A DNA stretch of 64,000 bases. Source: Planctomycetota bacterium (GTDB lineage Bacteria; Planctomycetota; Phycisphaerae; Phycisphaerales; SM1A02). The position numbers and the translations under genes are program-made. Where the stretch lies: contig JACZRS010000001.1 of the NCBI GenBank assembly GCA_022574595.1, forward strand, positions 496,001-560,000, in the 5' to 3' direction. A model generated the notes under the pieces. It was not told the DNA's origin and made no database searches. It saw nothing but the letters and a program-made list of their open reading frames with translations. Within the stretch, counting starts at the first letter, position 1. Each line of letters starts with the position of its first letter. This document shows, in pieces, positions 1 to 64,000 of the stretch.

Positions 1-3000
1 GTGTTTAAGAAAAACTGTTCTTACTTGAGGCTGATCGAGCGAAACGCCTGAATCTAATGATGCGATGATCGATTCAACAAGAGTTAATTGATCTGGGTTC
101 GCGGTTACTATTATTGAATTGCTCGATGGTTCTGCGGTAATGGTTGCGGGTTGTGTGCCTGGTTCATTAAGCGACTTAGCTGCAAGTGCGCTTTGCACCG
201 CGGCTGCAACATCTGCGGCTTGTGCTTTAGTTAAATTAAAAATACGCACATCAACTGTACCGCTATTTGAACGTGGCTGATCCAGTTCAGCAATAAATTG
301 TCTTGCCATTGGCAAGAGCTCAGTTGGCGCACTGATTAGCAAGCGATTTGCAATTGCATCAGCTGTAACAGTTGGTTGAGCGATTGAAATACCTGCTCTA
401 GCAATCGCTTGTAACTGCTGTGGCCAACGACTGCGATCTCGGAGTATGGGGCTAAGCGCTTGTGCAACAACTGATGCTTGTGTGTGAGCAAGCGTTATTA
501 CCTGCAAATCAATTTGCGGGGGCTTTAGTGCATTGCGATCCCATTCCGCTAATAGTGTCAAAGCGTCAGCAACTTCCTCATCCGTTCCTGCTACAACCAC
601 AGCACCACTTTTAGGATCAGTGATAAGTTTTAATGTGTTGCGTCTGCCCATAGCGCGGCCGGTATCTACTACCTGTCTAACAATCTGCGCCAAAGCAATA
701 GGATCCGCATCAGTCGGGGTGTAAGTTTCAACTATTCGCTTGGCGGATTCATCTGGTTGATCGAGTTGAGTAATAAGCGTTTCCGCAAGTGCCACAGTTC
801 GCTGTGGACCTGAGACAATCAGGCTGTTGGTTCGTTCATCCGCTTCAACGCGTACCTTTGGGGTCAGATCTATCTGCCCTCGACTTCGGCGAATCCGCTC
901 GAGCAGGATGCGCGGATCGGTCTCTTGTTGATCGGTCAGCAAGCGTTCTACAACAGGAGCTATCTGTATAGCCTCTGCGTATTTTAATTTGAATGTTCGC
1001 GCATCTATTGCATCCATCGAAGGCCGAGCATCAAGTGGCTCGATAAGCAGTTCAACTTCAGCCAAATCAGCTTCGAGACCAACAAGGATCAGAGCGTTTG
1101 CTCCGGGCGCGGTTAAGATTTTTACATCGATGGGATCGCCTGTTGCTTTGGAAATCAGGCTGCGTATAGCTTGTGATAGAGCTTGACTAACTTCACGCGC
1201 GTCTGCGAAGGTTAGAGGTTTGATGCGCACGATGGGATCGCCAAGCAATGCTGTACCGCTATCGAGCTGTCTTATAGTTTCTTCCGCAACGGGCATGAGT
1301 GCTTCTGGTGCGGAGATGATAAGGGTATTGGTCTTGCGATCGGCTGTAACATTTAATAGTGATTCGATATTGCTACCAGCTTCGGGTACGTCTTCGGCAA
1401 TACGGGCCATGAGTATTTCGCGCAGCATTGGAGCAAGAGTATCCGCACGTGCATTTTGAAGTTTGAAGAACTTAAGCGAAGTCGCTGGCCCAGCGCGACG
1501 AATATCAAGATCCTTCAGCAGTTTTTCAACGGTTGGGAAAATATCAGATGGGCCTGACACGATTAAGGTTTTACTAACTGGTTCTGTGCTGATATTGATA
1601 GGCACACGTCGATCGCTGCCAATCGAACCTAACTGTGCGGATTTTGCCAAGTCGCGTAAAGTTTTAGCCAGGCCGTTTAAGTCCGCAAAGATGACCTGGT
1701 AGGTTCTAACCTCGATCTCCTCAACGATCTTTTGGCGATCAAGTTGTTCAACGAGCTTCTCAAACCCAGCCATGCGCTGACTTGGAGCGTCAACTATTAG
1801 AGAGTTGGTTTGCGGATCAGCGCGCACAACGACTTCACGCGGTTGTTGTAGGTCAGGGCGTGGCCGACCCCTTGAATCACGAGGCATGGGCGGCTGGGGA
1901 TACATCTCATCAATCGTCTTTGCGAGTTCTTCCGCCCGCGCAACCTTAAGTGGGAAAATCTGAATTTCGCGCCCTTCAGTATCCATGCGATCCGCGTTAT
2001 TTAGATCCTCAACTATTGCCTGAATCTGTGGCAGCATGTCTGGATGCGCAGCAATAATCAGCGTATTGGTTTGTGGATCGGCTGCGATGTTTACAGGTTT
2101 TTCCTGTTTTTCTTCCGCGGGGCGTTGGTTGTACTGACGCATTAAGGCAGATGCGAGATTAACCGCATCGGCATTACGAAGTTGCAGGATTCGTAGCGGA
2201 GGCATTTCCTGGTCGGCAGGTTTATCCAGGCTTTGGATTAACGCACGAATTATCTCGTGTTGTTCACGTCGGGCTGCGATTAGTACTGAGTTAGTTCGCT
2301 CGATAGCGAAGAGGATTGGCTTCGGACCGGTTTGACCACCTGTTGTTGCTAATTCGCTTTCAGTTAAGTCTGTTACAAACGTTACTACTTCTGTAGCGTC
2401 AACATATTCCAGTGTTATCAAGCGTACTTCAGGTGGCGGGCCGATACTTTGTTGGAGTTGATTGAAAATTCCAGTAAAGCGGAGCATAGCTTCATCTTCT
2501 GCAACTACTAATAGTGAAGAGTTTTCGTGATCGACTTCTATGCTTACTTCGGTAGCGTCGGGAATGTCAGCAGTTTGTTCTTTGTAAAGCCTCAGCGCGC
2601 GATCAGCTAATTCTTGTGGATCAGCGCCGGTTACTTCAATAACTCGAAGTGATCGTTTTATTGGAATAGCCTGGAGATCGCGCAGCATTAGTTCTGTTTT
2701 TTCAAATGTAACGTGATCGCCCGCAACTATGAGGGTTTTACTAATTGGTTCAGCCTGGAAGCTTACAGCTACAGGCTTTGAGCCATCGCTAGGTTGCTCG
2801 TTCATTACGTTTTGTCGCGCAAGCTCAGTTAGTGTGCGAGCAATTTGTGCTGGATCACCGCGCTCTATGTGGTAAGTTCGAAGCTCAGCTGTTGGTGGAA
2901 GTTCTACGCGATCCAGTTGTTGAACTAACGCTTCAAATTGTGCGCGACGTTCAGATGGCGCTTCAATAATTAAAGTATTAGTTGCAGGCTCCGCAGTAAC

Positions 3001-6000
3001 GTATACTTCCTTGGGCTCTCTAAGGTGAGGTAAGGGGCGGCCACGTCTATCGACAGGCATAGGCGGCTGGGGATATAGCTTGTCCATGGCTTTGGCTAGA
3101 TCTGCTGCCTTGGCAAGTTTTAAGGGGAAAATCATGGTTTCGCGCTCTGCCTGCGCATCACCTGATCGATTCACGCTATCAACAAATTCCTTAATTTCAT
3201 CATATAGCTCTTGATGAGTAGTAACGATCAACGTGTTTGTAGCAGAATCCGTATCAATAGTTACAGGCATTTCACGGCGTTGCTCGGTGGGACGCGCATC
3301 GTAACGCTTGCGCAGCATGCTGGCTAATTGAACTGCATCTGCTGCACGGACTTGTATTAATCGAAGCGGTGGGAGGTCGGTAAGTTCAAATGTATCTAAC
3401 TGCTTAACGTACCTTTCAACCATTTGCAATTGCGCTGCTTCACCAACTACATACAAACTATTGGTGCGTTCAACCAGCGCGATTGTTGGCGGAGGTACTG
3501 TGCGCGATGGATCAACCGGAGCAGTCGAGGCGATAAGTTCTTCTAATGGAACAATTACATCAGACGCTTTGGCGCTGCGAAGTTCGATTAAGCGGCCGGT
3601 TCGTGCTGGGGGCAGAAGTTTGCGCGCTTCTGACAAAGATTGCTCATATGTTCGAACTGATGCACTATTACCTGAAACAAGCAAGTTGCCTGTTAATGCA
3701 TCGTAATCAACAGTCGGTGAGGGCATTTCATCGGGGTCAAAACCTTCAGTTCGCCGCGTGAAAATGTAATCCGCTTTTTGCATTAACTGCTGCGGGTCTG
3801 AGCCACTAATTGCAATAACACGGAATTGATAATCTTCGGGGCTGCGTTCATCAAGAGTTGCAATCAACGAATCGATAGTCGCAAACTGCTCTGGAACGGC
3901 TGTTACGATTAATAAATCAAGTTGATCAACTGCCTCGAAAGTTGGCGGGGTGTACTTTGATCCATCGCGTGGCTGAAGCATTTGCTTTGATAGCGAATTC
4001 AGCGGGGAAATGATCTTGCTGGGCGTTGCGTTGGTAACATCGTATTGCCTGGTTTCTTGATCAACAACCGTATTAGATTCGATCAAGCGCATGGTATTTG
4101 AGAAGCGATCCAAGGCTGCGGTTGAACCAATAAGCGTAAGCTCACGTGATTGCTCATCGTAATCAACACTGAGTTTCCATTGGGGATGATCAAAATTGAC
4201 CTCCTCAGCATAAATCTCTTGAGTGCGTGCAAGCAATTCGATTGGATTTTTTGCAGTCAATCTTAAAAGACGAACCAGGTGATCGGCTTTGGTGGATTTA
4301 TCGAGTTGTTGCACTAAACGATCTAAAATTTGAAACTGCTGAGGTTCGGCTATTATGTACAGGCTGTTAGTGTGGTCGATAACTTGTATTGTTGGATCGG
4401 CAATAGTGCGCGATGGATCGATTTGAGTAGTTTTCGCAAAAAGATCCAGTAATGGTTTGACGATTGATTCAGCGTTAGCAGTTCTCAGCTGAATAATGCG
4501 CCCGGTTCTTGCGGGTGGAAGCAAACGCCTCGCTTCTGATATTGATTGTTCGTAAATTTTAACGGAATCAATTGTTCCTGAAACCAACAGATTGCCAGTC
4601 AGCGAATCAAACTCGACAGATGGCGCTATTTGATATTGCGGATCTAATCCTTCAACGCGTTTTTGGAATACGAAGTTGGCTTTATCCATTAGCTGCTGCG
4701 GATTTATTCCACCTACTGGAATTACGCGGAATTGATAATCATTTGGGCTGCGTTTATCCAGTGTTGTAATTAACGAGTCGAGAGTTGCGAATTGGCTTGG
4801 CAATGCAGTTACAATTACTTGATTGAGTTGATCAATCGCTTCGATGGTTGGTTCAATAAAGTGCATCCCATCACGAGGCGTTAGAAGTTGGCTCGCAAGA
4901 GGTTTTAACGAATTAACCAAGCTGCTTGGCGAGATATTCGCTATGTCGTATTGTCGGGTTTGGCGCTCAACAACAGTATTAGACTCGATCATTACCAGAG
5001 CGCTGGCAAATCGATCGATAGCTGCGGATGAACCGATCAATGTTAAGACGCGTGATGTGATGTCAAGATCGGAGCGCAGTTGCCACTGTGGGTGATCGGT
5101 ATCAACTTGCTCATCATAAAGGGATCGCGCGCGGGTTAAAGTTGCTGCGGGATCGGGAGTTGTTAGTGTAACTAACCTTACTTGTCGATCTATCTTGATC
5201 GGCGTATCGAGTACGGGTAGCAAAGCTTTAACAGCAGCAACATCTTCGATAAGGCCTGAGACTATTAGTGATTTACCATCAGGGCCCGGCACTAGCTTGG
5301 TAGTTGCAGCTTGACGCCCATTTAGCAAACTGCGGACAGCATCAGCAAGAGCATTGGGATCTGCATGTGAAAGAGGAATCGCAGCAATACTACGTTGTGG
5401 CTGCGAAGTTCTGGTAATGCCCCCATCAATTTCTGACAGCAGCGCTTCCGCTTCTTCAATCGCGCCGTCTGTGCCAACGATGGTAATTTTACCAACTTCA
5501 TCAAGCGGGATAACAGTCGGCTTCTCCTCTTTTTTTAGCGGTTCAAAGAGCAGATTAAGTTTGGATACTGCTTGAGCAGGTGATAGTTGCGCCAGGGCAA
5601 ACGTGCGTACAGTTCGGCCGTTGGCACCGGGCGCACTGGGAACATCTATTAGCGCAATAGTCTCTTTCAACTTGTCAATGCGCATTTGAAGGCCTTTAGC
5701 GATGATGGTGTTTGTTCGCGCATCAAAAGAGATGTTTAGGCCTTGCATGGTTTCTTGAGTTGTCTTAGTTGTTTTACCCTTGGGTCCGGTCACATATTTT
5801 TCGATGCGTTTTGAAAGCAACGCTTTAAGCGGAACCATAATCGCTTCAGCTTTGGCGTGTTTGAGTTTTATTATTTCAACGGTGTCTTCAGGCCCTTCGC
5901 CATCAAGTACTTCAATGATTGAGAGCAGGCGTTGGATTTGCGCTTTTGTTTCAGTGATAACAATTGAGTTCTGCTCTTCCATGGCAATTACTTTGCCATA

Positions 6001-6525
6001 GGGTGCAACTAACATGCTGAGCTTTTCTGCAAGTGGTTTAGCTAATGCAGTTGTTAGGGGTCGAACGATGGTGATGATGTCATTGGGATTTACATCGTCG
6101 GGAATATCTCCGACAAAGGTTGGCACAGCCTCCTTTTCCATGTTCTCTAATTTCTGCAGATAGAGCATGTCATCTCTGACGTAGAGCATGACACCCTTTG
6201 CCTGAAGTAAGATATTTAGAACTTCAAGGGCCTTCTTTATGGTGTAGGCTTCGGGAGCCAGGTAGTCGAGCACACCTTGTGGGACATCTGCTTCCTTAAC
6301 AACAGGCAAACCGGTTGAGCGTGAAAAGAAGTCCAGCACCTGGTCGTAGCTTGCGCCTTTGAAGTTAAATCGTATTAAGGCTGGTTCATCTGTTGCTTGC
6401 TTGTTTGCTTGTGGATTACTTTCATCTGCAGCTTCAGCATCCTGAAATGCCAAAGCATTTGCATGAAGAGCACCTACAACAAGAAGCATAAATACAGCAA
6501 AGGTACGGTAGTTATTCGACCGCAT
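1..6525 (-). CDS. Giant secretin-like protein with about 26 N-type domains (partial, runs off left edge)
   Basis: The minus frame is open from the start to base 1, giving at least 2,175 residues; the C-terminus lies outside. It begins MRSNNYRTFAVFMLLVVGAL, a signal peptide. An N0/STN-like domain follows (about residues 45-115, IRFNFKGASYDQVLDFF), then about 26 units of roughly 80 residues. Each unit ends in a strand and helix of the type TNTLIV..P......L...LD, as in Secretin_N domains. GspD/PilQ secretins usually have 3-4 such domains and about 650-750 residues in all. Being last in a gsp operon, it is probably the outer-membrane channel or a periplasmic extension of it, but the secretin pore domain cannot be seen here, so the channel role is inferred. 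ATG at 6525 has GGAG 8 bases upstream; an in-frame ATG at 6531 is too close to that site. The gap to the preceding gene is 51 bases. Confidence 0.85.
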   Translation of the reverse strand, partial: MRSNNYRTFAVFMLLVVGALHANALAFQDAEAADESNPQANKQATDEPALIRFNFKGASYDQVLDFFSRSTGLPVVKEADVPQGVLDYLAPEAYTIKKALEVLNILLQAKGVMLYVRDDMLYLQKLENMEKEAVPTFVGDIPDDVNPNDIITIVRPLTTALAKPLAEKLSMLVAPYGKVIAMEEQNSIVITETKAQIQRLLSIIEVLDGEGPEDTVEIIKLKHAKAEAIMVPLKALLSKRIEKYVTGPKGKTTKTTQETMQGLNISFDARTNTIIAKGLQMRIDKLKETIALIDVPSAPGANGRTVRTFALAQLSPAQAVSKLNLLFEPLKKEEKPTVIPLDEVGKITIVGTDGAIEEAEALLSEIDGGITRTSQPQRSIAAIPLSHADPNALADAVRSLLNGRQAATTKLVPGPDGKSLIVSGLIEDVAAVKALLPVLDTPIKIDRQVRLVTLTTPDPAATLTRARSLYDEQVDTDHPQWQLRSDLDITSRVLTLIGSSAAIDRFASALVMIESNTVVERQTRQYDIANISPSSLVNSLKPLASQLLTPRDGMHFIEPTIEAIDQLNQVIVTALPSQFATLDSLITTLDKRSPNDYQFRVIPVGGINPQQLMDKANFVFQKRVEGLDPQYQIAPSVEFDSLTGNLLVSGTIDSVKIYEQSISEARRLLPPARTGRIIQLRTANAESIVKPLLDLFAKTTQIDPSRTIADPTIQVIDHTNSLYIIAEPQQFQILDRLVQQLDKSTKADHLVRLLRLTAKNPIELLARTQEIYAEEVNFDHPQWKLSVDYDEQSRELTLIGSTAALDRFSNTMRLIESNTVVDQETRQYDVTNATPSKIISPLNSLSKQMLQPRDGSKYTPPTFEAVDQLDLLIVTAVPEQFATIDSLIATLDERSPEDYQFRVIAISGSDPQQLMQKADYIFTRRTEGFDPDEMPSPTVDYDALTGNLLVSGNSASVRTYEQSLSEARKLLPPARTGRLIELRSAKASDVIVPLEELIASTAPVDPSRTVPPPTIALVERTNSLYVVGEAAQLQMVERYVKQLDTFELTDLPPLRLIQVRAADAVQLASMLRKRYDARPTEQRREMPVTIDTDSATNTLIVTTHQELYDEIKEFVDSVNRSGDAQAERETMIFPLKLAKAADLAKAMDKLYPQPPMPVDRRGRPLPHLREPKEVYVTAEPATNTLIIEAPSERRAQFEALVQQLDRVELPPTAELRTYHIERGDPAQIARTLTELARQNVMNEQPSDGSKPVAVSFQAEPISKTLIVAGDHVTFEKTELMLRDLQAIPIKRSLRVIEVTGADPQELADRALRLYKEQTADIPDATEVSIEVDHENSSLLVVAEDEAMLRFTGIFNQLQQSIGPPPEVRLITLEYVDATEVVTFVTDLTESELATTGGQTGPKPILFAIERTNSVLIAARREQHEIIRALIQSLDKPADQEMPPLRILQLRNADAVNLASALMRQYNQRPAEEKQEKPVNIAADPQTNTLIIAAHPDMLPQIQAIVEDLNNADRMDTEGREIQIFPLKVARAEELAKTIDEMYPQPPMPRDSRGRPRPDLQQPREVVVRADPQTNSLIVDAPSQRMAGFEKLVEQLDRQKIVEEIEVRTYQVIFADLNGLAKTLRDLAKSAQLGSIGSDRRVPINISTEPVSKTLIVSGPSDIFPTVEKLLKDLDIRRAGPATSLKFFKLQNARADTLAPMLREILMARIAEDVPEAGSNIESLLNVTADRKTNTLIISAPEALMPVAEETIRQLDSGTALLGDPIVRIKPLTFADAREVSQALSQAIRSLISKATGDPIDVKILTAPGANALILVGLEADLAEVELLIEPLDARPSMDAIDARTFKLKYAEAIQIAPVVERLLTDQQETDPRILLERIRRSRGQIDLTPKVRVEADERTNSLIVSGPQRTVALAETLITQLDQPDESAKRIVETYTPTDADPIALAQIVRQVVDTGRAMGRRNTLKLITDPKSGAVVVAGTDEEVADALTLLAEWDRNALKPPQIDLQVITLAHTQASVVAQALSPILRDRSRWPQQLQAIARAGISIAQPTVTADAIANRLLISAPTELLPMARQFIAELDQPRSNSGTVDVRIFNLTKAQAADVAAAVQSALAAKSLNEPGTQPATITAEPSSNSIIVTANPDQLTLVESIIASLDSGVSLDQPQVRTVFLKH

Positions 6526-6576
6526 TCTCATTTCTCCGAGAAGGCCAATGGATGGATAATAAAACTAACTCGGAAT

Positions 6577-7536
6577 CTAATGCTTGAGAGGGGAACGCTG
6601 GTTCAAACGCTGCCCAATCGACACCGTGAAGTGCTTGTCGTTGAGCTTGAATTCAGCCTCTTCACCAGCGGCCCCAACAAGTAGTAGATCCTTAAAGGTT
6701 TCACCGACTGAAAGGCTTTGGGATTCACCTGTTTGTGGATTACGCAGCCAAACTTCTGGTCCATTTGGCCCAATCGCGACTCCCGTGACCGACCAAGCTT
6801 GATATGGAGAAGTTTTTGGAACTTGCTGTGCTATTTGTGTAGGTTCTGGCACGTTCGGCTGCGGTTTAGGCGGCACTCGGAACATGTTGGACTGGGCTAA
6901 AACGAGATACTGGTCAAACGTGGCAGAATCGTAAGGCTCGTAGACCGGATCCTTTGGTGATTTGTTAGGGAGAAAAAGTGTTGTCAGCCGAATTGTCACT
7001 GCGAATCGTGAGCCGTTGTCTTTGGGCTGTAGCTTTACCTGATCAATATGTTTAAGCCAAGGCTCTGCATCAATGCGATGAATCAGGCGAAGTGCGTTTT
7101 CATAGGTCGTTTGGCCTGAGATCCAACCTTGCAGCTCATGAAAATCAATTTCATTTCGATATTTTACTTGCGTAATTTTTTGAGAAAACTCCTTGTAAGC
7201 TGGTGATTGGAGTTCCTTTAATTTTTCAGTACCGACAGTTAAGCCCGTTATCTCTAACTCTTCGCCAATTCTGTTTAAGCGGGTGCGCAGTTGATGATCA
7301 ACACTTTCCCGATCTCCACCTAATGTACGATTAACCAATTCATCGAAATCTGCTCTTTGCCTCACACTGCGCTTAATTTCTTTGTTGGCACCTTTTATGA
7401 AATCAGTGTGTGAGGCAATCTTGCCAATTAAATCTGCACGTTCTTCAAAATAGACACCGTCAGCTATTTTCTTGCCAAGCAAACCTGTTATGAGCGCTGT
7501 TGCAACGTAAAGTGAAATCTTAGTCCAGCGGTTCAT
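6577..7536 (-). CDS. GspM-position inner-membrane protein with GspC-like C-terminal domain
   Basis: This 319-residue protein has one N-terminal membrane anchor (about residues 7-24, ISLYVATALITGLLG) and a large periplasmic part. Residues 30-200 are helix-rich and then end in a strand-rich section, as expected of a GspM/PilO-type assembly-platform subunit. A proline-rich linker (KPQPNVPEPTQ) leads to a C-terminal domain of about 75 residues, starting near YQAWSVTGVAIGPNGPEVWL, which looks like the homology region by which GspC contacts the secretin. No separate gspC is seen. Its start codon overlaps the last base of the gspL stop, so the two are translationally coupled. GspM placement rests on gene order and topology; the GspC resemblance is read by eye and is tentative. 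Confidence 0.6.
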   Translation of the reverse strand: MNRWTKISLYVATALITGLLGKKIADGVYFEERADLIGKIASHTDFIKGANKEIKRSVRQRADFDELVNRTLGGDRESVDHQLRTRLNRIGEELEITGLTVGTEKLKELQSPAYKEFSQKITQVKYRNEIDFHELQGWISGQTTYENALRLIHRIDAEPWLKHIDQVKLQPKDNGSRFAVTIRLTTLFLPNKSPKDPVYEPYDSATFDQYLVLAQSNMFRVPPKPQPNVPEPTQIAQQVPKTSPYQAWSVTGVAIGPNGPEVWLRNPQTGESQSLSVGETFKDLLLVGAAGEEAEFKLNDKHFTVSIGQRLNQRSPLKH

Positions 7537-9095
7537 TATTCATTACCTCCGGCATCTCCAGATGTACGATGCGCAACAGCTTTGTTTTTTGGTTCCTGTC
7601 TTACTTTTTCAGTATTTTTCTTTGCAGATTCAGGTATTTCCTCAGCGCCCAGGCGATAAGTAAATTTATAATCTAACCTTCTGCCGCCCGCTTTATCTGG
7701 CCCTGATGAACTAAGTGTGTATAGCTTCCCCTGCACAAGTGCATCACGAAAAGCGTCAACTGTAATTTGATCTCTAGCTTCCCCATCAACAACGATCCTT
7801 ACTTCGTGTGGCGTGGACCATAGTTTTTTCTTCTTGTCATATTGCACCTTGCTAAACTCTAATGAGCCGACCCAGGAATCCATGACGAGCTGATCAGGTG
7901 ATGGCATAACTGTACTTAGCTGAATCAGGTGTTCAAGCCAATCTGCATTTGCTAGTTCCCATTGTCTTGCGTGTTTGAGTTTAAGCACATCACGCTTAAA
8001 CCTCAGCCGATCGGGATAAAGTGTTTTTCGCTCCTTAGATAATTCTTGCTCTTGTGCCTGAAGGTTTTTAAGGCTGACATTAGCCATGGTCCAAAGCGCA
8101 AAGAAAACTATCGCAATAGCTCCCACTGTCGTAAGTATTCTCTTACGTTTTCGGGCAGCAATGTCAGGGGCTTTGCGTGGCTGCGCGAAATCTATTGTCT
8201 GTACATCAAGTAGTGGTTCCAGCAAAAGGCCAGCAAGCGGCCAAACACCATCCATATCTTCTGCATTACACTTTACTAAAGGGTGATTTTTTAATACTTC
8301 AGTTGTAACGCTAAGTAGTTCGTGAACGGGCCCTGCTGTCTTATCGCAGATATCAAGATCGCCAAAGATCACTGCTCTACCTACAACATTTGATTCTTCA
8401 ACGATTCGGTAGCTCATCCATGTTCTGCGTGTTTCGGTAACTACCGCATTTGCTGATCCGGTGGCGTCATCGAGATGAGGCAGTTCAGCTGCGCGGGCAA
8501 AGCGAATGGTCCCATCCAACACCACGCTGAATTCCACACCTTCGCCGGTTATATCTATTGCGAGTATTCCTTGTAAACTGCTTTTATAAAGACTTTCAAG
8601 TAAGGCAGCTGATCCCATATTGCGCATAGAGATGCGGTCGATGGAAATGCCAGCTGCATCGGCGAGCTGCCTTTGAAAATCTAATACTTCTTGTGGGACT
8701 GCAACTGCTAAGACTGTGGTGTGGGCTTCATCGCTTTCGATTATTACATAATCTATAACAGCGGTATCCGCATCAAAAGGTAGATCGCGCGATAAAGCTA
8801 TGCGAACCATGTCCGGCAGTTCATCTTCCACGATGGTCGGAATAACTAAGCGCTTTAAGCCCACCCGTTCGCGCGGAATTGCGATTGTAGTTTTAACTTT
8901 GGGGAACTTTGCTTTTATTAAGCAATCATCTACCCATGCGCCAAGTGCAGCTGCATCATCAATAGATAGTGTTTCGGGTATAGGTTCGACAAGGACACGT
9001 TTGACGATTAATTTGCTGCGCGTGCGCGCAGCATAAAGCGCACGCAATTTGCGCCTGCCGATATCTATTGCAATCGCTTCCGGGTCACTTGCCAT
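7536..9095 (-). CDS. gspL: Type II secretion protein GspL (PilM/PilN-like)
   Basis: The 519-residue protein has an actin-like cytoplasmic domain at the N-terminus (AIAIDIGRRKLRALYAAR, the PilM-type phosphate-binding start) covering about residues 1-300. One membrane segment follows near 318-338 (TVGAIAIVFFALWTMANV), then a short coiled coil and a PilN-like ferredoxin-fold periplasmic domain. In type II systems GspL links the cytoplasmic ATPase GspE to the inner-membrane platform with GspM and GspF. It begins 26 bases after gspK and shares one base with the next gene. The C-terminal tail is charged and probably disordered. The family is clear from architecture and position; sequence in this family is poorly conserved. 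Confidence 0.85.
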   Translation of the reverse strand: MASDPEAIAIDIGRRKLRALYAARTRSKLIVKRVLVEPIPETLSIDDAAALGAWVDDCLIKAKFPKVKTTIAIPRERVGLKRLVIPTIVEDELPDMVRIALSRDLPFDADTAVIDYVIIESDEAHTTVLAVAVPQEVLDFQRQLADAAGISIDRISMRNMGSAALLESLYKSSLQGILAIDITGEGVEFSVVLDGTIRFARAAELPHLDDATGSANAVVTETRRTWMSYRIVEESNVVGRAVIFGDLDICDKTAGPVHELLSVTTEVLKNHPLVKCNAEDMDGVWPLAGLLLEPLLDVQTIDFAQPRKAPDIAARKRKRILTTVGAIAIVFFALWTMANVSLKNLQAQEQELSKERKTLYPDRLRFKRDVLKLKHARQWELANADWLEHLIQLSTVMPSPDQLVMDSWVGSLEFSKVQYDKKKKLWSTPHEVRIVVDGEARDQITVDAFRDALVQGKLYTLSSSGPDKAGGRRLDYKFTYRLGAEEIPESAKKNTEKVRQEPKNKAVAHRTSGDAGGNE

Positions 9096-9121
9096 AATTA
9101 CTTTGGCTTACCTAAGTCTGA

Positions 9122-10645
9122 TTAACCTCCATTTGTCCATCTGCCGATTCTTCTGCGGCTATTTGTTGATGATGTATTTGAAGATGGCCCTTCTGTATTA
9201 CGTGCATCTGGATCATCAAGCGGATCGTCCATTGGCTCATCTAGAGCTTCATCATCAAAGGGTAAAATAGGATCATCGAAAAACGGATCCGCCCCACTTG
9301 CGAAATCACCTTCCCAATCATCAAGTACCGTTTCATTGCCACTTAGTTGCTCAATTGGCTCCTCATCCTGGTTTGATGCGTATTTTGCCAGAGTAGTAAC
9401 CGTATCAAGCAGGGTGATTTCGCGGATATAGGCAAGCCTGGTTTGAGGTGCAGCTAGATCAACCACTATTTCGTAGATGACTGGATTTTTTAGAGGCCCA
9501 TCGGACTGCTCCGCATCAACTTCGCCGGCCGCAAGTCTTATTCGATAAGTCCAGCATCGAGTGGTGATGTGGCCGGCTAGTTCATCGTAAGCAAGTGGCT
9601 CAACGATTCCCTCAATGGCTGGCCAGGCGATGGTTGCTAAATCAGATGGTGAAAGACTGTCGCGCATTTGCACAATCGCAGATGCTTGCTCTTCATTAAA
9701 CCCATCAAGAGTGACCAACACTTCATAGGGAGCGGTGTTGATATCAACACGGGAAAAATAAAACTCATCTTCAAGAGTGGTAAATGTATCGACAATCTCT
9801 GGCCAGGCTTCAGGCTCCATATTGAAGAACCGCATTACTTCAAAGAGATCCTTGTCGCGGCTAAAAGATTTGCTTTCATCGACCATTATCCGACGAAGAG
9901 TGTCACTCACATCGCGTCCGAATCGTTCTTCAACTCTGCGACCAAGTTCTTCTGACCATTGCTGGTTTAAATTGATGCGCAAACGCCCACTCTGTTGAAT
10001 GGATGGCCCAAAGTTGTAAACCGTTACAACATCCGCTAATCCTCGAGGCGCTTCGTCAAAGCTACTATCTAGAGTAAGGTCTTGCGATGCATCAAAAGTC
10101 TCTTCACTTTGAATCATCTCATCGAGCTGGCCATAGAGTATCTCCGGCGTCATTCCCTTAACACCTAATATCTCAGCTATTGATTGAAAAGGCCTGCGTA
10201 AGTGATTGTCGCGATAATGGATTATTTCTTCTGCGAGTTCGATCTCAACTAGCTCGGTAGCTGCGAGCATTTCTGCTGTAACAGAATTAAGATCTAATTT
10301 CCCAGCTTCAAATGAAATTCGCCCACCACCTAATGCGATTGGCAAAAGTCTTACAACTCCAAGTCTCGTATCAGTTTCGTAAATAATATATTCATCATCA
10401 AGCTGGATGGTTTCACCATCGAGTATGGCTTGACGCTGATCGTTAAGCTGACTCATCAATACTTCCATACCAGACCATGCGAGCGCTCTTGAATGAGCCG
10501 CTGCGCCAGTTCCAGCACTGCCTGCAACTTCCGCCTGTGCTAAAAACAGCAAACTCGTTCCCATTAAAAGTGCGCTGCCCATCGTTACAAGAACTGCAAT
10601 GAGTGTGAAGCCGCGGCATGATTTAGATTGCTGAGAATGAATCAT
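9122..10645 (-). CDS. gspK: Type II secretion minor pseudopilin GspK
   Basis: The 507-residue protein has a short basic leader and a type III signal (CRGFTLIAVLVTMGSALLMG). The residue at mature position 5 is Ala instead of Glu; lack of Glu5 is normal for GspK, which caps the pseudopilus tip. A helix-hairpin-helix-like section, GKLDLNSVTAEMLAATELVE, is typical of GspK, and a second (DINTAPYEVLVTLDGF) occurs around residue 300. The last 100 residues are unusual: a strongly acidic tail rich in DDP and DDE that ends in a basic patch RRRIGRWTNGG. GspK is normally about 320 residues, so this one is enlarged. Four-base overlap with gspJ indicates translational coupling. Confidence 0.88.
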   Translation of the reverse strand: MIHSQQSKSCRGFTLIAVLVTMGSALLMGTSLLFLAQAEVAGSAGTGAAAHSRALAWSGMEVLMSQLNDQRQAILDGETIQLDDEYIIYETDTRLGVVRLLPIALGGGRISFEAGKLDLNSVTAEMLAATELVEIELAEEIIHYRDNHLRRPFQSIAEILGVKGMTPEILYGQLDEMIQSEETFDASQDLTLDSSFDEAPRGLADVVTVYNFGPSIQQSGRLRINLNQQWSEELGRRVEERFGRDVSDTLRRIMVDESKSFSRDKDLFEVMRFFNMEPEAWPEIVDTFTTLEDEFYFSRVDINTAPYEVLVTLDGFNEEQASAIVQMRDSLSPSDLATIAWPAIEGIVEPLAYDELAGHITTRCWTYRIRLAAGEVDAEQSDGPLKNPVIYEIVVDLAAPQTRLAYIREITLLDTVTTLAKYASNQDEEPIEQLSGNETVLDDWEGDFASGADPFFDDPILPFDDEALDEPMDDPLDDPDARNTEGPSSNTSSTNSRRRIGRWTNGG

Positions 10646-11412
10646 GATGTCTCGCCTATAGAATCTTCATCAACATCTGCATCGGGAATAAAAATCACAC
10701 GAATGCGATCGGGTCTGGGTTCGCTGAACAAATCTAAATCACTAATTTCTGCAAACTCGCGTTCATCAAACGTATCTATTTCATCAAACGTGAGGCGATC
10801 ATCTTCAAAAAACTCATCTTCTTCAGAAGGCATTTCCTCACCAAGCCAGGGCGTAAACCACACTGCTATTTCAACTGCAACGGGAAGTTGTCCCGCGGAA
10901 TTGCTATCAAACGAATCAAGCCAGGCATTGCCATCATGAAAGCGGAATCGAACTTTAAATAAGGCTCCACCGACCTGTTGATATTGCTGCGAAGGAAGAT
11001 CTGATCCAGTAACAGGTCCGCGCGAAGCTTTGACCATGCCTGTCTGTTTGCTGAATTTGTACAGTGATTGCTGAAGGTCGCCAAGTACTGCGGGATCGGA
11101 TGTGCCGTTGAGGGCTAAGCTTGCAGCGACCGCGCGTGATAATATTTGCAAGGAGGATTCATCACCTTTAACGCCTGCACCTATTTTTGTATTACCGACT
11201 AAGCATGTCATTAGATCGGATTCGACGCGCTCAATTAGCGTTGTAGCTGCCAGCTGCTTTTGGCTGTATTCCAAGGCACGCGCTCGAGAAGTAAGCATAT
11301 TAAAAGTAAAAGCGAACATTGAGCCAAGCAAAGCCAACATCAATGCGATTGCTATTAATACTTCCAGCAAGGTAAATCCATTGCAGCGCGTAGTGATAGT
11401 TCGTTTTCTCAT
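10642..11412 (-). CDS. gspJ: Type II secretion minor pseudopilin GspJ
   Basis: The 256-residue protein carries a prepilin cleavage and methylation site (NGFTLLEVLIAIALMLALLG, Glu at mature position 5) followed by the long N-terminal helix. The globular domain holds the strand pattern GALFKVRFRFHDGNAW, common in GspJ. Near the C-terminus is an acidic insertion of about 45 residues (EEDEFFEDDRLTFDEIDTFD and onward) just before the last strand RIRVIFIPD. GspJ forms the tip complex with GspI and GspK and is cleaved by the prepilin peptidase GspO, which is not in this window. Start and stop overlap neighbouring genes by four bases on each side. Confidence 0.87.
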   Translation of the reverse strand: MRKRTITTRCNGFTLLEVLIAIALMLALLGSMFAFTFNMLTSRARALEYSQKQLAATTLIERVESDLMTCLVGNTKIGAGVKGDESSLQILSRAVAASLALNGTSDPAVLGDLQQSLYKFSKQTGMVKASRGPVTGSDLPSQQYQQVGGALFKVRFRFHDGNAWLDSFDSNSAGQLPVAVEIAVWFTPWLGEEMPSEEDEFFEDDRLTFDEIDTFDEREFAEISDLDLFSEPRPDRIRVIFIPDADVDEDSIGETS

Positions 11413-11927
11413 GGCGAAGGCTCCTCGGGCAAACCCTCTAGAATCTCATCTACCTGATATTCCTCTATATCTTCTTGGCTAAGAGGAAGAAGTTGGCGAA
11501 GTGTGAAACTAATAACCGCCCGCCTGCCTTGATCTGGAAATTGTTCCTCCAATTCACTTACGGTTAATTCAACGAGACTTAAACCAATAAACTCAGTTGG
11601 CGAAGTTTGCACTTCAATAGTCCAGCGCAAACTGGATTCCAGTGAATCAAAGTCAGCATCAGCTTTGTATGAACCGATATCGCCCGACCAATCTGAGCGC
11701 AAATCTCGAATGTTGATCATTCCCGTTTGAAGCTCAGCCATCTTCGAGCGCGCAATATCTATAGCTTCCTGCTCACGTTTAGCTCGATCAAGCGCATCAA
11801 ATACGGAATTCGCAGCCCCTAAGGTAAAAGCAGCAGTACCGGAAAATAAAGCAATTGAAAGTAACACCTCTAAGAGAAGCGCACCTCGCCTTGATTTCCT
11901 GGTTGTTCTTATCGATAACTGATTCAC
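11409..11927 (-). CDS. gspI: Type II secretion minor pseudopilin GspI
   Basis: The 172-residue protein has a basic leader and a pseudopilin signal RRGALLLEVLLSIALFSGTA, cleaved after Gly with Glu at mature position 5. The helix AIDIARSKMAELQTG is the conserved A.NLA..K..EL.TG motif of GspI. It is somewhat longer than the usual 120-130 residues because of a glutamate-rich C-terminal tail (SQEDIEEYQVDEILEGLPEE). It overlaps gspH and gspJ by four bases each. The assignment is secure from motif plus order. Confidence 0.88.
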   Translation of the reverse strand: MNQLSIRTTRKSRRGALLLEVLLSIALFSGTAAFTLGAANSVFDALDRAKREQEAIDIARSKMAELQTGMINIRDLRSDWSGDIGSYKADADFDSLESSLRWTIEVQTSPTEFIGLSLVELTVSELEEQFPDQGRRAVISFTLRQLLPLSQEDIEEYQVDEILEGLPEEPSP

Positions 11928-12640
11928 GAATCCCCCTCATCCCCGCCCCCGGAAGTATCACTTGAATTATTTTGCAAAGGCTTCTCAAACTCATCATCGT
12001 TTTCATTTTGTGGGTCAAAATCGCTTTGGTAAATCGAGCTTTGCTCATAACCAGCTATACCTGTCCATGGGTTAACTGCGATTCGCCCTTGTCTGTTATC
12101 TGAATCGACAATCCAAAATGGTTTGCCAAGCAATGCGGAACCATCGCTGAGAAATATCGCTAAGCGAATGATTCGTGGCTGCGGTTCTTGATCAAAGTCA
12201 AGAAACTCATCCTCTGGGAAATCGCTGAATTCATAAAGATCATCGCCATCATCATTTTGTTGTGGCTTATTACTTATGCGAACTTTGCTTGCAAGATGTC
12301 GATACGCCCATGGTTCAGCAATTACAGAATCCTCTAATTGCTCATCACTTAAGTTTAGCGATTCTAAATCATCATTTTCCTGCATGGCTTTGAGAATAGG
12401 ATCAAACATGCGAGCTTCGACTCGAGGCGGTTGGCTTAGATAAATAACTTCAACGGGTTTGCCAGTTGCTTGTGCGTGAGCCCGCGCAAGCATTAGCTGA
12501 TCGCGCACAATTTCAACCGTCGAGTCAAAGATTCTTTCCTGCTGAAACTTAGTCATCGCTGGCCAAACCAGCGCACCTAATCCCAGTACCAACCCAATTA
12601 CAATTAGAAGTTCAAGAAGCGTAAAGCCGCGACGGTTCAT
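11924..12640 (-). CDS. gspH: Type II secretion minor pseudopilin GspH
   Basis: The 238-residue protein opens MNRRGFTLLELLIVIGLVLG, a canonical prepilin signal with Glu at mature position 5. The helix continues into IVRDQLMLARAHAQATGKPV, the LRxARxxAxxxG motif found in GspH/FimT proteins. The globular domain is interrupted by acidic stretches (DDGDDLYEFSDFPEDEFLDF) and ends in a Ser/Gly/Asp-rich tail. GspH is usually about 170 residues. It lies 20 bases after gspG and overlaps gspI by four bases. Confidence 0.87.
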   Translation of the reverse strand: MNRRGFTLLELLIVIGLVLGLGALVWPAMTKFQQERIFDSTVEIVRDQLMLARAHAQATGKPVEVIYLSQPPRVEARMFDPILKAMQENDDLESLNLSDEQLEDSVIAEPWAYRHLASKVRISNKPQQNDDGDDLYEFSDFPEDEFLDFDQEPQPRIIRLAIFLSDGSALLGKPFWIVDSDNRQGRIAVNPWTGIAGYEQSSIYQSDFDPQNENDDEFEKPLQNNSSDTSGGGDEGDS

Positions 12641-12660
12641 TGGGATTACTATTAAAAAAT

Positions 12661-13185
12661 TTATGAATCGTCCGTTGAATCAGCAGGCTCAAAGTCCTCG
12701 AATTCTTCAGCGACCTCGCCTTCTTCATCAAGTACGCGAGCATGATTGTTGATGTCGTCTCCTGTAGCTTCTTCCCTGTCAGGACCGATTGAGATTAGAT
12801 CATAAAACGCCTCGCCACGAATTTGGCCAGGGTATTTATAAATTAGATCGTTACCCCATTGGTCCTTTGCTACTTTGTCTTCCAAGTAGGGGCCAGCCCA
12901 GAGCTTGATATCTTCCTCTTCATCAAGGACTTCGGAATCCCAAAGTGCAGCAAGACCTTCTTCTTCTGTTGGCCAGCGACTCAGGTGAAACTTGAACATC
13001 TTCATCGCGCCATGAATCTGATCGAATTGGCTGAGTTGCAAGTCTGCTTTAGCCTTCTCGCCGCTCTGAATGACGTTGACAACTACCAGGCCACCCATCG
13101 CTAACAGGATTGCGATGACGATCAGCAGCTCGATGAGAGTGAAGCCTCTTCGGAAGCGATTCATATTTCGTCGTTTGATATTCAT
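12661..13185 (-). CDS. gspG: Type II secretion major pseudopilin GspG
   Basis: The 174-residue protein has the prepilin signal RRGFTLIELLIVIAILLAMG and the typical GspG core. A helix (AKADLQLSQFDQIHGAMKMF) is followed by RWPTEEEGLAAL, the WxxPYL-like segment LWAGPYLEDKVAKDQWGN, and DLISIGPDREEATGDDI, the calcium-binding loop region near the C-terminus. It then gains an acidic tail of about 25 residues. GspG polymerises into the pseudopilus. I chose ATG 13185 because GGGAGG lies 9 bases before it; an in-frame ATG at 13230 would add 15 residues without a better site. Confidence 0.92.
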   Translation of the reverse strand: MNIKRRNMNRFRRGFTLIELLIVIAILLAMGGLVVVNVIQSGEKAKADLQLSQFDQIHGAMKMFKFHLSRWPTEEEGLAALWDSEVLDEEEDIKLWAGPYLEDKVAKDQWGNDLIYKYPGQIRGEAFYDLISIGPDREEATGDDINNHARVLDEEGEVAEEFEDFEPADSTDDS

Positions 13186-13317
13186 GTTTGAGAACCTCCC
13201 AGCTAATTCAATCTTTGCCATTTCACCCATCGGCCAATCGTTAGTATTGAGATAAAGGATCGTAGGTTGCCATATGTCGTACCGGCTAGTGGCTATGAAG
13301 ATGCTGCTGCAATTTAC

Positions 13318-14502
13318 TCAAATTGCTGCACTAAGCTTTAGCATAGGCACAATAAGGGCTATAAAGATAAAAAGTACCACTCCAGCCAGTCCCAGAAGCA
13401 TAATCGGCTCCATCATTCTGACCAGGAGGCTGAGCATCCGATCGATACGTTTTTCGATAGTTTCAGCGATAGTGTTCAGAACCGCAGGAAGATTGTTAGC
13501 TGATTCACCAACTGCAATCATCTCCGCAACATCCTCAGGAAACATGCCACTTGCTGCCAGTGGCTTGGCTAAGGTTTCGCCTGAACGGATGGCATCTGCT
13601 GCTTGATCGACTGCTTCAGCTAGAAGCACATTACCCACCGCATCTCTGCTGATCTGCATGGCTGGCAGCATGGGCACTCCATTATCAAGCAGAGTCCCAA
13701 GGATTCGCGTAAACCGAGCAATCGCCAAGCTGCTTATCAGCTCACCAAGTTTGGGAATTTTCAGTTGCCATCGGGTTAAGGTAAGCCTCACCGCTGGACG
13801 TCGCGCAAACCACCAGAAAGTGAAACTACCTGCTGCAATAGCAAACAGGATCAAAGGCCAATATAAAATCAAAGCGTCCGATGCTCCCATTAGTATTTTT
13901 GTTGGTAGTGGAAGCTCAATTCGTGCGTAAAAGTCCTTAAATTTAGGTACGAAAAACACTAACGCAGCAATTACGATTGACAAGCCAACTACTAATAGCA
14001 CAACCGGGTAAATTAGATTTCCCACTACCTTTGCGCGAATATCAGCTTGATGTTCGAGGAAATTGCCCAGCCTCTCAAGTACCTGCTCAAGAAATCCGCC
14101 ACGCTCACCAGCTCGGATCATTGCGATTTGGATGGTTGGGAATACGTCTTCGTGCTTGGCCATGGATTCAGCCAGTCGTTCTCCTTCTGCAATGTTATCT
14201 GCGATGGCTACCCATATAGCTGCCAGTCGCGGGTTGGATTTACTCTTTCCAATCAGCTGTAGTGCCTTCAGCAGAGGCATGCCTACTCTTAGTAAATCAG
14301 CTAACTGTCGATAAGAATTGGCAAGATGGCGAACAGAAATTCTTTTTTGAAAATGAGTTTTGGCTCGAATTTCACGGACATTTACAGGCGCAAGATCACG
14401 CGATTGAAGCTCCGTAAGCACAGCTTGACGAGTTGCAGCCGTTAGCGTTCCGGTGACTTTAATGCCTAATGAGTCGCGCGCGATGTACTGAAAAGCAGCC
14501 AT
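13318..14502 (-). CDS. gspF: Type II secretion inner-membrane platform protein GspF
   Basis: The 394-residue protein is normal length for GspF/PilC. It starts MAAFQYIARDSLGIKVTGTL, the family N-terminus, and has two repeated cytoplasmic helical domains (ISVRHLANSYRQLADLLRVG and ARFTRILGTLLDNGVPMLPA). Membrane segments lie at about residues 165-190, 210-235 and 365-390, the last ending in VPMLKLSAAI. It is the first gene of the operon seen here. No GspE ATPase gene precedes it, so the motor must be encoded elsewhere. The 132-base gap to gspG is the widest in the cluster. Confidence 0.93.
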   Translation of the reverse strand: MAAFQYIARDSLGIKVTGTLTAATRQAVLTELQSRDLAPVNVREIRAKTHFQKRISVRHLANSYRQLADLLRVGMPLLKALQLIGKSKSNPRLAAIWVAIADNIAEGERLAESMAKHEDVFPTIQIAMIRAGERGGFLEQVLERLGNFLEHQADIRAKVVGNLIYPVVLLVVGLSIVIAALVFFVPKFKDFYARIELPLPTKILMGASDALILYWPLILFAIAAGSFTFWWFARRPAVRLTLTRWQLKIPKLGELISSLAIARFTRILGTLLDNGVPMLPAMQISRDAVGNVLLAEAVDQAADAIRSGETLAKPLAASGMFPEDVAEMIAVGESANNLPAVLNTIAETIEKRIDRMLSLLVRMMEPIMLLGLAGVVLFIFIALIVPMLKLSAAI

Positions 14503-15021
14503 AGAAATTCGATTCCGCCCTTAATTGTTATGCTATCTCACAGAATGGTTGCATATTGGCTGGGTAATGACAAATGACTGTAAGCATTTGCAAAGTATAG
14601 AGATACGAAGCAAATTCGATGATGAATTAGTCGTTATTAACAGATTCCTTTACTTATTTGATAAAATCAGTGACTTATGTAGCAGAAGAAGTTAGTGAAA
14701 TATTAGGTATACATTCTAATCTGCGATTGAATAGTGAGAAAAAAGTAAAAAGCTATTTTGGCAATGCGAGAGCGAATCAATGATAGCGCAAAATCATGTT
14801 GCAATGCGCGCTCGAAATTGCGCTAAGTTGACTTGGTTTTCAAATAAAAATAACAACGCGCTTTACAAAAGCGCAACTACACGCCATGATTTGCAGCAAT
14901 CAAGTGTGATATATACAACTAGTATTGTTATTGCATTAGATAGTTAAGGGTTGCGGATGAAAATACTAAGCGTTTGATTGAAGGACTAATCAGCGCAGGC
15001 TCGAACAAAGGAAGGTTCGAT
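14503..15021. other. A+T-rich intergenic region upstream of the secretion operon
   Basis: About 520 bases without a credible gene, clearly richer in A+T than its surroundings. It separates the start of gspF (minus) from the small sigma-like gene (plus), so promoters for both must lie in it, but I could not pick out convincing -35/-10 pairs. A perfect 7-base hairpin with a 3-base loop (GCGCTTT/AAAGCGC) sits at 14858-14874. Read on the minus strand it is followed by a T-rich run and could end transcription coming from the gene at 16.6 kb. Confidence 0.5.
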
Positions 15022-15267
15022 ATGCCAGGCATGGAAGCCACTGTTCATAATCGTTACAAACAAACACTTTCACAAACCGAGCAATATGTTCTATCGATGC
15101 GTTATAGCGATGACTTAACGCCCGAAGAAATAGCTCTTGTTCTAGATATGCCAACGGATGAAGTTGAAAGCGTTTTGCTTGAGTTGCAAAGACGTGCCTG
15201 GGCTGCATTACAAAGCTCAACAGACTATAGCATGGCAACGTATGGCCACCTAAGACTACATACATAA
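15022..15267 (+). CDS. Small sigma-70 region 4-like DNA-binding protein
   Basis: The 81-residue protein consists almost entirely of one helix-turn-helix: LSQTEQYVLSMRYSDDLTPE, then EIALVLDMPTDEVESVLLEL, then QRRAWAAL. This is the sigma-70 region 4 pattern (L...E..VL.LRY..DLT..EIA..L......V...L.RA...L) with no region 2. It may be an orphan regulator or an RNA polymerase-associated protein that does not act as a complete sigma factor. I chose ATG 15022 because AAAGGAAGG lies six bases before it; an in-frame start at 14974 would add 16 residues. The gene ends two bases from the stop of the convergent gene. Confidence 0.65.
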   Translation: MPGMEATVHNRYKQTLSQTEQYVLSMRYSDDLTPEEIALVLDMPTDEVESVLLELQRRAWAALQSSTDYSMATYGHLRLHT

Positions 15268-15269
15268 CA

Positions 15270-16619
15270 TTAAGCGTTTCGATAACTAGAGGCCAGCGCA
15301 CTGGCGCAGGATGCGCCTACCACTAATTGATCTGGGAAATCAACAGTCCCAAAAACTGCAATTGGCTCAAAGCCTTTATCATCTAATGCCATATCCAATA
15401 AATCTTCAGCAGTGAGCGTTAATCTTCCTGCTCGTTGCTTTAGATCAAATTTCATAGACCCAATACCGTCGTAAGCACGGTAGACAACTTCGGTGCATAC
15501 AAGCCTATCCGCTCGGAAGAAATCAAAGTCAAAGTTGTATAGCTTGCCTTCGTGTGAAATCGCCTGCGTAAGAGCGTTTGCTAGCTGTGATTGACTTAGC
15601 TTTGGGCGAATTATTGCCACAGCGTCAACCGCCAAGGTGTCCGCAAGTGACCGAAATAGTACGCCATCTTTGCGAGCTTCTAACACTCTTGCGGGTTCAG
15701 TCCAGCGTTGTTTGCGATCAGCATCAATTTGTACGCCAAGCGTTTGAGCATGCGCAGCATTTCCAACGTACAAGGATGAGTGTGGCCAATATCCGGGTAA
15801 TGCCAGGTTAGTAAGCGCATCATGATGGCGTGAAATGATTACATCGCCAGGCGCTAATAGTTCATTTATTTGCGCTTGGATATTTTCATCAAGAAGTTTC
15901 TCGTGCCAGGGATTGTGTAATTCAGATATGACTCGGCCGAACGCTTCGGCAATCGCGAAGAAACCTTGTTGTACCGCAGATGCGCGTCGCCTGCGCATAG
16001 AGTGCCAACGGTAGCGCAACCGAGCTTTAACATACTGACTTACACTAATATGCACCGATTCTTCTGATTCATGTAAATAATCGATGATTCCAGCAAGCTG
16101 CGGATCATCAGACAGAACTTCGATTTCTTTTCGATGCTCATCTACAAACTGCATGGCTTCGCGCAATTGCCAGGCATTGGCAGGGCTGGTTAGTGATCGA
16201 TAAATTTCTGTGTACTGTTTGCGTGGAATGCGAAATCGCGGTTCAGCTTCGTTGAGTTTGCGCTGCACAAGTTTGTCTGTTGCGAAATCTGATACTAAAT
16301 AGCGCGCTGATCTGACTAACAGACAAGCAGCGGTATATCCCACAATAAATCCGCGCAGATGTGTGTGATCATCAGCTATATCTTCGCTATTTAAAACTGG
16401 TGTTATTTCTTTGATTGTTTCAAGTAAAGCGCTGCGAGCAGTTAGGTGACGGGCAAACCAGCTTCCAAGACGATATTCTTCAGCCGGTGTAAAGTGACCA
16501 CGATCTATAGCGCGACTGTTATTCTCAAGCTCAGTTGAGCTATTTTCAAGCCCAGCCAAAGCTGGAGCAAGGGACGCAATTGATCTAGCGCCTGATTCGA
16601 TAAGTGCATCTACATTCAT
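15270..16619 (-). CDS. YiiX/YebB-type permuted papain-fold (NlpC/P60-like) protein
   Basis: The 449-residue protein has a helical N-terminal half without a recognised domain and a C-terminal domain of the YiiX (peptidase C92-like) group. The group hallmarks are present: LLAPGDVIISRHHDAL, then the histidine motif WPHSSLYVG (His280), then the cysteine motif DRLVCTEVVYRAYDG (Cys375). In this permuted fold the histidine precedes the cysteine. Members are thought to cleave amide bonds in cell wall or lipid-linked substrates; the substrate here is unknown. No signal peptide is visible, so it may act in the cytoplasm. GGTGAG lies five bases before the ATG. Confidence 0.75.
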   Translation of the reverse strand: MNVDALIESGARSIASLAPALAGLENSSTELENNSRAIDRGHFTPAEEYRLGSWFARHLTARSALLETIKEITPVLNSEDIADDHTHLRGFIVGYTAACLLVRSARYLVSDFATDKLVQRKLNEAEPRFRIPRKQYTEIYRSLTSPANAWQLREAMQFVDEHRKEIEVLSDDPQLAGIIDYLHESEESVHISVSQYVKARLRYRWHSMRRRRASAVQQGFFAIAEAFGRVISELHNPWHEKLLDENIQAQINELLAPGDVIISRHHDALTNLALPGYWPHSSLYVGNAAHAQTLGVQIDADRKQRWTEPARVLEARKDGVLFRSLADTLAVDAVAIIRPKLSQSQLANALTQAISHEGKLYNFDFDFFRADRLVCTEVVYRAYDGIGSMKFDLKQRAGRLTLTAEDLLDMALDDKGFEPIAVFGTVDFPDQLVVGASCASALASSYRNA

Positions 16620-16686
16620 AAAAACTCACCGCTGATATCGTCTATCCTACACATGAGATTTTAACTCGGTACATTTACATTCTGAA

Positions 16687-17412
16687 ATGACTACGAGAAT
16701 TGCCATGTGGTCCGGGCCGAGGAATATATCGACCGCTTTGATGCGTTCGTGGGGTAGTCGCTCTGACACGTTTGTCTGCGATGAACCGTTTTATGCTCAC
16801 TACCTGAAAGTTACAGGTCTAGATCACCCCGGAGCTAGTGAAGTTATTACGCAAAACCAAACAGATCCAGATAAAGTAATAACATTGCTTACCGGCCATG
16901 TCCCACAAGGCAAAATCATATTCTACCAAAAACACATGGCCCATCATTTACTTCCGGAAGTCAACCGTGATTGGCTTAGTGAAGTTACAAACTGTTTTCT
17001 AATTCGAGATCCGCAGGAGATGTTGACATCGTTAATTAAAAATATTCCCAATCCAACCATAGAAGATACGGGTCTGCCGCAGCAAGTGGAGATATTTGAG
17101 CTTGTTAAAGCGCAGGGTTGCACTCCACCCGTTTTAGATTCCAAGGATGTATTGGAGCGACCATGCGAAATGTTAAAACTTCTTTGTGAGTCTATCGGAG
17201 TTGAGTTTCAAGAAGCAATGCTCAGTTGGCGCACAGGCGCGCATGAAACCGATGGTATTTGGGGAAAATATTGGTACGAAGCGGTAGAGAAGTCAACAGG
17301 TTTTCAGCCGTATGCTGCTAAGTATGAAATCGTGCCACCACATTTGACAGAACTTTACAATAAGTGCGCAACCTACTATCAAGAGCTATACAAATATCGC
17401 TTGGGCGCATGA
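16687..17412 (+). CDS. Sulfotransferase-like P-loop protein
   Basis: The 241-residue protein begins TRIAMWSGPRNISTALMRSW, matching the phosphate-binding start of the small sulfotransferase-like family (S-GPRN-ST-). The middle segment CFLIRDPQEMLTSL corresponds to the second PAPS-contact motif (R and S of xxRDPxxxxxS). Such proteins are often encoded beside a class IV aminotransferase, as here (22 bases apart), but the acceptor molecule is unknown. Sulfate transfer is a family inference; some relatives may use other phosphorylated substrates. A sulfatase follows two genes later. Confidence 0.75.
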   Translation: MTTRIAMWSGPRNISTALMRSWGSRSDTFVCDEPFYAHYLKVTGLDHPGASEVITQNQTDPDKVITLLTGHVPQGKIIFYQKHMAHHLLPEVNRDWLSEVTNCFLIRDPQEMLTSLIKNIPNPTIEDTGLPQQVEIFELVKAQGCTPPVLDSKDVLERPCEMLKLLCESIGVEFQEAMLSWRTGAHETDGIWGKYWYEAVEKSTGFQPYAAKYEIVPPHLTELYNKCATYYQELYKYRLGA

Positions 17413-17434
17413 GTTTTCGTAATAAGGTAGAAAA

Positions 17435-18346
17435 ATGCTGCAACAATTCAACGAAGCCAACCGCGACATACTTATCAATATTAATGGCAAACTTCTGCCA
17501 CGGGATAAAGCGGGAATAAGCCCTTTTGATTCAGTTGTCCAAGGTGGCGATGCGGTTTGGGAGGGGTTACGCCTTTACCAGGGGAGAATTTTCAAACTCA
17601 ACGAACATTTAGATCGATTGCGCAGCTCAGCTTTAGCGCTTGCGTTTGATGAAGTCCCTTCGCACGAACTTCTTACTGATGAGATCAAGAAAACCTTAGC
17701 TGCAAATAACATGGCCGATGGCGTGCATATTCGCTTAACCCTAACGCGCGGAGTAAAAACCACTTCAGGTATGGATCCGAGATTAAATACCGCCGGCCCA
17801 ACATTGATCGTGCTTGCTGAACACAAACCGCCTGTCTATGACAAAGGCGGACTCACTCTTATCACTAGTTCAGTTAGGCGTTTTCCGCCAGATTGTATGG
17901 ATCCAAAGATTCATAGCTGCAATTTGATCCAATCAATCCTGGCAAAGATCGAAGCCAACGTAGCCGGTGTTGATGATGCGTTGATGCTTGATACACGAGG
18001 CTTCGTAGCAGAGACAAATGCAACACATGTTTTTATTGTCGATAAAGGCAAAGTGCTTACACCACATTGTGCTGCTTGTCCGGAAGGGATCACACGCGCA
18101 ACAATTCTTGATCTTTGCCAAGCCAATAAGATTCCATATCAAGAAAAAGATTTATCGTTAACAGAAATTTACCGAGCTGATGAAATGTTCTGCACCGGAA
18201 CCATGGGCGAATTAGCAACAATAAGCAAAGTGGATGGCAGAACAATCAACGATGGAAATGTCGGCGAAATGACAAAACGACTAAGCGAACTCTATACCAA
18301 TCTGACTGCAAGCGAAGGCGTGCAGGTAGTGTCGATAGAAACATGA
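17435..18346 (+). CDS. Class IV PLP-dependent aminotransferase (branched-chain/D-amino acid type)
   Basis: The 303-residue protein has the fold-type IV pattern. ISPFDSVVQGGDAVWEGLRL is the N-terminal strand and phosphate-loop region. DPKIHSCNLIQSILAKIEAN contains the PLP lysine (K of DPKIHSCN) and AEANAT-like catalytic context. GFVAETNATHVFIV and EMFCTGTMGELATI are the conserved C-terminal loops. The family includes IlvE, D-alanine aminotransferase and ADC lyase. The gene partner (sulfotransferase-like) points to a specialised role and not to the main branched-chain enzyme, so I give no symbol. AAGGT lies seven bases before the ATG. Confidence 0.85.
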   Translation: MLQQFNEANRDILININGKLLPRDKAGISPFDSVVQGGDAVWEGLRLYQGRIFKLNEHLDRLRSSALALAFDEVPSHELLTDEIKKTLAANNMADGVHIRLTLTRGVKTTSGMDPRLNTAGPTLIVLAEHKPPVYDKGGLTLITSSVRRFPPDCMDPKIHSCNLIQSILAKIEANVAGVDDALMLDTRGFVAETNATHVFIVDKGKVLTPHCAACPEGITRATILDLCQANKIPYQEKDLSLTEIYRADEMFCTGTMGELATISKVDGRTINDGNVGEMTKRLSELYTNLTASEGVQVVSIET

Positions 18347-18353
18347 GAAAGAA

Positions 18354-19766
18354 ATGAGCATGAACATAATTCGCACTATTGGACTGTTGGTGATCCCGCT
18401 GATATTCGTATCATGTGTCGCACATCAGAGAATGGCTGAGGATCGACATACTCAGCCGAACATACTCTTCTTGTTTTCGGATGATCAGCAGCACGATGCA
18501 ATCAGAGCGTTGGGCAACAAACACATCATCACGCCGAACCTCGACCGCTTAATCGAAAATGGATATGCATTTCGCCAAACTTACTGTATGGGATCAAATT
18601 CTGGAGCGGTGTGCGGCCCAAGCCGCGCTATGTTGATGACCGGGCGCACACTTTATCGAGCGCTTTCTAATGGTTCATATAGCACGCTCCCTGACGTTCC
18701 CTTGTGGCCTGAGATTTTTCGCAGGTCTGGGTACAGAACTTTCGTTACCGGCAAGTGGCATAACGGGCGAGCTGCATTTAGAAGATCATTCACCGATGGC
18801 GGCGCAATTTTCTTCGGCGGTATGCACAGCTATGACACAGGCGGTCATCACGAACCGCGTGTGCGCGATTTTTCACAGTCAGGTGAGTACGGCGATCCGC
18901 CACGGATAGTCAAGACTTTCTCGAGCGAGTTGTTTGCAGATGCGACAATCCAATTTCTGCGTTCCCGCAAGCAGGCTGAACCATTCTTTGCTTATGTGTC
19001 GTTCACAGCCCCACATGATCCGCATCACGCGCCACAGGAGTATGTCGATTTGTACAAAGATATCGAAATACCACTGCCTGGCAATTTCATGCCACAACAC
19101 CCTTTTGATAACGGGGAATTGAAGATCCGAGACGAGTTGCTTGCACCGTTTCCGCGCACACCTGAAGTAGTCCGAGAGCATCTCTTGCAATATTACGCAA
19201 TGATTACACACCTCGATGCACAGATCGGGCGCATCATCGCTGTACTCGATGAGTTAGAATTGCGCGAGAATACAATCATCATCTTCTCAAGCGACCACGG
19301 GCTCGCTGTGGGACAGCATGGCCTGCTGGGTAAACAAAATCTCTACGAGCATTCGATGCGTGCGCCATTAATCTTCAGCGGCCCGGGAATCCCACGAGGC
19401 GAGGCATCAGATGCTTTTGCATATTTGCTCGACATTCATCCCACAATGTGTGAATTGGCGAAATTGCCTATCCCTTCTACCGTCGATGGCCATAGCCTGG
19501 TTCCAGTTATGCGCGGTCAAAAGGAGTCGGTTCGAGACTCGGTAGTACTAATGTATAAGGGCTTTCAGCAGGCCATCCGAAACAAACGGTACAAGCTCAT
19601 TCGCTACCAGGTAAATAGCGTTGAGACAATGCAGTTATTTGATTTGCAAGAGGATCCCCTTGAGATAAACAATCTGATCGACGAACCTTCATTAAAAAAA
19701 GTCAAGGCCGACCTGCTGGAGTTGATGCGAACACGGGTCAATAAGATCAACGAATCACGACCCTGA
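18354..19766 (+). CDS. Secreted sulfatase (formylglycine-dependent), probable lipoprotein
   Basis: The 470-residue protein has a hydrophobic leader ending in a cysteine (IGLLVIPLIFVSC), a plausible lipobox. The sulfatase fold follows: metal ligands in FLFSDDQQHDAIRALGN, and the active-site motif CGPSRAMLMTGR in which Cys87 would be oxidised to formylglycine. Further landmarks are TGKWHNGR and IIFSSDHGLAVGQHGLLGK. The size and sequence fit the large planctomycete group of choline-sulfatase/iduronate-2-sulfatase-like enzymes acting on sulfated sugars. The substrate cannot be read from sequence. It starts seven bases after the aminotransferase and its 3' end overlaps the convergent gene by 12 bases. 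Confidence 0.92.
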   Translation: MSMNIIRTIGLLVIPLIFVSCVAHQRMAEDRHTQPNILFLFSDDQQHDAIRALGNKHIITPNLDRLIENGYAFRQTYCMGSNSGAVCGPSRAMLMTGRTLYRALSNGSYSTLPDVPLWPEIFRRSGYRTFVTGKWHNGRAAFRRSFTDGGAIFFGGMHSYDTGGHHEPRVRDFSQSGEYGDPPRIVKTFSSELFADATIQFLRSRKQAEPFFAYVSFTAPHDPHHAPQEYVDLYKDIEIPLPGNFMPQHPFDNGELKIRDELLAPFPRTPEVVREHLLQYYAMITHLDAQIGRIIAVLDELELRENTIIIFSSDHGLAVGQHGLLGKQNLYEHSMRAPLIFSGPGIPRGEASDAFAYLLDIHPTMCELAKLPIPSTVDGHSLVPVMRGQKESVRDSVVLMYKGFQQAIRNKRYKLIRYQVNSVETMQLFDLQEDPLEINNLIDEPSLKKVKADLLELMRTRVNKINESRP

Positions 19767-20207
19767 TGATTTCTTGTTGGAGTCTGACGCGCCATCAGCC
19801 TGAGCAATCTCTCCCAATAACGCAGCATCCGTATGCTTGCCACACTCGGGACAACGCACTTCATCGTTATCGACAGTCAATCCATTAAGCGAATAACCAC
19901 AATTTGTGCAGCAATCCTGGTCCTTCTTCGTATCGGAGGGCTTAAGCTTGCACCGCGTGACACCATCCACATTTAACTGTACGTGATACTTTCCTAACCC
20001 CAGCTTCGATCGATCTGTCCAGCTAACCTCTATATGCCTCGTCTTTCCTTGTTCATCTTCAAGATCAAAAAAATGATTAGCTTGATAAAAGCCAGCATAC
20101 GGCTTTCTGGAAACTAAACTACCATTAAGAAGCACATATTCAGCTCCCCATTCGTTTGTGCGGGCTTCAACAATGTGGCCGTGAATAACAACTTTGTATC
20201 TCTTCAT
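19755..20207 (-). CDS. Small protein with planctomycete-type zinc ribbon
   Basis: The 150-residue protein has an N-terminal strand-rich domain (YKVVIHGHIVEARTNEWGAE) and a C-terminal zinc ribbon CCTNCGYSLNGLTVDNDEVR followed by CPECGK. The form CxxCGYxLxGL...RCPECG is widespread in planctomycetes and recurs in two other proteins of this window. The N-terminal domain is not recognised. ATG 20207 was chosen over an in-frame ATG at 20228 because the shorter start opens directly with the conserved strand; neither has a clear ribosome site. The last 12 bases overlap the sulfatase gene on the other strand. Confidence 0.65.
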   Translation of the reverse strand: MKRYKVVIHGHIVEARTNEWGAEYVLLNGSLVSRKPYAGFYQANHFFDLEDEQGKTRHIEVSWTDRSKLGLGKYHVQLNVDGVTRCKLKPSDTKKDQDCCTNCGYSLNGLTVDNDEVRCPECGKHTDAALLGEIAQADGASDSNKKSSGS

Positions 20208-20399
20208 CGTTCGTATGATAAGTAACATACACCGTTTCGTACAAGCTATAGCTAATGTGCCGACGGAGATTATTCAGCATCACTGCTTGGGCAAATAACA
20301 TAGTTAGATGGATAGGAGCTACACTTACCCTTGTAGTCGTTTTTAGAGCAACATACTGGTCTTAGGCGCTGAATGACTGTTTTTCCTGGAGATATTCTC

Positions 20400-21206
20400 A
20401 TGAATCCGCTAGTTCAGATCTACTTAGCAACTATCGCAGCCATTTTGTTGGGAGCAGGCTTATTGCAACTGATTCCTAAACTGGGAAATGTTGGCAGAAA
20501 GTTCTCCAATTGGCTTTGCTATGCGCCCGCTCTGGATATCGTAGTGTTTTACTTCACTGCATTACCAGCTGTAATTGCTGCGTTTGTTGCAGGTTGGTTG
20601 GGGTTAGCTGTAGCAGTAGTAGGACAGTTTACCGGCATGCTGCTCTGGACCACATTGCACGAACTTGCCCATCCAGCCGCCCGCAAAGGGCCACGCATTT
20701 TTCCCACGCTAAACAAAATCGTCGGCAGATGGCGCAATCACTTTGCAGTGTGGTGGACCGCATGGGCTGTGCCGGGCTTCTGGATGATTCGCCTGGTGCA
20801 ATATTTTGCTTACCCCGTAATCACATGGACAGTACGATTCCCCAAATACCGCGACCGAGAATGGATCAATCTCTCACGACACAAATTCAATGGGCTTGTA
20901 GGTTACGACCTTATCTGGTGCTTATATTGCGATTGGATGACAGGCGTATGGTCCTTAGGCTCAGAAATGCTGCGCAATGTCGAATCATTCTGGTGCCCGA
21001 TTAGATTCGATAGCACGAAAAAATGCGATCACTGCAAAGGCGATTTTCCTGATATTGTCGGCGGCTGGATAAAATCTGATGGAACAATGGAGGAAGTGCA
21101 ATCGCTTCTTAAAAGCAAGTATCAATCAGGGCAGAAATCAAACTCATGGTTCGGCCATCCTGCGAGATTAACCATTGAAGGTGAGGAGATCGAAGGTGAG
21201 GATTAA
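20400..21206 (+). CDS. Unrecognised membrane protein with HELAH motif
   Basis: The 268-residue protein has two or three hydrophobic segments in its N-terminal part (LATIAAILLGAGLLQLI, about 10-25, and a long stretch about 45-85), ending at LLWTTLHELAHPAARKG. The HELAH (residues 87-91) fits the zinc-metallopeptidase pattern HExxH and lies at the end of a membrane segment. A later section RHKFNGLVGYDLIWCLYCDW looks strongly conserved in style, and CDHCKGDF suggests a small metal site. I do not recognise the family and there is no clear third metal ligand. ATG 20400 has GGAG eight bases upstream; the in-frame ATG at 20373 has none. Confidence 0.6.
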   Translation: MNPLVQIYLATIAAILLGAGLLQLIPKLGNVGRKFSNWLCYAPALDIVVFYFTALPAVIAAFVAGWLGLAVAVVGQFTGMLLWTTLHELAHPAARKGPRIFPTLNKIVGRWRNHFAVWWTAWAVPGFWMIRLVQYFAYPVITWTVRFPKYRDREWINLSRHKFNGLVGYDLIWCLYCDWMTGVWSLGSEMLRNVESFWCPIRFDSTKKCDHCKGDFPDIVGGWIKSDGTMEEVQSLLKSKYQSGQKSNSWFGHPARLTIEGEEIEGED

Positions 21207-21224
21207 GGTTTATGGTATTTCAAA

Positions 21225-21467
21225 TCAGGCGGCAACCACCGGAACTATTTCAGTGCGCTGTGCTTGATCAGGATTCAGCGCCGCCTTCTCAGCCTTCTTT
21301 ATTATGTCGGCTGGGAAATAACGATGGCCACAGCGATTGCATTTACCGATCGTCGGACCGTCGATAAGAACCATCCGACCGCAAACTTTGATCGGCTCGC
21401 TATCAGCTCGAAGAGGATTGACCGTGCCGGTGCAAAAATCACATTCATGTGGTTCGTAGTTGCTCAT
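21225..21467 (-). CDS. YgiT/MqsA-type zinc-finger antitoxin-like protein
   Basis: The 80-residue protein has two CxxC pairs spaced as in the N-terminal domain of MqsA: HECDFCTGTV and IGKCNRCGHRYFPADII. The intervening VCGRMVLIDGPTIGKC forms the beta-hairpin of the ribbon. No C-terminal helix-turn-helix is present, as in the short YgiT-type proteins that pair with DUF4258 toxins. It overlaps the upstream gene by four bases, the usual arrangement of a toxin-first pair. Its role as an antitoxin is inferred from this pairing. Confidence 0.75.
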   Translation of the reverse strand: MSNYEPHECDFCTGTVNPLRADSEPIKVCGRMVLIDGPTIGKCNRCGHRYFPADIIKKAEKAALNPDQAQRTEIVPVVAA

Positions 21468-21757
21468 GGTGAAGGAATATAAGCAGTAATAATAAGAAGA
21501 TTCTCGGTTCGGTCAAAGCGGCACACAACTGTAACATCAGTGGAAAGATCAGATGCTTTTCCGGTAACAGTATAGCGTGGTCCGGGGTGGTCAGGTTCAT
21601 CCGGCTGAAACCGCACCACCTGACCGTTTAATAACGCTGTTTCAACATTGATCGGGTGCAATCTATCTGCGTCTATCTCTTCAAGTGAGTGATCGGAGAA
21701 GCGATACCGTCCATCCTGTACCGCTTCCTGGATTCGATTGATATGATCTTCGTGCAC
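21464..21757 (-). CDS. DUF4258 family protein, probable RelE-like toxin
   Basis: The 97-residue protein has the DUF4258 pattern: an N-terminal helix, then YRFSDHSLEEIDADRLHPIN, the section VETALLNGQVVRFQPDEPDH, and a final strand LLIITAYIPSP. DUF4258 proteins belong to the RelE/MqsR superfamily of mRNA interferases and are usually encoded just before a YgiT zinc-finger protein, as here. It begins nine bases after the acs stop on the same strand and probably uses a GTG start, so it may be read from the acs transcript. Toxicity is inferred. Confidence 0.75.
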   Translation of the reverse strand: MHEDHINRIQEAVQDGRYRFSDHSLEEIDADRLHPINVETALLNGQVVRFQPDEPDHPGPRYTVTGKASDLSTDVTVVCRFDRTENLLIITAYIPSP

Positions 21758-21766
21758 CAGTTCAGT

Positions 21767-23788
21767 TTACCCTTCTTCAGATTCTCGCAGTTTTTCCAGT
21801 ACTGATAAATCTTCTAGTGTTGAGGTGTCTTGGGTTTTGTCTTCGGAGCCTGACGCTATATCACGCAGTAAGCGGCGCATTATTTTGCCGGACCTTGTCT
21901 TCGGTAGTGCATCAGTAAAGCGAATTACATCCGGCTTGGCGATTGCTCCTATTTCCTTGCCAACATGGGCGCGCAGTATTTCTTTTAATTTAGCAACTTC
22001 ATCATCGCTGTTTGGAACGTGATGCGGCTCTAAAGTGCAAAACGCTGCTATACCCGTTCCTTTGATTTCGTGGGGCATACCTACTACCGCAGCTTCAACT
22101 ACAGCTTCGTGGCTAACTAACGCTGACTCAACTTCCATGGTTCCTAGTCGATGGCCTGAGACATTTATCACATCATCGACGCGCCCCATTATCCAGAAAT
22201 AACCGCGCTCATCCCGCCTTGCCCCATCGCCCGCAAAGTACATGCCTTTAATGCGCGAAAAATAAGTGTCTATAAATCTTTCGCGATCGCCATAAATACC
22301 GCGCAGCATCGCCGGCCAGGGTTTGCGAATAACCAGCAATCCCCCAACATTAGCTGGCTGTTCTTCGCCACGATCATTGACAATCGCAGCATCAACGCCA
22401 AAGAACGGCAAAGTACAAGAGCCGGGAACCGTAGGCGTAGCGCCAGGCAATGGAGTAATCATGTGTCCGCCGGTTTCAGTTTGCCACCAGGTATCAACGA
22501 TGGGGCAGCGTTCTCCACCAATCATTTTGCGATACCACATCCACGCTTCGGGATTGATCGGTTCGCCAACTGTACCCAATAATTTTAGGCTGGATAGATC
22601 GTGCTTTGCTGGATGTTCACTACCCCATTTCATAAACGCACGAATTGCAGTTGGGGCTGTATAAAACTGTGTAACCTTGTGGCGGCTGACAATATCCCAG
22701 AATCTATCCTCAGCTGGGAAATTCGGGGCACCCTCATACATTAAAGTTGGAACACGATTGGGCAGTATGCCGTAGACTATATAGCTATGACCGGTCACCC
22801 AACCGATGTCCGCGGTGCACCAGAATACCTGGTCCGTATTCGGCACGAGATTAAAAACGTATTTACTGGTCAGGTAGGTATAAACCATATACCCGCCTGT
22901 GGTGTGAACAATGCCTTTGGGCTTGCCGGTCGAGCCTGATGTGTAAAGCAGGAACAGCATGTCTTCGCTATCCATAGGTTCGCAATCACAATTATCACTA
23001 GCGTTACCCACAAGCTCATCCCACCAGTGATCGCGTCCCTCAGTCCAATTTATATTGTTTTCGCAGCGTTTAAGAACTATGACCGATTTCAGATCATGCC
23101 CACTATCTGCAAGCTGAGTGCATGCATCATCAACATTATCTTTAAGTGGCACGACTTTGCCACGCCTATATCCACCATCGCATGTAATTATTGTCTTGCT
23201 ATTTGCATCAACAACACGGTCAACAATTGCCTGAGCGCTGAACCCGCCAAAGATAATTGAGTGTACCGCCCCGATTCGCGCACAAGCTAGCATTGCGATA
23301 GTAAGCTCAGGCACCATTCCCATATAAATAGTAACGATATCACCTTTAGTTACACCCTGATCCTTCAGCACATTTGCGAACTTACATACTTCGCGTTTCA
23401 GATCGTTATAGGAAAAATTGCGAACCTCCGGCTTACCCTCAGGCATGGGTTCGCCTTCCCAGATAAGTGCAAGTTGATCGCCGTGGCCGCTATTGATTTG
23501 TCTATCAATACAGTTGTGGCAGATATTTGTCTTGCCCCCAACAAACCACTTGGCATCAGGCAGGTTCCACTCAAGCACTTTAGACCATTTAGTAGACCAA
23601 TCCAATTCCTCCGCGATGGTTGCCCAGAATCCTTGAGGATCTTCGATGGATTGTTTGTGTAATTGGTGATATTGATCGAGTGAATTTATGTAAGCTCCAC
23701 CAACAGATTCGCTGAAGTTCGCAGCCGGTTCGAAAACGCGATCTTCTTTGAGTACAGATTCAATACTGCCTGCATCAGTTTGGGTCAT
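21767..23788 (-). CDS. acs: Acetyl-CoA synthetase
   Basis: This 673-residue enzyme makes acetyl-CoA from acetate, ATP and CoA by way of acetyl-AMP. AMP-forming landmarks are present: the phosphate loop [20 protein letters not shown], the motif [34 protein letters not shown], the hinge [20 protein letters not shown] and the lysine motif [17 protein letters not shown], whose second lysine is the usual acetylation switch. The length is normal apart from an acidic tail of about 25 residues. AAGGAG lies six bases before the ATG. With the symporter gene upstream on the same strand it forms an acetate uptake and activation unit. Confidence 0.96.
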
Positions 23789-23866
23789 GGAATTCTCCTT
23801 TTAGGAATGTAAGAGCGTACCATGACCATTGCTACTACAAAAGCGCACTGCATTTAGAGCCAGGTT

Positions 23867-25696
23867 TTATGCGGAAATTTCGTGCTCTTCGCCTGAGCCA
23901 CGAGGAACTCTGATTCTTTCAACAAGCTGCACAATATGCTTTGGTGGGCGTGGGGTTATTGCTGCTACTACCGCAGAGACTGTGAAGTTGAGCACCATTC
24001 CGATTGTTCCGATTCCTTCAGGCGATACGCCGAACCACCAGTGTGATTCTGAATTCAAATCGGGTCGAATGAATTTGAAGTAGATGATGTAGCTTGCGGT
24101 GAAAGTGATTCCGACGATCATACCTGTTACCGCACCGTAAACATTCATTCGTTTAGAAAAGATTCCCATGATGATAGCGGGGAAGAATGAAGATGCTGCC
24201 AATCCGAATGCAAACGCAACTACTTCGGCTACGAACCCAGGCGGATTGATCCCAAAGTATCCAGCTATGCATACTGCAATTCCAGCTGAGATTCTCGCAG
24301 CGCGCAATTCCTGCTTTTCAGTAATGCGAGGCATTAAATTCTTTTTCAGAAGATCGTGCGCAATTGATGTGGAAATAACTAATAGTAATCCCGCAGCAGT
24401 TGATAGCGCAGCTGCTAGTCCACCAGCTGCGACAAGCGCAATCACCCAATTAGGTAAGCCAGCAATTTGTGGATTTGCCAGGACCATTATGTCGGGGTCG
24501 ATGTATAGCTCATTTTCACCATCCTTTAAAACATTCTTAACAAGACGTTGGCCGAACTCTCCTACTTGATTGTCTTTGAATACAGGTTTCTTTGAGTACG
24601 CAATTTCATCATTTGCTTCCGCACCTTGCGGGGCTTTGCTTACAAACAGGTCACCTTTTGTGTACTGAATAATGCCATCATCATTTCGATCCGCCCAAGC
24701 TATAAGACCGGTTTTCTCCCAATCCTTAAACCACTGTGGCGCATCTGTGTAAGATTGGTTGGGTATAGTTTGAAGCAAATTAGTGCGAACAAAGACTGCA
24801 ATCGCTGGGGCTGTTGTATATAAAATTGCTATAAATACCAAAGCCCAACCAGCGCTAAGCCGCGCGCTTCGCACTTTAGGAACTGTATAAAAGCGCACAA
24901 TAACGTGAGGCAGCCCCGCGGTTCCAACCATTAGTGCTGCGGTAATACAAAATAGATCAAACTTTCCAAGCGAACCATTTGTGTATTTATTAAAACCAAG
25001 TTGTTCACATAATTCATCTAATCGTTCAAGCAGAAACGTGCCGGACCCATCGGAAACGGTGCTGCCTAGCCCTAGCTGAGGGATGGGGTTACCGGTCATG
25101 CTAAATGCGATAAAGAATGCAGGAACCATATAAGCGCATATAAGAACGCAGTACTGCGCAACCTGTGTATAGGTAATGCCTTTCATCCCGCCGAGCACTG
25201 CGTAGAAAAAGACAATCCCCATACCGATTAGTACCCCGTATTCTATTGGCACGTTTAGAAATTGCGAGAACACGATTCCCACGCCGCGCATTTGTCCCGC
25301 GACGTATGTGAATGAAATGAAGATAGCGCAGACTACTGCTACTAATCTTGCGACTTGCGAGCCGTAACGATCTCCTACAAAATCAGGGACGGTGTATTTT
25401 CCGAACTTTCGAAGGTATGGTGCAAGCAATAGTGCAAGCAAGACATATCCGCCTGTCCATCCCATTAAGAATCTTGAGCCATCTCTGCCGGAAAACGAAA
25501 TGAGCCCAGCCATGGAGATGAACGATGCAGCGCTCATCCAATCCGCAGCCGTTGCCATTCCGTTGATCACTGGCGGAACTGAACTACCTGCAACATAAAA
25601 ATCGCCTGTTGACTTTGCGCGCGACCAAATCGCCACACCTATATAAAGTGCGAACGAAGCAGCGACCATTACAAATGTCCAGGCCGTTAAAGACAT
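23867..25696 (-). CDS. Sodium/solute symporter, VC_2705 type (probable acetate symporter)
   Basis: This 609-residue protein is a sodium/solute symporter family member with about 13 membrane segments. The signature near the start, NGMATAADWMSAASFISMAG, and GGLAAALSTAAGLLLVISTS fit ActP and its relatives. A loop of about 100 residues carrying WADRNDDGIIQYTKGDLFV, together with a DUF4212 gene just upstream, identifies the VC_2705 subfamily over classical ActP. The neighbour acs makes acetate or another short carboxylate the likely substrate. It lies 78 bases before acs and 24 bases after the small subunit, all on the minus strand. Confidence 0.88.
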   Translation of the reverse strand: MSLTAWTFVMVAASFALYIGVAIWSRAKSTGDFYVAGSSVPPVINGMATAADWMSAASFISMAGLISFSGRDGSRFLMGWTGGYVLLALLLAPYLRKFGKYTVPDFVGDRYGSQVARLVAVVCAIFISFTYVAGQMRGVGIVFSQFLNVPIEYGVLIGMGIVFFYAVLGGMKGITYTQVAQYCVLICAYMVPAFFIAFSMTGNPIPQLGLGSTVSDGSGTFLLERLDELCEQLGFNKYTNGSLGKFDLFCITAALMVGTAGLPHVIVRFYTVPKVRSARLSAGWALVFIAILYTTAPAIAVFVRTNLLQTIPNQSYTDAPQWFKDWEKTGLIAWADRNDDGIIQYTKGDLFVSKAPQGAEANDEIAYSKKPVFKDNQVGEFGQRLVKNVLKDGENELYIDPDIMVLANPQIAGLPNWVIALVAAGGLAAALSTAAGLLLVISTSIAHDLLKKNLMPRITEKQELRAARISAGIAVCIAGYFGINPPGFVAEVVAFAFGLAASSFFPAIIMGIFSKRMNVYGAVTGMIVGITFTASYIIYFKFIRPDLNSESHWWFGVSPEGIGTIGMVLNFTVSAVVAAITPRPPKHIVQLVERIRVPRGSGEEHEISA

Positions 25697-25720
25697 AATT
25701 CTAAATTCAACAACAACCGA

Positions 25721-25984
25721 TCACTCATCCACATTGTGTTTGCGGTCGAGGCGGTTCATTAACCAAACGTAAACAAAGATTAAAACCACAAATACATAAA
25801 TAGACCCTTGCTGAGCGAACCAGAATCCCAGAGGAAATCCCGTGCCCGGCAAGTGATACTTATCCAGCTCATCCACAAACAAAATCCCACAACCAAACGA
25901 AACAACAAACCACACCCCCAGCAAAACGCTGAGGTAAATGAGGTTTCGCCTCCAGTAGCTGCTGTTTGACTTCTTAATCTGCAC
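25721..25984 (-). CDS. DUF4212 small subunit of sodium/solute symporter
   Basis: The 87-residue membrane protein has two hydrophobic segments (LIYLSVLLGVWFVVSFGCGI and GSIYVFVVLIFVYVWLMNRL) with the DUF4212 pattern KYHLPGTGFPLGFWFAQQGS between them. These small proteins always precede VC_2705-type symporters and are thought to form part of them. No ATG is available. A GTG at 25984 has AGGAG nine bases upstream; TTG codons at 25987 and 25993 are closer and less likely. Confidence 0.85.
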   Translation of the reverse strand: MQIKKSNSSYWRRNLIYLSVLLGVWFVVSFGCGILFVDELDKYHLPGTGFPLGFWFAQQGSIYVFVVLIFVYVWLMNRLDRKHNVDE

Positions 25985-25993
25985 CAATCGCAA

Positions 25994-26315
25994 CTCCTAT
26001 ATATGGATCAAATTACGGATCAAAACGTGGATCTGCGATGCAGTATTTACGTTAGTTGCAGCAATTTGGCAACATTAGAAGCTGTTATAGCCTCAAGATT
26101 ACAGATCCCCACCCTGCGAAACAGCAATTCCAACCACTTCACCGGTGTTTTTAGCGCTAAATGCTTTTTTCTTGAGATGGCGCGCAGGATATGAGACTAG
26201 ATGGCGTATATACCTGCGGCGACCGTATCCCAAGTTCCGTTTGCCAAGCGGCGGTTCGGAGCCGGTTTGGCCATATCTGTGTGATAGAAAAAGCCGTTCA
26301 AACGAAAGGTGAGCT
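25994..26315. other. Intergenic region between divergent genes
   Basis: About 320 bases between the symporter subunit (minus) and the dockerin protein (plus). It must contain promoters for both directions, but I could not identify a confident one. No repeat, hairpin or RNA gene is apparent. A 63-codon plus-strand frame inside it lacks a ribosome site and protein-like composition. Confidence 0.4.
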
Positions 26316-28874
26316 ATGAAACGTATACAAAGATTGAATTCTCAACTGCTTTGGACCACACGAAAAAGCTGTTTCGGACTTATTAGTGTACTTCTGTGCA
26401 TGGCAACTGGTATTTTCGCATTGCCGGTTCAAGCTCAGGAATGTGAACCACATTGGTCGGATGAGTTTCCGTCTGGAGCGCTGTTAGGTGGGTCTGTGCA
26501 GGCAACAACCGTCTTTGATGATGGCTCGGGTACCGGCCCGGCCCTTTACGTCGGAGGAGGTTTTGAAACGACGTTCGAGCTGCCTCTCAATCACATGGGC
26601 AAGTTGATGCCCAACGGCGCTTGGGCGCCACTCGCAGAAGGAGTCAACGGCAATGTTTTCACGCTGGTCACGTTCGATGATGGATTGGGCGCAGGTGAGG
26701 CGCTCTACTCTGCTGGTATTTTCTCCGAAGCCGGTAACATAGAGGCAAGCCGTATCGCCAAGTGGGATGGCGAGAGCTGGTCAGCGCTGGGGCAAGGCAT
26801 AAATGGATACATCAAGTCATTGGTCGTTTTTGACGATGGGTCGGGACCAGCTCTGTATGTCGGCGGTGGCTTCTACGCTGCAGGAGAAGAGAGCGCAAAC
26901 AACATTGCCCGTTGGGACGGCGAAACCTGGTCACTTTTAGGTGCTGGGACCGATGGATCTGTGCTCATTATGGTTGTTTTTAACGACGGCTTGGGAGGTG
27001 GACCTGCGCTGTATGTCGGCGGTTCGTTTGAAAGCGCTGGCGAAACAACGGCCCTCAACATCGCTAAATGGGATGGCGAAGAATGGAGTGCTGTAGGCGA
27101 TGGTACGAACGGTACCGTACGCGGCGCCATGACGGTGTTCGATGATGGGACGGGACAGGCGTTGTACGTCGGTGGTTCGTTCACGGAAGCTGGTGGTGCT
27201 GAAGCACTCCATGTTGCCAAGTGGAACGGTTTGGAATGGTCACCTGTGGGGGGCGGCACAGATGACGCTGTGAATAATCTTGCAGTATTCGATGCTGGTT
27301 CTGGCGAAGGACCGGCACTATACGCTACAGGGATATTTCTACATGCTGGTGGAGTCTCCGCACAAACCATAGCCAGATGGGATGGCAAAGAATGGAGCCA
27401 GCTTGGCGGTGGCATAAACGGTCTCCCTCAAACCTTGGGAGTATTTGAGGACATAAACAGCGGACCTGGTCTCTTCGTCGGCGGATTAGTTTGGCATGCG
27501 GGCATGATAGATGTAGCTGGTATCGCTAAGTGGGATGGGGCGCACTGGTTGCCGGCAGGAGGTGGTGGACTTGTCGGCAGTATCGGAGCGATAGGACTCA
27601 CATTTGTAACCGTAGAGCAAGGCTATGCTCTTGAACCTGGGCTCTATCTCGGCGGCCAATTCTTTATCGCCGGAGGTGTATGGGCACCGAGAGTAGCGCG
27701 GTTAAACCAAGGCGAATGGTCCCCGGTTGGCGAAGAGATCGGCGAAAGTGATGGATGGTGGGTGCGTGCATTAACTCTCTTTGATGACGGGTTGGGATCA
27801 GGACTTACCTTATATGCCGGTGGACTTTGGCTCGAACCCGACGGACCACCCGGGGTCCAGGGAATTGCCAAGTGGGATGGTAAAACGTGGTCAGAATTGG
27901 GATTAGGAGTTGACCAAGAGGTCTATGCAATGGCTGTCTTCGATGATGGCTTGGGCAGTGGTCCGCTTCTTTATGTTACAGGAGAATTCTTGTCAGCAGG
28001 TGGAGAGCCCGTTCCTGGCATCGCAACATGGAACGGTGTGCAATGGGTGCCGTTCGTCGGTGGAGGAGCGAACGACCTCATCAGCGGTTTGACAGTGTGG
28101 GATGATGGCTTAGGCGATGGTCCAGCTCTCTACGCTAACGGCGGTTTTACAATGATGGATAGTGGGCTTCAGGCGAATCATGTTGCGAAATGGGATGGTG
28201 TGCAATGGTCAGCACTTGGAAGTGGCACCGATGGTTGGGTCACTGCCACGGTCGCATATGACGATGGTTCGGGCTCAGCTCTTTACGTAGCCGGAAATTT
28301 CTCAATAGCTGGAGGTGTTAAAGCCAATCGCATCGCCAAATGGGATGGCAAGCAGTGGTCAGCAATACCTGGAGGTGGGATTGGACAAGGCAATGATTAC
28401 GTATATTCAATGCGTGTGTTTGATGATGGATTGAGTGATCATCCAGCACTATACATCGTTGGGAGATTCCAAAGCGTTGGTGGTATCGATGCTCAGAACA
28501 TCGCGCGGTGGGATGGCATGACTTGGTCCACATTGGGTCAAGGGATCCACGACAATGGACAAGGCTCAATTACTAGAGCATGGGCAGTGGAGATCTTTGA
28601 TGACGGAACAGGCGATGGGCCTGCTCTGTTTGCCGCCGGTGACTTCACCTTCGCAGGCGAACATTCTTCACAGAACATCGCTAAATGGATCCTTTGTGAG
28701 AACGCCATCCCAGGCGATCTCGATGGTGATGGAGTTGTAACTAAATCCGACCTGACCATTTTGCTAAGCAATTGGGGGCCGTGTGATGATTGCAATAACT
28801 GCCCTGCAGATATAAATAACGATTGCTCTGTTAGTACAAGTGATCTACTCATCCTGTTTAGTAATTGGGGGTAG
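26316..28874 (+). CDS. Secreted 14-repeat protein with C-terminal dockerin
   Basis: The 852-residue protein starts with a signal peptide (ISVLLCMATGIFALPVQAQE). It then has 14 repeats of about 54 residues, each built on FDDGxGxGPALYVGGxF followed by AGGxxAxxIAKWDGxxWSxL. The tail holds two calcium loops, GDLDGDGVVTKSDLTILLSN and PADINNDCSVSTSDLLILFS, a planctomycete-style type I dockerin ending in NWG. Fourteen blade-sized repeats would suit two seven-bladed propellers, but that is inference. The binding partner is unknown: no cohesin or enzyme gene is nearby. The gene stands alone with AGGTGAG before the ATG. It is probably an exported or surface protein. Confidence 0.85.
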   Translation: MKRIQRLNSQLLWTTRKSCFGLISVLLCMATGIFALPVQAQECEPHWSDEFPSGALLGGSVQATTVFDDGSGTGPALYVGGGFETTFELPLNHMGKLMPNGAWAPLAEGVNGNVFTLVTFDDGLGAGEALYSAGIFSEAGNIEASRIAKWDGESWSALGQGINGYIKSLVVFDDGSGPALYVGGGFYAAGEESANNIARWDGETWSLLGAGTDGSVLIMVVFNDGLGGGPALYVGGSFESAGETTALNIAKWDGEEWSAVGDGTNGTVRGAMTVFDDGTGQALYVGGSFTEAGGAEALHVAKWNGLEWSPVGGGTDDAVNNLAVFDAGSGEGPALYATGIFLHAGGVSAQTIARWDGKEWSQLGGGINGLPQTLGVFEDINSGPGLFVGGLVWHAGMIDVAGIAKWDGAHWLPAGGGGLVGSIGAIGLTFVTVEQGYALEPGLYLGGQFFIAGGVWAPRVARLNQGEWSPVGEEIGESDGWWVRALTLFDDGLGSGLTLYAGGLWLEPDGPPGVQGIAKWDGKTWSELGLGVDQEVYAMAVFDDGLGSGPLLYVTGEFLSAGGEPVPGIATWNGVQWVPFVGGGANDLISGLTVWDDGLGDGPALYANGGFTMMDSGLQANHVAKWDGVQWSALGSGTDGWVTATVAYDDGSGSALYVAGNFSIAGGVKANRIAKWDGKQWSAIPGGGIGQGNDYVYSMRVFDDGLSDHPALYIVGRFQSVGGIDAQNIARWDGMTWSTLGQGIHDNGQGSITRAWAVEIFDDGTGDGPALFAAGDFTFAGEHSSQNIAKWILCENAIPGDLDGDGVVTKSDLTILLSNWGPCDDCNNCPADINNDCSVSTSDLLILFSNWG

Positions 28875-28883
28875 GGGAAGGTG

Positions 28884-28909
28884 TCAGGATTCAGGATTCA
28901 GGATTCAGG
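28884..28909. repeat. Tandem repeat of TCAGGAT, 3.7 copies
   Basis: Three exact copies of the 7-base unit TCAGGAT and a partial fourth follow directly after the dockerin gene stop codon (ten bases on). Slippage could vary the copy number. No function is evident. Confidence 0.9.
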
Positions 28910-29048
28910 GAAGAGATGAATGCGTCGCGGCATTGGGATCACCCCGTTTAGCTGTAGGGCTTGACCCTACGTGGAGTGTGAAAGCAGGGGCTAGTCAGGA
29001 AAGAGGAGAAAAGAAAAGGCAAGACCCTCACCTCGCCCAGGCGAGTCC

Positions 29049-29087
29049 TCCATAGGCGGATCTGCCTGAGGCATGATCGCCTATGGA
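29049..29087. terminator. Perfect 10-base inverted repeat
   Basis: TCCATAGGCG (29049-29058) pairs perfectly with CGCCTATGGA (29078-29087) around a 19-base loop that itself contains GCCTGAGGC. Its place between convergent genes fits a two-way terminator, although no U-run follows. It could instead be a dispersed palindromic repeat. Confidence 0.45.
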
Positions 29088-29094
29088 GACCCAA

Positions 29095-29115
29095 CCCTCT
29101 CCCTAGGGGAGAGGG
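29095..29115. terminator. Perfect 9-base hairpin, possible bidirectional terminator
   Basis: CCCTCTCCC (29095-29103) and GGGAGAGGG (29107-29115) pair perfectly around a 3-base loop. The hairpin is G+C-rich and lies eight bases after another inverted repeat, between two converging genes. There is no clear T-run, so factor-independent termination is uncertain. Confidence 0.4.
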
Positions 29116-29237
29116 AGTAAGAAAAAGATATCAGTCTCCGTGGCTCTCCGTGATCTGAGTGTTTTAAATCCTTCTTCTTTCTTCTCTGTGTCTCCGCGCC
29201 TCTGTGGTTCAAATCCCCCTTATCCCCGCCATATAAA

Positions 29238-31601
29238 CTACAAACTCTTGCGACCGCGGCGGCCCTTCTTGTAGCCTTTGCGCTTGCCGCGCGGCGGATC
29301 TTCTGCGCGTGATGCTCGAGTTGGTGTGATTGCCTTTAAGGATCTTTGACGCTGAGGTAACTTAGTGATCGCAAGATCAAGGTGGCGTGAACCGAGATCA
29401 ATCGCTTGTATTAGAACAGTCACAATATCACCAATGCCTAGGGTATTGCCACTTCTTTGAGCTACTAGCCTACCGGTTCGCTCATTCAGTTCCCACCGAT
29501 CAGCCCTGCCTTTAGCTTGAGGCATATCCGTCATTCTCACCATGCCCTCAACTAAATACTGCTCAATTGAAACAAATACGCCGCTACTTATTATTCCAGT
29601 TATTACGCCGGGGAATTCATCGCCGAGGTGATTTTCATAAAGAAACTGCATGACAAGAAAATCGCGTAGCTCACGTTCTGCTGCAGTCGCTTCAACTTCA
29701 GTATCACTGCAATGTTTGCCAAGCTCTATTAACTCACCTTCATCCAGCACACGATCATCATCGAAAATTGTTTGGGAAAGTGCACGCCACTTTTTACCGC
29801 CAGGCACTTTTTTCCCGTTATTAGTTGCATCTAAATATGCACTAAGTGCACGGTGAAGCGTAAGGTCTGGATACCTGCGAATTGGACTTGTAAAGTGTGC
29901 GTAATGATCCGATGCCAAGGCGAAGTGGCCGATTATTGCTGGGCTATAAGTTGCTTTAGTTAATGTGCGAAGAACCGCAAAGTGAATAGCTCGAGAAGCA
30001 GGGGTATCGCGCGTTGCATCAAGAAGACGTTGCAGATCCTTTCGCGTTGGCTTAGCGGGTAAATCAATTGAAGCAGCCAGGGCGTACATACGCAGCTCTT
30101 CAATATCCCCAGGCACCGGATCGGGGTGTATACGCCTAAGTATAGCAATGGTTAGTGCATCAAATGCACGCGCCAAGGCTTCGTTGGCTTCAACCATGAA
30201 CATCTCGATGATCTTATGCGTGTAAGCATCATCTTCGGGGACCGCATCAATGACATGGCCTTGATCATCAAAGACCAGTTCCACATCTGGGAGATTAAGC
30301 ACGATCATGCCGTCGCGCATTCTTCTTTTGCGAAGTCGCCTGGCTAAGCTGTCCGCTTGTTTGAGCGTATCGATCAATTCATCGGTGTAATCGGTATCTG
30401 TGCGCGCATGTTTGCGAGCTTCAGCAATATCATCATCTATTAGCGCTTGAGCTTCGAGATAGGTTAATCGTTTTCTGGAGCGGATCACCGTCGCGGCTAA
30501 GCGTTGGTTTACGACCTTGCCTCGTGTATCAAAGGTGATAAAGACAGATTTAGTGAGGCGCAGCACATCTTCCTGTAATGAGCATACACCATTAGAAAGA
30601 ATCTCAGGCAACATTGGTATTACCAGGCGAGGGAGATACACACTATTGCCACGCTTATTTGCCTCTATATCAAGGGCCTTGTTACGCTTTACATAGTGCG
30701 AAACGTCCGCAATGTGTACGCCTAAGGTCCATTCATTATTTGCCTGGTCGAAATCGATTGAGATGGCATCATCGAAATCCTTAGCATCAGGTGGATCGAT
30801 TGTGAATATGAAAGTATTCGTTAAATCTTCACGGTTAGGCCAACCTTTTTCAGCTTCCGCGTCCAATGACTTAGCAGCATCTCTAGCTTCATTCAGTGCA
30901 TCATCATCAAATTCGGTGCGCAAACCATGAGCAACAATTACCGCTTGAGTTTCAACATCAGGCTTGCCCGCTTCACCTAAGACTTCAACAATTACACCTT
31001 CAGATGTATATTGATCATCTGGATAGTGCAGCATTTCGATAACAACTTTGTCGCCCGCATTAGCGTTCTTAGTATGTGGATCACGAATTAGAACAGGTTC
31101 GTATAGGGATTTCCCATCTGGTTCCACAAACCATTGGCCGGCTTTTTCGAACAATTTACCTACGAAATTATCCCTGCCGCGCTCCAGCACTTCGGCAATT
31201 CGTCCGGTATAAGGACTTCTACCTGATCCAGGCTTAGCCCTGCGAGTTTCATGCACAACTGTGGCGCGCACCCTGTCGCCTGAAATAGCATCACGTACAG
31301 CACCTCGTGGCACAAACAGATCGCCATGGCGGTAAACTTTATCCGGCTTAACGAACCCAAATCCCCGAACATTTAGACGAAACTCACCGATTATTTCATC
31401 GCCATAGTTAGGTAAACGCAGGAGAGAATCTTCGCCGATATCAACGCGCTGATCCCGGGCAAGCATATCAACCGCTTCGAGGAACAAAGCCTTATCCTCT
31501 GCCTCAACCTTCAAGTCACGTGAGATAGCTTTGGCAGATGATGGCCGATAGTTCGGATGAGCTAAATGTCCAACGATGCGATTTGTAAAACGAAGTGGCA
31601 T
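29238..31601 (-). CDS. rnr: Ribonuclease R
   Basis: The 787-residue 3'-5' exoribonuclease has the RNase II/R layout. An N-terminal helix-turn-helix region and cold-shock domains (GFGFVKPDKVYRHGDLFVPR) come first. The catalytic RNB domain carries the metal-binding aspartates in TIDPPDAKDFDDAISIDFD and the motif HFTSPIRRYPDLTLHR. A C-terminal S1 domain (GVITGIISSGVFVSIEQYLV) precedes a very basic tail (GKRKGYKKGRRGRK) typical of RNase R over RNase II. It degrades structured RNA. It lies 39 bases after fmdB on the same strand as the chaperone genes. Confidence 0.95.
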   Translation of the reverse strand: MPLRFTNRIVGHLAHPNYRPSSAKAISRDLKVEAEDKALFLEAVDMLARDQRVDIGEDSLLRLPNYGDEIIGEFRLNVRGFGFVKPDKVYRHGDLFVPRGAVRDAISGDRVRATVVHETRRAKPGSGRSPYTGRIAEVLERGRDNFVGKLFEKAGQWFVEPDGKSLYEPVLIRDPHTKNANAGDKVVIEMLHYPDDQYTSEGVIVEVLGEAGKPDVETQAVIVAHGLRTEFDDDALNEARDAAKSLDAEAEKGWPNREDLTNTFIFTIDPPDAKDFDDAISIDFDQANNEWTLGVHIADVSHYVKRNKALDIEANKRGNSVYLPRLVIPMLPEILSNGVCSLQEDVLRLTKSVFITFDTRGKVVNQRLAATVIRSRKRLTYLEAQALIDDDIAEARKHARTDTDYTDELIDTLKQADSLARRLRKRRMRDGMIVLNLPDVELVFDDQGHVIDAVPEDDAYTHKIIEMFMVEANEALARAFDALTIAILRRIHPDPVPGDIEELRMYALAASIDLPAKPTRKDLQRLLDATRDTPASRAIHFAVLRTLTKATYSPAIIGHFALASDHYAHFTSPIRRYPDLTLHRALSAYLDATNNGKKVPGGKKWRALSQTIFDDDRVLDEGELIELGKHCSDTEVEATAAERELRDFLVMQFLYENHLGDEFPGVITGIISSGVFVSIEQYLVEGMVRMTDMPQAKGRADRWELNERTGRLVAQRSGNTLGIGDIVTVLIQAIDLGSRHLDLAITKLPQRQRSLKAITPTRASRAEDPPRGKRKGYKKGRRGRKSL

Positions 31602-31640
31602 TAAGTTATCCGCCCTTTAATGTATGCGATATGAAAAAGC

Positions 31641-31970
31641 TCATGATTCTTTAGACTTGGATGAAGAGCTGGATGATTTTGATTTGTCGCTTGATTTTGA
31701 TGTGTCAGACTTTTTCTTCTCGTCCTTCTTGGAGGATTTTTCCGTAGATGCCTTTTTGTCCGCTTCCGCTGCTTTCTTGTAAGATTCGCTGCGATAATCA
31801 GTTTGGTAAAAACCACTGCCTTTGAAAATAACACCTGAGCCTATTCCGATGAGTCGTTTGAGCTTCAGCTTGCCACATTCAGGACATTTGCGCTTAACCG
31901 ATGCGCTCATAGATTGAAACAATTCAAACTCGTGACCACAGGCATCGCAAACATATTCATAGGTTGGCAT
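31641..31970 (-). CDS. FmdB-family zinc-ribbon protein
   Basis: The 109-residue protein begins MPTYEYVCDACGHEFELFQS and continues with KRKCPECGKLKLKRLIGIGS, the FmdB/CxxC_CxxC regulatory-protein pattern, then SGVIFKGSGFYQTDY. The last 50 residues are almost only Lys, Ser, Asp and Glu and are surely disordered. The function of the family is not settled; it is often described as a putative regulator. It begins two bases after the grpE stop, so co-expression with dnaJ-grpE is likely. Confidence 0.88.
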   Translation of the reverse strand: MPTYEYVCDACGHEFELFQSMSASVKRKCPECGKLKLKRLIGIGSGVIFKGSGFYQTDYRSESYKKAAEADKKASTEKSSKKDEKKKSDTSKSSDKSKSSSSSSKSKES

Positions 31971-31972
31971 AA

Positions 31973-32563
31973 TTACTCGCCCTCTTCCTTAAGTTCAGCA
32001 ATTGCAACCTTGGCTGGGCGAAGCACTAAATCTCCCATTTTGTATCCAACTTGGAGAACCGAAACAATGTGGTTCGGCTTAACATCCTCTGATGCTTGAC
32101 GCATCATGGCTTCGTGCATCATGGGATCAAACTCATCACCAATTTCCGGCTCAAATCGGTTAACACCATGACTTTCAAGCGCTTTTACTAATTCCCCTCG
32201 TACAAGGCGAATGCCACTTAGTAGCTGCTCGACACTTAGCTGCTGAGTATCCTGATCCAGTGCCATATCAAATTGATCTACAACTGATAAGAGTGATCGA
32301 GCGATTCTTGCAGATCCGGCTTTATTAGCGTGAATTTCGCTTTCCGCAGCTCGCTTTTGATAATTGCGAAAATCTGCCAGCGCTCTTTGCCTTGCAGCAA
32401 CCGCTTCATCAATCTGAGATTGAAGATTATGGACTAACTGAGCTGCCTCCTCCGACAGCTCAATATCCGCAGCATCAACTTGCAGTTCATCCTCAGCGCT
32501 TGGCCCATCCTCGACCGGATCAGTCTTATTATTTGGTTCAGCTTGTGGTTTGGGTTTAGCCAT
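31973..32563 (-). CDS. grpE: Nucleotide exchange factor GrpE
   Basis: The 196-residue protein has an acidic disordered N-terminus, then the long coiled coil (NLQSQIDEAVAARQRALADF and onward, about residues 65-110). The C-terminal beta-wing domain contains the GrpE signature FEPEIGDEFDPMMHEAMMRQ and VLQVGYKMGDLVLRPAKVAI. It releases ADP from DnaK. The start MAKPKPQ at 32563 is preferred to an in-frame ATG at 32581. It follows dnaJ by 36 bases; dnaK itself is not in the window. Confidence 0.95.
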   Translation of the reverse strand: MAKPKPQAEPNNKTDPVEDGPSAEDELQVDAADIELSEEAAQLVHNLQSQIDEAVAARQRALADFRNYQKRAAESEIHANKAGSARIARSLLSVVDQFDMALDQDTQQLSVEQLLSGIRLVRGELVKALESHGVNRFEPEIGDEFDPMMHEAMMRQASEDVKPNHIVSVLQVGYKMGDLVLRPAKVAIAELKEEGE

Positions 32564-32599
32564 AATTAAAATCACCAACAACTAATATAGCTCTGCGAA

Positions 32600-33748
32600 C
32601 TACGATCCTTTTACAGCATCCTTGATTTTGTTCCAAAGTGAAGGCCCACCGCTACCAACATCCAGACTTTCCGTTTGGGCGTATTCACTCAGCAGTTTCT
32701 TTTGCGCTTCGTTTAACTTCTGGGGAACGACTAATTGTGTAACAACTACAAGATCGCCTCGTTTCTTACTTCTTAAGTTTGGCAAGCCCTCTTCATGGAC
32801 ACGAAATAGTGTGCCATGCTGAGTGCCTGCGGGCAATTCAAGATTAGTAGTACCTTCCAATGTAGGAATCTCTATTTGAGCGCCAAGTGCAGCTTGAGTA
32901 AACACTATTGGTATAGCAATAAGCAGGTTATCTCCATCACGCTCAAACTGTTTGTGTGGTGTCACGCGGACTATCACATGAAGGTCGCCTCGAATTCCCT
33001 CACCTTGGGGGCTTAGCTCAGGCCGAGGCGGTTCTCCCTCTCCTGTAACACGTACAGCTTGGCCATCATGAATCCCAGCGGGTATCTTTATTACGAGTTT
33101 TCGCTTAACTGAAACGCGGCCTTTACCGCGGCAGTCGGAGCATTTGTGCGCAATAACTGTGCCTCGACCACCACAATTGGGGCATGATGTCCTCATCCGG
33201 AACATGCCACCAAAGCCAACTTGTTCTACCTGTCCGACCCCGCCACAAGTTTCGCATTTAACTGGCTCGGTTCCAGGTTTGGCGCCATCACCGCCACATG
33301 TACTGCAAACATCTAGCCTGCGAAAATCAACATCGCGCGATACACCGCTTAGCACATCGTTTAGCGTGATTTCAAGTTCTGTTTCAAGATCGTATCCACG
33401 TGGCACCCCGCCGCGCCTTCGCCGACCAGATCGTCCGCCTAACGCTCCACCAAAGATATCTTCGAACATGGAGAAAATATCCTCAGCATGCATCGAGCTA
33501 AAATCATGGCCTGGTGTTGAGCGTAATCCCGAATGGCCAAACTTATCATAAGTTGTTCGCTTTTGAGGATTAGAAAGAACCTCGTAAGCTTCTGCGGATT
33601 CCTTGAACTTAACCTCTGACTGTGCATCATCAGGATTGCGATCCGGGTGATGCTTCATTGCCAGCCTTCGGTAAGCGCGCTTTATATCTTGGTCCGAAGC
33701 ATCCTTCGCAACTCCAAGAACTTCGTAATAATCACGTGTGGTTGGCAT
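32600..33748 (-). CDS. dnaJ: Chaperone DnaJ
   Basis: The 382-residue co-chaperone is a complete type I DnaJ. It has the J domain with MKHHPDRNPDD, a short G/F-rich linker (FGGALGGRSGRRRRGGVPRG), and four zinc-finger repeats (CSTCGGDG, CETCGGVG, CPNCGGRG, CSDCRGKG). The C-terminal substrate-binding domains follow (VKRKLVIKIPAGIHDGQAVR). It stimulates DnaK ATP hydrolysis. It is the first gene of the dnaJ-grpE-fmdB-rnr run; a terminator-like hairpin and a repeat separate it from groEL upstream. Confidence 0.96.
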   Translation of the reverse strand: MPTTRDYYEVLGVAKDASDQDIKRAYRRLAMKHHPDRNPDDAQSEVKFKESAEAYEVLSNPQKRTTYDKFGHSGLRSTPGHDFSSMHAEDIFSMFEDIFGGALGGRSGRRRRGGVPRGYDLETELEITLNDVLSGVSRDVDFRRLDVCSTCGGDGAKPGTEPVKCETCGGVGQVEQVGFGGMFRMRTSCPNCGGRGTVIAHKCSDCRGKGRVSVKRKLVIKIPAGIHDGQAVRVTGEGEPPRPELSPQGEGIRGDLHVIVRVTPHKQFERDGDNLLIAIPIVFTQAALGAQIEIPTLEGTTNLELPAGTQHGTLFRVHEEGLPNLRSKKRGDLVVVTQLVVPQKLNEAQKKLLSEYAQTESLDVGSGGPSLWNKIKDAVKGS

Positions 33749-33750
33749 TT

Positions 33751-33771
33751 GAAGAAGGCACTAGGCACTAG
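33751..33771 (+). repeat. Left arm of 21-base inverted repeat flanking groEL
   Basis: GAAGAAGGCACTAGGCACTAG at 33751-33771 is the exact reverse complement of 35560-35580, about 1.8 kb away, on the far side of a groEL gene. The left copy continues with further GGCACTAG units to about 33790, so it is part of a short tandem repeat. Confidence 0.9.
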
Positions 33772-33811
33772 GCACTAGGGAATAGGCACTATTTAGAAGA
33801 TAAAGCGAAAA

Positions 33812-33857
33812 CCGAGCAGCGAGGATTGACGTTTTGTCTTTGTCCTCAACAGCTCGG
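33812..33857 (-). terminator. Terminator-like hairpin after second groEL
   Basis: On the minus strand CCGAGC (33857-33852) pairs with GCTCGG (33817-33812), and an inner pair GAGGA/TCCTC extends the structure. It is followed by TTTTCGCTTT. Position just after the groEL stop fits a factor-independent terminator that separates the groES-groEL transcript from dnaJ. Confidence 0.55.
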
Positions 33858-33898
33858 CCCTCGTTTGCTTAGTTAGAAAATAACTCAATTAATTAAGA

Positions 33899-35512
33899 TC
33901 AGATCACAGCATCTTCGACAGGATCGCTATCGTCTTTAAGATCCGTCACGATAACATCAGTTGTCAGCATTAAACCAGCGACGGATGCAGCATTTTGAAT
34001 CGCGGTTCTTTCGACCAATGCGGGATCAATAATGCCTGCCTTTGTGAGATCCATGTACTCATCGGTTGCTGCGTTGTAGCCGAAGTTGCCTGTCTTTTCT
34101 TTGATACGCTCAACTACAAGATCGCCATCGACACCTGAGTTAGTAGCAATCTGCCAGGCTGGTGCTTCAAGCGCTTCTGCGATGATATCGAATCCGAGTT
34201 TCTCATCGCCTTTAGCCTTGCGTCTAGCCTCTTTAACCGTGTCGATACATCTGATATATGCAACGCCGCCGCCCGGCACATAACCTTCCTTAGCAGCTGC
34301 TCTTGTTGCGTTAAGTGCATCTTCAACACGATCCTTGCGCTCTTTCATTTCCGTTTCAGTCGCAGCACCAACATTGATCATGGCCACGCCACCGATGAGC
34401 TTGGCTAAACGCTCTTCGAGCTTTTCACGATCGTAATCGCTGGTTGCGTTTTCCTTTTGCGTTCGGATCTGATTGACGCGGGCATCGATGTCTTTCTTCT
34501 TCCCGCCGCCTTTTATGATGGTGGTGCTATCTTTAGTGATAGTGATCTTCTTAGCTGTTCCTAGTTCTTTGATTTCGATATCAGCGAGGTTTCTACCAAT
34601 ATCTTCAGCAAAGAATGTTCCGCCAGTAAGAGCAGCAATATCACCCAGCAAAGCTTTACGTCGATCACCAAATCCCGGTGCCTTTACTGCACAAACTTTA
34701 AGTACGCCACGCAATCGGTTTACCACCAATGCTGCGAGTGCTTCGTTCTCAACATCTTCCACAATAATCAGCAGAGGCTGATCGGAAGTTGCTACTTTGT
34801 TAAGTAGTGGCAAAAAGTCTGCAAGATTGGAAATCTTCTTTTCGTGAATGAGAATATTGGCATCTTCAAGAACACATTCTGCATTCTTGGGATCGGTCAT
34901 GAAGTATGGACTTAGATAACCCTTATCGAACGCCATTCCTTCTACGTATTCAAGTGTAATATCCGCAGTCTGGCCTTCTTCTACTTCAACAACACCTTCT
35001 GCACCGACTTTGTGTACTGCTTCAGCGATATATTTGCCAATTTCAGCATCATAGTTGGCTGAGACTGTTGCAACCTTACGCAGATCATCTTCACCCTCAC
35101 ATTTAATAGCCATCTCTTCGATGGTTTGACCAACGATTGCAGCAGCATTGTTTATACCCCTCTGAATAGCAACCGCGTTTGCGCCTGCTGCAACATACTT
35201 GCGACCCTTGGTAAAGATCGCATGAGCAAGAATAGTTGCGGTTGTGGTGCCATCACCAGCTTCCTCCGCAACCTTCTTAGCGACCTGATTGATCATCTTG
35301 GCACCCATGTTTTCAAAGGGCTGGGGCAGTTCGACTTCTTTAGCGATGTTCACGCCATCTTTAGTAACGGTGGGCCCGCCGAAGGATTTTTGTATAACAA
35401 CGTGCCGGCCGGTCGGCCCCATTGTTATGCCTACAACTTTTGCGATTTGCTCAACTCCCGCTTGGAAGTCGCCTAACGCATTGGAATCAAATTTCATCTG
35501 CTTGGTGGACAT
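33899..35512 (-). CDS. groEL: Chaperonin GroEL, divergent paralogue without GGM tail
   Basis: The 537-residue chaperonin has the usual ATP-binding motifs ([36 protein letters not shown]) and the hinge motif [20 protein letters not shown]. It ends [15 protein letters not shown] with no glycine-methionine tail. It also has a shortened first segment and an unusual [20 protein letters not shown] stretch. Loss of the tail is typical of second copies that have taken on a separate set of clients. It follows groES by 68 bases on the same strand. Whether it forms its own rings or mixes with the other GroEL is unknown. Confidence 0.93.
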
Positions 35513-35559
35513 TTTATATGCTCTTTAAGTAACAGCTTCTAGCTAGTTTATTTACTTTA

Positions 35560-35580
35560 CTAGTGCCTAGTGCCTTCTTC
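35560..35580 (-). repeat. Right arm of 21-base inverted repeat flanking groEL
   Basis: CTAGTGCCTAGTGCCTTCTTC at 35560-35580 is the exact reverse complement of 33751-33771. It lies immediately beside the groES stop codon, in the gap between groES and the second groEL. Confidence 0.9.
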
Positions 35581-35871
35581 TCAACCCTCAATTACGCCGA
35601 GCAGTTCGCTCTCGCGCATGATCATGTGGGTTACGTTTTTGATCTCGACTTCAGTGCCTGCATACTTGCCAAACACAACTGTGTCACCCTTCTTTACCGA
35701 AGGCTTGACGCGTTCGCCGGAATCAAGCAATTTGCCCGGCCCAAGCGCCACAACCTTGCCCTGGATGGGCTTTTCCTTAGCTGATTCGGGCAGATAAATG
35801 CCGGACTCAGTCTGGGTTTCTGCTTCGGTTGGTTTAATAAGTACACGATCTTCTAGTGGTTTTACGGACAT
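35581..35871 (-). CDS. groES: Co-chaperonin GroES
   Basis: The 96-residue co-chaperonin has the usual landmarks: start VKPLEDRVLIKPTEAETQTE, the mobile loop (ESGIYLPESAKEKPIQGKVV), VKKGDTVVFGKYAGTEVEIK, and the end ESELLGVIEG. It caps GroEL rings. ATG 35871 has GGAG ten bases before it; a TTG two codons earlier is possible. Only one groES serves two groEL genes here. It is separated from the upstream groEL by a hairpin and about 100 bases. Confidence 0.96.
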   Translation of the reverse strand: MSVKPLEDRVLIKPTEAETQTESGIYLPESAKEKPIQGKVVALGPGKLLDSGERVKPSVKKGDTVVFGKYAGTEVEIKNVTHMIMRESELLGVIEG

Positions 35872-35927
35872 TTGCAATCTTCTCCGAAAGAGTCGGTTGA
35901 ATTTTCAGTGTTAATAATCATTCTTAA

Positions 35928-35962
35928 AATTGCTCGCTGCGGTAAGCAGTATCCGAGCAATT
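35928..35962 (-). terminator. Hairpin between first groEL and groES
   Basis: AATTGCTCG (35928-35936) pairs perfectly with CGAGCAATT (35954-35962), and the loop contains a further CTGC/GCAG pair. Read on the minus strand it lies after the groEL stop and is followed by TTAAG, a weak T-run. It may end or attenuate transcription from the first groEL before groES. No CIRCE element was found in this gap. Confidence 0.5.
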
Positions 35963-35975
35963 GTTTAAACATTTC

Positions 35976-37667
35976 TTAGAACCCCATGCCACCCATTCCA
36001 CCCATGCCGCCGCCCATTCCGCCCATTCCGCCTCCCATTCCACCCATGCCCATGTCCTCCATACCTGGGACGGGTCCGGTACCTGCATCATCGCCGGGCG
36101 CATCGGTAATTATGCAATCGGTGGTTAGTAGTAAACGCGCAACCGAAGCTGCGTTCTGCAATGCTGTTCGATCGACCTTTGCGGGTGTGATGACGCCATC
36201 TGCAATGAGATCAGTATACTCAAGTGTTAGTGCATTGAATCCCTTGTTGCCGGTCATTTCTGTTACTTTTGCTACTACGACGCTGCCTTTTTCGCCCGCA
36301 TTGTCTGCTATGGCTTTAGTTGGTATGGGCAGAGCTTCTGCGACAGTATCTATGCCGAACTTTTCATCGCCTTTAAGTGACTTGCGTATTTTTTCAAGTA
36401 CTGCTGAAGCGCGAATAAAACTCACGCCGCCGCCGGGGACAATACCCTCAGCTACCGCAGCTCGAGTTGCGTGAAGTGCATCTTCAACGCGAGCCTTCTT
36501 TTCCTTAAGTTCAGTTTCGCTGCCCGCACCGACATTGATCTGCGCCACTCCGCCCGCCAATTTTGCTAAGCGTTCCTGGAGTTTTTCGCGATCGTAATCG
36601 GAGTCGGAGTTATCAATCTCTCTGCGAATTACTGCGATTCGAGCTTGTATATCCTTAGTCGATCCTGCACCTTCAATTACCGTGCAGTTGTCAGCGCTGA
36701 TTTCGATTTTCTTGGCTTGGCCAAGTTGGCCGATGGTGATTTTGTCTAGCTCGATGCCCAGATCCTTCATTATAGGATCAGCACCGGTAAGGATCGCAAT
36801 ATCTTCGAGCATGGCTTTTCTGCGATCACCATAACCGGGAGCTTTTACTGCTGCGACTTGTAATACGCCACGCAGCTTATTGATGACCAAAGTGCTGAGT
36901 GCTTCACCAGTAATATCTTCAGCGATAATAAGCAGCGGCTTCTTGGCATCCATTACCTTTTCAAGGAACGGCACAAGCTTGGTAACCGAGTCGATCTTAT
37001 CTTCATAAATAAGTATCAACGGCTTATCAAGCTGGACCGTCATCTCGTCCGCATTGGTAACGAAGTTTGGACTCAAATAACCACGATCAAACTGCATGCC
37101 TTCAACAACATCGACGTATGTATCGAGGCCCTTGCCTTCTTCGACTGTGATTACGCCATCTTTGCCAACCTTAGCAAATGCATCAGCCATGATTTTACCA
37201 ATGCTTTGATCGTTGTTAGCGGAGATTGCTGCGACTGCTGCGATGTTGTTAGCAACGGGCTTAGCCATGTCCTTAATTTCTTGTACAACTGCATCAACGC
37301 CTTTTTGCATGCCTCGCACTAAAGCGTTGGCCTCAGCACCTGAAGCAATATATCGCAGGCCAGATTTGAATAGCGCTTCAGCGAGAACAGTTGCGGTAGT
37401 TGTTCCATCACCTGCATCGTCAGAGGTTTTCGAGGCTGCCTCTTTGACGAGCTGCGCGCCCATATTTTCTACCTTGTTGCGGAGTTCGATTTCCTCAGCA
37501 ACAGTTACGCCGTCTTTGGTAACGGTTGGTCCGCCCCAAGATTTATCTATTACTGCGTTTCTTCCTCGAGGTCCGAGTGTTGATTTCACCGCAGCAGCGA
37601 GTTTCTCGACGCCTCTTAGCAAGGCTTTTCGAGCATCAGCATCAAAGGCAAGTTCCTTCACAACCAT
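35976..37667 (-). CDS. groEL: Chaperonin GroEL with canonical GGM tail
   Basis: The 563-residue chaperonin is the main-type copy. It contains [38 protein letters not shown], the hinge motif [20 protein letters not shown], and a long C-terminal run of GGM repeats ([17 protein letters not shown]). I prefer ATG 37667 ([17 protein letters not shown]) because AGGAG lies nine bases before it and it fits other GroELs; an in-frame ATG at 37709 would add 14 atypical residues. It is upstream of groES on the same strand, an inverted order compared with the common groES-groEL operon. Confidence 0.95.
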
Positions 37668-37709
37668 CGGGCACATCTCCTGGTATTGATTTGACGCGAA
37701 ATGCGCCAA

Positions 37710-37949
37710 AGCTGAATCTTACAATTAAGGTCTAAGGCAGCGTGCAGCTACCATTACCCACCGCTTATGCACTATCAAAGGCTGCGCCATACTCTGGCTC
37801 TCTTCAAATAGCCATAAAGTCTTTATTACCAATGGTTATGGGGGTTATTGGTACTGCTTCAAACCCACAAGAAGTTGACAAGGAGGTTCAAATCTTGACG
37901 AAAACTGCCAAGCTGGCAGGCAATTGAGCTTTAGCTAGCATCAGCTGCA
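37710..37949. other. Gap between groEL and zinc-ribbon membrane protein
   Basis: A 240-base stretch upstream of the first groEL. It must hold its promoter, but no CIRCE inverted repeat (TTAGCACTC/GAGTGCTAA) is present. A 61-codon plus-strand frame (37742-37927, GTG start) has weak support and is not called. Nothing else is evident. Confidence 0.4.
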
Positions 37950-38861
37950 CTAATTGCGAGCATCCCAATCATCACGAGATGACAGAATCATACTGATCTT
38001 AGGTGGTGGTTTACATAGTGCTTTTCGAATCCACCAGCCATTTACGACCAGATATATCAGGCCTATCAGCAGCATTAGTACGCTCATCCATGTCGCTACC
38101 ATCGCCATGATTTCAATGGTTGGGAAAGATCCGAGCCTTTCAGCGACCAATCTCACTAGCTCACCTGTTATAGCTGCCAGCATCGCCCCGATCATTGCTC
38201 TAATACCCTGTCGCCCACCCCGTGCAGTTCGGTACTCTCTACTTCTTTGTCCTACCGCTCGAAGTATCCCTTTTAAACCTAAAAGAATAATGATCGCGCA
38301 AACCATCAGTGCAATATGCGTAAGACTTATGATCCAGTTTGTTACCGGTATCAATTGAAGCCCGCTTGAAACAAAACAAAATATAGATAGCCCGATCATC
38401 CCAGTCATAAGCACACGAATATCCTTGCGTATAGCTCCATCATTTTTATTACCATTTTTTGGAATGAACCGCACAGCTGCAAATAGACCGAATAGGATTA
38501 CAATACCAGCCGCGAAAGGCAGGTATTTTGGCGCAAATGCGCTGTAGTCTCGCACACCTGTCTTATCTAAAGCATCAAGTCGCAGCGCAACTGGTCTTGC
38601 GATTAAAAACAATGTAGCTATTGCTAAACTTACTAAAAGCCAAAGAAGCCCATTGCCGACTGCTCTGGGATTTGCGATATTGGGGAGTCGACTGGCAGCC
38701 GGATCGATAGTGTGAATTATGGTTTCTGAAATATCCAGCCCACACTCCGGACACTTGCCGCTCGCAGCTAATCCATAGAGGTTGTATTGACATCCTCTGC
38801 ACACTAACTCCGTGCGTACAACCGCATCTTTGAGGCTTGATTCCTGGTCAGATTGCTCCAC
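37950..38861 (-). CDS. Zinc-ribbon multi-pass membrane protein
   Basis: The 303-residue protein opens with the ribbon ELVCRGCQYNLYGLAASGKC followed by PECGLDI, the planctomycete CxxCxYxLxGL...CPECG form. It continues with about six membrane segments (for example LLWLLVSLAIATLFLIARPV and MLLIGLIYLVVNGWWIRKAL). Function is unknown. The ribbon at the N-terminus of an integral membrane protein is common in this phylum and is probably structural or binds a partner protein. Its 5' end lies 100 bases from the divergent moxR start. Confidence 0.7.
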   Translation of the reverse strand: MEQSDQESSLKDAVVRTELVCRGCQYNLYGLAASGKCPECGLDISETIIHTIDPAASRLPNIANPRAVGNGLLWLLVSLAIATLFLIARPVALRLDALDKTGVRDYSAFAPKYLPFAAGIVILFGLFAAVRFIPKNGNKNDGAIRKDIRVLMTGMIGLSIFCFVSSGLQLIPVTNWIISLTHIALMVCAIIILLGLKGILRAVGQRSREYRTARGGRQGIRAMIGAMLAAITGELVRLVAERLGSFPTIEIMAMVATWMSVLMLLIGLIYLVVNGWWIRKALCKPPPKISMILSSRDDWDARN

Positions 38862-38930
38862 AATATCCCAACTGTACCAATTCCAACGCTCTTAGCGAAA
38901 AGCACTTTCCCTGTTGAGTCCAATTGGCGT

Positions 38931-38944
38931 GTATACTCGTATAC
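38931..38944. promoter_or_regulatory. GTATAC-TC-GTATAC dyad upstream of moxR
   Basis: Two copies of the palindrome GTATAC are separated by two bases, 17 bases before the moxR start codon. TATACT and TATACG inside it resemble -10 boxes, but neither has a -35 at standard spacing. It could be an operator or promoter element for moxR. This is a visual call only. Confidence 0.3.
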
Positions 38945-38960
38945 GAAATCGAGTTTTTCC

Positions 38961-39893
38961 ATGGCAAATGACCCAATACAACGCCTTAGAGACAATATCA
39001 CCTCTGTATACATGGGGAATACCGTTGCGGTAGATCGCGTCATCACATGCCTCCTGGCTCGCGGTCATATCCTCATCGAAGATGTGCCCGGCGTGGGTAA
39101 AACCGTCTTGGCCAACGCATTGGCAAAATCCATGGAATGTTCATTTGCGCGAATTCAATTCACGCCCGATCTTTTGCCATCTGACATAATTGGTATTTCC
39201 ATATTCAACCGCGAGGATTCAACTTTTGAATTTAAGCGTGGCCCTATCTTTCACAACATTATTGTTGCAGATGAGATCAACCGCACCACGCCGCGCACAC
39301 AATCCGCTCTACTTGAATCAATGAACGAAAGCACGGTTTCAGTAGATGGCAAAGTTCATGAATTACCCAGTCCGTTTATGGTGGTTGCGACACAAAACCC
39401 TTACGAATTTGAAGGCACATACTTCCTGCCTGAAAACCAGCTCGATCGGTTTTTAATGCGAATTAGTTTGGGTTACCCAGCTCCGGATGATGAATCCCGA
39501 GTTATCTCCCAACAGCCAGCACGCACTACACTTAAACAACTGAAACCGGTTATAAGTACTGAAGAAGCGTTAGCGCTGCAGCAGCAAGTTGATGATGTGA
39601 AGATGGATCAATCGCTGATTGATTATGTGATAACCCTAGCCGGGGCAACTCGAGCTAATGATGATTTACAAATAGGCATTAGTCCTCGTGGCTCGTTAGC
39701 GTTATCGCAAGCTGCTCGCGCAACTGCGGTGATGAAGGGTCGAGATTATTGTGTGCCCGAGGATGTGGTATCCAATGTTCTGCCGGTTTGTGCTCACCGC
39801 GTCATCAGTAAGACATATATGCATGCGGGCGACACCATGACCACCCGCAGGATCATGCAGCAGGTGCTTGAGACGGTTCCTAGCCCGGCGTAA
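38961..39893 (+). CDS. MoxR-family AAA ATPase
   Basis: The 310-residue ATPase has Walker A (IEDVPGVGKTVLANALAKSM), Walker B (NIIVADEINRTTPRTQSALL), the sensor region VVATQNPYEFEGTYFLPENQ and arginine-rich ISPRGSLALSQAARATAVMK, all typical of MoxR. These ATPases act as chaperone-like factors, usually with DUF58 and von Willebrand A-domain proteins. No such partners are adjacent, and the next gene encodes an unrecognised membrane protein. ATG 38961 (MANDPIQRL) is preferred; an in-frame start at 38853 would overlap the divergent gene and adds 36 residues of poor quality. Confidence 0.93.
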   Translation: MANDPIQRLRDNITSVYMGNTVAVDRVITCLLARGHILIEDVPGVGKTVLANALAKSMECSFARIQFTPDLLPSDIIGISIFNREDSTFEFKRGPIFHNIIVADEINRTTPRTQSALLESMNESTVSVDGKVHELPSPFMVVATQNPYEFEGTYFLPENQLDRFLMRISLGYPAPDDESRVISQQPARTTLKQLKPVISTEEALALQQQVDDVKMDQSLIDYVITLAGATRANDDLQIGISPRGSLALSQAARATAVMKGRDYCVPEDVVSNVLPVCAHRVISKTYMHAGDTMTTRRIMQQVLETVPSPA

Positions 39894-40060
39894 TTTGGCC
39901 TTAAATCGGCTTAATTGTTCTTATTTTGGCTTATGAGCAGGCAAAGGCGCATCAACTGGTCCAGCACCGGCCATGGCCAGCCGATACAAAGCAGATGCAC
40001 AAAAGTGCGTCCGATTTATGACGCCCATTGAAATTTTCACCCTCCAAAGCACGAATAAAT

Positions 40061-41023
40061 ATGGCGAACCTGACTCGAACTAAAACCAAATCTGGAGCAA
40101 CACGCACTAAAGTTTTATTAGTGCGCCAACCGGTAAAATCAGTTCGCCATCGTGACGAGCCTGATCGCATCGTCTTGCGCTTAACTATCGGCCTTATTGT
40201 AGCGTTCGGCATCCTTGTAAGTGTGTGGCTCATTGGTTACTTGGGTTTTCGACTCGGGTTTGCCCCAGCAGTTCGAGTCCCCGAACTACTAGGTGGACCT
40301 GGCCAGGGGCTGGCAACCGGAACAACGATTCTTATATCCATACCTCGAGTTATCATGCTTGCGGGCATTCATCAACCGGGCTGGTTAATAATCGGCTTTG
40401 CCATGATTGTGCTTCCCGCAGCTGCGCTTAGCGCATCAAATCCAGTATCGCCCGGCGGACCGACTCCTTCTGTTTCTGCTGCGACGTTTAATTATATCGG
40501 AGCGATTGCAGCAAGTTTGAGCGCCATTGCAATGATCTGGTGGGCTGCATCTGATTTACGAAATAGCAGCTTAGGTGACTTGCCTTTACATCCAAGTGGC
40601 GCAAGCGCCTGGCTGGAAGGCTTGCAACAAGTCGCAGCCTTTGATGTCTTAGCAACCGTCGCAGCTTCGCTTTGGGTTGTGCTTGTGATGCGACTTACTA
40701 TCCCCGCCTGGCTTAAAGCCATAGCTGCCAGCTCATGCTTCTTTGCGCTGGTAGTTCTTGTGGTAGCTTTATCAGTTAGTAACGCAATTGTGGCAAATAT
40801 CCAAGTGCAGCGCTCAGTACTGCAACTGGATGATGGCTCGGTTAGCGATCAATTATTATTAGGTTTCACGCCCGGCCACGCAGCGGTGCTTCATATCACA
40901 CCATTAGATGGCGCAGTAGAAATAAAGCTGATAGATCGCTCCCAAGCATCCACAGTCATAGCCAAACAATCAATCATCGAAATGCTAACTCAAGCACACG
41001 AAGCATCTCAACGCGAGCGGTAA
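40061..41023 (+). CDS. Unrecognised multi-pass membrane protein downstream of moxR
   Basis: The 320-residue protein has a basic N-terminus (LTRTKTKSGATRTKVLLVRQ) and about six membrane segments, for example IVLRLTIGLIVAFGILVSVW and AASSCFFALVVLVVALSVSN. It ends with a soluble domain of about 75 residues. I do not recognise a family. It follows moxR on the same strand after 167 bases, so it may be a partner, but the gap makes co-transcription uncertain. ATG 40061 is preferred over the in-frame ATG at 40028. Confidence 0.6.
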   Translation: MANLTRTKTKSGATRTKVLLVRQPVKSVRHRDEPDRIVLRLTIGLIVAFGILVSVWLIGYLGFRLGFAPAVRVPELLGGPGQGLATGTTILISIPRVIMLAGIHQPGWLIIGFAMIVLPAAALSASNPVSPGGPTPSVSAATFNYIGAIAASLSAIAMIWWAASDLRNSSLGDLPLHPSGASAWLEGLQQVAAFDVLATVAASLWVVLVMRLTIPAWLKAIAASSCFFALVVLVVALSVSNAIVANIQVQRSVLQLDDGSVSDQLLLGFTPGHAAVLHITPLDGAVEIKLIDRSQASTVIAKQSIIEMLTQAHEASQRER

Positions 41024-41156
41024 TTTATTGTGGCATCACCCCCAAAAACCTAAGCCAGGAGGAGTTGTTCATAATAAACAGTAAAAATGAAATAGATTGA
41101 AACTAGAAACTATTATGTTGTGATGCTTTAACTAAAGAATGGCGTATAATGTTGAA

Positions 41157-41654
41157 ATGAAAAAGAGCAGAATCATGAAAAGGCCGGCCTTGGTAGTTGT
41201 ATTGGCCATGCTTGCTGTATTTTTGCTAGTGATCATCTACATTGGTAATTTGAAGGGAATTGGACAAGTAACGCCAGTTTTCGTCAATAATGATTTAATC
41301 TTTGAGATTGATTATAGATATCGCACCAATGGCATAATCGAACTGATAATTATTGATACGGCTAATAGTAAAACTATTTGGGATATTAGTTTGAGATCTT
41401 TTCGTGGCGCTAGTTTGAAGTATGGTGAGATACCTCAAGATTTTGAAACTTTCAATGGAGCCACTAATAGTGCAAAGCAAGACTTTCCTGTAACTGGTAA
41501 GCCGCTTGGTTTAGTTGAAGGAAAGATTTATGAGTTATATACCGACTGGCAGTATGATACTTTTGTAGCGGCAGCAGCAGAAAGTAAATCTGAATATTTT
41601 AAAATAGAAAATAAAGAAATTGTCTTTGTAAAAAATCCCAGCTTGAATAACTAA
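41157..41654 (+). CDS. Hypothetical single-pass membrane protein, A+T-rich
   Basis: The 165-residue protein has a basic start MKKSRIMKRPALVVV and one membrane segment (VVLAMLAVFLLVIIYIG), followed by an extracytoplasmic strand-rich domain (NDLIFEIDYRYRTNGIIELI). No family is recognised. It is visibly richer in A+T than its neighbours, which may indicate a recent arrival or weak constraint. An in-frame ATG at 41139 would add six residues; neither start has a good ribosome site. Confidence 0.55.
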   Translation: MKKSRIMKRPALVVVLAMLAVFLLVIIYIGNLKGIGQVTPVFVNNDLIFEIDYRYRTNGIIELIIIDTANSKTIWDISLRSFRGASLKYGEIPQDFETFNGATNSAKQDFPVTGKPLGLVEGKIYELYTDWQYDTFVAAAAESKSEYFKIENKEIVFVKNPSLNN

Positions 41655-41891
41655 TATTACCAAGATTTAAAAAGTTGTCAGGTTTGATTTTAATGACTCT
41701 GTTAGTGATCGGCTGCGGAGAGAAAAAAGGGATAAGCACATTATTCGAGATCAATAATTGTAGTTGCAGCAACAATAGCCTGTGAGCCTGCGACAAAGGT
41801 TAATATGTAAACTGCTATTAAACTAAGGGCTGTGCATTTCTTGCGTATTTTTTGCTACCGGAGAATACAGAGTTAGAGTGCTTATCAGAAA

Positions 41892-41957
41892 GTGGAACGG
41901 GCGTCTCGCCCGTGCTTTTAAGAGGAAATCCATGCACGGGCGAGACGCCCGTGCCAC
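41892..41957. repeat. 24-base inverted repeat (GGGCGTCTCGCCC type)
   Basis: The arms 41892-41915 and 41934-41957 are inverted copies with one mismatch and an 18-base loop. Each arm is itself nearly palindromic (ACGGGCG-tct-CGCCCGT). It is far richer in G+C than its surroundings. This resembles a dispersed palindromic element more than a simple terminator, though it could also stop transcription. Confidence 0.85.
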
Positions 41958-41990
41958 TTAAGAATGAAGACTTAAGAATGAAGACTTAAG
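41957..41990. repeat. Direct repeat CTTAAGAATGAAGA, 2.4 copies
   Basis: Two exact copies of the 14-base unit (41957-41970 and 41971-41984) and a partial third (CTTAAG) follow the hairpin without a gap. No function is evident. Confidence 0.9.
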
Positions 41991-42043
41991 CACTTATCGT
42001 CTAACACTGCTTTATTGCTGGCGTTATCAATTTGCCAAGCGGT

Positions 42044-42640
42044 TTAGTGTCGGCCGTAGCGTTTGATTGCATCGACTACGGTTTTGTGGACAGTAAAGGG
42101 GTCGCGGATCATTACCCAGAAGGCGTCGAAGACGTCGCTTCCGGTTGCGGTGAAGCCGATGCTTCCGAGGCCCATTGCGCGTTCGCGTAATTTTCGAAAC
42201 ACCGAAGTGTGCTGTATGTCGCGGAGTTTTTCACTAAACACGGTTGGGCGCAATACGCCTTTTTGCCGGATGATTCTTCGGTCAGTCAGGATATAGATTC
42301 TGCTCCACCACTCCAAGCCTTGCCAGGCAAGTTGGGCTAAGCCGATGATCACACCCAGGCCGAACGCTATCGTGTCTATATATGCAAGACTAAAACGCCT
42401 GCCAACGTACATTAGTGATAGTGTTATTACTGCAATTACCAGCAAGCGTCCTAGTGATGCCAGAATGATATACAGGGGTGAGGGCCTTAGGAACAGAATG
42501 ATGATCTCATCGTCTTCAACCAAGCCTGCGGGTATTGCATTGATTGGTGCAACCGCGGTAAGTTCGGGCGCTTCGCCTGTCCCCTGCAAGGTGCGCGAAA
42601 TACGCTTGGTTTGCGTCGAACTAACTGGATCAATTTTCAA
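42044..42640 (-). CDS. Bacterial PH-domain (bPH2/YdbS-type) membrane protein
   Basis: The 198-residue protein has an N-terminal soluble part and two membrane segments (PLYIILASLGRLLVIAVITL and IDTIAFGLGVIIGLAQLAW). A bacterial PH-like domain follows: YILTDRRIIRQKGVLRPTVF, SEKLRDIQHTSV, RAMGLGSIGFTATGSD. This pattern (ltdrRii...g......dl..it.v) is shared by YdbS and related proteins of unknown function. Its start overlaps the hpt stop by four bases, so it is coupled to hpt. Confidence 0.78.
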   Translation of the reverse strand: MKIDPVSSTQTKRISRTLQGTGEAPELTAVAPINAIPAGLVEDDEIIILFLRPSPLYIILASLGRLLVIAVITLSLMYVGRRFSLAYIDTIAFGLGVIIGLAQLAWQGLEWWSRIYILTDRRIIRQKGVLRPTVFSEKLRDIQHTSVFRKLRERAMGLGSIGFTATGSDVFDAFWVMIRDPFTVHKTVVDAIKRYGRH

Positions 42641-43215
42641 GTTTCATCAACCTTAATTGTGCAAACATCCGGAAGGTTGCGGTAGTAGCTTTGGTAATCC
42701 AGTCCGTATCCGACAACGAACACATCGGGAATATCAAAGCCGATATATTCACAGGGCGTATTCATTGCAGAGGGGATTTCTTTTCGCAATAATACACAAG
42801 CGTTTATTGACATTGGATTGCGTTTTTTCAATTCACTTCGAATCAGGCGAATAGTTTCGCCTGAATCGAGAATATCATCGACTATCAAAACGCGCTTGCC
42901 CTCTACGTCCCTTGGAAGTGAGCCGATGATTTGCGCCTGTTTAGCTTTTTTGGTTTGCCCTTTATAACTTTCAACTGTTGCGACTTCTATTCGGATCTTA
43001 TGTGGCAAATGACGAATTAGATCGGCAACAAAAATAATTGAGCCGGTGAGAATCGGTACTAGCACAAGTTCGCCATCGGTTTTAGTATTGCTCAGGTCTG
43101 CTGAAATTTCCGCAGCTAGTTCTTCAACACGTTTAGCGATTTTCTCGCGTGAGATCAGAACTTTTGTGATATCGACATCCATGTCTTTAGTGTAGCTAGT
43201 TGTGCTGATTGTCAT
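42637..43215 (-). CDS. hpt: Hypoxanthine phosphoribosyltransferase
   Basis: The 192-residue purine-salvage enzyme joins hypoxanthine or guanine to PRPP. The PRPP-binding loop is KRVLIVDDILDSGETIRLIR, preceded by LVPILTGSIIFVADLIRHLP and followed by the base-binding end YIGFDIPDVFVVGYGLDYQS, all typical of bacterial Hpt. The length is normal. It lies eight bases after mgtE and overlaps the bPH2 gene. Confidence 0.94.
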   Translation of the reverse strand: MTISTTSYTKDMDVDITKVLISREKIAKRVEELAAEISADLSNTKTDGELVLVPILTGSIIFVADLIRHLPHKIRIEVATVESYKGQTKKAKQAQIIGSLPRDVEGKRVLIVDDILDSGETIRLIRSELKKRNPMSINACVLLRKEIPSAMNTPCEYIGFDIPDVFVVGYGLDYQSYYRNLPDVCTIKVDET

Positions 43216-43223
43216 AGTATTTT

Positions 43224-44675
43224 TTATCCAGAGGCAGTAACCAGGATTGTTCTAGCGAGTATTAACAGGAATGAAAACGCCAGGGCATCGGTGATCATAA
43301 TAAGGAAAATTGATGCGGATTGTGCGGGGTCAAAGCCCAGGCGGCGCATGATCAGCGGAACTCCCGCCCCTACAAGAGTCCCCATAGTCATAGCCAAGGC
43401 CATGGTCATTCCCGCTACTGCTCCTAATAGCCAACCCGCAAGTAAGCCTATGCATAGACATAATATTGATCCCAGTACAATTCCTGAAACCATTCCCACA
43501 AGTGTTTCGCGCCAAAGGAGAGGCAAGATGCGCTCTTTGCGAACTTCATCAAGAACAATGCCTCGAAGCGTAACCATGAGCGCCTGTTGCCCCGCATTGC
43601 CAACCACAGCTGCGATTGCAGGCATGAGGAATACCAGCAAGGGTTGCTGCTTTATTAAATCTTCAAAGAAGAACACAACACAAGCAGCTGCGCAGGTCAT
43701 TGCAAGGCTAATCCCAAGCCAGGGCAGTCTACCGCGCAATTTCTCGCCAATCCCTGAATACACCCCTTCAAAAGCACCTGCACCGACCGATTTTTGCACA
43801 TCTTCGGTTTGTTCCGCGCGAATGATGTCGATTACATCATCAACAGTGACAATCCCGATGAGGCGATCATCAAGGTCTATTACGGGAAGCATTGAATAGT
43901 CATAACGAGCAAATTCGCGTGCAACTTCTTCCTGATCAACATCGGGGCGAATAGCTTTGACGGTTCGATTCATAATGTCGCAAATTGGCGTTGAGGGTTG
44001 GCTTAATACTAAATCGCGAAGCTCAACAGCGCCGACAACTCGATCATCTTCTGCAACAACTAAAAGATGCTGCACACCTTGTGGCAAATCCTGAGCCCGA
44101 AGTTTTTCGATAGCACCTGATACGGTCTGATCATCATCTAGGGTGAGATAGTCGGTGGTCATCAATCCGCCTGCTGTCTGAGCGTCGTATCCGATTAGCT
44201 TGCGGTATTCTGCTGCGGTGGCAAGCGACATTTCTGATAGCACTTGTTCGCGGTATGAATCTCCGATTTCCTGCAAGAGGTCAGTAGCGTCATCCGGGGC
44301 CATGACTCCCAGGAGTTTGATTGCGTAGGGCAGATTTTCTTCGATGAGATCTTCAATAACGTGAACCGCGAGCGGAGCCTGCATCTCCGCCAGAGCCTCG
44401 GCTGCAGCTTGTTCGTCCATCTGTTCGAGGACTTCAGCTGCTTCATCTTCATCAAGGGCTTCGAGCGTATCGGCAGCGTCGGCAGCCTCTTGCTGCTCGA
44501 CAGCTTCTGCCAGGACCGGAACATCAATGGTGTGCTCTAATAGTTCTGCAACACGCTCATCCTGTGGTGAGGTTTCCGCGATATCCTCGATTGCTCCAGA
44601 AGGTGATGAGGCTTGCAAGCCAGCCTCATCATCTGAGGGAGAATCGAATTCGTGTTGGTCAGTTGGCTCAGACAT
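43224..44675 (-). CDS. mgtE: Magnesium transporter MgtE
   Basis: The 483-residue protein has the full MgtE layout. An acidic N-domain of helical repeats (EVLEQMDEQAAAEALAEMQA) is followed by GGLMTTDYLTL marking the first CBS domain and a second CBS with YDYSMLPVIDLDDRLIGIVT. Five membrane helices contain the pore motif AVVGNAGQQALMVTLRGI (P-x-G-N-x-G-x-Q type). It imports Mg2+ with CBS-gated control. No M-box riboswitch is apparent in the short upstream gap. The N-terminal 60 residues are extra and low in complexity. Confidence 0.95.
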   Translation of the reverse strand: MSEPTDQHEFDSPSDDEAGLQASSPSGAIEDIAETSPQDERVAELLEHTIDVPVLAEAVEQQEAADAADTLEALDEDEAAEVLEQMDEQAAAEALAEMQAPLAVHVIEDLIEENLPYAIKLLGVMAPDDATDLLQEIGDSYREQVLSEMSLATAAEYRKLIGYDAQTAGGLMTTDYLTLDDDQTVSGAIEKLRAQDLPQGVQHLLVVAEDDRVVGAVELRDLVLSQPSTPICDIMNRTVKAIRPDVDQEEVAREFARYDYSMLPVIDLDDRLIGIVTVDDVIDIIRAEQTEDVQKSVGAGAFEGVYSGIGEKLRGRLPWLGISLAMTCAAACVVFFFEDLIKQQPLLVFLMPAIAAVVGNAGQQALMVTLRGIVLDEVRKERILPLLWRETLVGMVSGIVLGSILCLCIGLLAGWLLGAVAGMTMALAMTMGTLVGAGVPLIMRRLGFDPAQSASIFLIMITDALAFSFLLILARTILVTASG

Positions 44676-44756
44676 TGCGGCGAGTTTACCTGACCTGGGC
44701 TTTGTGGGTGCGATTGATAGGCTTATGAATCGTAACTATTTGCTGTGATTGTTGGT

Positions 44757-45419
44757 TTATCGCCTAAAATCCAGATCTTCAATCTTCCCCAATACTGCGG
44801 TACAGATGTTCGCAAGGTGTGATGATGATCGTTTGTAGTGGCGGGCCAGTAGCGAATACGCCACAGCTTCATGTGTTTCTATGCTTGCGGAATCACCCAG
44901 AAGCTGCTCAATAACTTCATCGCAGCTATCACCGATGGAGTCAGCCATTTTAATTGCTTCTTTAGCTACGGCTTCATCAGATTCGCTGAATGCTCTTCTA
45001 GTTCTGTTGAATAGCTTCTCAACTTCCTGGCGAATAGTTTCAAGCGGATCGTTATATTTTGGGACATTAAAATCTTCGGTATAGAAACTTCCAACTTCAA
45101 ATACATTCTTGCAATAATCACCTAATCGCTCAGCATCCTTAGCGACGCTCATTAGTGCTAAGCAAGCAGCAACATCTCCGCCGGGGTTTATTGTCAGATG
45201 TCGAACGATCTTGCGGCGAATTGAGCGCAGCAGATTGTTAACAGATTTATCGCGCTGCATCAATGATTCTTTGACTTCTTCAGCCGGGACTTTTCGGCCG
45301 ATTACTTCATTTGCGCGAATGAACATCCATTGTGAATGATCAAGCATTTCCGAAAATTCGGAGAACGCTTGATCGAGTACATCACCAGATTTGAAAGCTG
45401 CAAACAGTTGCTTAAACAT
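44757..45419 (-). CDS. PhoU-like (DUF47-type) protein
   Basis: The 220-residue helical protein has the PhoU repeat pattern: RDKSVNNLLRSIRRKIVRHL in the first bundle and LLARHYKRSSSHLANICTAV in the second, with DAERLGDYCKNVFEV between. The E/D-xxD metal-binding style of PhoU is seen in KDAERLGDYCKN. It follows the Na/Pi symporter gene by 24 bases and may regulate or assist it. Confidence 0.85.
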   Translation of the reverse strand: MFKQLFAAFKSGDVLDQAFSEFSEMLDHSQWMFIRANEVIGRKVPAEEVKESLMQRDKSVNNLLRSIRRKIVRHLTINPGGDVAACLALMSVAKDAERLGDYCKNVFEVGSFYTEDFNVPKYNDPLETIRQEVEKLFNRTRRAFSESDEAVAKEAIKMADSIGDSCDEVIEQLLGDSASIETHEAVAYSLLARHYKRSSSHLANICTAVLGKIEDLDFRR

Positions 45420-45443
45420 TTAAGACTCCGCTTCGTTAGGTGA

Positions 45444-46637
45444 CTATGTAAAGAGCCAAACGATCAAATATCCAAGACCCGGAATGAGAAAAAACACTAC
45501 GAGAATGTAAAGGAAATAATACCGCTTCGAATTCGTGGCAAGTTCGGAATACCACCGCGCTAAACCTATTGGTATGAAGCGTAAAGGGTACCAGATTGCA
45601 CATCCGATCACGTTGAAGGCTACGTGACATGTAGCAACTCCTACAGCCGCTGCAACAGGATTGGCCGAGGCCGCGAGAATTCCTGTAACAGTAGTTCCAA
45701 TGTTGCAACCAAGCATAAATGGGAAAACACGCTTTGATTTTACGGCACCGGCCCCGGCAAGAGGAATCATCAAACTCGTGGTGACGGAGCTGGATTGAAC
45801 AAATATGGTGGAAATGATCCCGACAATCCAAGCCATAAAGTCGTTGCGAAATAATATGGAGCTGAATAGGCCTTCGACTCTCCTCAGCAACGCACCCTTG
45901 AGATTCTTTACCATCAGCAGGAGCATGAGGAACAATAATAAAATCCCCAACACTGCAAGAATCTTCCCTGTGGTCTGAGGATTTGATGAGAATAACCCCG
46001 CAAACCAATCGAATGCATCAACAATAGGTTTTGTGATTGATTTGATGGGGCTATTTGGCTTTGGTTGAGGACTAATACCTAGAACGCCAGCAAACCACAT
46101 TGAAAACTGCGTAAGCCAACCGTGACCTGTAGAGCTCAATAAACCACTTATCCACTCGATGGGAAAGAGTAAGGCAACAGTAAAGAGGTTTACATTTCCA
46201 TGCATCAATGCTGCTGCATAGCCGCGTCGAAACTGGTCCTTGATGCGCATCATGAAGCCGGAGACCAGGTTGTTGGTGATGCTCGTACCAATATTCGCAC
46301 CCATCACTGCATAGATCGCAGTTTCAAGATCCATTTGCCCGGCAGCGACGAGCGTGATTATCAGCGAGGTAGTGAATGAAGAACTTTGCACGATGCCCGT
46401 AACAAGTACCCCACCCATTAAAGCAACCACGGGATTATGAGCATGCTCCAATAGATCCTTCACGGCGGATCCCATCGACTTGAGCCCGCTGCCCATGATG
46501 TTGATCGCTGCCAGGAAAAAGTACAGGCAAATCCCTGCATAAATGCCGTTTTGCCAGGCAGGTGTCTCGCGCGCAGGCGACGGTTGAGTTAATGGTGTTG
46601 GTGATGATCCGGGCTGCGAGGCAGTGGCCTCTGGCAT
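45444..46637 (-). CDS. Na+/phosphate cotransporter (NptA/PNaS family)
   Basis: The 397-residue membrane protein has the two inverted-repeat signatures of the family: TGIVQSSSFTTSLIITLVAA with MGANIGTSITNNLVSGF, and VQSSSVTTSLMIPLAGAGAV with MLGCNIGTTVTGILAASANP. QSSS motifs form the substrate and sodium site. It imports inorganic phosphate. A proline-rich 25-residue cytoplasmic N-terminus precedes the first helix. With the PhoU-like gene downstream it makes a two-gene phosphate unit. Confidence 0.92.
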   Translation of the reverse strand: MPEATASQPGSSPTPLTQPSPARETPAWQNGIYAGICLYFFLAAINIMGSGLKSMGSAVKDLLEHAHNPVVALMGGVLVTGIVQSSSFTTSLIITLVAAGQMDLETAIYAVMGANIGTSITNNLVSGFMMRIKDQFRRGYAAALMHGNVNLFTVALLFPIEWISGLLSSTGHGWLTQFSMWFAGVLGISPQPKPNSPIKSITKPIVDAFDWFAGLFSSNPQTTGKILAVLGILLLFLMLLLMVKNLKGALLRRVEGLFSSILFRNDFMAWIVGIISTIFVQSSSVTTSLMIPLAGAGAVKSKRVFPFMLGCNIGTTVTGILAASANPVAAAVGVATCHVAFNVIGCAIWYPLRFIPIGLARWYSELATNSKRYYFLYILVVFFLIPGLGYLIVWLFT

Positions 46638-46768
46638 CTCGGTCTACCCTCGAAAGGTGTGCGACTTGACTACGCAAATCGCGTATGGGGGGGGCATCAT
46701 AAGGTTCGCGGATAACTTGTCTATACAAAATATCAATAAAACGAAAAAATAATTTCAACGCTATCCTT

Positions 46769-47617
46769 ATGCGTATGGCTGAGCAATCAAAGTATCACGC
46801 CAATGTCTTTCATGTATCGGACTTGGACGATCCCAGACTCGATGATTATCGCGATATCAAAGATCGTGATTTGCTAGGCCGAGATGGCTACCCAGGCTTA
46901 TTTGTTGGCGAGCAACCTCTCATCGTTGAGAAGTTACTAGCCAAGCCCGGTGCTACTAAATCAGTCTTACTTATGCCTCAGTGGTTGGATCGTCTCGCGC
47001 CTCTGGCTGGAGATGATGTGCCGATTTATGTCGCAACATCAGAGCTGTTAGAGAAAGTGGCTGGCTATCGAGTCCACCGAGGCGCATTGGCAATGGGCTA
47101 TCGCGACAAAATTGAGAGATCAGATCTAAGCTCGGTGTTAAGCAACGATCAGCAGCCTTTGACACTTCTGCTTTGCCAGGATATTACCAACATCGATAAT
47201 ATTGGTTTGCTATTTCGAAATGCAGCTGCGTTCGGAGTCGATGGCGTGCTGCTAAGTAGTAGCTGCCACGATCCCCTTTATAGAAAGTCCCTTAGAGTCG
47301 CAATAGGACACACTCTAAACGTGCCATTTGCACGTAGCAGCGATTGGCTTGGCGACTTGGAGCAGCTTAAAAATAAATGGGATATCACATTGATAGCAGC
47401 GGCAACCTCTAAGCAAGCCGTCGAGCTTGATCGCATAGAAAGGCCAAAACGAGTTGGCCTAGTTCTGGGTTCAGAATACTCCGGCTTACCTACTGATACG
47501 CTTGAAATGTGCGATCATATTGCCAAGGTTCCGATGGCGGACGGCGTGGATTCATTGAACGTAGCCGTCGCCGCCGCAGTTTGCCTGCATCGCTTCAGCT
47601 CCGCCATGCGTATGTAA
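46769..47617 (+). CDS. TrmH/SpoU-family RNA 2'-O-methyltransferase
   Basis: The 282-residue protein has an N-terminal L30e-like substrate domain (YPGLFVGEQPLIVEKLLAKP) and the SPOUT knot domain with all three motifs: NIDNIGLLFRNAAAFGVDGV, RVGLVLGSEYSGLP, and VPMADGVDSLNVAVAAAVCL. It methylates the 2'-OH of a ribose in rRNA or tRNA; the exact target cannot be told. It stands alone, divergent from the phosphate genes, and is the last gene of the low-G+C part of the window. Confidence 0.93.
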   Translation: MRMAEQSKYHANVFHVSDLDDPRLDDYRDIKDRDLLGRDGYPGLFVGEQPLIVEKLLAKPGATKSVLLMPQWLDRLAPLAGDDVPIYVATSELLEKVAGYRVHRGALAMGYRDKIERSDLSSVLSNDQQPLTLLLCQDITNIDNIGLLFRNAAAFGVDGVLLSSSCHDPLYRKSLRVAIGHTLNVPFARSSDWLGDLEQLKNKWDITLIAAATSKQAVELDRIERPKRVGLVLGSEYSGLPTDTLEMCDHIAKVPMADGVDSLNVAVAAAVCLHRFSSAMRM

Positions 47618-47671
47618 ACAGTGAAGGACCGCCGCGGAGTTTAGCCCGCCAGGTCGGGAATACCAAAATGT

Positions 47672-47905
47672 TTACGGCTCCAGATGCTTCTGGAAGTAGC
47701 GGCGAACGGCGCCACGAAAGTAGGTCCGTGCCGCTCCCGGAACACCGACAAACCCGTGGGTCTACTCCAGAAACAGCCTCAGGTCATAAGGTTTTCCGGC
47801 TTGAATCAGGCGTCTAGCATCTTCATAATGTTGTAGAACTCGCTGTCGTTGTTCGGGGATAGACTCCGTCACCAAGGGCTGCAACTGTGGACGGAGGGCC
47901 ACTGT
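47672..47905 (-). pseudogene. Broken C-terminal end of an S9 peptidase relative
   Basis: On the minus strand the frame ending at TAA 47674-47672 reads GAARTYFRGAVRRYFQKHLE then P, and before an in-frame TAG (47764-47762) it reads EDARRLIQAGKPYDLRLFLE. These align with the end of the complete S9 peptidase next door (FIGAGKSYDLLVLPGQGHD ... EVIRRYFQEHLQP). The TAG falls just before the position of the catalytic histidine (THGF) and may have arisen from CAG. No start or catalytic serine is left. It abuts the 3' end of the PD40 lipoprotein gene. Confidence 0.75.
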
Positions 47906-47915
47906 GGCGGCACCT

Positions 47916-48842
47916 TCACCAGTCCGGGTGCACTGCATATTCTTCGCTGTTGGTCAGTCGCCGCATGTTCGCTCCGTCCGCATCCATTACGTAAATCTCA
48001 CTGTGCCCTGCATCGCGGTGGGAATGGAAGGCGATGCTTGTCCCAAGCGGCGACCACACTGGACGCGCATCGACTCCGTCGTAATGCGTGAGGCGCTGGA
48101 CATTCGATCCGTCGACGTCCATTACGTAAATGTCCCAGTTATCGCTGTGCGTCGAGTCGAAAACGAATCTCGTGCCGTCGGGAGACCAACAAGCCTGGTA
48201 GTACACCTTCGAGTCGCGCGTGACTTGGCGAACGGTACCTGAACTTATGTCCAACACGTAGATATCCCACTTCCATTCGTCATCGTCGTCTTTCTTGCCA
48301 GCGGAGAAAACGAGTTTCGTTCCATCCGGCGACCAGTCGGGCCGAGCGACATACCGGTCCGTGTATTGAAGCAGACAACGGACGTTTGAGCCGTCAAATC
48401 CCATCACGCGCAGGCTAAAGATCTTCCGCTCGTCACCGCTTTGGGAAATGAACGCGATTTGCTTTCCGTCCGGCGACCAAGCCGGTGTTTTCTCTTTGTC
48501 CGGCGTGTGTGTGAGTCTTTCGACAGCCTGACCGTCGGCGCTCATCACGTAAATTTCCGAGTTCCCCTCTCGATCGGATGCGAAGGCAATACGGGTGCCC
48601 TCCGGGGACAATGCCGGTTGCCAGCTCCCGGTTCCTCCTTTGGTTGTTGTCAGTCGTCTCAATCCGCGCCCATCCGTGTCCATATCGAAAATCTCTTCCT
48701 TTCCGTTCCAATCGCTGACGAACACAATACGACCCTTCACTTGATTCATACGCCAGTCACCTTCTGGCCGGATAGGCCCCGAGCAGGCGGTGACGCCGAG
48801 CACAAAGAAAGATATGATCAGTCCAAAACGATTATGAGCCAC
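47916..48842 (-). CDS. PD40 (TolB-like) beta-propeller lipoprotein
   Basis: The 308-residue protein begins with a lipoprotein signal (FGLIISFFVLGVTACSG) and has about six WD40-like PD40 repeats, each with the form PxWSPDGTxIAFxSxRDGxxEIYVMDxDG (for example VRCLLQYTDRYVARPDWSPD and DIYVMDVDGSNVQRLTHYDG). It resembles the TolB propeller without its N-terminal domain and is probably a periplasmic binding protein. I chose GTG 48842 because AAGGAG lies eight bases before it and the signal peptide follows; the open frame extends upstream to 49160, but that part overlaps the peptidase gene and lacks a signal. Confidence 0.82.
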   Translation of the reverse strand: MAHNRFGLIISFFVLGVTACSGPIRPEGDWRMNQVKGRIVFVSDWNGKEEIFDMDTDGRGLRRLTTTKGGTGSWQPALSPEGTRIAFASDREGNSEIYVMSADGQAVERLTHTPDKEKTPAWSPDGKQIAFISQSGDERKIFSLRVMGFDGSNVRCLLQYTDRYVARPDWSPDGTKLVFSAGKKDDDDEWKWDIYVLDISSGTVRQVTRDSKVYYQACWSPDGTRFVFDSTHSDNWDIYVMDVDGSNVQRLTHYDGVDARPVWSPLGTSIAFHSHRDAGHSEIYVMDADGANMRRLTNSEEYAVHPDW

Positions 48843-48862
48843 TGTGCCAACTCCTTGCCCCG

Positions 48863-49015
48863 CTATGAAAGCCCGCCAATAGTCATTGTACCCCGACCCA
48901 AAATCCAAGCTTGCCACACTGACTGTGGCTCGCCAGAGCGAGCCAGGGCTGGGGCTGCCACGAGACCCCCGACGAGAAAAACAACTGGGCAACCTGTTAG
49001 TCCATATATCTTCAT
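48863..49015 (-). pseudogene. 5' remnant of an S9 peptidase relative (signal peptide only)
   Basis: A 50-codon minus-strand frame reads MKIYGLTGCPVVFLVGGLVA then APALARSGEP and stops at TAG after about 20 unrelated residues. Its start matches the complete peptidase (MKMFGLRRQHVALFVAGLVA then FAPLAGAGEP) in length and pattern. It begins eight bases after that gene's stop. It is best explained as the first part of a tandem copy whose body was lost before the PD40 gene took its place. Confidence 0.65.
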
Positions 49016-49023
49016 CTTCACCT

Positions 49024-51291
49024 TTATGGTTGCAGATGCTCCTGGAAGTAGCGGCGAATGACTTCAAGCTCATAGGCCATGCTTTCCTCTGAAACGTCGT
49101 GGCCCTGTCCAGGCAGGACGAGTAGGTCGTAGGATTTCCCCGCCCCAATAAACGCCTCAATCATTCTTACTGTGTGGGAAAAGGGAACGTTGACATCGCT
49201 CGTGCCATGCGTGAGTAGCAGTTTTCCTTTGAGACGGTCAGCCAAACGGAGATTCGATGCGTAGGTGTACGCCTCTCCGTTCTTCTCGATTGGGCCCATT
49301 GCCGACTCGTAAGCCCAATGCGCTGCAACGTCCGTTATCGAGGCACCGGCGACACCAACGTGATAAACATCGGGCGCCAACAACATGCCGCGGATGGCCA
49401 TGTAACCGCCGTGCGAATATCCGAAGAGTCCCACCCGCCCAAGATCCATGTAGGGTCGTGTTTCGGCTAACTGTTTAAGTGTCGCCACGTGGTCGGGAAT
49501 TTCGTGGCGTCCTAGTTGTGCAAAACTCGTGCTCCGAGAAAACTCCCGTCCCCGTCCATCGGTCCCTCGGTTATCCACAAGGAAAACGATGAATCCCAAC
49601 TGAGCAAATGCCCGTGCCCACCAACCCCTGTTGAAGCTATGCGGCACGATGCTCAAACCCCCGTAGATTTGATCGATCACTGGATACTTCTTTTGGGGGT
49701 CGAAATCGTGCGGTTTGAAGAGCACGCCATAAAGATCGGTTGTCCCATCGGCAGCTTTGACCACGAATTCCTCGGGTGGCCTCCACTTCAGTTCGTTAAC
49801 GAGCGCGTCGATCTTGGCCTTGGACAGGACTCGAAGCAGCGTGCCGTCTGCCCGCCTCGACTCTACTACGGGCGGCCGATCCACGTTCGAGTGTGTGTCG
49901 AGGAAAAACTCCGTTGACGGTGCGAACGCTATCTCGTGCTGACCGGTTCCTTCCGTCAATCGAGTGAAGTTGTTGCCTTGCAAGTCTATACGGTACAGAT
50001 GCGTATCGTAGAGTCGTTTTTCCGCACGGGCTGTGAAGTAAATCCAGCCGCGCTCTTCGTCCACTGCAACCACTTCCATCACCGGGAAGGTTCCCTTGGT
50101 GAGTCGCCGGATCAGCTTCCCAGTCATGTCATATAGATAAAGGTGATACCACCCGTCGCGCTGCGACATCCAGATGAATTGGTCGCCATTGTTCAGCGGA
50201 GTGAAAATTTTCTCGCCCTGTCCTAGCGCGAACTCGGGATGGGATTCGGTGAGGATGAGTCTCGCCCGGCCCGTCGCAGGGTCGGCTCCCATCAAGTCCA
50301 TCCGTTCCCAATAGCGATCGACCCGATAGAACAGCAACTCCGATCCATCACTCCGCCAGCCAACGATAAGAGCGTACTGGTTCGGCCCCAATCCGGTCTC
50401 GACACGCGTTAGCTTTTTGGAAAGGATGTCCAAGATGAACAGTTCGGTCTGCGGTATGGGCTCGCCGGCCCGACTATAGGAGATCCATAGCACTTCTTCC
50501 GTCGGACTGAGGTAGTCAACGATCGGAATCTTCGGCATCTTGCGGTAGTCCCCCTTTTTGACCGCCAGCTTGGAGCTATCCGGCGACCACGAAGCCCATT
50601 TGCTGTAGGTTCGTACCGGGACGTCGCGCCATTCGTACCCTTCTTTGCCGTCGATCGTAAGCTGAACTCTTTCGCCATCGGCCGTGGAACGTAGCCAAAC
50701 ATTGCGATCTTTTAAGAAGGCGAACCAGCGCCCATCCGGTGAACGTATCTCCATCAGGTCCAAGTCGGGATACCCGGCGCCTTCCCGTGTGATCTGCGGA
50801 ACAAGTCTGCGTTGCTCCTCCTCGGACACGGTCGGAGCAGGCGTGACTGCGTAGGAGTCAAGCTGGAGGATGAACACCTGGTCCTCCACGGTGAAACTCA
50901 CCGCCGTCTCGCGCTCATCTACGAAAGTGAACTCTTCAAAGGGGAGTCCGTTGTTGGGCGGTTCATCTCCGAGCAAAGCAGCAAGCGCTTGACGCAGACG
51001 CGCGGTGTCGAACAGGGGCGTCTTCGTGTTGGCCTTTGGATCCACCTGGTAGATGATGGTGTTCTCAGGTGCTCCCTCGGCGTACCAAAAGCTGCTGCCG
51101 TCGGCCATCCAGTGCGGCTCGATCGAGCCGCCTTTCACATATGATGGGAACTCGAGGTAGCGATAGTACATCGCCTCGCGCTCGGTTTGCCCCGGCTCGC
51201 CAGCACCAGCTAACGGCGCGAAAGCCACGAGACCGGCGACGAACAAAGCAACGTGTTGACGTCTGAGTCCAAACATTTTCATCTCTATCAT
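49024..51291 (-). CDS. Secreted S9 family (DPP IV-like) serine peptidase
   Basis: The 755-residue exopeptidase has a signal peptide (VALFVAGLVAFAPLAGAGEP), an eight-bladed propeller of about residues 70-480, and a C-terminal alpha/beta-hydrolase domain. The catalytic triad is visible: Ser626 in GLFGYSHGGYM, Asp699 in THGTSDVNV, and His731 in LPGQGHDVS. DPP IV-type enzymes remove dipeptides, often after proline. It is probably periplasmic or exported. The TAA of an older, truncated copy overlaps its first ATG (TAATG). Comparison with the 5' remnant downstream favours a start at ATG 51282 (MKMFGL) over 51291. Confidence 0.92.
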   Translation of the reverse strand: MIEMKMFGLRRQHVALFVAGLVAFAPLAGAGEPGQTEREAMYYRYLEFPSYVKGGSIEPHWMADGSSFWYAEGAPENTIIYQVDPKANTKTPLFDTARLRQALAALLGDEPPNNGLPFEEFTFVDERETAVSFTVEDQVFILQLDSYAVTPAPTVSEEEQRRLVPQITREGAGYPDLDLMEIRSPDGRWFAFLKDRNVWLRSTADGERVQLTIDGKEGYEWRDVPVRTYSKWASWSPDSSKLAVKKGDYRKMPKIPIVDYLSPTEEVLWISYSRAGEPIPQTELFILDILSKKLTRVETGLGPNQYALIVGWRSDGSELLFYRVDRYWERMDLMGADPATGRARLILTESHPEFALGQGEKIFTPLNNGDQFIWMSQRDGWYHLYLYDMTGKLIRRLTKGTFPVMEVVAVDEERGWIYFTARAEKRLYDTHLYRIDLQGNNFTRLTEGTGQHEIAFAPSTEFFLDTHSNVDRPPVVESRRADGTLLRVLSKAKIDALVNELKWRPPEEFVVKAADGTTDLYGVLFKPHDFDPQKKYPVIDQIYGGLSIVPHSFNRGWWARAFAQLGFIVFLVDNRGTDGRGREFSRSTSFAQLGRHEIPDHVATLKQLAETRPYMDLGRVGLFGYSHGGYMAIRGMLLAPDVYHVGVAGASITDVAAHWAYESAMGPIEKNGEAYTYASNLRLADRLKGKLLLTHGTSDVNVPFSHTVRMIEAFIGAGKSYDLLVLPGQGHDVSEESMAYELEVIRRYFQEHLQP

Positions 51292-51330
51292 TATGGTTTC
51301 AGGTGTTCTTGCAAGTACCGGCGAGAGAGA
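51291..51330 (-). pseudogene. Short C-terminal remnant of an S9 peptidase
   Basis: Just before the complete peptidase, the minus strand encodes LSRRYLQEHLKP and then TAA (51293-51291). This matches the last residues of the complete gene (VIRRYFQEHLQP) and of the broken copy at 47.7 kb. The match stops exactly where the hairpin element at 51331 begins. The TAA shares its last base with the ATG of the next peptidase. Confidence 0.65.
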
Positions 51331-51387
51331 GGGGATAAGTCTAATTGTGTAATTGGACTTATCCCCCTTTCTGTCCCGCGCGGGACA
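51331..51387. repeat. Double hairpin element at a truncation point
   Basis: GGGGATAAGTC (51331-51341) and GACTTATCCCC (51356-51366) form a perfect 11-base stem around 14 bases that can pair further. It is followed after five bases by the perfect 16-base palindrome TGTCCCGCGCGGGACA (51372-51387). The element abuts the truncated peptidase end and sits between divergent genes. This is the form of a REP-like or insertion-sequence end repeat. No transposase is nearby. Confidence 0.7.
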
Positions 51388-51423
51388 ATTGATTTTCTGC
51401 CTCAGCGGGCCGATTATGTGCGT

Positions 51424-52635
51424 ATGCCCCTAGACAAACCCATAGGCCCAACCGACCCGCAGGCCCGCTTAAGATCCATCGATGCCGTCAGAGGCGTTGC
51501 ACTGTTCGGGGTGTTGTTGGTCAATATGTATAACTTTGGCGCCTATTCTCCTGAATGGACCGGTCTTATCGACCGCATGTCCGTCACGGCGATGCACTCC
51601 GTGTTCGAGACTAAATCCTGGCGCCTCTTCTCCTTCCTGTTTGGGTTTGGATTTGCCTTGCAAATGATCAAGGCGGAGACACAGGCCGCTGGGTCATTGT
51701 GGTTCTACATCCGACGATTGGTGATCCTATTCGTCATCGGAATGGCGCACGCCTTGTTTTACGACGGGGAAATACTGATGAAGTATGCGGCGCTTGGCAT
51801 GATTCTGGTCGTGTTCCGAAAGATGCAAAGACGTGCGCTTCTGGTTTTGGCTCTTATTCTCCTCGCTGCGTTCCCAGTGGGAAACATGATCGTATCTCTA
51901 ACCGACGATGAATCTGCTGTGCAGTCGGAGGAGAACCCCTCACTCGCCGAACGAAGAGAGGGGCACCCCTACCTGGGTTCTCTTACAGACGTATTCGAGG
52001 CCAACGCTCCGGCCGTTCCGCCGCGCATCTGGTCGGGTCTGCATAACCCCGAATCAAGCTTAGCTGTTTTCGCAATGTTTTTGCTCGGTCTGTACGTGGG
52101 TCGAAGCCGGATTATTCACGATATTCCGCAACATCTTCCGTTTATCCGAAAGGTGTTCGGCTGGGGAATAGGCATTGGGGTCACGAGCGCAATTGCTGAA
52201 TGGTTGCTGGGGCAATATTCTGGATATGCGGTGTTCCGCGAAAACACTGCCTGCATCGGGACCCAACTTCTCGGCGATATTCTGTTTGCCTATGGCTCCA
52301 CAGCTCTTGCGTTGGGTTACGCCGCAGCAATCGTTCTCCTGGCCCAGGGTCCCAGATGGAGTGCGGTCCTGCGGCCTCTGGAAGATCTCGGGAAGATGGC
52401 ACTGACGGTCTATCTGTCCGGAACGCTCATGTTTACGATGCTCTTTTACGGTTATGGATTCGGACAAATATTCCTAATCGGGCCAGCTGGAACCACCGCA
52501 TATGCCGTCCTCTTCTTCGTGATACAGTTGCTCATCTGCTCCTGGTGGCTTCGACGATTCCGCTTTGGGCCGATGGAATGGGCTTGGCGGAGTTTGACTT
52601 ATTGGAAGGTTCAGACTCTACGTCTTTCCGAATAG
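51424..52635 (+). CDS. DUF418-family membrane protein
   Basis: The 403-residue protein begins RLRSIDAVRGVALFGVLLVN, the conserved start of the YeiB/DUF418 family. It has about eight membrane segments and the C-terminal DUF418 motif FGPMEWAWRSLTY. Some of these proteins may move or acylate small molecules; function is unknown. ATG 51424 (MPLDKPIGPTD) is the first sensible start. The open frame continues upstream to 51253, but that part crosses the peptidase 5' end and the hairpin element. It is convergent with the next gene with a 58-base gap. Confidence 0.85.
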   Translation: MPLDKPIGPTDPQARLRSIDAVRGVALFGVLLVNMYNFGAYSPEWTGLIDRMSVTAMHSVFETKSWRLFSFLFGFGFALQMIKAETQAAGSLWFYIRRLVILFVIGMAHALFYDGEILMKYAALGMILVVFRKMQRRALLVLALILLAAFPVGNMIVSLTDDESAVQSEENPSLAERREGHPYLGSLTDVFEANAPAVPPRIWSGLHNPESSLAVFAMFLLGLYVGRSRIIHDIPQHLPFIRKVFGWGIGIGVTSAIAEWLLGQYSGYAVFRENTACIGTQLLGDILFAYGSTALALGYAAAIVLLAQGPRWSAVLRPLEDLGKMALTVYLSGTLMFTMLFYGYGFGQIFLIGPAGTTAYAVLFFVIQLLICSWWLRRFRFGPMEWAWRSLTYWKVQTLRLSE

Positions 52636-52693
52636 TCGCCCAAGTTCCCACTGGCCTAAAGATGTTCATCTCCTTTACTCGCTTTAGCTTTGG

Positions 52694-55027
52694 CTACGGC
52701 CTCTGTTTCGTGAAGCGGAAGTTCCTGACTCCGTACCAGTTGAAGAGCATGGCAGAGACCCGGTTGTTGGAATCCCGCGTAAAGCGGATGGTATACCCCA
52801 TGCTGAATACATCGCACAGGAGCGGCTGCAGGCTGGCCGCTTCACGCCTTGGTCGTTTCAGCACGAGCTTGTCGTCCTGCAAGGCCACTTGATACGTGGC
52901 TTCGACCTCTTCGCTAACGTAGGTTCCCACATACGCACCCAGCTCCGTGCGCGTGGGCGTGACCGGATCAACGGGCTCGAAGAATCGGAACTTTGTGCCG
53001 CCGAACCTTTCGGCGAGCCGCGGTCTGGCTCCGGGCGTGGCGGCTTCAAAGCGAACCTCGGCCCGTGGCCGTCCGACCAACCGGAAGCGGTTCTCGCTCA
53101 GTGGCTTCATTTCCCAACGGCCATACGTCAAGAACTTGCGCAGCTTCCCCTCTTTCAAGACAATCTTTCGGATCCAGTAATTCTCCCGGTTCCAATACAG
53201 TCCCGCTTTACTGGCAAGCTCTTCCTCAGAAAGTTCAACGGTTGTTCCGTCCGTCAGATCAGAGGTAGGGTCTTTGAGTTCCTTCGCCAGGTAAATGTCG
53301 GCGACCCTGCGCACGAGCTCGCCGGGAAGCGTCGTCGTGTTGCAGAGGCAGGCGATGGAAAAACGCTGCTCGGGGAAACGGATCAAGTGGGCCCGGTAGC
53401 CGGCCTGGCTGCCGCCGTGCTCCACGATGGGCCGCCCTCGGTAGGTGGCGATGATGAGCCCGAACGCGTCGTCAGCCATCACCGTGCCGTCGTTGAGCTT
53501 GCCAGGCTGGTGGAGCTGCTCGATCAAAGCGCTGCCGCCAACGCGCCCGTCGTAGAAATTCTGGTCCCAACGTGCGAGATCTTCCACTGTAGTGAGGAGA
53601 CCGGTGTGCCCGACCGTGTCGGACGTGGGCATGCTCAGCCGGAACGTGTCGCCCTTTGTGGGAACGTATCCATAGGCCAGGTTCTTTACCACCGTGGCGC
53701 GGTCGGTGCGGAAGAATGAGTTCTTCATGCCGAGCGGCTGGAAGAGGTTGGCACTGGTGAATTCGCGAAAGGATTGGCCGCTGACACGCGTCACGATCTG
53801 CGCCAGCAGGAAGTAGTTCGTATTGGAGTATTCGTACTTCTCACCCGGTCGAAAATTCAATTCCCTTTGCCGAAACACGAGCCCGAGCACATTCTCCTCG
53901 GTGACGTGATCGAGCCCGATGCGCCAGCCGGCCAGGTCCAGCAACGCCGTTTGACTGCGCAGGCCGCTCGTGTGGTGAATCAGGTGGCGAAGAGTGATGG
54001 GGGTGCCAAAGTCCGGCAATTCGGGAATATATTTGCGCACCTCATCATCCAACGAGAGCTTGCCCTCCTGAGCCAGCAGGGCGATGGCAGCTGCAGTGAA
54101 CTGTTTGGACACAGAGGCAATGTTGAATACGGTGGAGGGCGTGATGGGCACATCATGGTCGAGATTGGCCATACCGTAGCCGCGCTTGTAAACGAGACGG
54201 CCATCTTTGATGACAGCGAGAGCGCAACCGGGAGAATCGGGCTTATCCCACCTCTCGAAAATCTTGTCCACGCGGGCGGTGATACCGACAGCCTCGGCTG
54301 CTTGTTCAATCTCTCGAGCAGGCGTTGGGCGCGGTCTTCCCAAACTAATGACCAGCGATTTCGGGAGCTCTCGATATTTACCCAAGGGCGGCAACCCGAC
54401 TTCAGCTCGACGCTCTTCGACATGTTCAAGGTCCTCGATGGGAAAGTACCTGCGTACGCCGTCAATGACGCCATACTGTGTCCCGTAAACTTGCGGCTTC
54501 CCCTCCCTGGTGCGTACGCGATCTGTCAGATACGCCACGTGGACCGCCGAGACCTCGTCGCGCTTCAGCGCCGCTTTCATCAAATCGAGACATCTGCGCT
54601 GAAACTCGGTGTCATGGTCGGCATGCATCGCCAGTAACCATGTGGCCCACGCGCCGTCCTTGCCGACCATGCTTCGTGTCGGCCAGCCGAACTCATCGAC
54701 GATCAGCTTCATCCGAGCGGTATTGCGAACGTCTATTCTTGATTCCTCTTCGAGCAACCCGGGCGTCTCACCCTCCGCGTTGATTCGCCCGCGCACGGCT
54801 TGATCTTTTTCGGCCATGGTGAGAAGCTCACTCCGGAGCGCCGAGTGCGAGCAGGGAAACGCCTCGCTATCCGAAGCAGGACGGCTCTCTCCCGCTTGCG
54901 CCGCTGTGAGTCCGGACATCACCTCGCACCCCGATTCCGTCGGCTCGTCACCGTGAGCCAAAGGTGCGAACGCCACGAGGGCGGCAACAAGAAAGACAAC
55001 CATTATTCCTTTTGCCCTAACAATCAT
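52694..55027 (-). CDS. DUF6624 / serine beta-lactamase-like fusion protein
   Basis: The 777-residue exported protein has a signal peptide (VVFLVAALVAFAPLAHGDEP) and two enzyme-like parts. Residues about 60-200 match DUF6624: LIVDEFGWPTRSMVGKDGAW, ATWLLAMHADHDTEF, YLTDRVRTREGKPQVYGTQY. Residues about 255-600 are a class C beta-lactamase/penicillin-binding fold with SxxK at 305-308 (ASVSKQ) and the tyrosine motif YSN at 400-402. A strand-rich C-terminal section follows. This group includes esterases and D-aminopeptidases; real beta-lactam cleavage is not implied. GGAGG lies eight bases before the ATG. Its signal peptide strongly resembles those of the peptidase copies in this island. Confidence 0.9.
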   Translation of the reverse strand: MIVRAKGIMVVFLVAALVAFAPLAHGDEPTESGCEVMSGLTAAQAGESRPASDSEAFPCSHSALRSELLTMAEKDQAVRGRINAEGETPGLLEEESRIDVRNTARMKLIVDEFGWPTRSMVGKDGAWATWLLAMHADHDTEFQRRCLDLMKAALKRDEVSAVHVAYLTDRVRTREGKPQVYGTQYGVIDGVRRYFPIEDLEHVEERRAEVGLPPLGKYRELPKSLVISLGRPRPTPAREIEQAAEAVGITARVDKIFERWDKPDSPGCALAVIKDGRLVYKRGYGMANLDHDVPITPSTVFNIASVSKQFTAAAIALLAQEGKLSLDDEVRKYIPELPDFGTPITLRHLIHHTSGLRSQTALLDLAGWRIGLDHVTEENVLGLVFRQRELNFRPGEKYEYSNTNYFLLAQIVTRVSGQSFREFTSANLFQPLGMKNSFFRTDRATVVKNLAYGYVPTKGDTFRLSMPTSDTVGHTGLLTTVEDLARWDQNFYDGRVGGSALIEQLHQPGKLNDGTVMADDAFGLIIATYRGRPIVEHGGSQAGYRAHLIRFPEQRFSIACLCNTTTLPGELVRRVADIYLAKELKDPTSDLTDGTTVELSEEELASKAGLYWNRENYWIRKIVLKEGKLRKFLTYGRWEMKPLSENRFRLVGRPRAEVRFEAATPGARPRLAERFGGTKFRFFEPVDPVTPTRTELGAYVGTYVSEEVEATYQVALQDDKLVLKRPRREAASLQPLLCDVFSMGYTIRFTRDSNNRVSAMLFNWYGVRNFRFTKQRP

Positions 55028-55059
55028 CCTTACTTCCTCCGTCTTCTCTCCTCCGCCCT

Positions 55060-55131
55060 TCAGTTTTCATCGTTGAACTGGGGCAGGAAGTTCTCCATCA
55101 CCCAGACTTCGTTTTGGACGCTGAACCCGGT
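55060..55131 (-). pseudogene. Short C-terminal remnant of a probable PD40-type protein
   Basis: The minus strand ends a frame with TGFSVQNEVWVMENFLPQFN then DEN and TGA (55062-55060). The EVWVMENFLP form is the typical last strand of several exported propeller proteins with PD40 repeats. The frame upstream changes at once to high-G+C, low-complexity sequence and overlaps the galK 5' region, so only about 23 codons look real. It lies 32 bases before the DUF6624 fusion gene, at the right border of the island. Confidence 0.4.
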
Positions 55132-55266
55132 GCTCAAGCCAACGCACCAGGCTGGGTCCCCTCCACCACCCGCGAGACATCCGCATCGTACCGTCAGCCG
55201 GGCCGTGGACGACCGCATCGTGCCCGCGGCATTGACAGCGGGCCAATAGATCGGTTCCCTGTGGGT

Positions 55267-56475
55267 GTGCAAGCTGGAACCGGGCAACCTGATCCGCGAA
55301 CGATTGATCGCCAACTCTCCGAGGCGGTTGAGGCGTTTACGAGTCGCTTCGGCCGGCCGCCGCGCTTCGGGGCCGCCGCGCCGGGGCGGGTCAATCTCAT
55401 CGGCGAGCACACCGACTACAACAACGGCTTCGTCCTGCCCATGGCCATCGACCGCTGGGCGATCGTCGTTGCCGATCTCACCCCCGCTAATAACTCCACC
55501 CTCTGGGCGATCGACCTCGATCAAACCGTTCAATGCGACTTCGCCGACCTGCGCTCGCCCATCGCCGGGAGCTTCGCCAACTATCTACTGGGTGTCGTCG
55601 ATCAATTCGCGAAGCGCGGCGACTCGATCCCGAATCTCGATCTAGCGCTCACGAGCACGGTGCCGATCGGGGCGGGGCTGGCCAGTAGCGCGGCGATCGA
55701 AGTGGCGACGGCGACCTTGTTGGCGGAAGTGGTGGGCGCGAAACTCGATCCGATCGAGAAGGCGTTGCTATGCCAACGAGCCGAGCACACGTTCCCGGGC
55801 ACGCCTTGCGGCATCATGGACATGCTCATCGCCACCCTCGCGCAGCCGAACCACGCGCTATTGATTGATTGTCAATCCAATACAGCCGAGCCGGTTCCTT
55901 TGCCGCCGGCCGACTCTGTAACTGTGCTGATCGCCAACACGAACGTGCACCATGACCTCGCTGCCAGCGCCTATGCGGCTCGTCGAGAAAGCTGCCGGAG
56001 CGCTGCTGCGAAGCTCGGTCTGGCCACATTACGCGAGGCATCGGCCACAATGGGGATAAGTCCGATTTTCTCGGGACGGGGGCTCACCGATCGTGAATCC
56101 CGCTGTGCCGAGCACGTCGTGTGCGAGAACGAGCGCGTGCTGTCGGCGGCGGCGGCACTGGGCCGCGGCGATCTGGAGACGGTCGGCGGGTTGATGTTCG
56201 ACAGCCATGCGTCATTGCGCGATCTGTACGATGTAAGTTGCCCGGAGCTGGACCTACTAGTTGAGGTCGCAGCTCAGATGCGCAGCGACGGCTCCGTGTT
56301 CGGGGCCCGCATGACCGGCGGCGGGTTTGGAGGTTGCGCGGTGCTCTTCTGCCGAGCCGACGCGGTCACGACCGTGTCGGATGCACTGGCCGATCGCTTC
56401 TCGTCCCGGTTCACGCGCCCCGCTACGCTGTTCACGGTCGCTGCCGTTGGCGCGTCGGGCACATTTACCCTCTGA
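55267..56475 (+). CDS. galK: Galactokinase
   Basis: The enzyme (about 402 residues from GTG 55267) phosphorylates galactose at C1 in the Leloir pathway. All GHMP-kinase motifs are present: the galactokinase signature GRVNLIGEHTDYNNGFVLPM, the ATP loop VPIGAGLASSAAIEVATATL, and the C-terminal MTGGGFGGCAVLF. The open frame reaches back to 55114, but family starts lie just before EAFTSRFGRPPRF, so a late start (GTG 55267 or 55261) is likely. No good ribosome site was seen. No other gal genes are adjacent. The gene is clearly richer in G+C than the genes left of 47 kb. Confidence 0.92.
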   Translation: MQAGTGQPDPRTIDRQLSEAVEAFTSRFGRPPRFGAAAPGRVNLIGEHTDYNNGFVLPMAIDRWAIVVADLTPANNSTLWAIDLDQTVQCDFADLRSPIAGSFANYLLGVVDQFAKRGDSIPNLDLALTSTVPIGAGLASSAAIEVATATLLAEVVGAKLDPIEKALLCQRAEHTFPGTPCGIMDMLIATLAQPNHALLIDCQSNTAEPVPLPPADSVTVLIANTNVHHDLAASAYAARRESCRSAAAKLGLATLREASATMGISPIFSGRGLTDRESRCAEHVVCENERVLSAAAALGRGDLETVGGLMFDSHASLRDLYDVSCPELDLLVEVAAQMRSDGSVFGARMTGGGFGGCAVLFCRADAVTTVSDALADRFSSRFTRPATLFTVAAVGASGTFTL

Positions 56476-56503
56476 TCAGGCATCCGGGACGAATACGCGG
56501 CGT

Positions 56504-57295
56504 TCACCCGGCGCCGTCGCCGGTTTGCTCGTACTTCTCGCGCAGTCGTCCGCCTTTGCGCGGCTCGACGCCGGTTCGTGTGCCTTCACCGGTCTGGACC
56601 TCCTCGTCGGAGGCGAACCGCGGAAGCTTCTGGGCCACCTTGCGCTTCCCGGTGAGGTTGTCGTGGATGATGCTGACCGCTTCATCAACATCGTCGGTCA
56701 AGCTGAACAGGTCGAAGTCCTCGGCCACGACGGTCTGGGCCCGCTCGCACATCGTGTGCCGCATCCAGTCCAGAAGTCCCGCCCAGAAGTCGCGGCCGAT
56801 GAGGACGACCGGAAAGGGCACAACCTTGAGGGTTTGAATCAGCGTGAGGCTCTCGAAGAACTCGTCCATCGTGCCGAAGCCGCCGGGGAAGATGACGAAT
56901 CCCTTGGCGTACTTCACGAACATCACCTTGCGGATGAAGAAGTAGCGGAAGTTCAGCTCGACGTTCTGGTAGGGGTTGGGCAACTGCTCCATTGGCAACG
57001 CGATATTCAAGCCCACCGAAGTGCCTCCGGCGTCCAGCGCTCCCTTGTTGGCGGCTTCCATAATGCCCGGCCCTCCGCCGGTGATCACGGCGAAGTCCTC
57101 GGCCACGAGTTTGGCGCCGCAGGTTACCGCGAGCTGGTAGTAGCGATCCTGCGACGGCAGGCGCGACGACCCGAACACGCTCACCGACGGCCCGAGCTGA
57201 GCGAGCGTCTCGAACGATTCGACGAACTCGCTCATGATCCGCAGCACGCGCCACGCCTCGTGCTGCAACGCTTCTTTGTGTTGCATCGTGTCCAT
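56504..57295 (-). CDS. LOG-family (lysine decarboxylase-like) nucleotide-binding protein
   Basis: The 263-residue protein has the paired motifs of the LOG family: the nucleotide loop ITGGGPGIMEAANKGALDAG and PGGFGTMDEFFESLTLIQT, with conserved Arg in RYFFIRKVMFV. LOG proteins are phosphoribohydrolases that release bases from nucleoside 5'-monophosphates (cytokinin activation in plants). In bacteria the substrates are often AMP or PpnN-like nucleotides. AGGAGG lies six bases before the ATG. The C-terminal 30 residues are charged and extra. It is convergent with galK. Confidence 0.9.
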   Translation of the reverse strand: MDTMQHKEALQHEAWRVLRIMSEFVESFETLAQLGPSVSVFGSSRLPSQDRYYQLAVTCGAKLVAEDFAVITGGGPGIMEAANKGALDAGGTSVGLNIALPMEQLPNPYQNVELNFRYFFIRKVMFVKYAKGFVIFPGGFGTMDEFFESLTLIQTLKVVPFPVVLIGRDFWAGLLDWMRHTMCERAQTVVAEDFDLFSLTDDVDEAVSIIHDNLTGKRKVAQKLPRFASDEEVQTGEGTRTGVEPRKGGRLREKYEQTGDGAG

Positions 57296-57464
57296 GTGGA
57301 GCCTCCTGAGTCTGATCGTATCGGCCAGACACCACTCGCCGGTCGGGTATCAGGGGCGACGCCGATGGGCCGCCAAGGACGTTTTTGCAATAACATGTTG
57401 TCTGCCAACGACTTACGCTGCGATATTTGAATACGGTTCCCAAAGGTGATAGACTGCGGGCAGT

Positions 57465-58877
57465 ATGGCCAAAACCCTCTCCTCCCGCCGACGCGGTTCG
57501 ACGAGCAACCGCGGCGCGGTCGAGATCATCACCTTCGCCAATGCCGTTCGGTATCTGTATGACCGGGTGGATGTCGAGCGGATGCGCGTCATCCGAGCCA
57601 ACCAGGGTCTGTTCAAGCTGGACCGGATGCGCGGGCTGTTGGCGGCGCTGGGCAACCCGCACGAGCAGCTGCGGACCGTCCACGTCGCAGGAACGCTGGG
57701 CAAAGGCTCGACCGTGGCCATGATCGCCTCGATGCTCCAGGGGTGCGGGTACGGCGTCGGGCAATACACCAGCCCTCACCTGGTGGACGTGCGAGAGCGG
57801 GTCACGATCAACGGCCAGCCCATCAGCAAGGCCGAGTTCACGGAGTCGATACGGCAGACAGCCGCCGCCGCGGCAACGCTGCCGAACGAGCCGACTTTCT
57901 TCGAGATGCTGACCGCCCTCGCCTTCAAGTACTTCGCCGAGCAGGCGGTGGACATCGCGGTCATTGAGACAGGTCTGGGCGGGCGACTCGACGCCACTAA
58001 CCTGATCCGGCCCGAGGTGAGTGTGATCACCCGGATCGACTACGACCACATGCACATTCTGGGTCGAACGCTGCCCAAGATCGCCCGGGAAAAGGCTGGC
58101 ATCTTCAAGCGCGACGTGCCCGCATTGTCAACCAAGCAGCCACCCGAGGTTGAAGAGACACTGCGAGCGGTCGCCGAGCGCGTCAAGACGCCGTTGCGGC
58201 TCATCACCAAGGACATCGAGTTCAGCTGCCGATTCGGCGGGGCGTCCGGATCGCTGGGCCCACACACGCGAATCTGTCTGTTGACCGACACGAGCCAGTT
58301 CATGCACCTGCCCGTTCCCTTGCAGGGCGAGCACCAGGCGCTCAACTGCGGTCTGGCGCTGGCGGCCATTGACGTCCTCAAGGGATCGGGATTCGAGTTC
58401 CCCGAGATTCCCTTACTCGAAGGGTTGGCCAGGACTCAGACGCCGGGACGGATGGACCTGGCCTGGCGCCAACCGCGGATCCTTTTGGACGGCGCTCATA
58501 ACCCGGCCGCGATCGGCGCATTCATGCGAAGTGCCGGCGCCTACGTGCCGTATGACTCGATGATCTGTGTCTTTGGTTGCTGTGAGGATAAGGACATCCC
58601 GGCGATGCTCGACCAATTGGCGTTGGGGGGAGACAAGGTCATCTTCACTCGGGCCAAGAACACACCACGGGCCGCCGACCCCAAGGAGCTTCACCAGCTC
58701 TTCACCGAGCGCAGCGGCAAGATGAGTCAGGTCGCCCGGACCCTTTCCGAGGCCCTGGATTTGGCCTCACGAGCCGTCGGTCGGGACGACCTGATCTGTG
58801 TGACGGGCAGCTTCTTCCTGGTTGGTGAGGCCAAGAAGTACCTCGCCGACCTGGAACGCAAGCGCCGGGCGCGATGA
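57465..58877 (+). CDS. folC: Folylpolyglutamate/dihydrofolate synthase FolC
   Basis: The 470-residue Mur-ligase-type enzyme adds glutamate to folates. Landmarks: the ATP loop TVHVAGTLGKGSTVAMIASM, the folate/glutamate motif GQYTSPHLVDVRERVTINGQ, ETGLGGRLDATNLIRPEVSV, and DYDHMHILGRTLPKIAREKA. The ATP loop has Leu where FolC normally has Asn (GTNGKGST), a substitution worth noting. The C-terminal domain includes LLDGAHNPAAIGAFM. The length is near normal with about 25 extra N-terminal residues. It is on the plus strand, divergent from the LOG gene. Confidence 0.92.
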   Translation: MAKTLSSRRRGSTSNRGAVEIITFANAVRYLYDRVDVERMRVIRANQGLFKLDRMRGLLAALGNPHEQLRTVHVAGTLGKGSTVAMIASMLQGCGYGVGQYTSPHLVDVRERVTINGQPISKAEFTESIRQTAAAAATLPNEPTFFEMLTALAFKYFAEQAVDIAVIETGLGGRLDATNLIRPEVSVITRIDYDHMHILGRTLPKIAREKAGIFKRDVPALSTKQPPEVEETLRAVAERVKTPLRLITKDIEFSCRFGGASGSLGPHTRICLLTDTSQFMHLPVPLQGEHQALNCGLALAAIDVLKGSGFEFPEIPLLEGLARTQTPGRMDLAWRQPRILLDGAHNPAAIGAFMRSAGAYVPYDSMICVFGCCEDKDIPAMLDQLALGGDKVIFTRAKNTPRAADPKELHQLFTERSGKMSQVARTLSEALDLASRAVGRDDLICVTGSFFLVGEAKKYLADLERKRRAR

Positions 58878-59098
58878 TCCCACCGGCGGTTCAAGACAAG
58901 GCAGCTTATTTGATTCACCCGAATCAGCCGATACACTTGGCAACGATGTGCGCGACGACGACCCCGCTTCGACCGCTCCTGCTTGGCCCGACCACCGGGT
59001 AGCCCGCGCGCGATCCACTGCACGTATTCACCAGCAGGGCCTCGCGTTTGCGGGCCCTTGTTGCTATTCATCCACCGCCTTTGACCGAGGCACGACGC

Positions 59099-61981
59099 AT
59101 GAACAACGCGTCAACGACCAACAAGCAACAGACGAACCCGGCCTCTGAAAGCGACCAGACGCCTCCGTATCGATACACGGGTCGCCTGGCCGGTGAGATC
59201 GAAACGCGCTGGCAGGCGTATTGGGAGCGCCGCGGCACGTTCAAGACACCGGACCCCGGCCACGATGGCTTCGATGCGTCCAAGCCCAAATATTTCTGCA
59301 TCGACATGTTCCCGTATCCATCCGGGGCGGGGCTGCATGTAGGCCATCCCGAGGGCTACACCGCCACCGACATCGTCTGCCGATTCAAGCGGCATAAAGG
59401 TTTCAACGTTTTGCACCCGATGGGGTTCGATGCGTTCGGCCTACCAGCCGAGCAATATGCGATCGAAACAGGCGTGCATCCAGCGATCACCACGCGACAA
59501 GCGATCGAAACCTTCCGTACCCAACTCAAGCGATTCGGCTTTGGCTACGACTGGTCGCGCGAGATCGCCACCATCGATGAGAACTACTACCGCTGGACGC
59601 AATGGATCTGGCTGCGCGCGTATCACGCGTGGTACGACCCCGCTCAGGACAAGGCGCGGCCGATCGAGGCGTTGACCGAAGAGTTTGCATCCAGACGTCG
59701 CAGGATTGAAATGAACCCCGATGCCTCGCTGAAAGTGGCAGGCGGGTCGTTTCAGCGAATCGCCATTCCGGAACACGGCAAGTCGTGGGAAGACTACCCG
59801 GATGATGAGCAACGTGTGATTCTGGATTCGTGGCGGTTGGCGTACCTTTCTCACCAGAGCGTCAATTGGTGTCCAAAGCTTGGAACGGTGCTCGCCAACG
59901 AAGAGGTCATCGACGGCAAATCCGAGCGCGGCCGGCACCCGGTCTATCGCAAGTCGCTGCGACAGTGGATGTTTCGCATCACCGCCTATGCCGAGCGGCT
60001 GCTGGCGGCTCTCGACGCCCTCGACTGGCCGGACTCGACACTGGCCATGCAGCGCGAATGGATCGGCCGGAGCGAAGGCGCAGAAATTCGGTTCCAGCTT
60101 CGGTTTGATACAACGAAAAACGACATTGATGTGTATACCACTCGACCGGACACCATTTTCGGAGCCACCTATATCGTGCTCGCGCCGGAACATCCACTGG
60201 TCGAGAAGATCATCAGCAATCCAGCGAATCGCAAAGACGCTGATCCCAACCAGGTTCGTGACTATGTCGAACAAGCTCGGAGCCGTTCAGACGTGGATCG
60301 AATGGCCAAGACGAAGGACAAGACCGGCGTGTTCACCGGCGGGTATGCAAGAAACCCGGCGACGAACAAGTGGATTCAGGTCTGGGTCGCCGACTATGTC
60401 TTGATGGGCTACGGCACGGGCGCGATCATGGCCGTGCCCGGCCAAGACCAGCGGGACTGGGACTTCGCCAAGGCGTTCGACCTGCCCATCGTTCGCACCG
60501 TCAAGCCGCCCACCAACTTTGACGGCGAAGCGTATCTCGGCGACGGGCCGGCCGTGAACAGTGGTTTTCTTGACGGCCTGAACGTCGCCGACGCGAAAAA
60601 GAAAACCATCGAATGGTTGGAGGAAACCAACCACGGCCGAGGCACGGTGCAGTTCAGGCTGCGCGACTGGCTGTTCAGTCGGCAGCGATATTGGGGCGAG
60701 CCGTTCCCCGTCGTACTCGACGACAACGGTAACCACTACCCCGTCATGGAATCGAAACTTCCTGTTGTGTTGCCTCAGATGACCGACTACACGCCGCAGG
60801 AAACCGACGAGCCGCGACCGCTTCTGGCCAAGGTGGCCGATTGGGTCAGCACCACCGCGGGCGACGCCGGCGTCGATCCGGCCCTTTTGCCGCCCGACAC
60901 GCCGGTGAAGCGCGAGACGAACACCATGCCCAACTGGGCCGGCTCGTGCTGGTATTACCTGCGCTACTGTGATCCCAGCAACGATGAGCGATTCACATCG
61001 CGCGAATGTGAAACGTACTGGATGGGCGAGGCCGGGGTTGATCTGTATATCGGCGGGGCTGAGCATGCGGTGCTGCATCTGCTCTATGCTCGATTCTGGC
61101 ACAAGATCCTCTACGACCTGGGCGAAGTCTCGACACCCGAGCCGTTCACCCGACTTTTTCATCAAGGCATGATCACCTCGTTTGCCTACCAGCGCAGCGA
61201 CAAAACGCTGGTGCCGATGGATAAGGTGCGCGAGACAGAGAACGACGAAGCCATCGAGATTGCCACAGGGAAACCGGTAACAAGAATCGTCGCGAAGATG
61301 TCCAAGTCGCTGCACAACGTCATCAATCCCGATGATGTAATCAACGACTACGGCGCAGACACCTTCCGGCTTTACGAGATGTACATGGGCCCGTTGGAGG
61401 CAACCAAACCGTGGAACCCGCGCGATATCGTCGGTGTATTTCGGTTCCTGCAGCGCGTGTGGCGATTGGTCGTCAATGAAGATTCGGGCGAGTTGGCCCT
61501 GGCGCATTCTTCCAACGATGAAGTCGAACGCGCGTTGCACGGCACAATCGCGAAGGTGGGCCGCGACATCGAACGCCTGGCCATGAACACCGCCATCGCT
61601 TCGATGATCGAGCTTGTCAATACCGCCACGCCCGGAGGCGGGCTCACCCGCGATCAGCTCGAACGGTTCGTGGTTGTGCTATCGCCGTTTGCGCCGCATA
61701 TTGCCGAGGAACTGTGGTCCAAGCTCGGACATGACCCGTCGTTGGCCGACGCGCCCTGGCCCGACTATGACGAGGCGATGCTCGCGACGGACGAAATCGA
61801 GCTGCCGGTGCAGATCAGGGGCAAGGTGCGGGCCAAGCTAATGATCGCTGCGGACGCCGACGCGAAGCTGACCGAGCAGCTCGTTCTCGCCGATCCGAAG
61901 GTCCAGGCCGCCTTGGGCGGGATGACGGTCCGCAAGGTCATTGTGGTGCCGGGCAAGATTGTGAACATTGTCGCGGATTGA
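59099..61981 (+). CDS. leuS: Leucyl-tRNA synthetase
   Basis: The 960-residue class I synthetase charges tRNA-Leu. Signatures are PYPSGAGLHVGHPEGYTATD (HIGH box as HVGH), the editing domain with YTTRPDTIFGATYIVLAPEH, the catalytic RYWGEPFPVVL and KMSKSLHNVINPDDV (KMSKS). It is about 90 residues longer than the usual bacterial LeuS (about 870), with an insert around residues 165-240 (SRRRRIEMNPDASLKVAGGS and onward) before the NWCPKLGTVLANEEV segment. ATG 59099 (MNNASTTNKQQ) was chosen; an in-frame ATG at 59048 adds 17 residues. The 220-base gap from folC has no gene. Confidence 0.96.
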   Translation: MNNASTTNKQQTNPASESDQTPPYRYTGRLAGEIETRWQAYWERRGTFKTPDPGHDGFDASKPKYFCIDMFPYPSGAGLHVGHPEGYTATDIVCRFKRHKGFNVLHPMGFDAFGLPAEQYAIETGVHPAITTRQAIETFRTQLKRFGFGYDWSREIATIDENYYRWTQWIWLRAYHAWYDPAQDKARPIEALTEEFASRRRRIEMNPDASLKVAGGSFQRIAIPEHGKSWEDYPDDEQRVILDSWRLAYLSHQSVNWCPKLGTVLANEEVIDGKSERGRHPVYRKSLRQWMFRITAYAERLLAALDALDWPDSTLAMQREWIGRSEGAEIRFQLRFDTTKNDIDVYTTRPDTIFGATYIVLAPEHPLVEKIISNPANRKDADPNQVRDYVEQARSRSDVDRMAKTKDKTGVFTGGYARNPATNKWIQVWVADYVLMGYGTGAIMAVPGQDQRDWDFAKAFDLPIVRTVKPPTNFDGEAYLGDGPAVNSGFLDGLNVADAKKKTIEWLEETNHGRGTVQFRLRDWLFSRQRYWGEPFPVVLDDNGNHYPVMESKLPVVLPQMTDYTPQETDEPRPLLAKVADWVSTTAGDAGVDPALLPPDTPVKRETNTMPNWAGSCWYYLRYCDPSNDERFTSRECETYWMGEAGVDLYIGGAEHAVLHLLYARFWHKILYDLGEVSTPEPFTRLFHQGMITSFAYQRSDKTLVPMDKVRETENDEAIEIATGKPVTRIVAKMSKSLHNVINPDDVINDYGADTFRLYEMYMGPLEATKPWNPRDIVGVFRFLQRVWRLVVNEDSGELALAHSSNDEVERALHGTIAKVGRDIERLAMNTAIASMIELVNTATPGGGLTRDQLERFVVVLSPFAPHIAEELWSKLGHDPSLADAPWPDYDEAMLATDEIELPVQIRGKVRAKLMIAADADAKLTEQLVLADPKVQAALGGMTVRKVIVVPGKIVNIVAD

Positions 61982-62100
61982 ACGATCGAGCCTAATCTCG
62001 ATTGACACCCAAACCGTGGGCGTCCCAGCGCCGTTCCGGGGGCGTTCCAGGGCCATGATCAGCGATTTTCTTTGGGTTTGAGGGGAACAGGGGTACACTT

Positions 62101-62469
62101 ATGAGGATGTACGGCACCGCCCAATGGCAGGAGCTTTGCCGATTTGCGGACCCGCAATTGGCCCGGTCCGTCGCCACGTCAATCGAGTCGATGGAGTTTG
62201 AGGTTCGCCTCGCCGCCGGTCCCGGTGATCCACCCCAGGAGCGCGCCGAGACGACCGGCCTCGCCCAGCCTCCATACGTCATCGAAGTGGATCACGGCGA
62301 TTGGCAAACGCTGGCAGACATACTCGACGAGATCGTCGACGAGCAGCTTGAGTTCGATCGGCTCTTTGAAACGCGCCACACGAGACACAGCCGGCAGCGC
62401 ATTTTCATCATCATTACGCTGACCGGCGTCGTGGAAGTGCTGGCGATCCTCGGCTTGATCGAGCTGTAG
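62101..62469 (+). CDS. DUF2007-like protein with C-terminal membrane anchor
   Basis: The 122-residue protein has a small alpha/beta domain (ARSVATSIESMEFEVRLAAG ... PPYVIEVDHGDWQTLADILD) that resembles the putative signal-transducing DUF2007 fold. One membrane segment follows at the end (IFIIITLTGVVEVLAILGLI). The function is unknown. AGGGG lies seven bases before the ATG. It is 11 bases upstream of a second protein with a related middle domain, so the pair is probably co-expressed. Confidence 0.6.
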   Translation: MRMYGTAQWQELCRFADPQLARSVATSIESMEFEVRLAAGPGDPPQERAETTGLAQPPYVIEVDHGDWQTLADILDEIVDEQLEFDRLFETRHTRHSRQRIFIIITLTGVVEVLAILGLIEL

Positions 62470-62480
62470 GGGGGAATCCG

Positions 62481-62954
62481 ATGGATGATGAAGCAGCCTC
62501 ACCGTTGCCGGTCAACGCACCGATACTGTGTCGTCGGTGCCGGTACGACCTTCGTGGGACTTCTTCTCCTGTTTGCCCGGAATGCGGTGCGCCGAAGAGT
62601 TGCACGAAGCTCGCGTTCTTTAACGATGACGAATTCGATGAAGCCACGCGCGTTCTCAAAGAGGCCGGTATTGATTTTCGGGGCGTGAACTCGCACTCCG
62701 GTCATCCGGGACTGATCGCGTTTTACACCGGTCAGATGAACCGGCCGGAGATCTGGTTCGGCCAACACGACCTCAAGAAGGTCTTCGCAACGCTGGACGA
62801 GGCCGGTGTGGCGACTCCGTTACCCATCGTCGATCGGACGGAGCCCGTTTGTCCATCTTGTAGCGCACCGCTTGACACCAAGGGCGACGAAATCTGTCCA
62901 GCGTGTGGCTCGGTGTTTCAGTGGGTCGATTTTGACGAGCTGTCCGGAGATTGA
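62481..62954 (+). CDS. Double zinc-ribbon protein with DUF2007-like middle
   Basis: The 157-residue protein has an N-terminal planctomycete ribbon (LCRRCRYDLRGTSSPVCPEC), a middle section (DDEFDEATRVLKEAGIDFRG ... WFGQHDLKKVFATLDEAG) similar to DUF2007 proteins, and a second ribbon at the end (PVCPSCSAPLDTKGDEICPA then CGS). Two ribbons framing one domain suggest a protein or nucleic-acid docking role. GGGGG lies six bases before the ATG. It shares the ribbon type with the proteins at 19.8 and 38 kb, which links both ends of the contig to the same phylum. Confidence 0.65.
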   Translation: MDDEAASPLPVNAPILCRRCRYDLRGTSSPVCPECGAPKSCTKLAFFNDDEFDEATRVLKEAGIDFRGVNSHSGHPGLIAFYTGQMNRPEIWFGQHDLKKVFATLDEAGVATPLPIVDRTEPVCPSCSAPLDTKGDEICPACGSVFQWVDFDELSGD

Positions 62955-63083
62955 AACGCCAATCGCAACCGAATCGGACGAACCACGATCAGCTTATCAA
63001 CGGTACCGCCTGCGATTCGCGGCTTGGCCGAGCAAGACGCGTGGAAAGTGACCCGCAGGTGAACAGCCTCATACACTTGCGGT

Positions 63084-64000
63084 ATGACGCAAGAGCGTGA
63101 AACACCGGCTGATGCGGCCAGCGCCGGCATCTGCGAGGTTGAACCTTGGACGCTCCCCGAACCGGAGCCGACGACGTTGATTGCGCTGTGGCCGGGCGAC
63201 CAGCCGCCGACCAGACTTGAGATTCTGGCTGCGTTTTCCAGCGCCGCCGATCAGAACGCCCAGGTGCTGGACGAACTCTCGCCGAACGAGCCGGACGTGC
63301 CGTGGGCGATCGCGGTCGGTATCCCTGGGCTACCGGTGGCGCTGAACATTTGGACGGAGCCGGCTCGTGAGCTTCCGCCAGATGAAACTGACGCGATCGG
63401 CGCTGCGGACTGCAAATGGGTCGTCGGCGTCGAGACGCTACTAGAACCCGGCGATCCACTCGATCATTTCGTGACGCTCATGCGCCTCGTGACGAGCGCC
63501 CTGGAAAGCTCACCCGCCATTCTCGACGTCAACACCACCCAGTGGCACACCCGCCAGAGACTAGCTGAGCAGTTCGATGATCCATCGATTGGCCCGCCGA
63601 TCGAAATGCTCTGGGTGATCCAGGCCGTGAGTCGCAATGATGATGGGCCGCGTGGGGGCGCCGGGTGGCTGCACACGCACGGTCTTTGGCGTTGCGGCAA
63701 GCCGGAGCTGGAGATGCTCGAGGTGCCTCCCGCCTACACCATCAGAGCGTGCGAGCTACTGAACACGATTGCCGGGCGATTACTCGAAGAGCCGCCTCCG
63801 GCGCCCGGCGAGGAGATGATGATCGGCAACGAGATGGCGGTCATACTCCAGCCCTGGCAGGACGTCGCGCCGTATCTCGCGGATGACACGCCGGGAAGTA
63901 TGCGCGATCGCGCCGATGAGAACGACAACGCCCACACGGGCGTCCGGGCGGTCGTGTGCGACCCAAATCCTCGTGGCGCGTACCGCCGACTCTGGGTGTG
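63084..64000 (+). CDS. Unrecognised protein, possibly DUF4026-like (partial, runs off right edge)
   Basis: The plus frame from ATG 63084 is open to the last base, giving at least 305 residues. It has an acidic start and a core with LIALWPGDQPPTRLEILAAF, VVGVETLLEPGDPLDHFVTL and GAGWLHTHGLWRCGKPELEM. The HTHGL segment and overall layout recall DUF4026 proteins, but I am not certain. No signal peptide or membrane segment is present. The start has no good ribosome site. Confidence 0.5.
   Translation, partial: MTQERETPADAASAGICEVEPWTLPEPEPTTLIALWPGDQPPTRLEILAAFSSAADQNAQVLDELSPNEPDVPWAIAVGIPGLPVALNIWTEPARELPPDETDAIGAADCKWVVGVETLLEPGDPLDHFVTLMRLVTSALESSPAILDVNTTQWHTRQRLAEQFDDPSIGPPIEMLWVIQAVSRNDDGPRGGAGWLHTHGLWRCGKPELEMLEVPPAYTIRACELLNTIAGRLLEEPPPAPGEEMMIGNEMAVILQPWQDVAPYLADDTPGSMRDRADENDNAHTGVRAVVCDPNPRGAYRRLWV

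Follow-up and report, generated by a model that had tools for sequence, protein, structure and literature searches.

The window, the whole analysed stretch of 64,000 nucleotides from an uncultured planctomycete, probably carries a peptidase locus scarred by recombination. A block of about 7.2 kb (positions 47852-55053) appears to stand in place of an ancestral single S9 gene between two housekeeping genes, galK and spoU. The block holds one S9 gene that is predicted to work, the ends of at least two other copies and unrelated genes, and a third lost S9 copy is probably represented among the broken ends. The intact gene and all three S9 fragments in the window lie on the minus strand.

The intact gene, copy B (49024-51291), encodes a secreted, DPP IV-like S9 peptidase of 755 aa, in which a DPPIV_N propeller is followed by a Peptidase_S9 hydrolase domain (Pfam scores of 200.1 and 127.9 bits against cut-offs of 22 and 22.6). 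There are three motifs in the hydrolase domain, GYSHGG, HGTSD and GQGHD (starting at residues 624, 695 and 728), which we take to be the Ser-Asp-His triad. Its family makes peptide trimming outside the cytoplasm, the activity of DPP IV-type enzymes, the most likely function of the protein. Plasmid carriage of S9 was also considered: 55 plasmid records match the protein at E values up to 1e-50, but all are below 60% identity (33-34% among the eight matches listed), and there is therefore no near relative of copy B among the plasmid records.

Directly upstream of copy B there is the C-terminal tail of a lost copy (51291-51324, minus strand; RRYLQEHLKP), the stop codon of which overlaps the ATG of copy B as TAATG. 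The homologous part (51292-51324) is identical at 27 of 33 nt to the end of copy B itself, and at 28 of 33 nt both to the end of copy 1 in L039, a locus from another MAG, and to the S9 end in the family member G104. None of 1000 dinucleotide shuffles reached these scores, and one in 1000 reached the score against the end of copy 4 in G108. At 33 nt, this is the weakest of the three pieces. Downstream of copy B there is the signal-peptide head of a second lost copy (48927-49017, minus strand; start codon 49013-49015). It is detectable over this range by its identity to the copy B head (65 of 92 alignment columns), and it corresponds to the head of L039 copy 2, against the start of which no shuffle in 1000 reached the score.

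The third piece, which adjoins spoU, comes from the C terminus of an older S9 gene and is degenerate (47672-47851, minus strand). It is a pseudogene end with a frame change as well as the in-frame stop already reported by the sequence-only reading; in a three-frame reading judged by eye, the S9 resemblance moves between frames. The piece is identical to G104 in 124 of 188 columns and to G108 copy 4 in 114 of 169 (no shuffle in 1000 reached either score). It is nearer to these copies than to copy B, and the match to them is longer. The DNA 3' of it is the same as that after the L040 and G104 S9 ends (85% and 81% over 72 nt); the DNA downstream of copy B is 37-42% identical to the DNA after the degenerate, L040 and G104 ends.

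These results confirm that the three S9 fragments first recognized by the sequence-only reading are real, each matching an S9 gene end at the expected place with a best score that none of 1000 shuffles reached, and chance similarity is ruled out. Two of them are shorter than first given: the C-terminal piece ends at 47851 rather than 47905, and the head reaches 48927 rather than 48863. It is unlikely that the fragments derive from one lost copy only, because the head fits L039 copy 2 and the spoU-side end fits the G104 and G108 copies over a longer stretch. The earlier count of at least two further copies stands as a lower bound; the pieces point to three kinds of lost copy: a copy-1 tail, a copy-2 head and an older, G104/G108-like end.

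The view that these are the remains of a tandem array is borne out by the fragments and also by relatives in which arrays persist. In G108:C129, from the same family, a cut S9 gene is followed by two complete S9 genes (1011-3293 and 3309-5600) lying 15 nt apart. Intact copies thus stand side by side there; the window has one gene and fragments, all on one strand. L039 carries an S9 gene followed by a DUF6624-S9 fusion, with the same TAATG junction as in the window. At their ends, L039 and G108:C129 share about 127 nt with a single difference (seen by eye; a script detected no exact overlap), and the two contigs may thus hold parts of one four-copy array. Window positions 48927-51185 form one continuous alignment with L039 copy 1 and the head of copy 2 (85.9% over 2259 columns). 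There is a single S9 gene between galK and spoU in two family members, L040/G107 and G104. We take this single secreted DPP IV-like gene as ancestral, and the block in the window therefore appears to have replaced it. The window's full arrangement is absent from all four neighbourhoods inspected (L039, L040/G107, G104 and G108).

The head of copy B (51191-51291, minus strand) is of the copy-2 type and sits on a body of the copy-1 type. The DNA alignment of copy B with L040 and with contig C30 begins only at 51190. Across three contexts that differ in their signal peptides, the S9 bodies have a DNA identity of 92-94%, and the body of copy B is 94-95% identical to those of L040 and C30. There is also a 131-nt direct repeat (48927-49057 and 51194-51324, 71% identity), by which the tail-plus-head junction is present twice in the window; the junction is 72% identical to that between L039 copies 1 and 2. 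Copy B has its 5' part from one paralogue and its remainder from a second, and unequal exchange, which places the start of the second gene on the body of the first, fits this structure.

In trees, the bodies of the window, C30, L040 and L039 copy 1 form a clade with a support of 100/100. Pairwise-distance contrasts show the first 300 nt of the bodies diverging out of step with the rest. An AU test of an independent history for these 300 nt did not reject the body clade (P=0.32), and the claim of a mosaic therefore rests on the distance contrasts. A tentative extension, which we regard as rather doubtful, is that S9 genes are exchangeable cassettes. The mature body would move between species and land behind a resident signal peptide, two conserved stretches, ~300 nt at the start of the body and ~35 nt at the end of the gene, would serve as recombination joints, and galK-spoU would be a hot spot for secreted-peptidase swapping. 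L040 would be the clearest candidate, its S9 gene having a leader and head that are 89% and 92% G104-like and a body that is 94% window-like.

The broken ends lie among unrelated genes. The conserved left flank is a gene for a SpoU-family RNA methylase (46769-47617, plus strand). Between the orphan end and the orphan head there is a TolB-like beta-propeller lipoprotein gene with PD40 repeats (47916-48842, minus strand; start codon picked by eye). Its last residues are HPDW, immediately ahead of the degenerate S9 end, and the gene has probably been cut short. On the other side of copy B, a DUF418 protein gene runs on the opposite strand (51424-52635, plus strand; start picked by eye inside the ORF 51253-52635). 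It is followed by a DUF6624 plus beta-lactamase-like gene (52694-55027, minus strand), the DUF6624 part of which has 87% DNA identity to its counterpart in the DUF6624-S9 fusion of L039. The conserved right flank is a galK-like gene, named from its sequence (55114-56475, plus strand); the galK side has a GC near 0.61 and is 91% DNA-identical to L040.

Directly at the break of the upstream tail (51331-51387) there is an inverted repeat (51331-51366) and a palindrome (51372-51387). With at most one mismatch, the repeat arm has seven hits in this genome, including its own two arms, nine in G107 and none in G108 or G104; a control pattern gave no hits in all four genomes. Among 139 loci examined, the exact arm occurs only in the three covering this same place. 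The arm is likely to belong to a repeat dispersed in low copy number through this genome and G107, and any part for it in the break would be speculative. A search for a tRNA integration site found no tRNA genes in 43000-64000.

Taken together, we infer the following series of undated steps. A two-gene tandem (S9 copy 1, then a copy with the 'MKMFGL' head, as in L039) would have arrived by interspecies transfer. Exchange near the gene starts would have joined the copy-2 head to the copy-1 body, leaving copy B between a copy-1 tail and a copy-2 head. Non-homologous insertion and deletion would then have swapped most of the outer copies for DUF418, TolB-like and other DNA, and what is left of the older resident S9 gene, its degenerate end, would have persisted beside spoU.

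There is an even chance that the contig is a chimera, in which the assembler joined, within a shared S9 gene, a native spoU side of lower GC to a galK side that has a GC of about 0.61 and comes from a G107 relative. The remains would then be real but would come from two loci in two organisms, and the proposed steps would describe two loci. This is compatible with a scarred locus, and our confidences in the two do not sum to one. GC climbs from about 0.47 to about 0.61 across the array: measured in 2-kb steps, most values to the left of 46 kb lie at 0.42-0.50 (26-29 kb has 0.53), the array has about 0.55, and values of 0.59-0.64 are reached from 53 kb onward, with 0.58-0.64 continuing past the window as far as the contig end. 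This rise, together with the recurrence of the right-hand genes on another contig of this genome, suggests that the contig may be a chimera. The two sides also differ in closeness to their nearest relatives (the right is 91% DNA-identical to L040, the left 73%) and may belong to different genomes. There is a second, low-GC leuS-folC-LOG-galK set on C30, a contig whose end falls within an S9 copy. Identity to G107:C69 is 90% for C23:551054-565579; the final 8 kb of C23 match G107 at 89-91% and C30, for the most part, at 65-69%. Over its first 20 kb, C17 is for the most part 88-94% identical to G107, with a GC of 0.59-0.65 that then falls to 0.48, and the S9 genes of the window and L040 have exact common runs of up to 119 nt. 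However, the last 31 nt of C30 are absent from the window, whereas an overlap would be expected if the assembly graph had simply broken in shared sequence. There is no clear switch point along the gene against C30 and L040, and copy B has the same kind of junction on either side. In stretches sampled from other contigs (except the C17 start), GC lies between 0.42 and 0.56, so GC alone is not decisive, and a recent import or a mixed strain population would yield the same picture.

It is unlikely that there was no array at this site and that a resident S9 gene was split by a foreign insert carrying its own S9 gene and stray ends. There is an old-type S9 head beside galK on C30 (L050:16335-16490), which with the old-type end beside spoU would fit one such gene, but the adjacency of C30 and the window's left side is an assumption only. 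Moreover, the tail and head around copy B match the L039 copy 1/copy 2 junction, which argues that the tandem was already in the incoming DNA. Least probable is a simple array shrunk by unequal crossing-over alone, which agrees with the doubled junction and with the arrays in relatives but would leave no foreign DNA at the breaks, whereas here the orphan head and tails adjoin TolB-like and DUF418 genes, as homologous exchange does not yield, and the spoU-side end is nearer to the G104 and G108 copies than to copy B. The sequence-only reading had ascribed the losses to unequal exchange. This would remove whole units and leave intact genes, and is not supported for the losses because unrelated genes occupy the place of the lost parts.

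For the recombination-scarred locus, one S9 gene alone, an intact array in a relative and the scarred form can be seen side by side, and they present a secreted peptidase family amplified, hybridized and broken in planctomycetes. The near-identical S9 bodies across genera, with a GC unlike that of their neighbours on one contig, point to exchange between lineages. Shared genes such as S9 are also places where metagenome contigs can be mis-joined, of which the window may be an example.

In its passages on prolyl oligopeptidase family expansion, PMC4522959 describes many genomes with several family members and puts the expansion down primarily to horizontal transfer; head/body reshuffling is not among these passages, and the words 'tandem' and 'recombination' are absent from its main text. 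Copy B shares its domain order and its three motifs with bacterial S9/DPP IV-type peptidases (PF00930 plus PF00326; e.g. PDB 2z3w, 2ecf and 5yp1). Matches to these begin at residues 161-184 and reach 749-755 (E about 1e-72); residues 1-160 are not covered by them, and nothing unusual was seen in the protein. Domains and signal peptides are shuffled between tandem paralogues by recombination as a general phenomenon. This locus differs in that the shuffling is seen across genera and contigs of differing GC, in only eight sequences. As in the general case, the bodies are nearly identical and the 5' parts are swapped.

The S9 locus lies within contig C23 of a genome of 4.09 Mb in 31 contigs and has one intact gene, an S9 peptidase of DPP IV type on the minus strand (49024-51291; copy B). 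The sequence-only reading had reported three S9 fragments beside it. Each of these matches the end of an S9 gene, with the position and strand expected, and the best alignment of each scored above all 1000 dinucleotide shuffles; against one of four gene-end references, 1 of 1000 shuffles reached the score of the upstream tail. All three are present, but two are shorter than was reported: the downstream head is recognisable by alignment at 48927-49017 and the degenerate end beside spoU at 47672-47851. The degenerate end contains a stop and a frame change, the latter judged by eye. Exactly where the upstream tail breaks off there is an inverted repeat with a nearby palindrome (51331-51387); one arm of the repeat resembles a low-copy dispersed repeat of this genome, of which a variant is present in the relative G107. 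A further S9 gene of the genome (L005, G000:C18:110138-110767) is reported to contain one in-frame TAG. With the exception of spoU, the flank genes are named from their sequences, as putative galK, LOG, folC, leuS, PNaS and phoU.

Two relatives of the same family, Planctomycetota bacterium B23T1B5 (L040/G107) and G104, have one S9 gene between galK and spoU, with a transporter gene and phoU next in line, an order that the window shares. The alignment of L040 with the window ends on the galK side at 55054, approximately 35 nt ahead of the L040 S9 start codon, and resumes on the spoU side at 47710, so about 7.2 kb of the window occupy the place of L040's one S9 gene. Over 72 nt, the DNA beyond the degenerate end is the same as that beyond the S9 ends of L040 (85%) and G104 (81%), whereas the DNA downstream of copy B is 37-42% identical to these three. 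Because this downstream DNA is common to the degenerate end, L040 and G104 but not to copy B, the degenerate end is read as that of the old resident S9 gene. Contig C30, from the same genome, carries a head of the old type that adjoins a galK and is identical to L040 in 112 of 143 columns and to G104 in 114 of 147; it is followed by a beta-lactamase-like gene and then by a second S9 copy, cut by the contig end, that has 91% protein identity to the window's S9. The G104 spoU (L075:7626-8504) matches in three pieces, not all in one frame, and may be frame-shifted or misassembled.

Matches at E <= 1e-100 were found in 5 of 181 family genomes. The S9 lineage of the window is present at at least 60% identity in G000 (the window's own genome), G104, G107 and G108, and G011 has a 38% relative. 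At E <= 1e-130 there were matches in 3 of 400 order genomes sampled and in 3 of 392 phylum genomes, both threes including the window's own genome. Contig C129 of G108 begins inside an S9 gene and two complete copies come next, each starting 15 nt past the preceding stop codon (ORF coordinates). L039, a contig of a MAG titled Proteobacteria, has an S9 gene (copy 1, 82%) and then a DUF6624-S9 fusion (copy 2) running off the contig, with overlapping stop and start. The last approximately 127 nt of L039 are the first approximately 127 nt of C129 with one difference (by eye; a script found no exact overlap), and we infer from this that the two contigs would continue one array of four copies. Given the overlap, L039 or the G108 locus (L074) may be mis-binned. 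The same DUF6624 N-terminal part occurs in the window (52694-55027) and in L039 (12244-14244) with 87% DNA identity. In the window a beta-lactamase-like domain follows it and in L039 an S9 peptidase, which amounts to a domain swap among neighbours of the array.

The junctions before and after copy B are 72% and 73% identical to the L039 copy 1/copy 2 junction and 69% identical to each other, and window 48927-51185 aligns in one piece with L039 copy 1 plus the copy 2 head. The head of copy B is of the copy-2 type and its body groups with L039 copy 1, C30 and L040 (support 100/100). On this alignment and grouping, copy B is a hybrid gene, with a copy-2-type head on a copy-1-clade body. Misaligned copies 1 and 2 would have exchanged near their starts to give copy 1, hybrid and copy 2, and other events would then have removed most of copies 1 and 2; these are needed because DUF418 and TolB-like genes now sit at the breaks. 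Unequal exchange, proposed earlier for the deletion of the further copies, thus accounts for the surviving hybrid but not for the losses.

From nt 300 to 1240 past the REAMY codon, the S9 genes of the window, C30 and L040 are 94-95% identical in the body, and the 100 nt ahead of that codon are 53-57% identical (random sequence, 45%). L040 and G104 are 89% identical in the leader and 92% in the head, but only 61% in the later body. Between the window and C30, 51 of 294 sites differ within the body's first 300 nt and 51 of 1197 beyond (p 9e-13); between the window and G104 the counts are 45 of 294 and 441 of 1185 (p 6e-14). These values of p are a guide only, as sites within one gene are not independent. 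At third positions the same contrasts are 33/98 against 32/399 and 33/98 against 233/395. Restricted to this 5' stretch of 300 nt, an AU test gave no rejection of the body clade (p 0.32). GC3 is 0.635-0.717 in the six S9 genes measured, 0.38-0.44 in four C30 neighbour genes and 0.48 in the window spoU; this excess over neighbouring genes suggests that the S9 genes arrived recently in low-GC surroundings.

The two sides of the array differ. GC is mostly 0.42-0.50 to its left and approximately 0.55 within it; to its right, as far as the end of the contig 10 kb past the window (C23:570291), it is 0.58-0.64. Identity to L040 is 73% on the left and 91% on the right (90-91% to G107). Across window 47000-55000, GC climbs from approximately 0.47 to 0.61. 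The contig could therefore be a chimera joined inside the shared S9 gene, a reading that we judge about as likely as not. Consistent with this, C30 carries a second, low-GC set of leuS, folC, LOG and galK (57-81% protein identity to the window's), and C17 is G107-like over most of its first 20 kb (L117, G000:C17:1-20000), with a GC of 0.59-0.65 there before an abrupt fall to 0.48. However, the window was negative for the C30 end, the S9 gene shows no visible switch point and, leaving out the start of C17, the other contigs sampled span GC 0.42-0.56. Alternatively, a long segment may have been imported by the organism or by part of its population. The final 0.7 kb of the G107-like part of C17 has 82% identity to a site close to the C27 end. 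In a chimera, the remains on the galK side and those on the spoU side would come from different genomes; the fragments and the relatives' arrays would still stand.

The scarred tandem array at this locus is real, with evidence of repeated recombination, and is ordinary in kind but informative in detail. The literature searches made for such S9 arrays found no paper. Expansion of this peptidase family by horizontal transfer has already been reported (PMC4522959).
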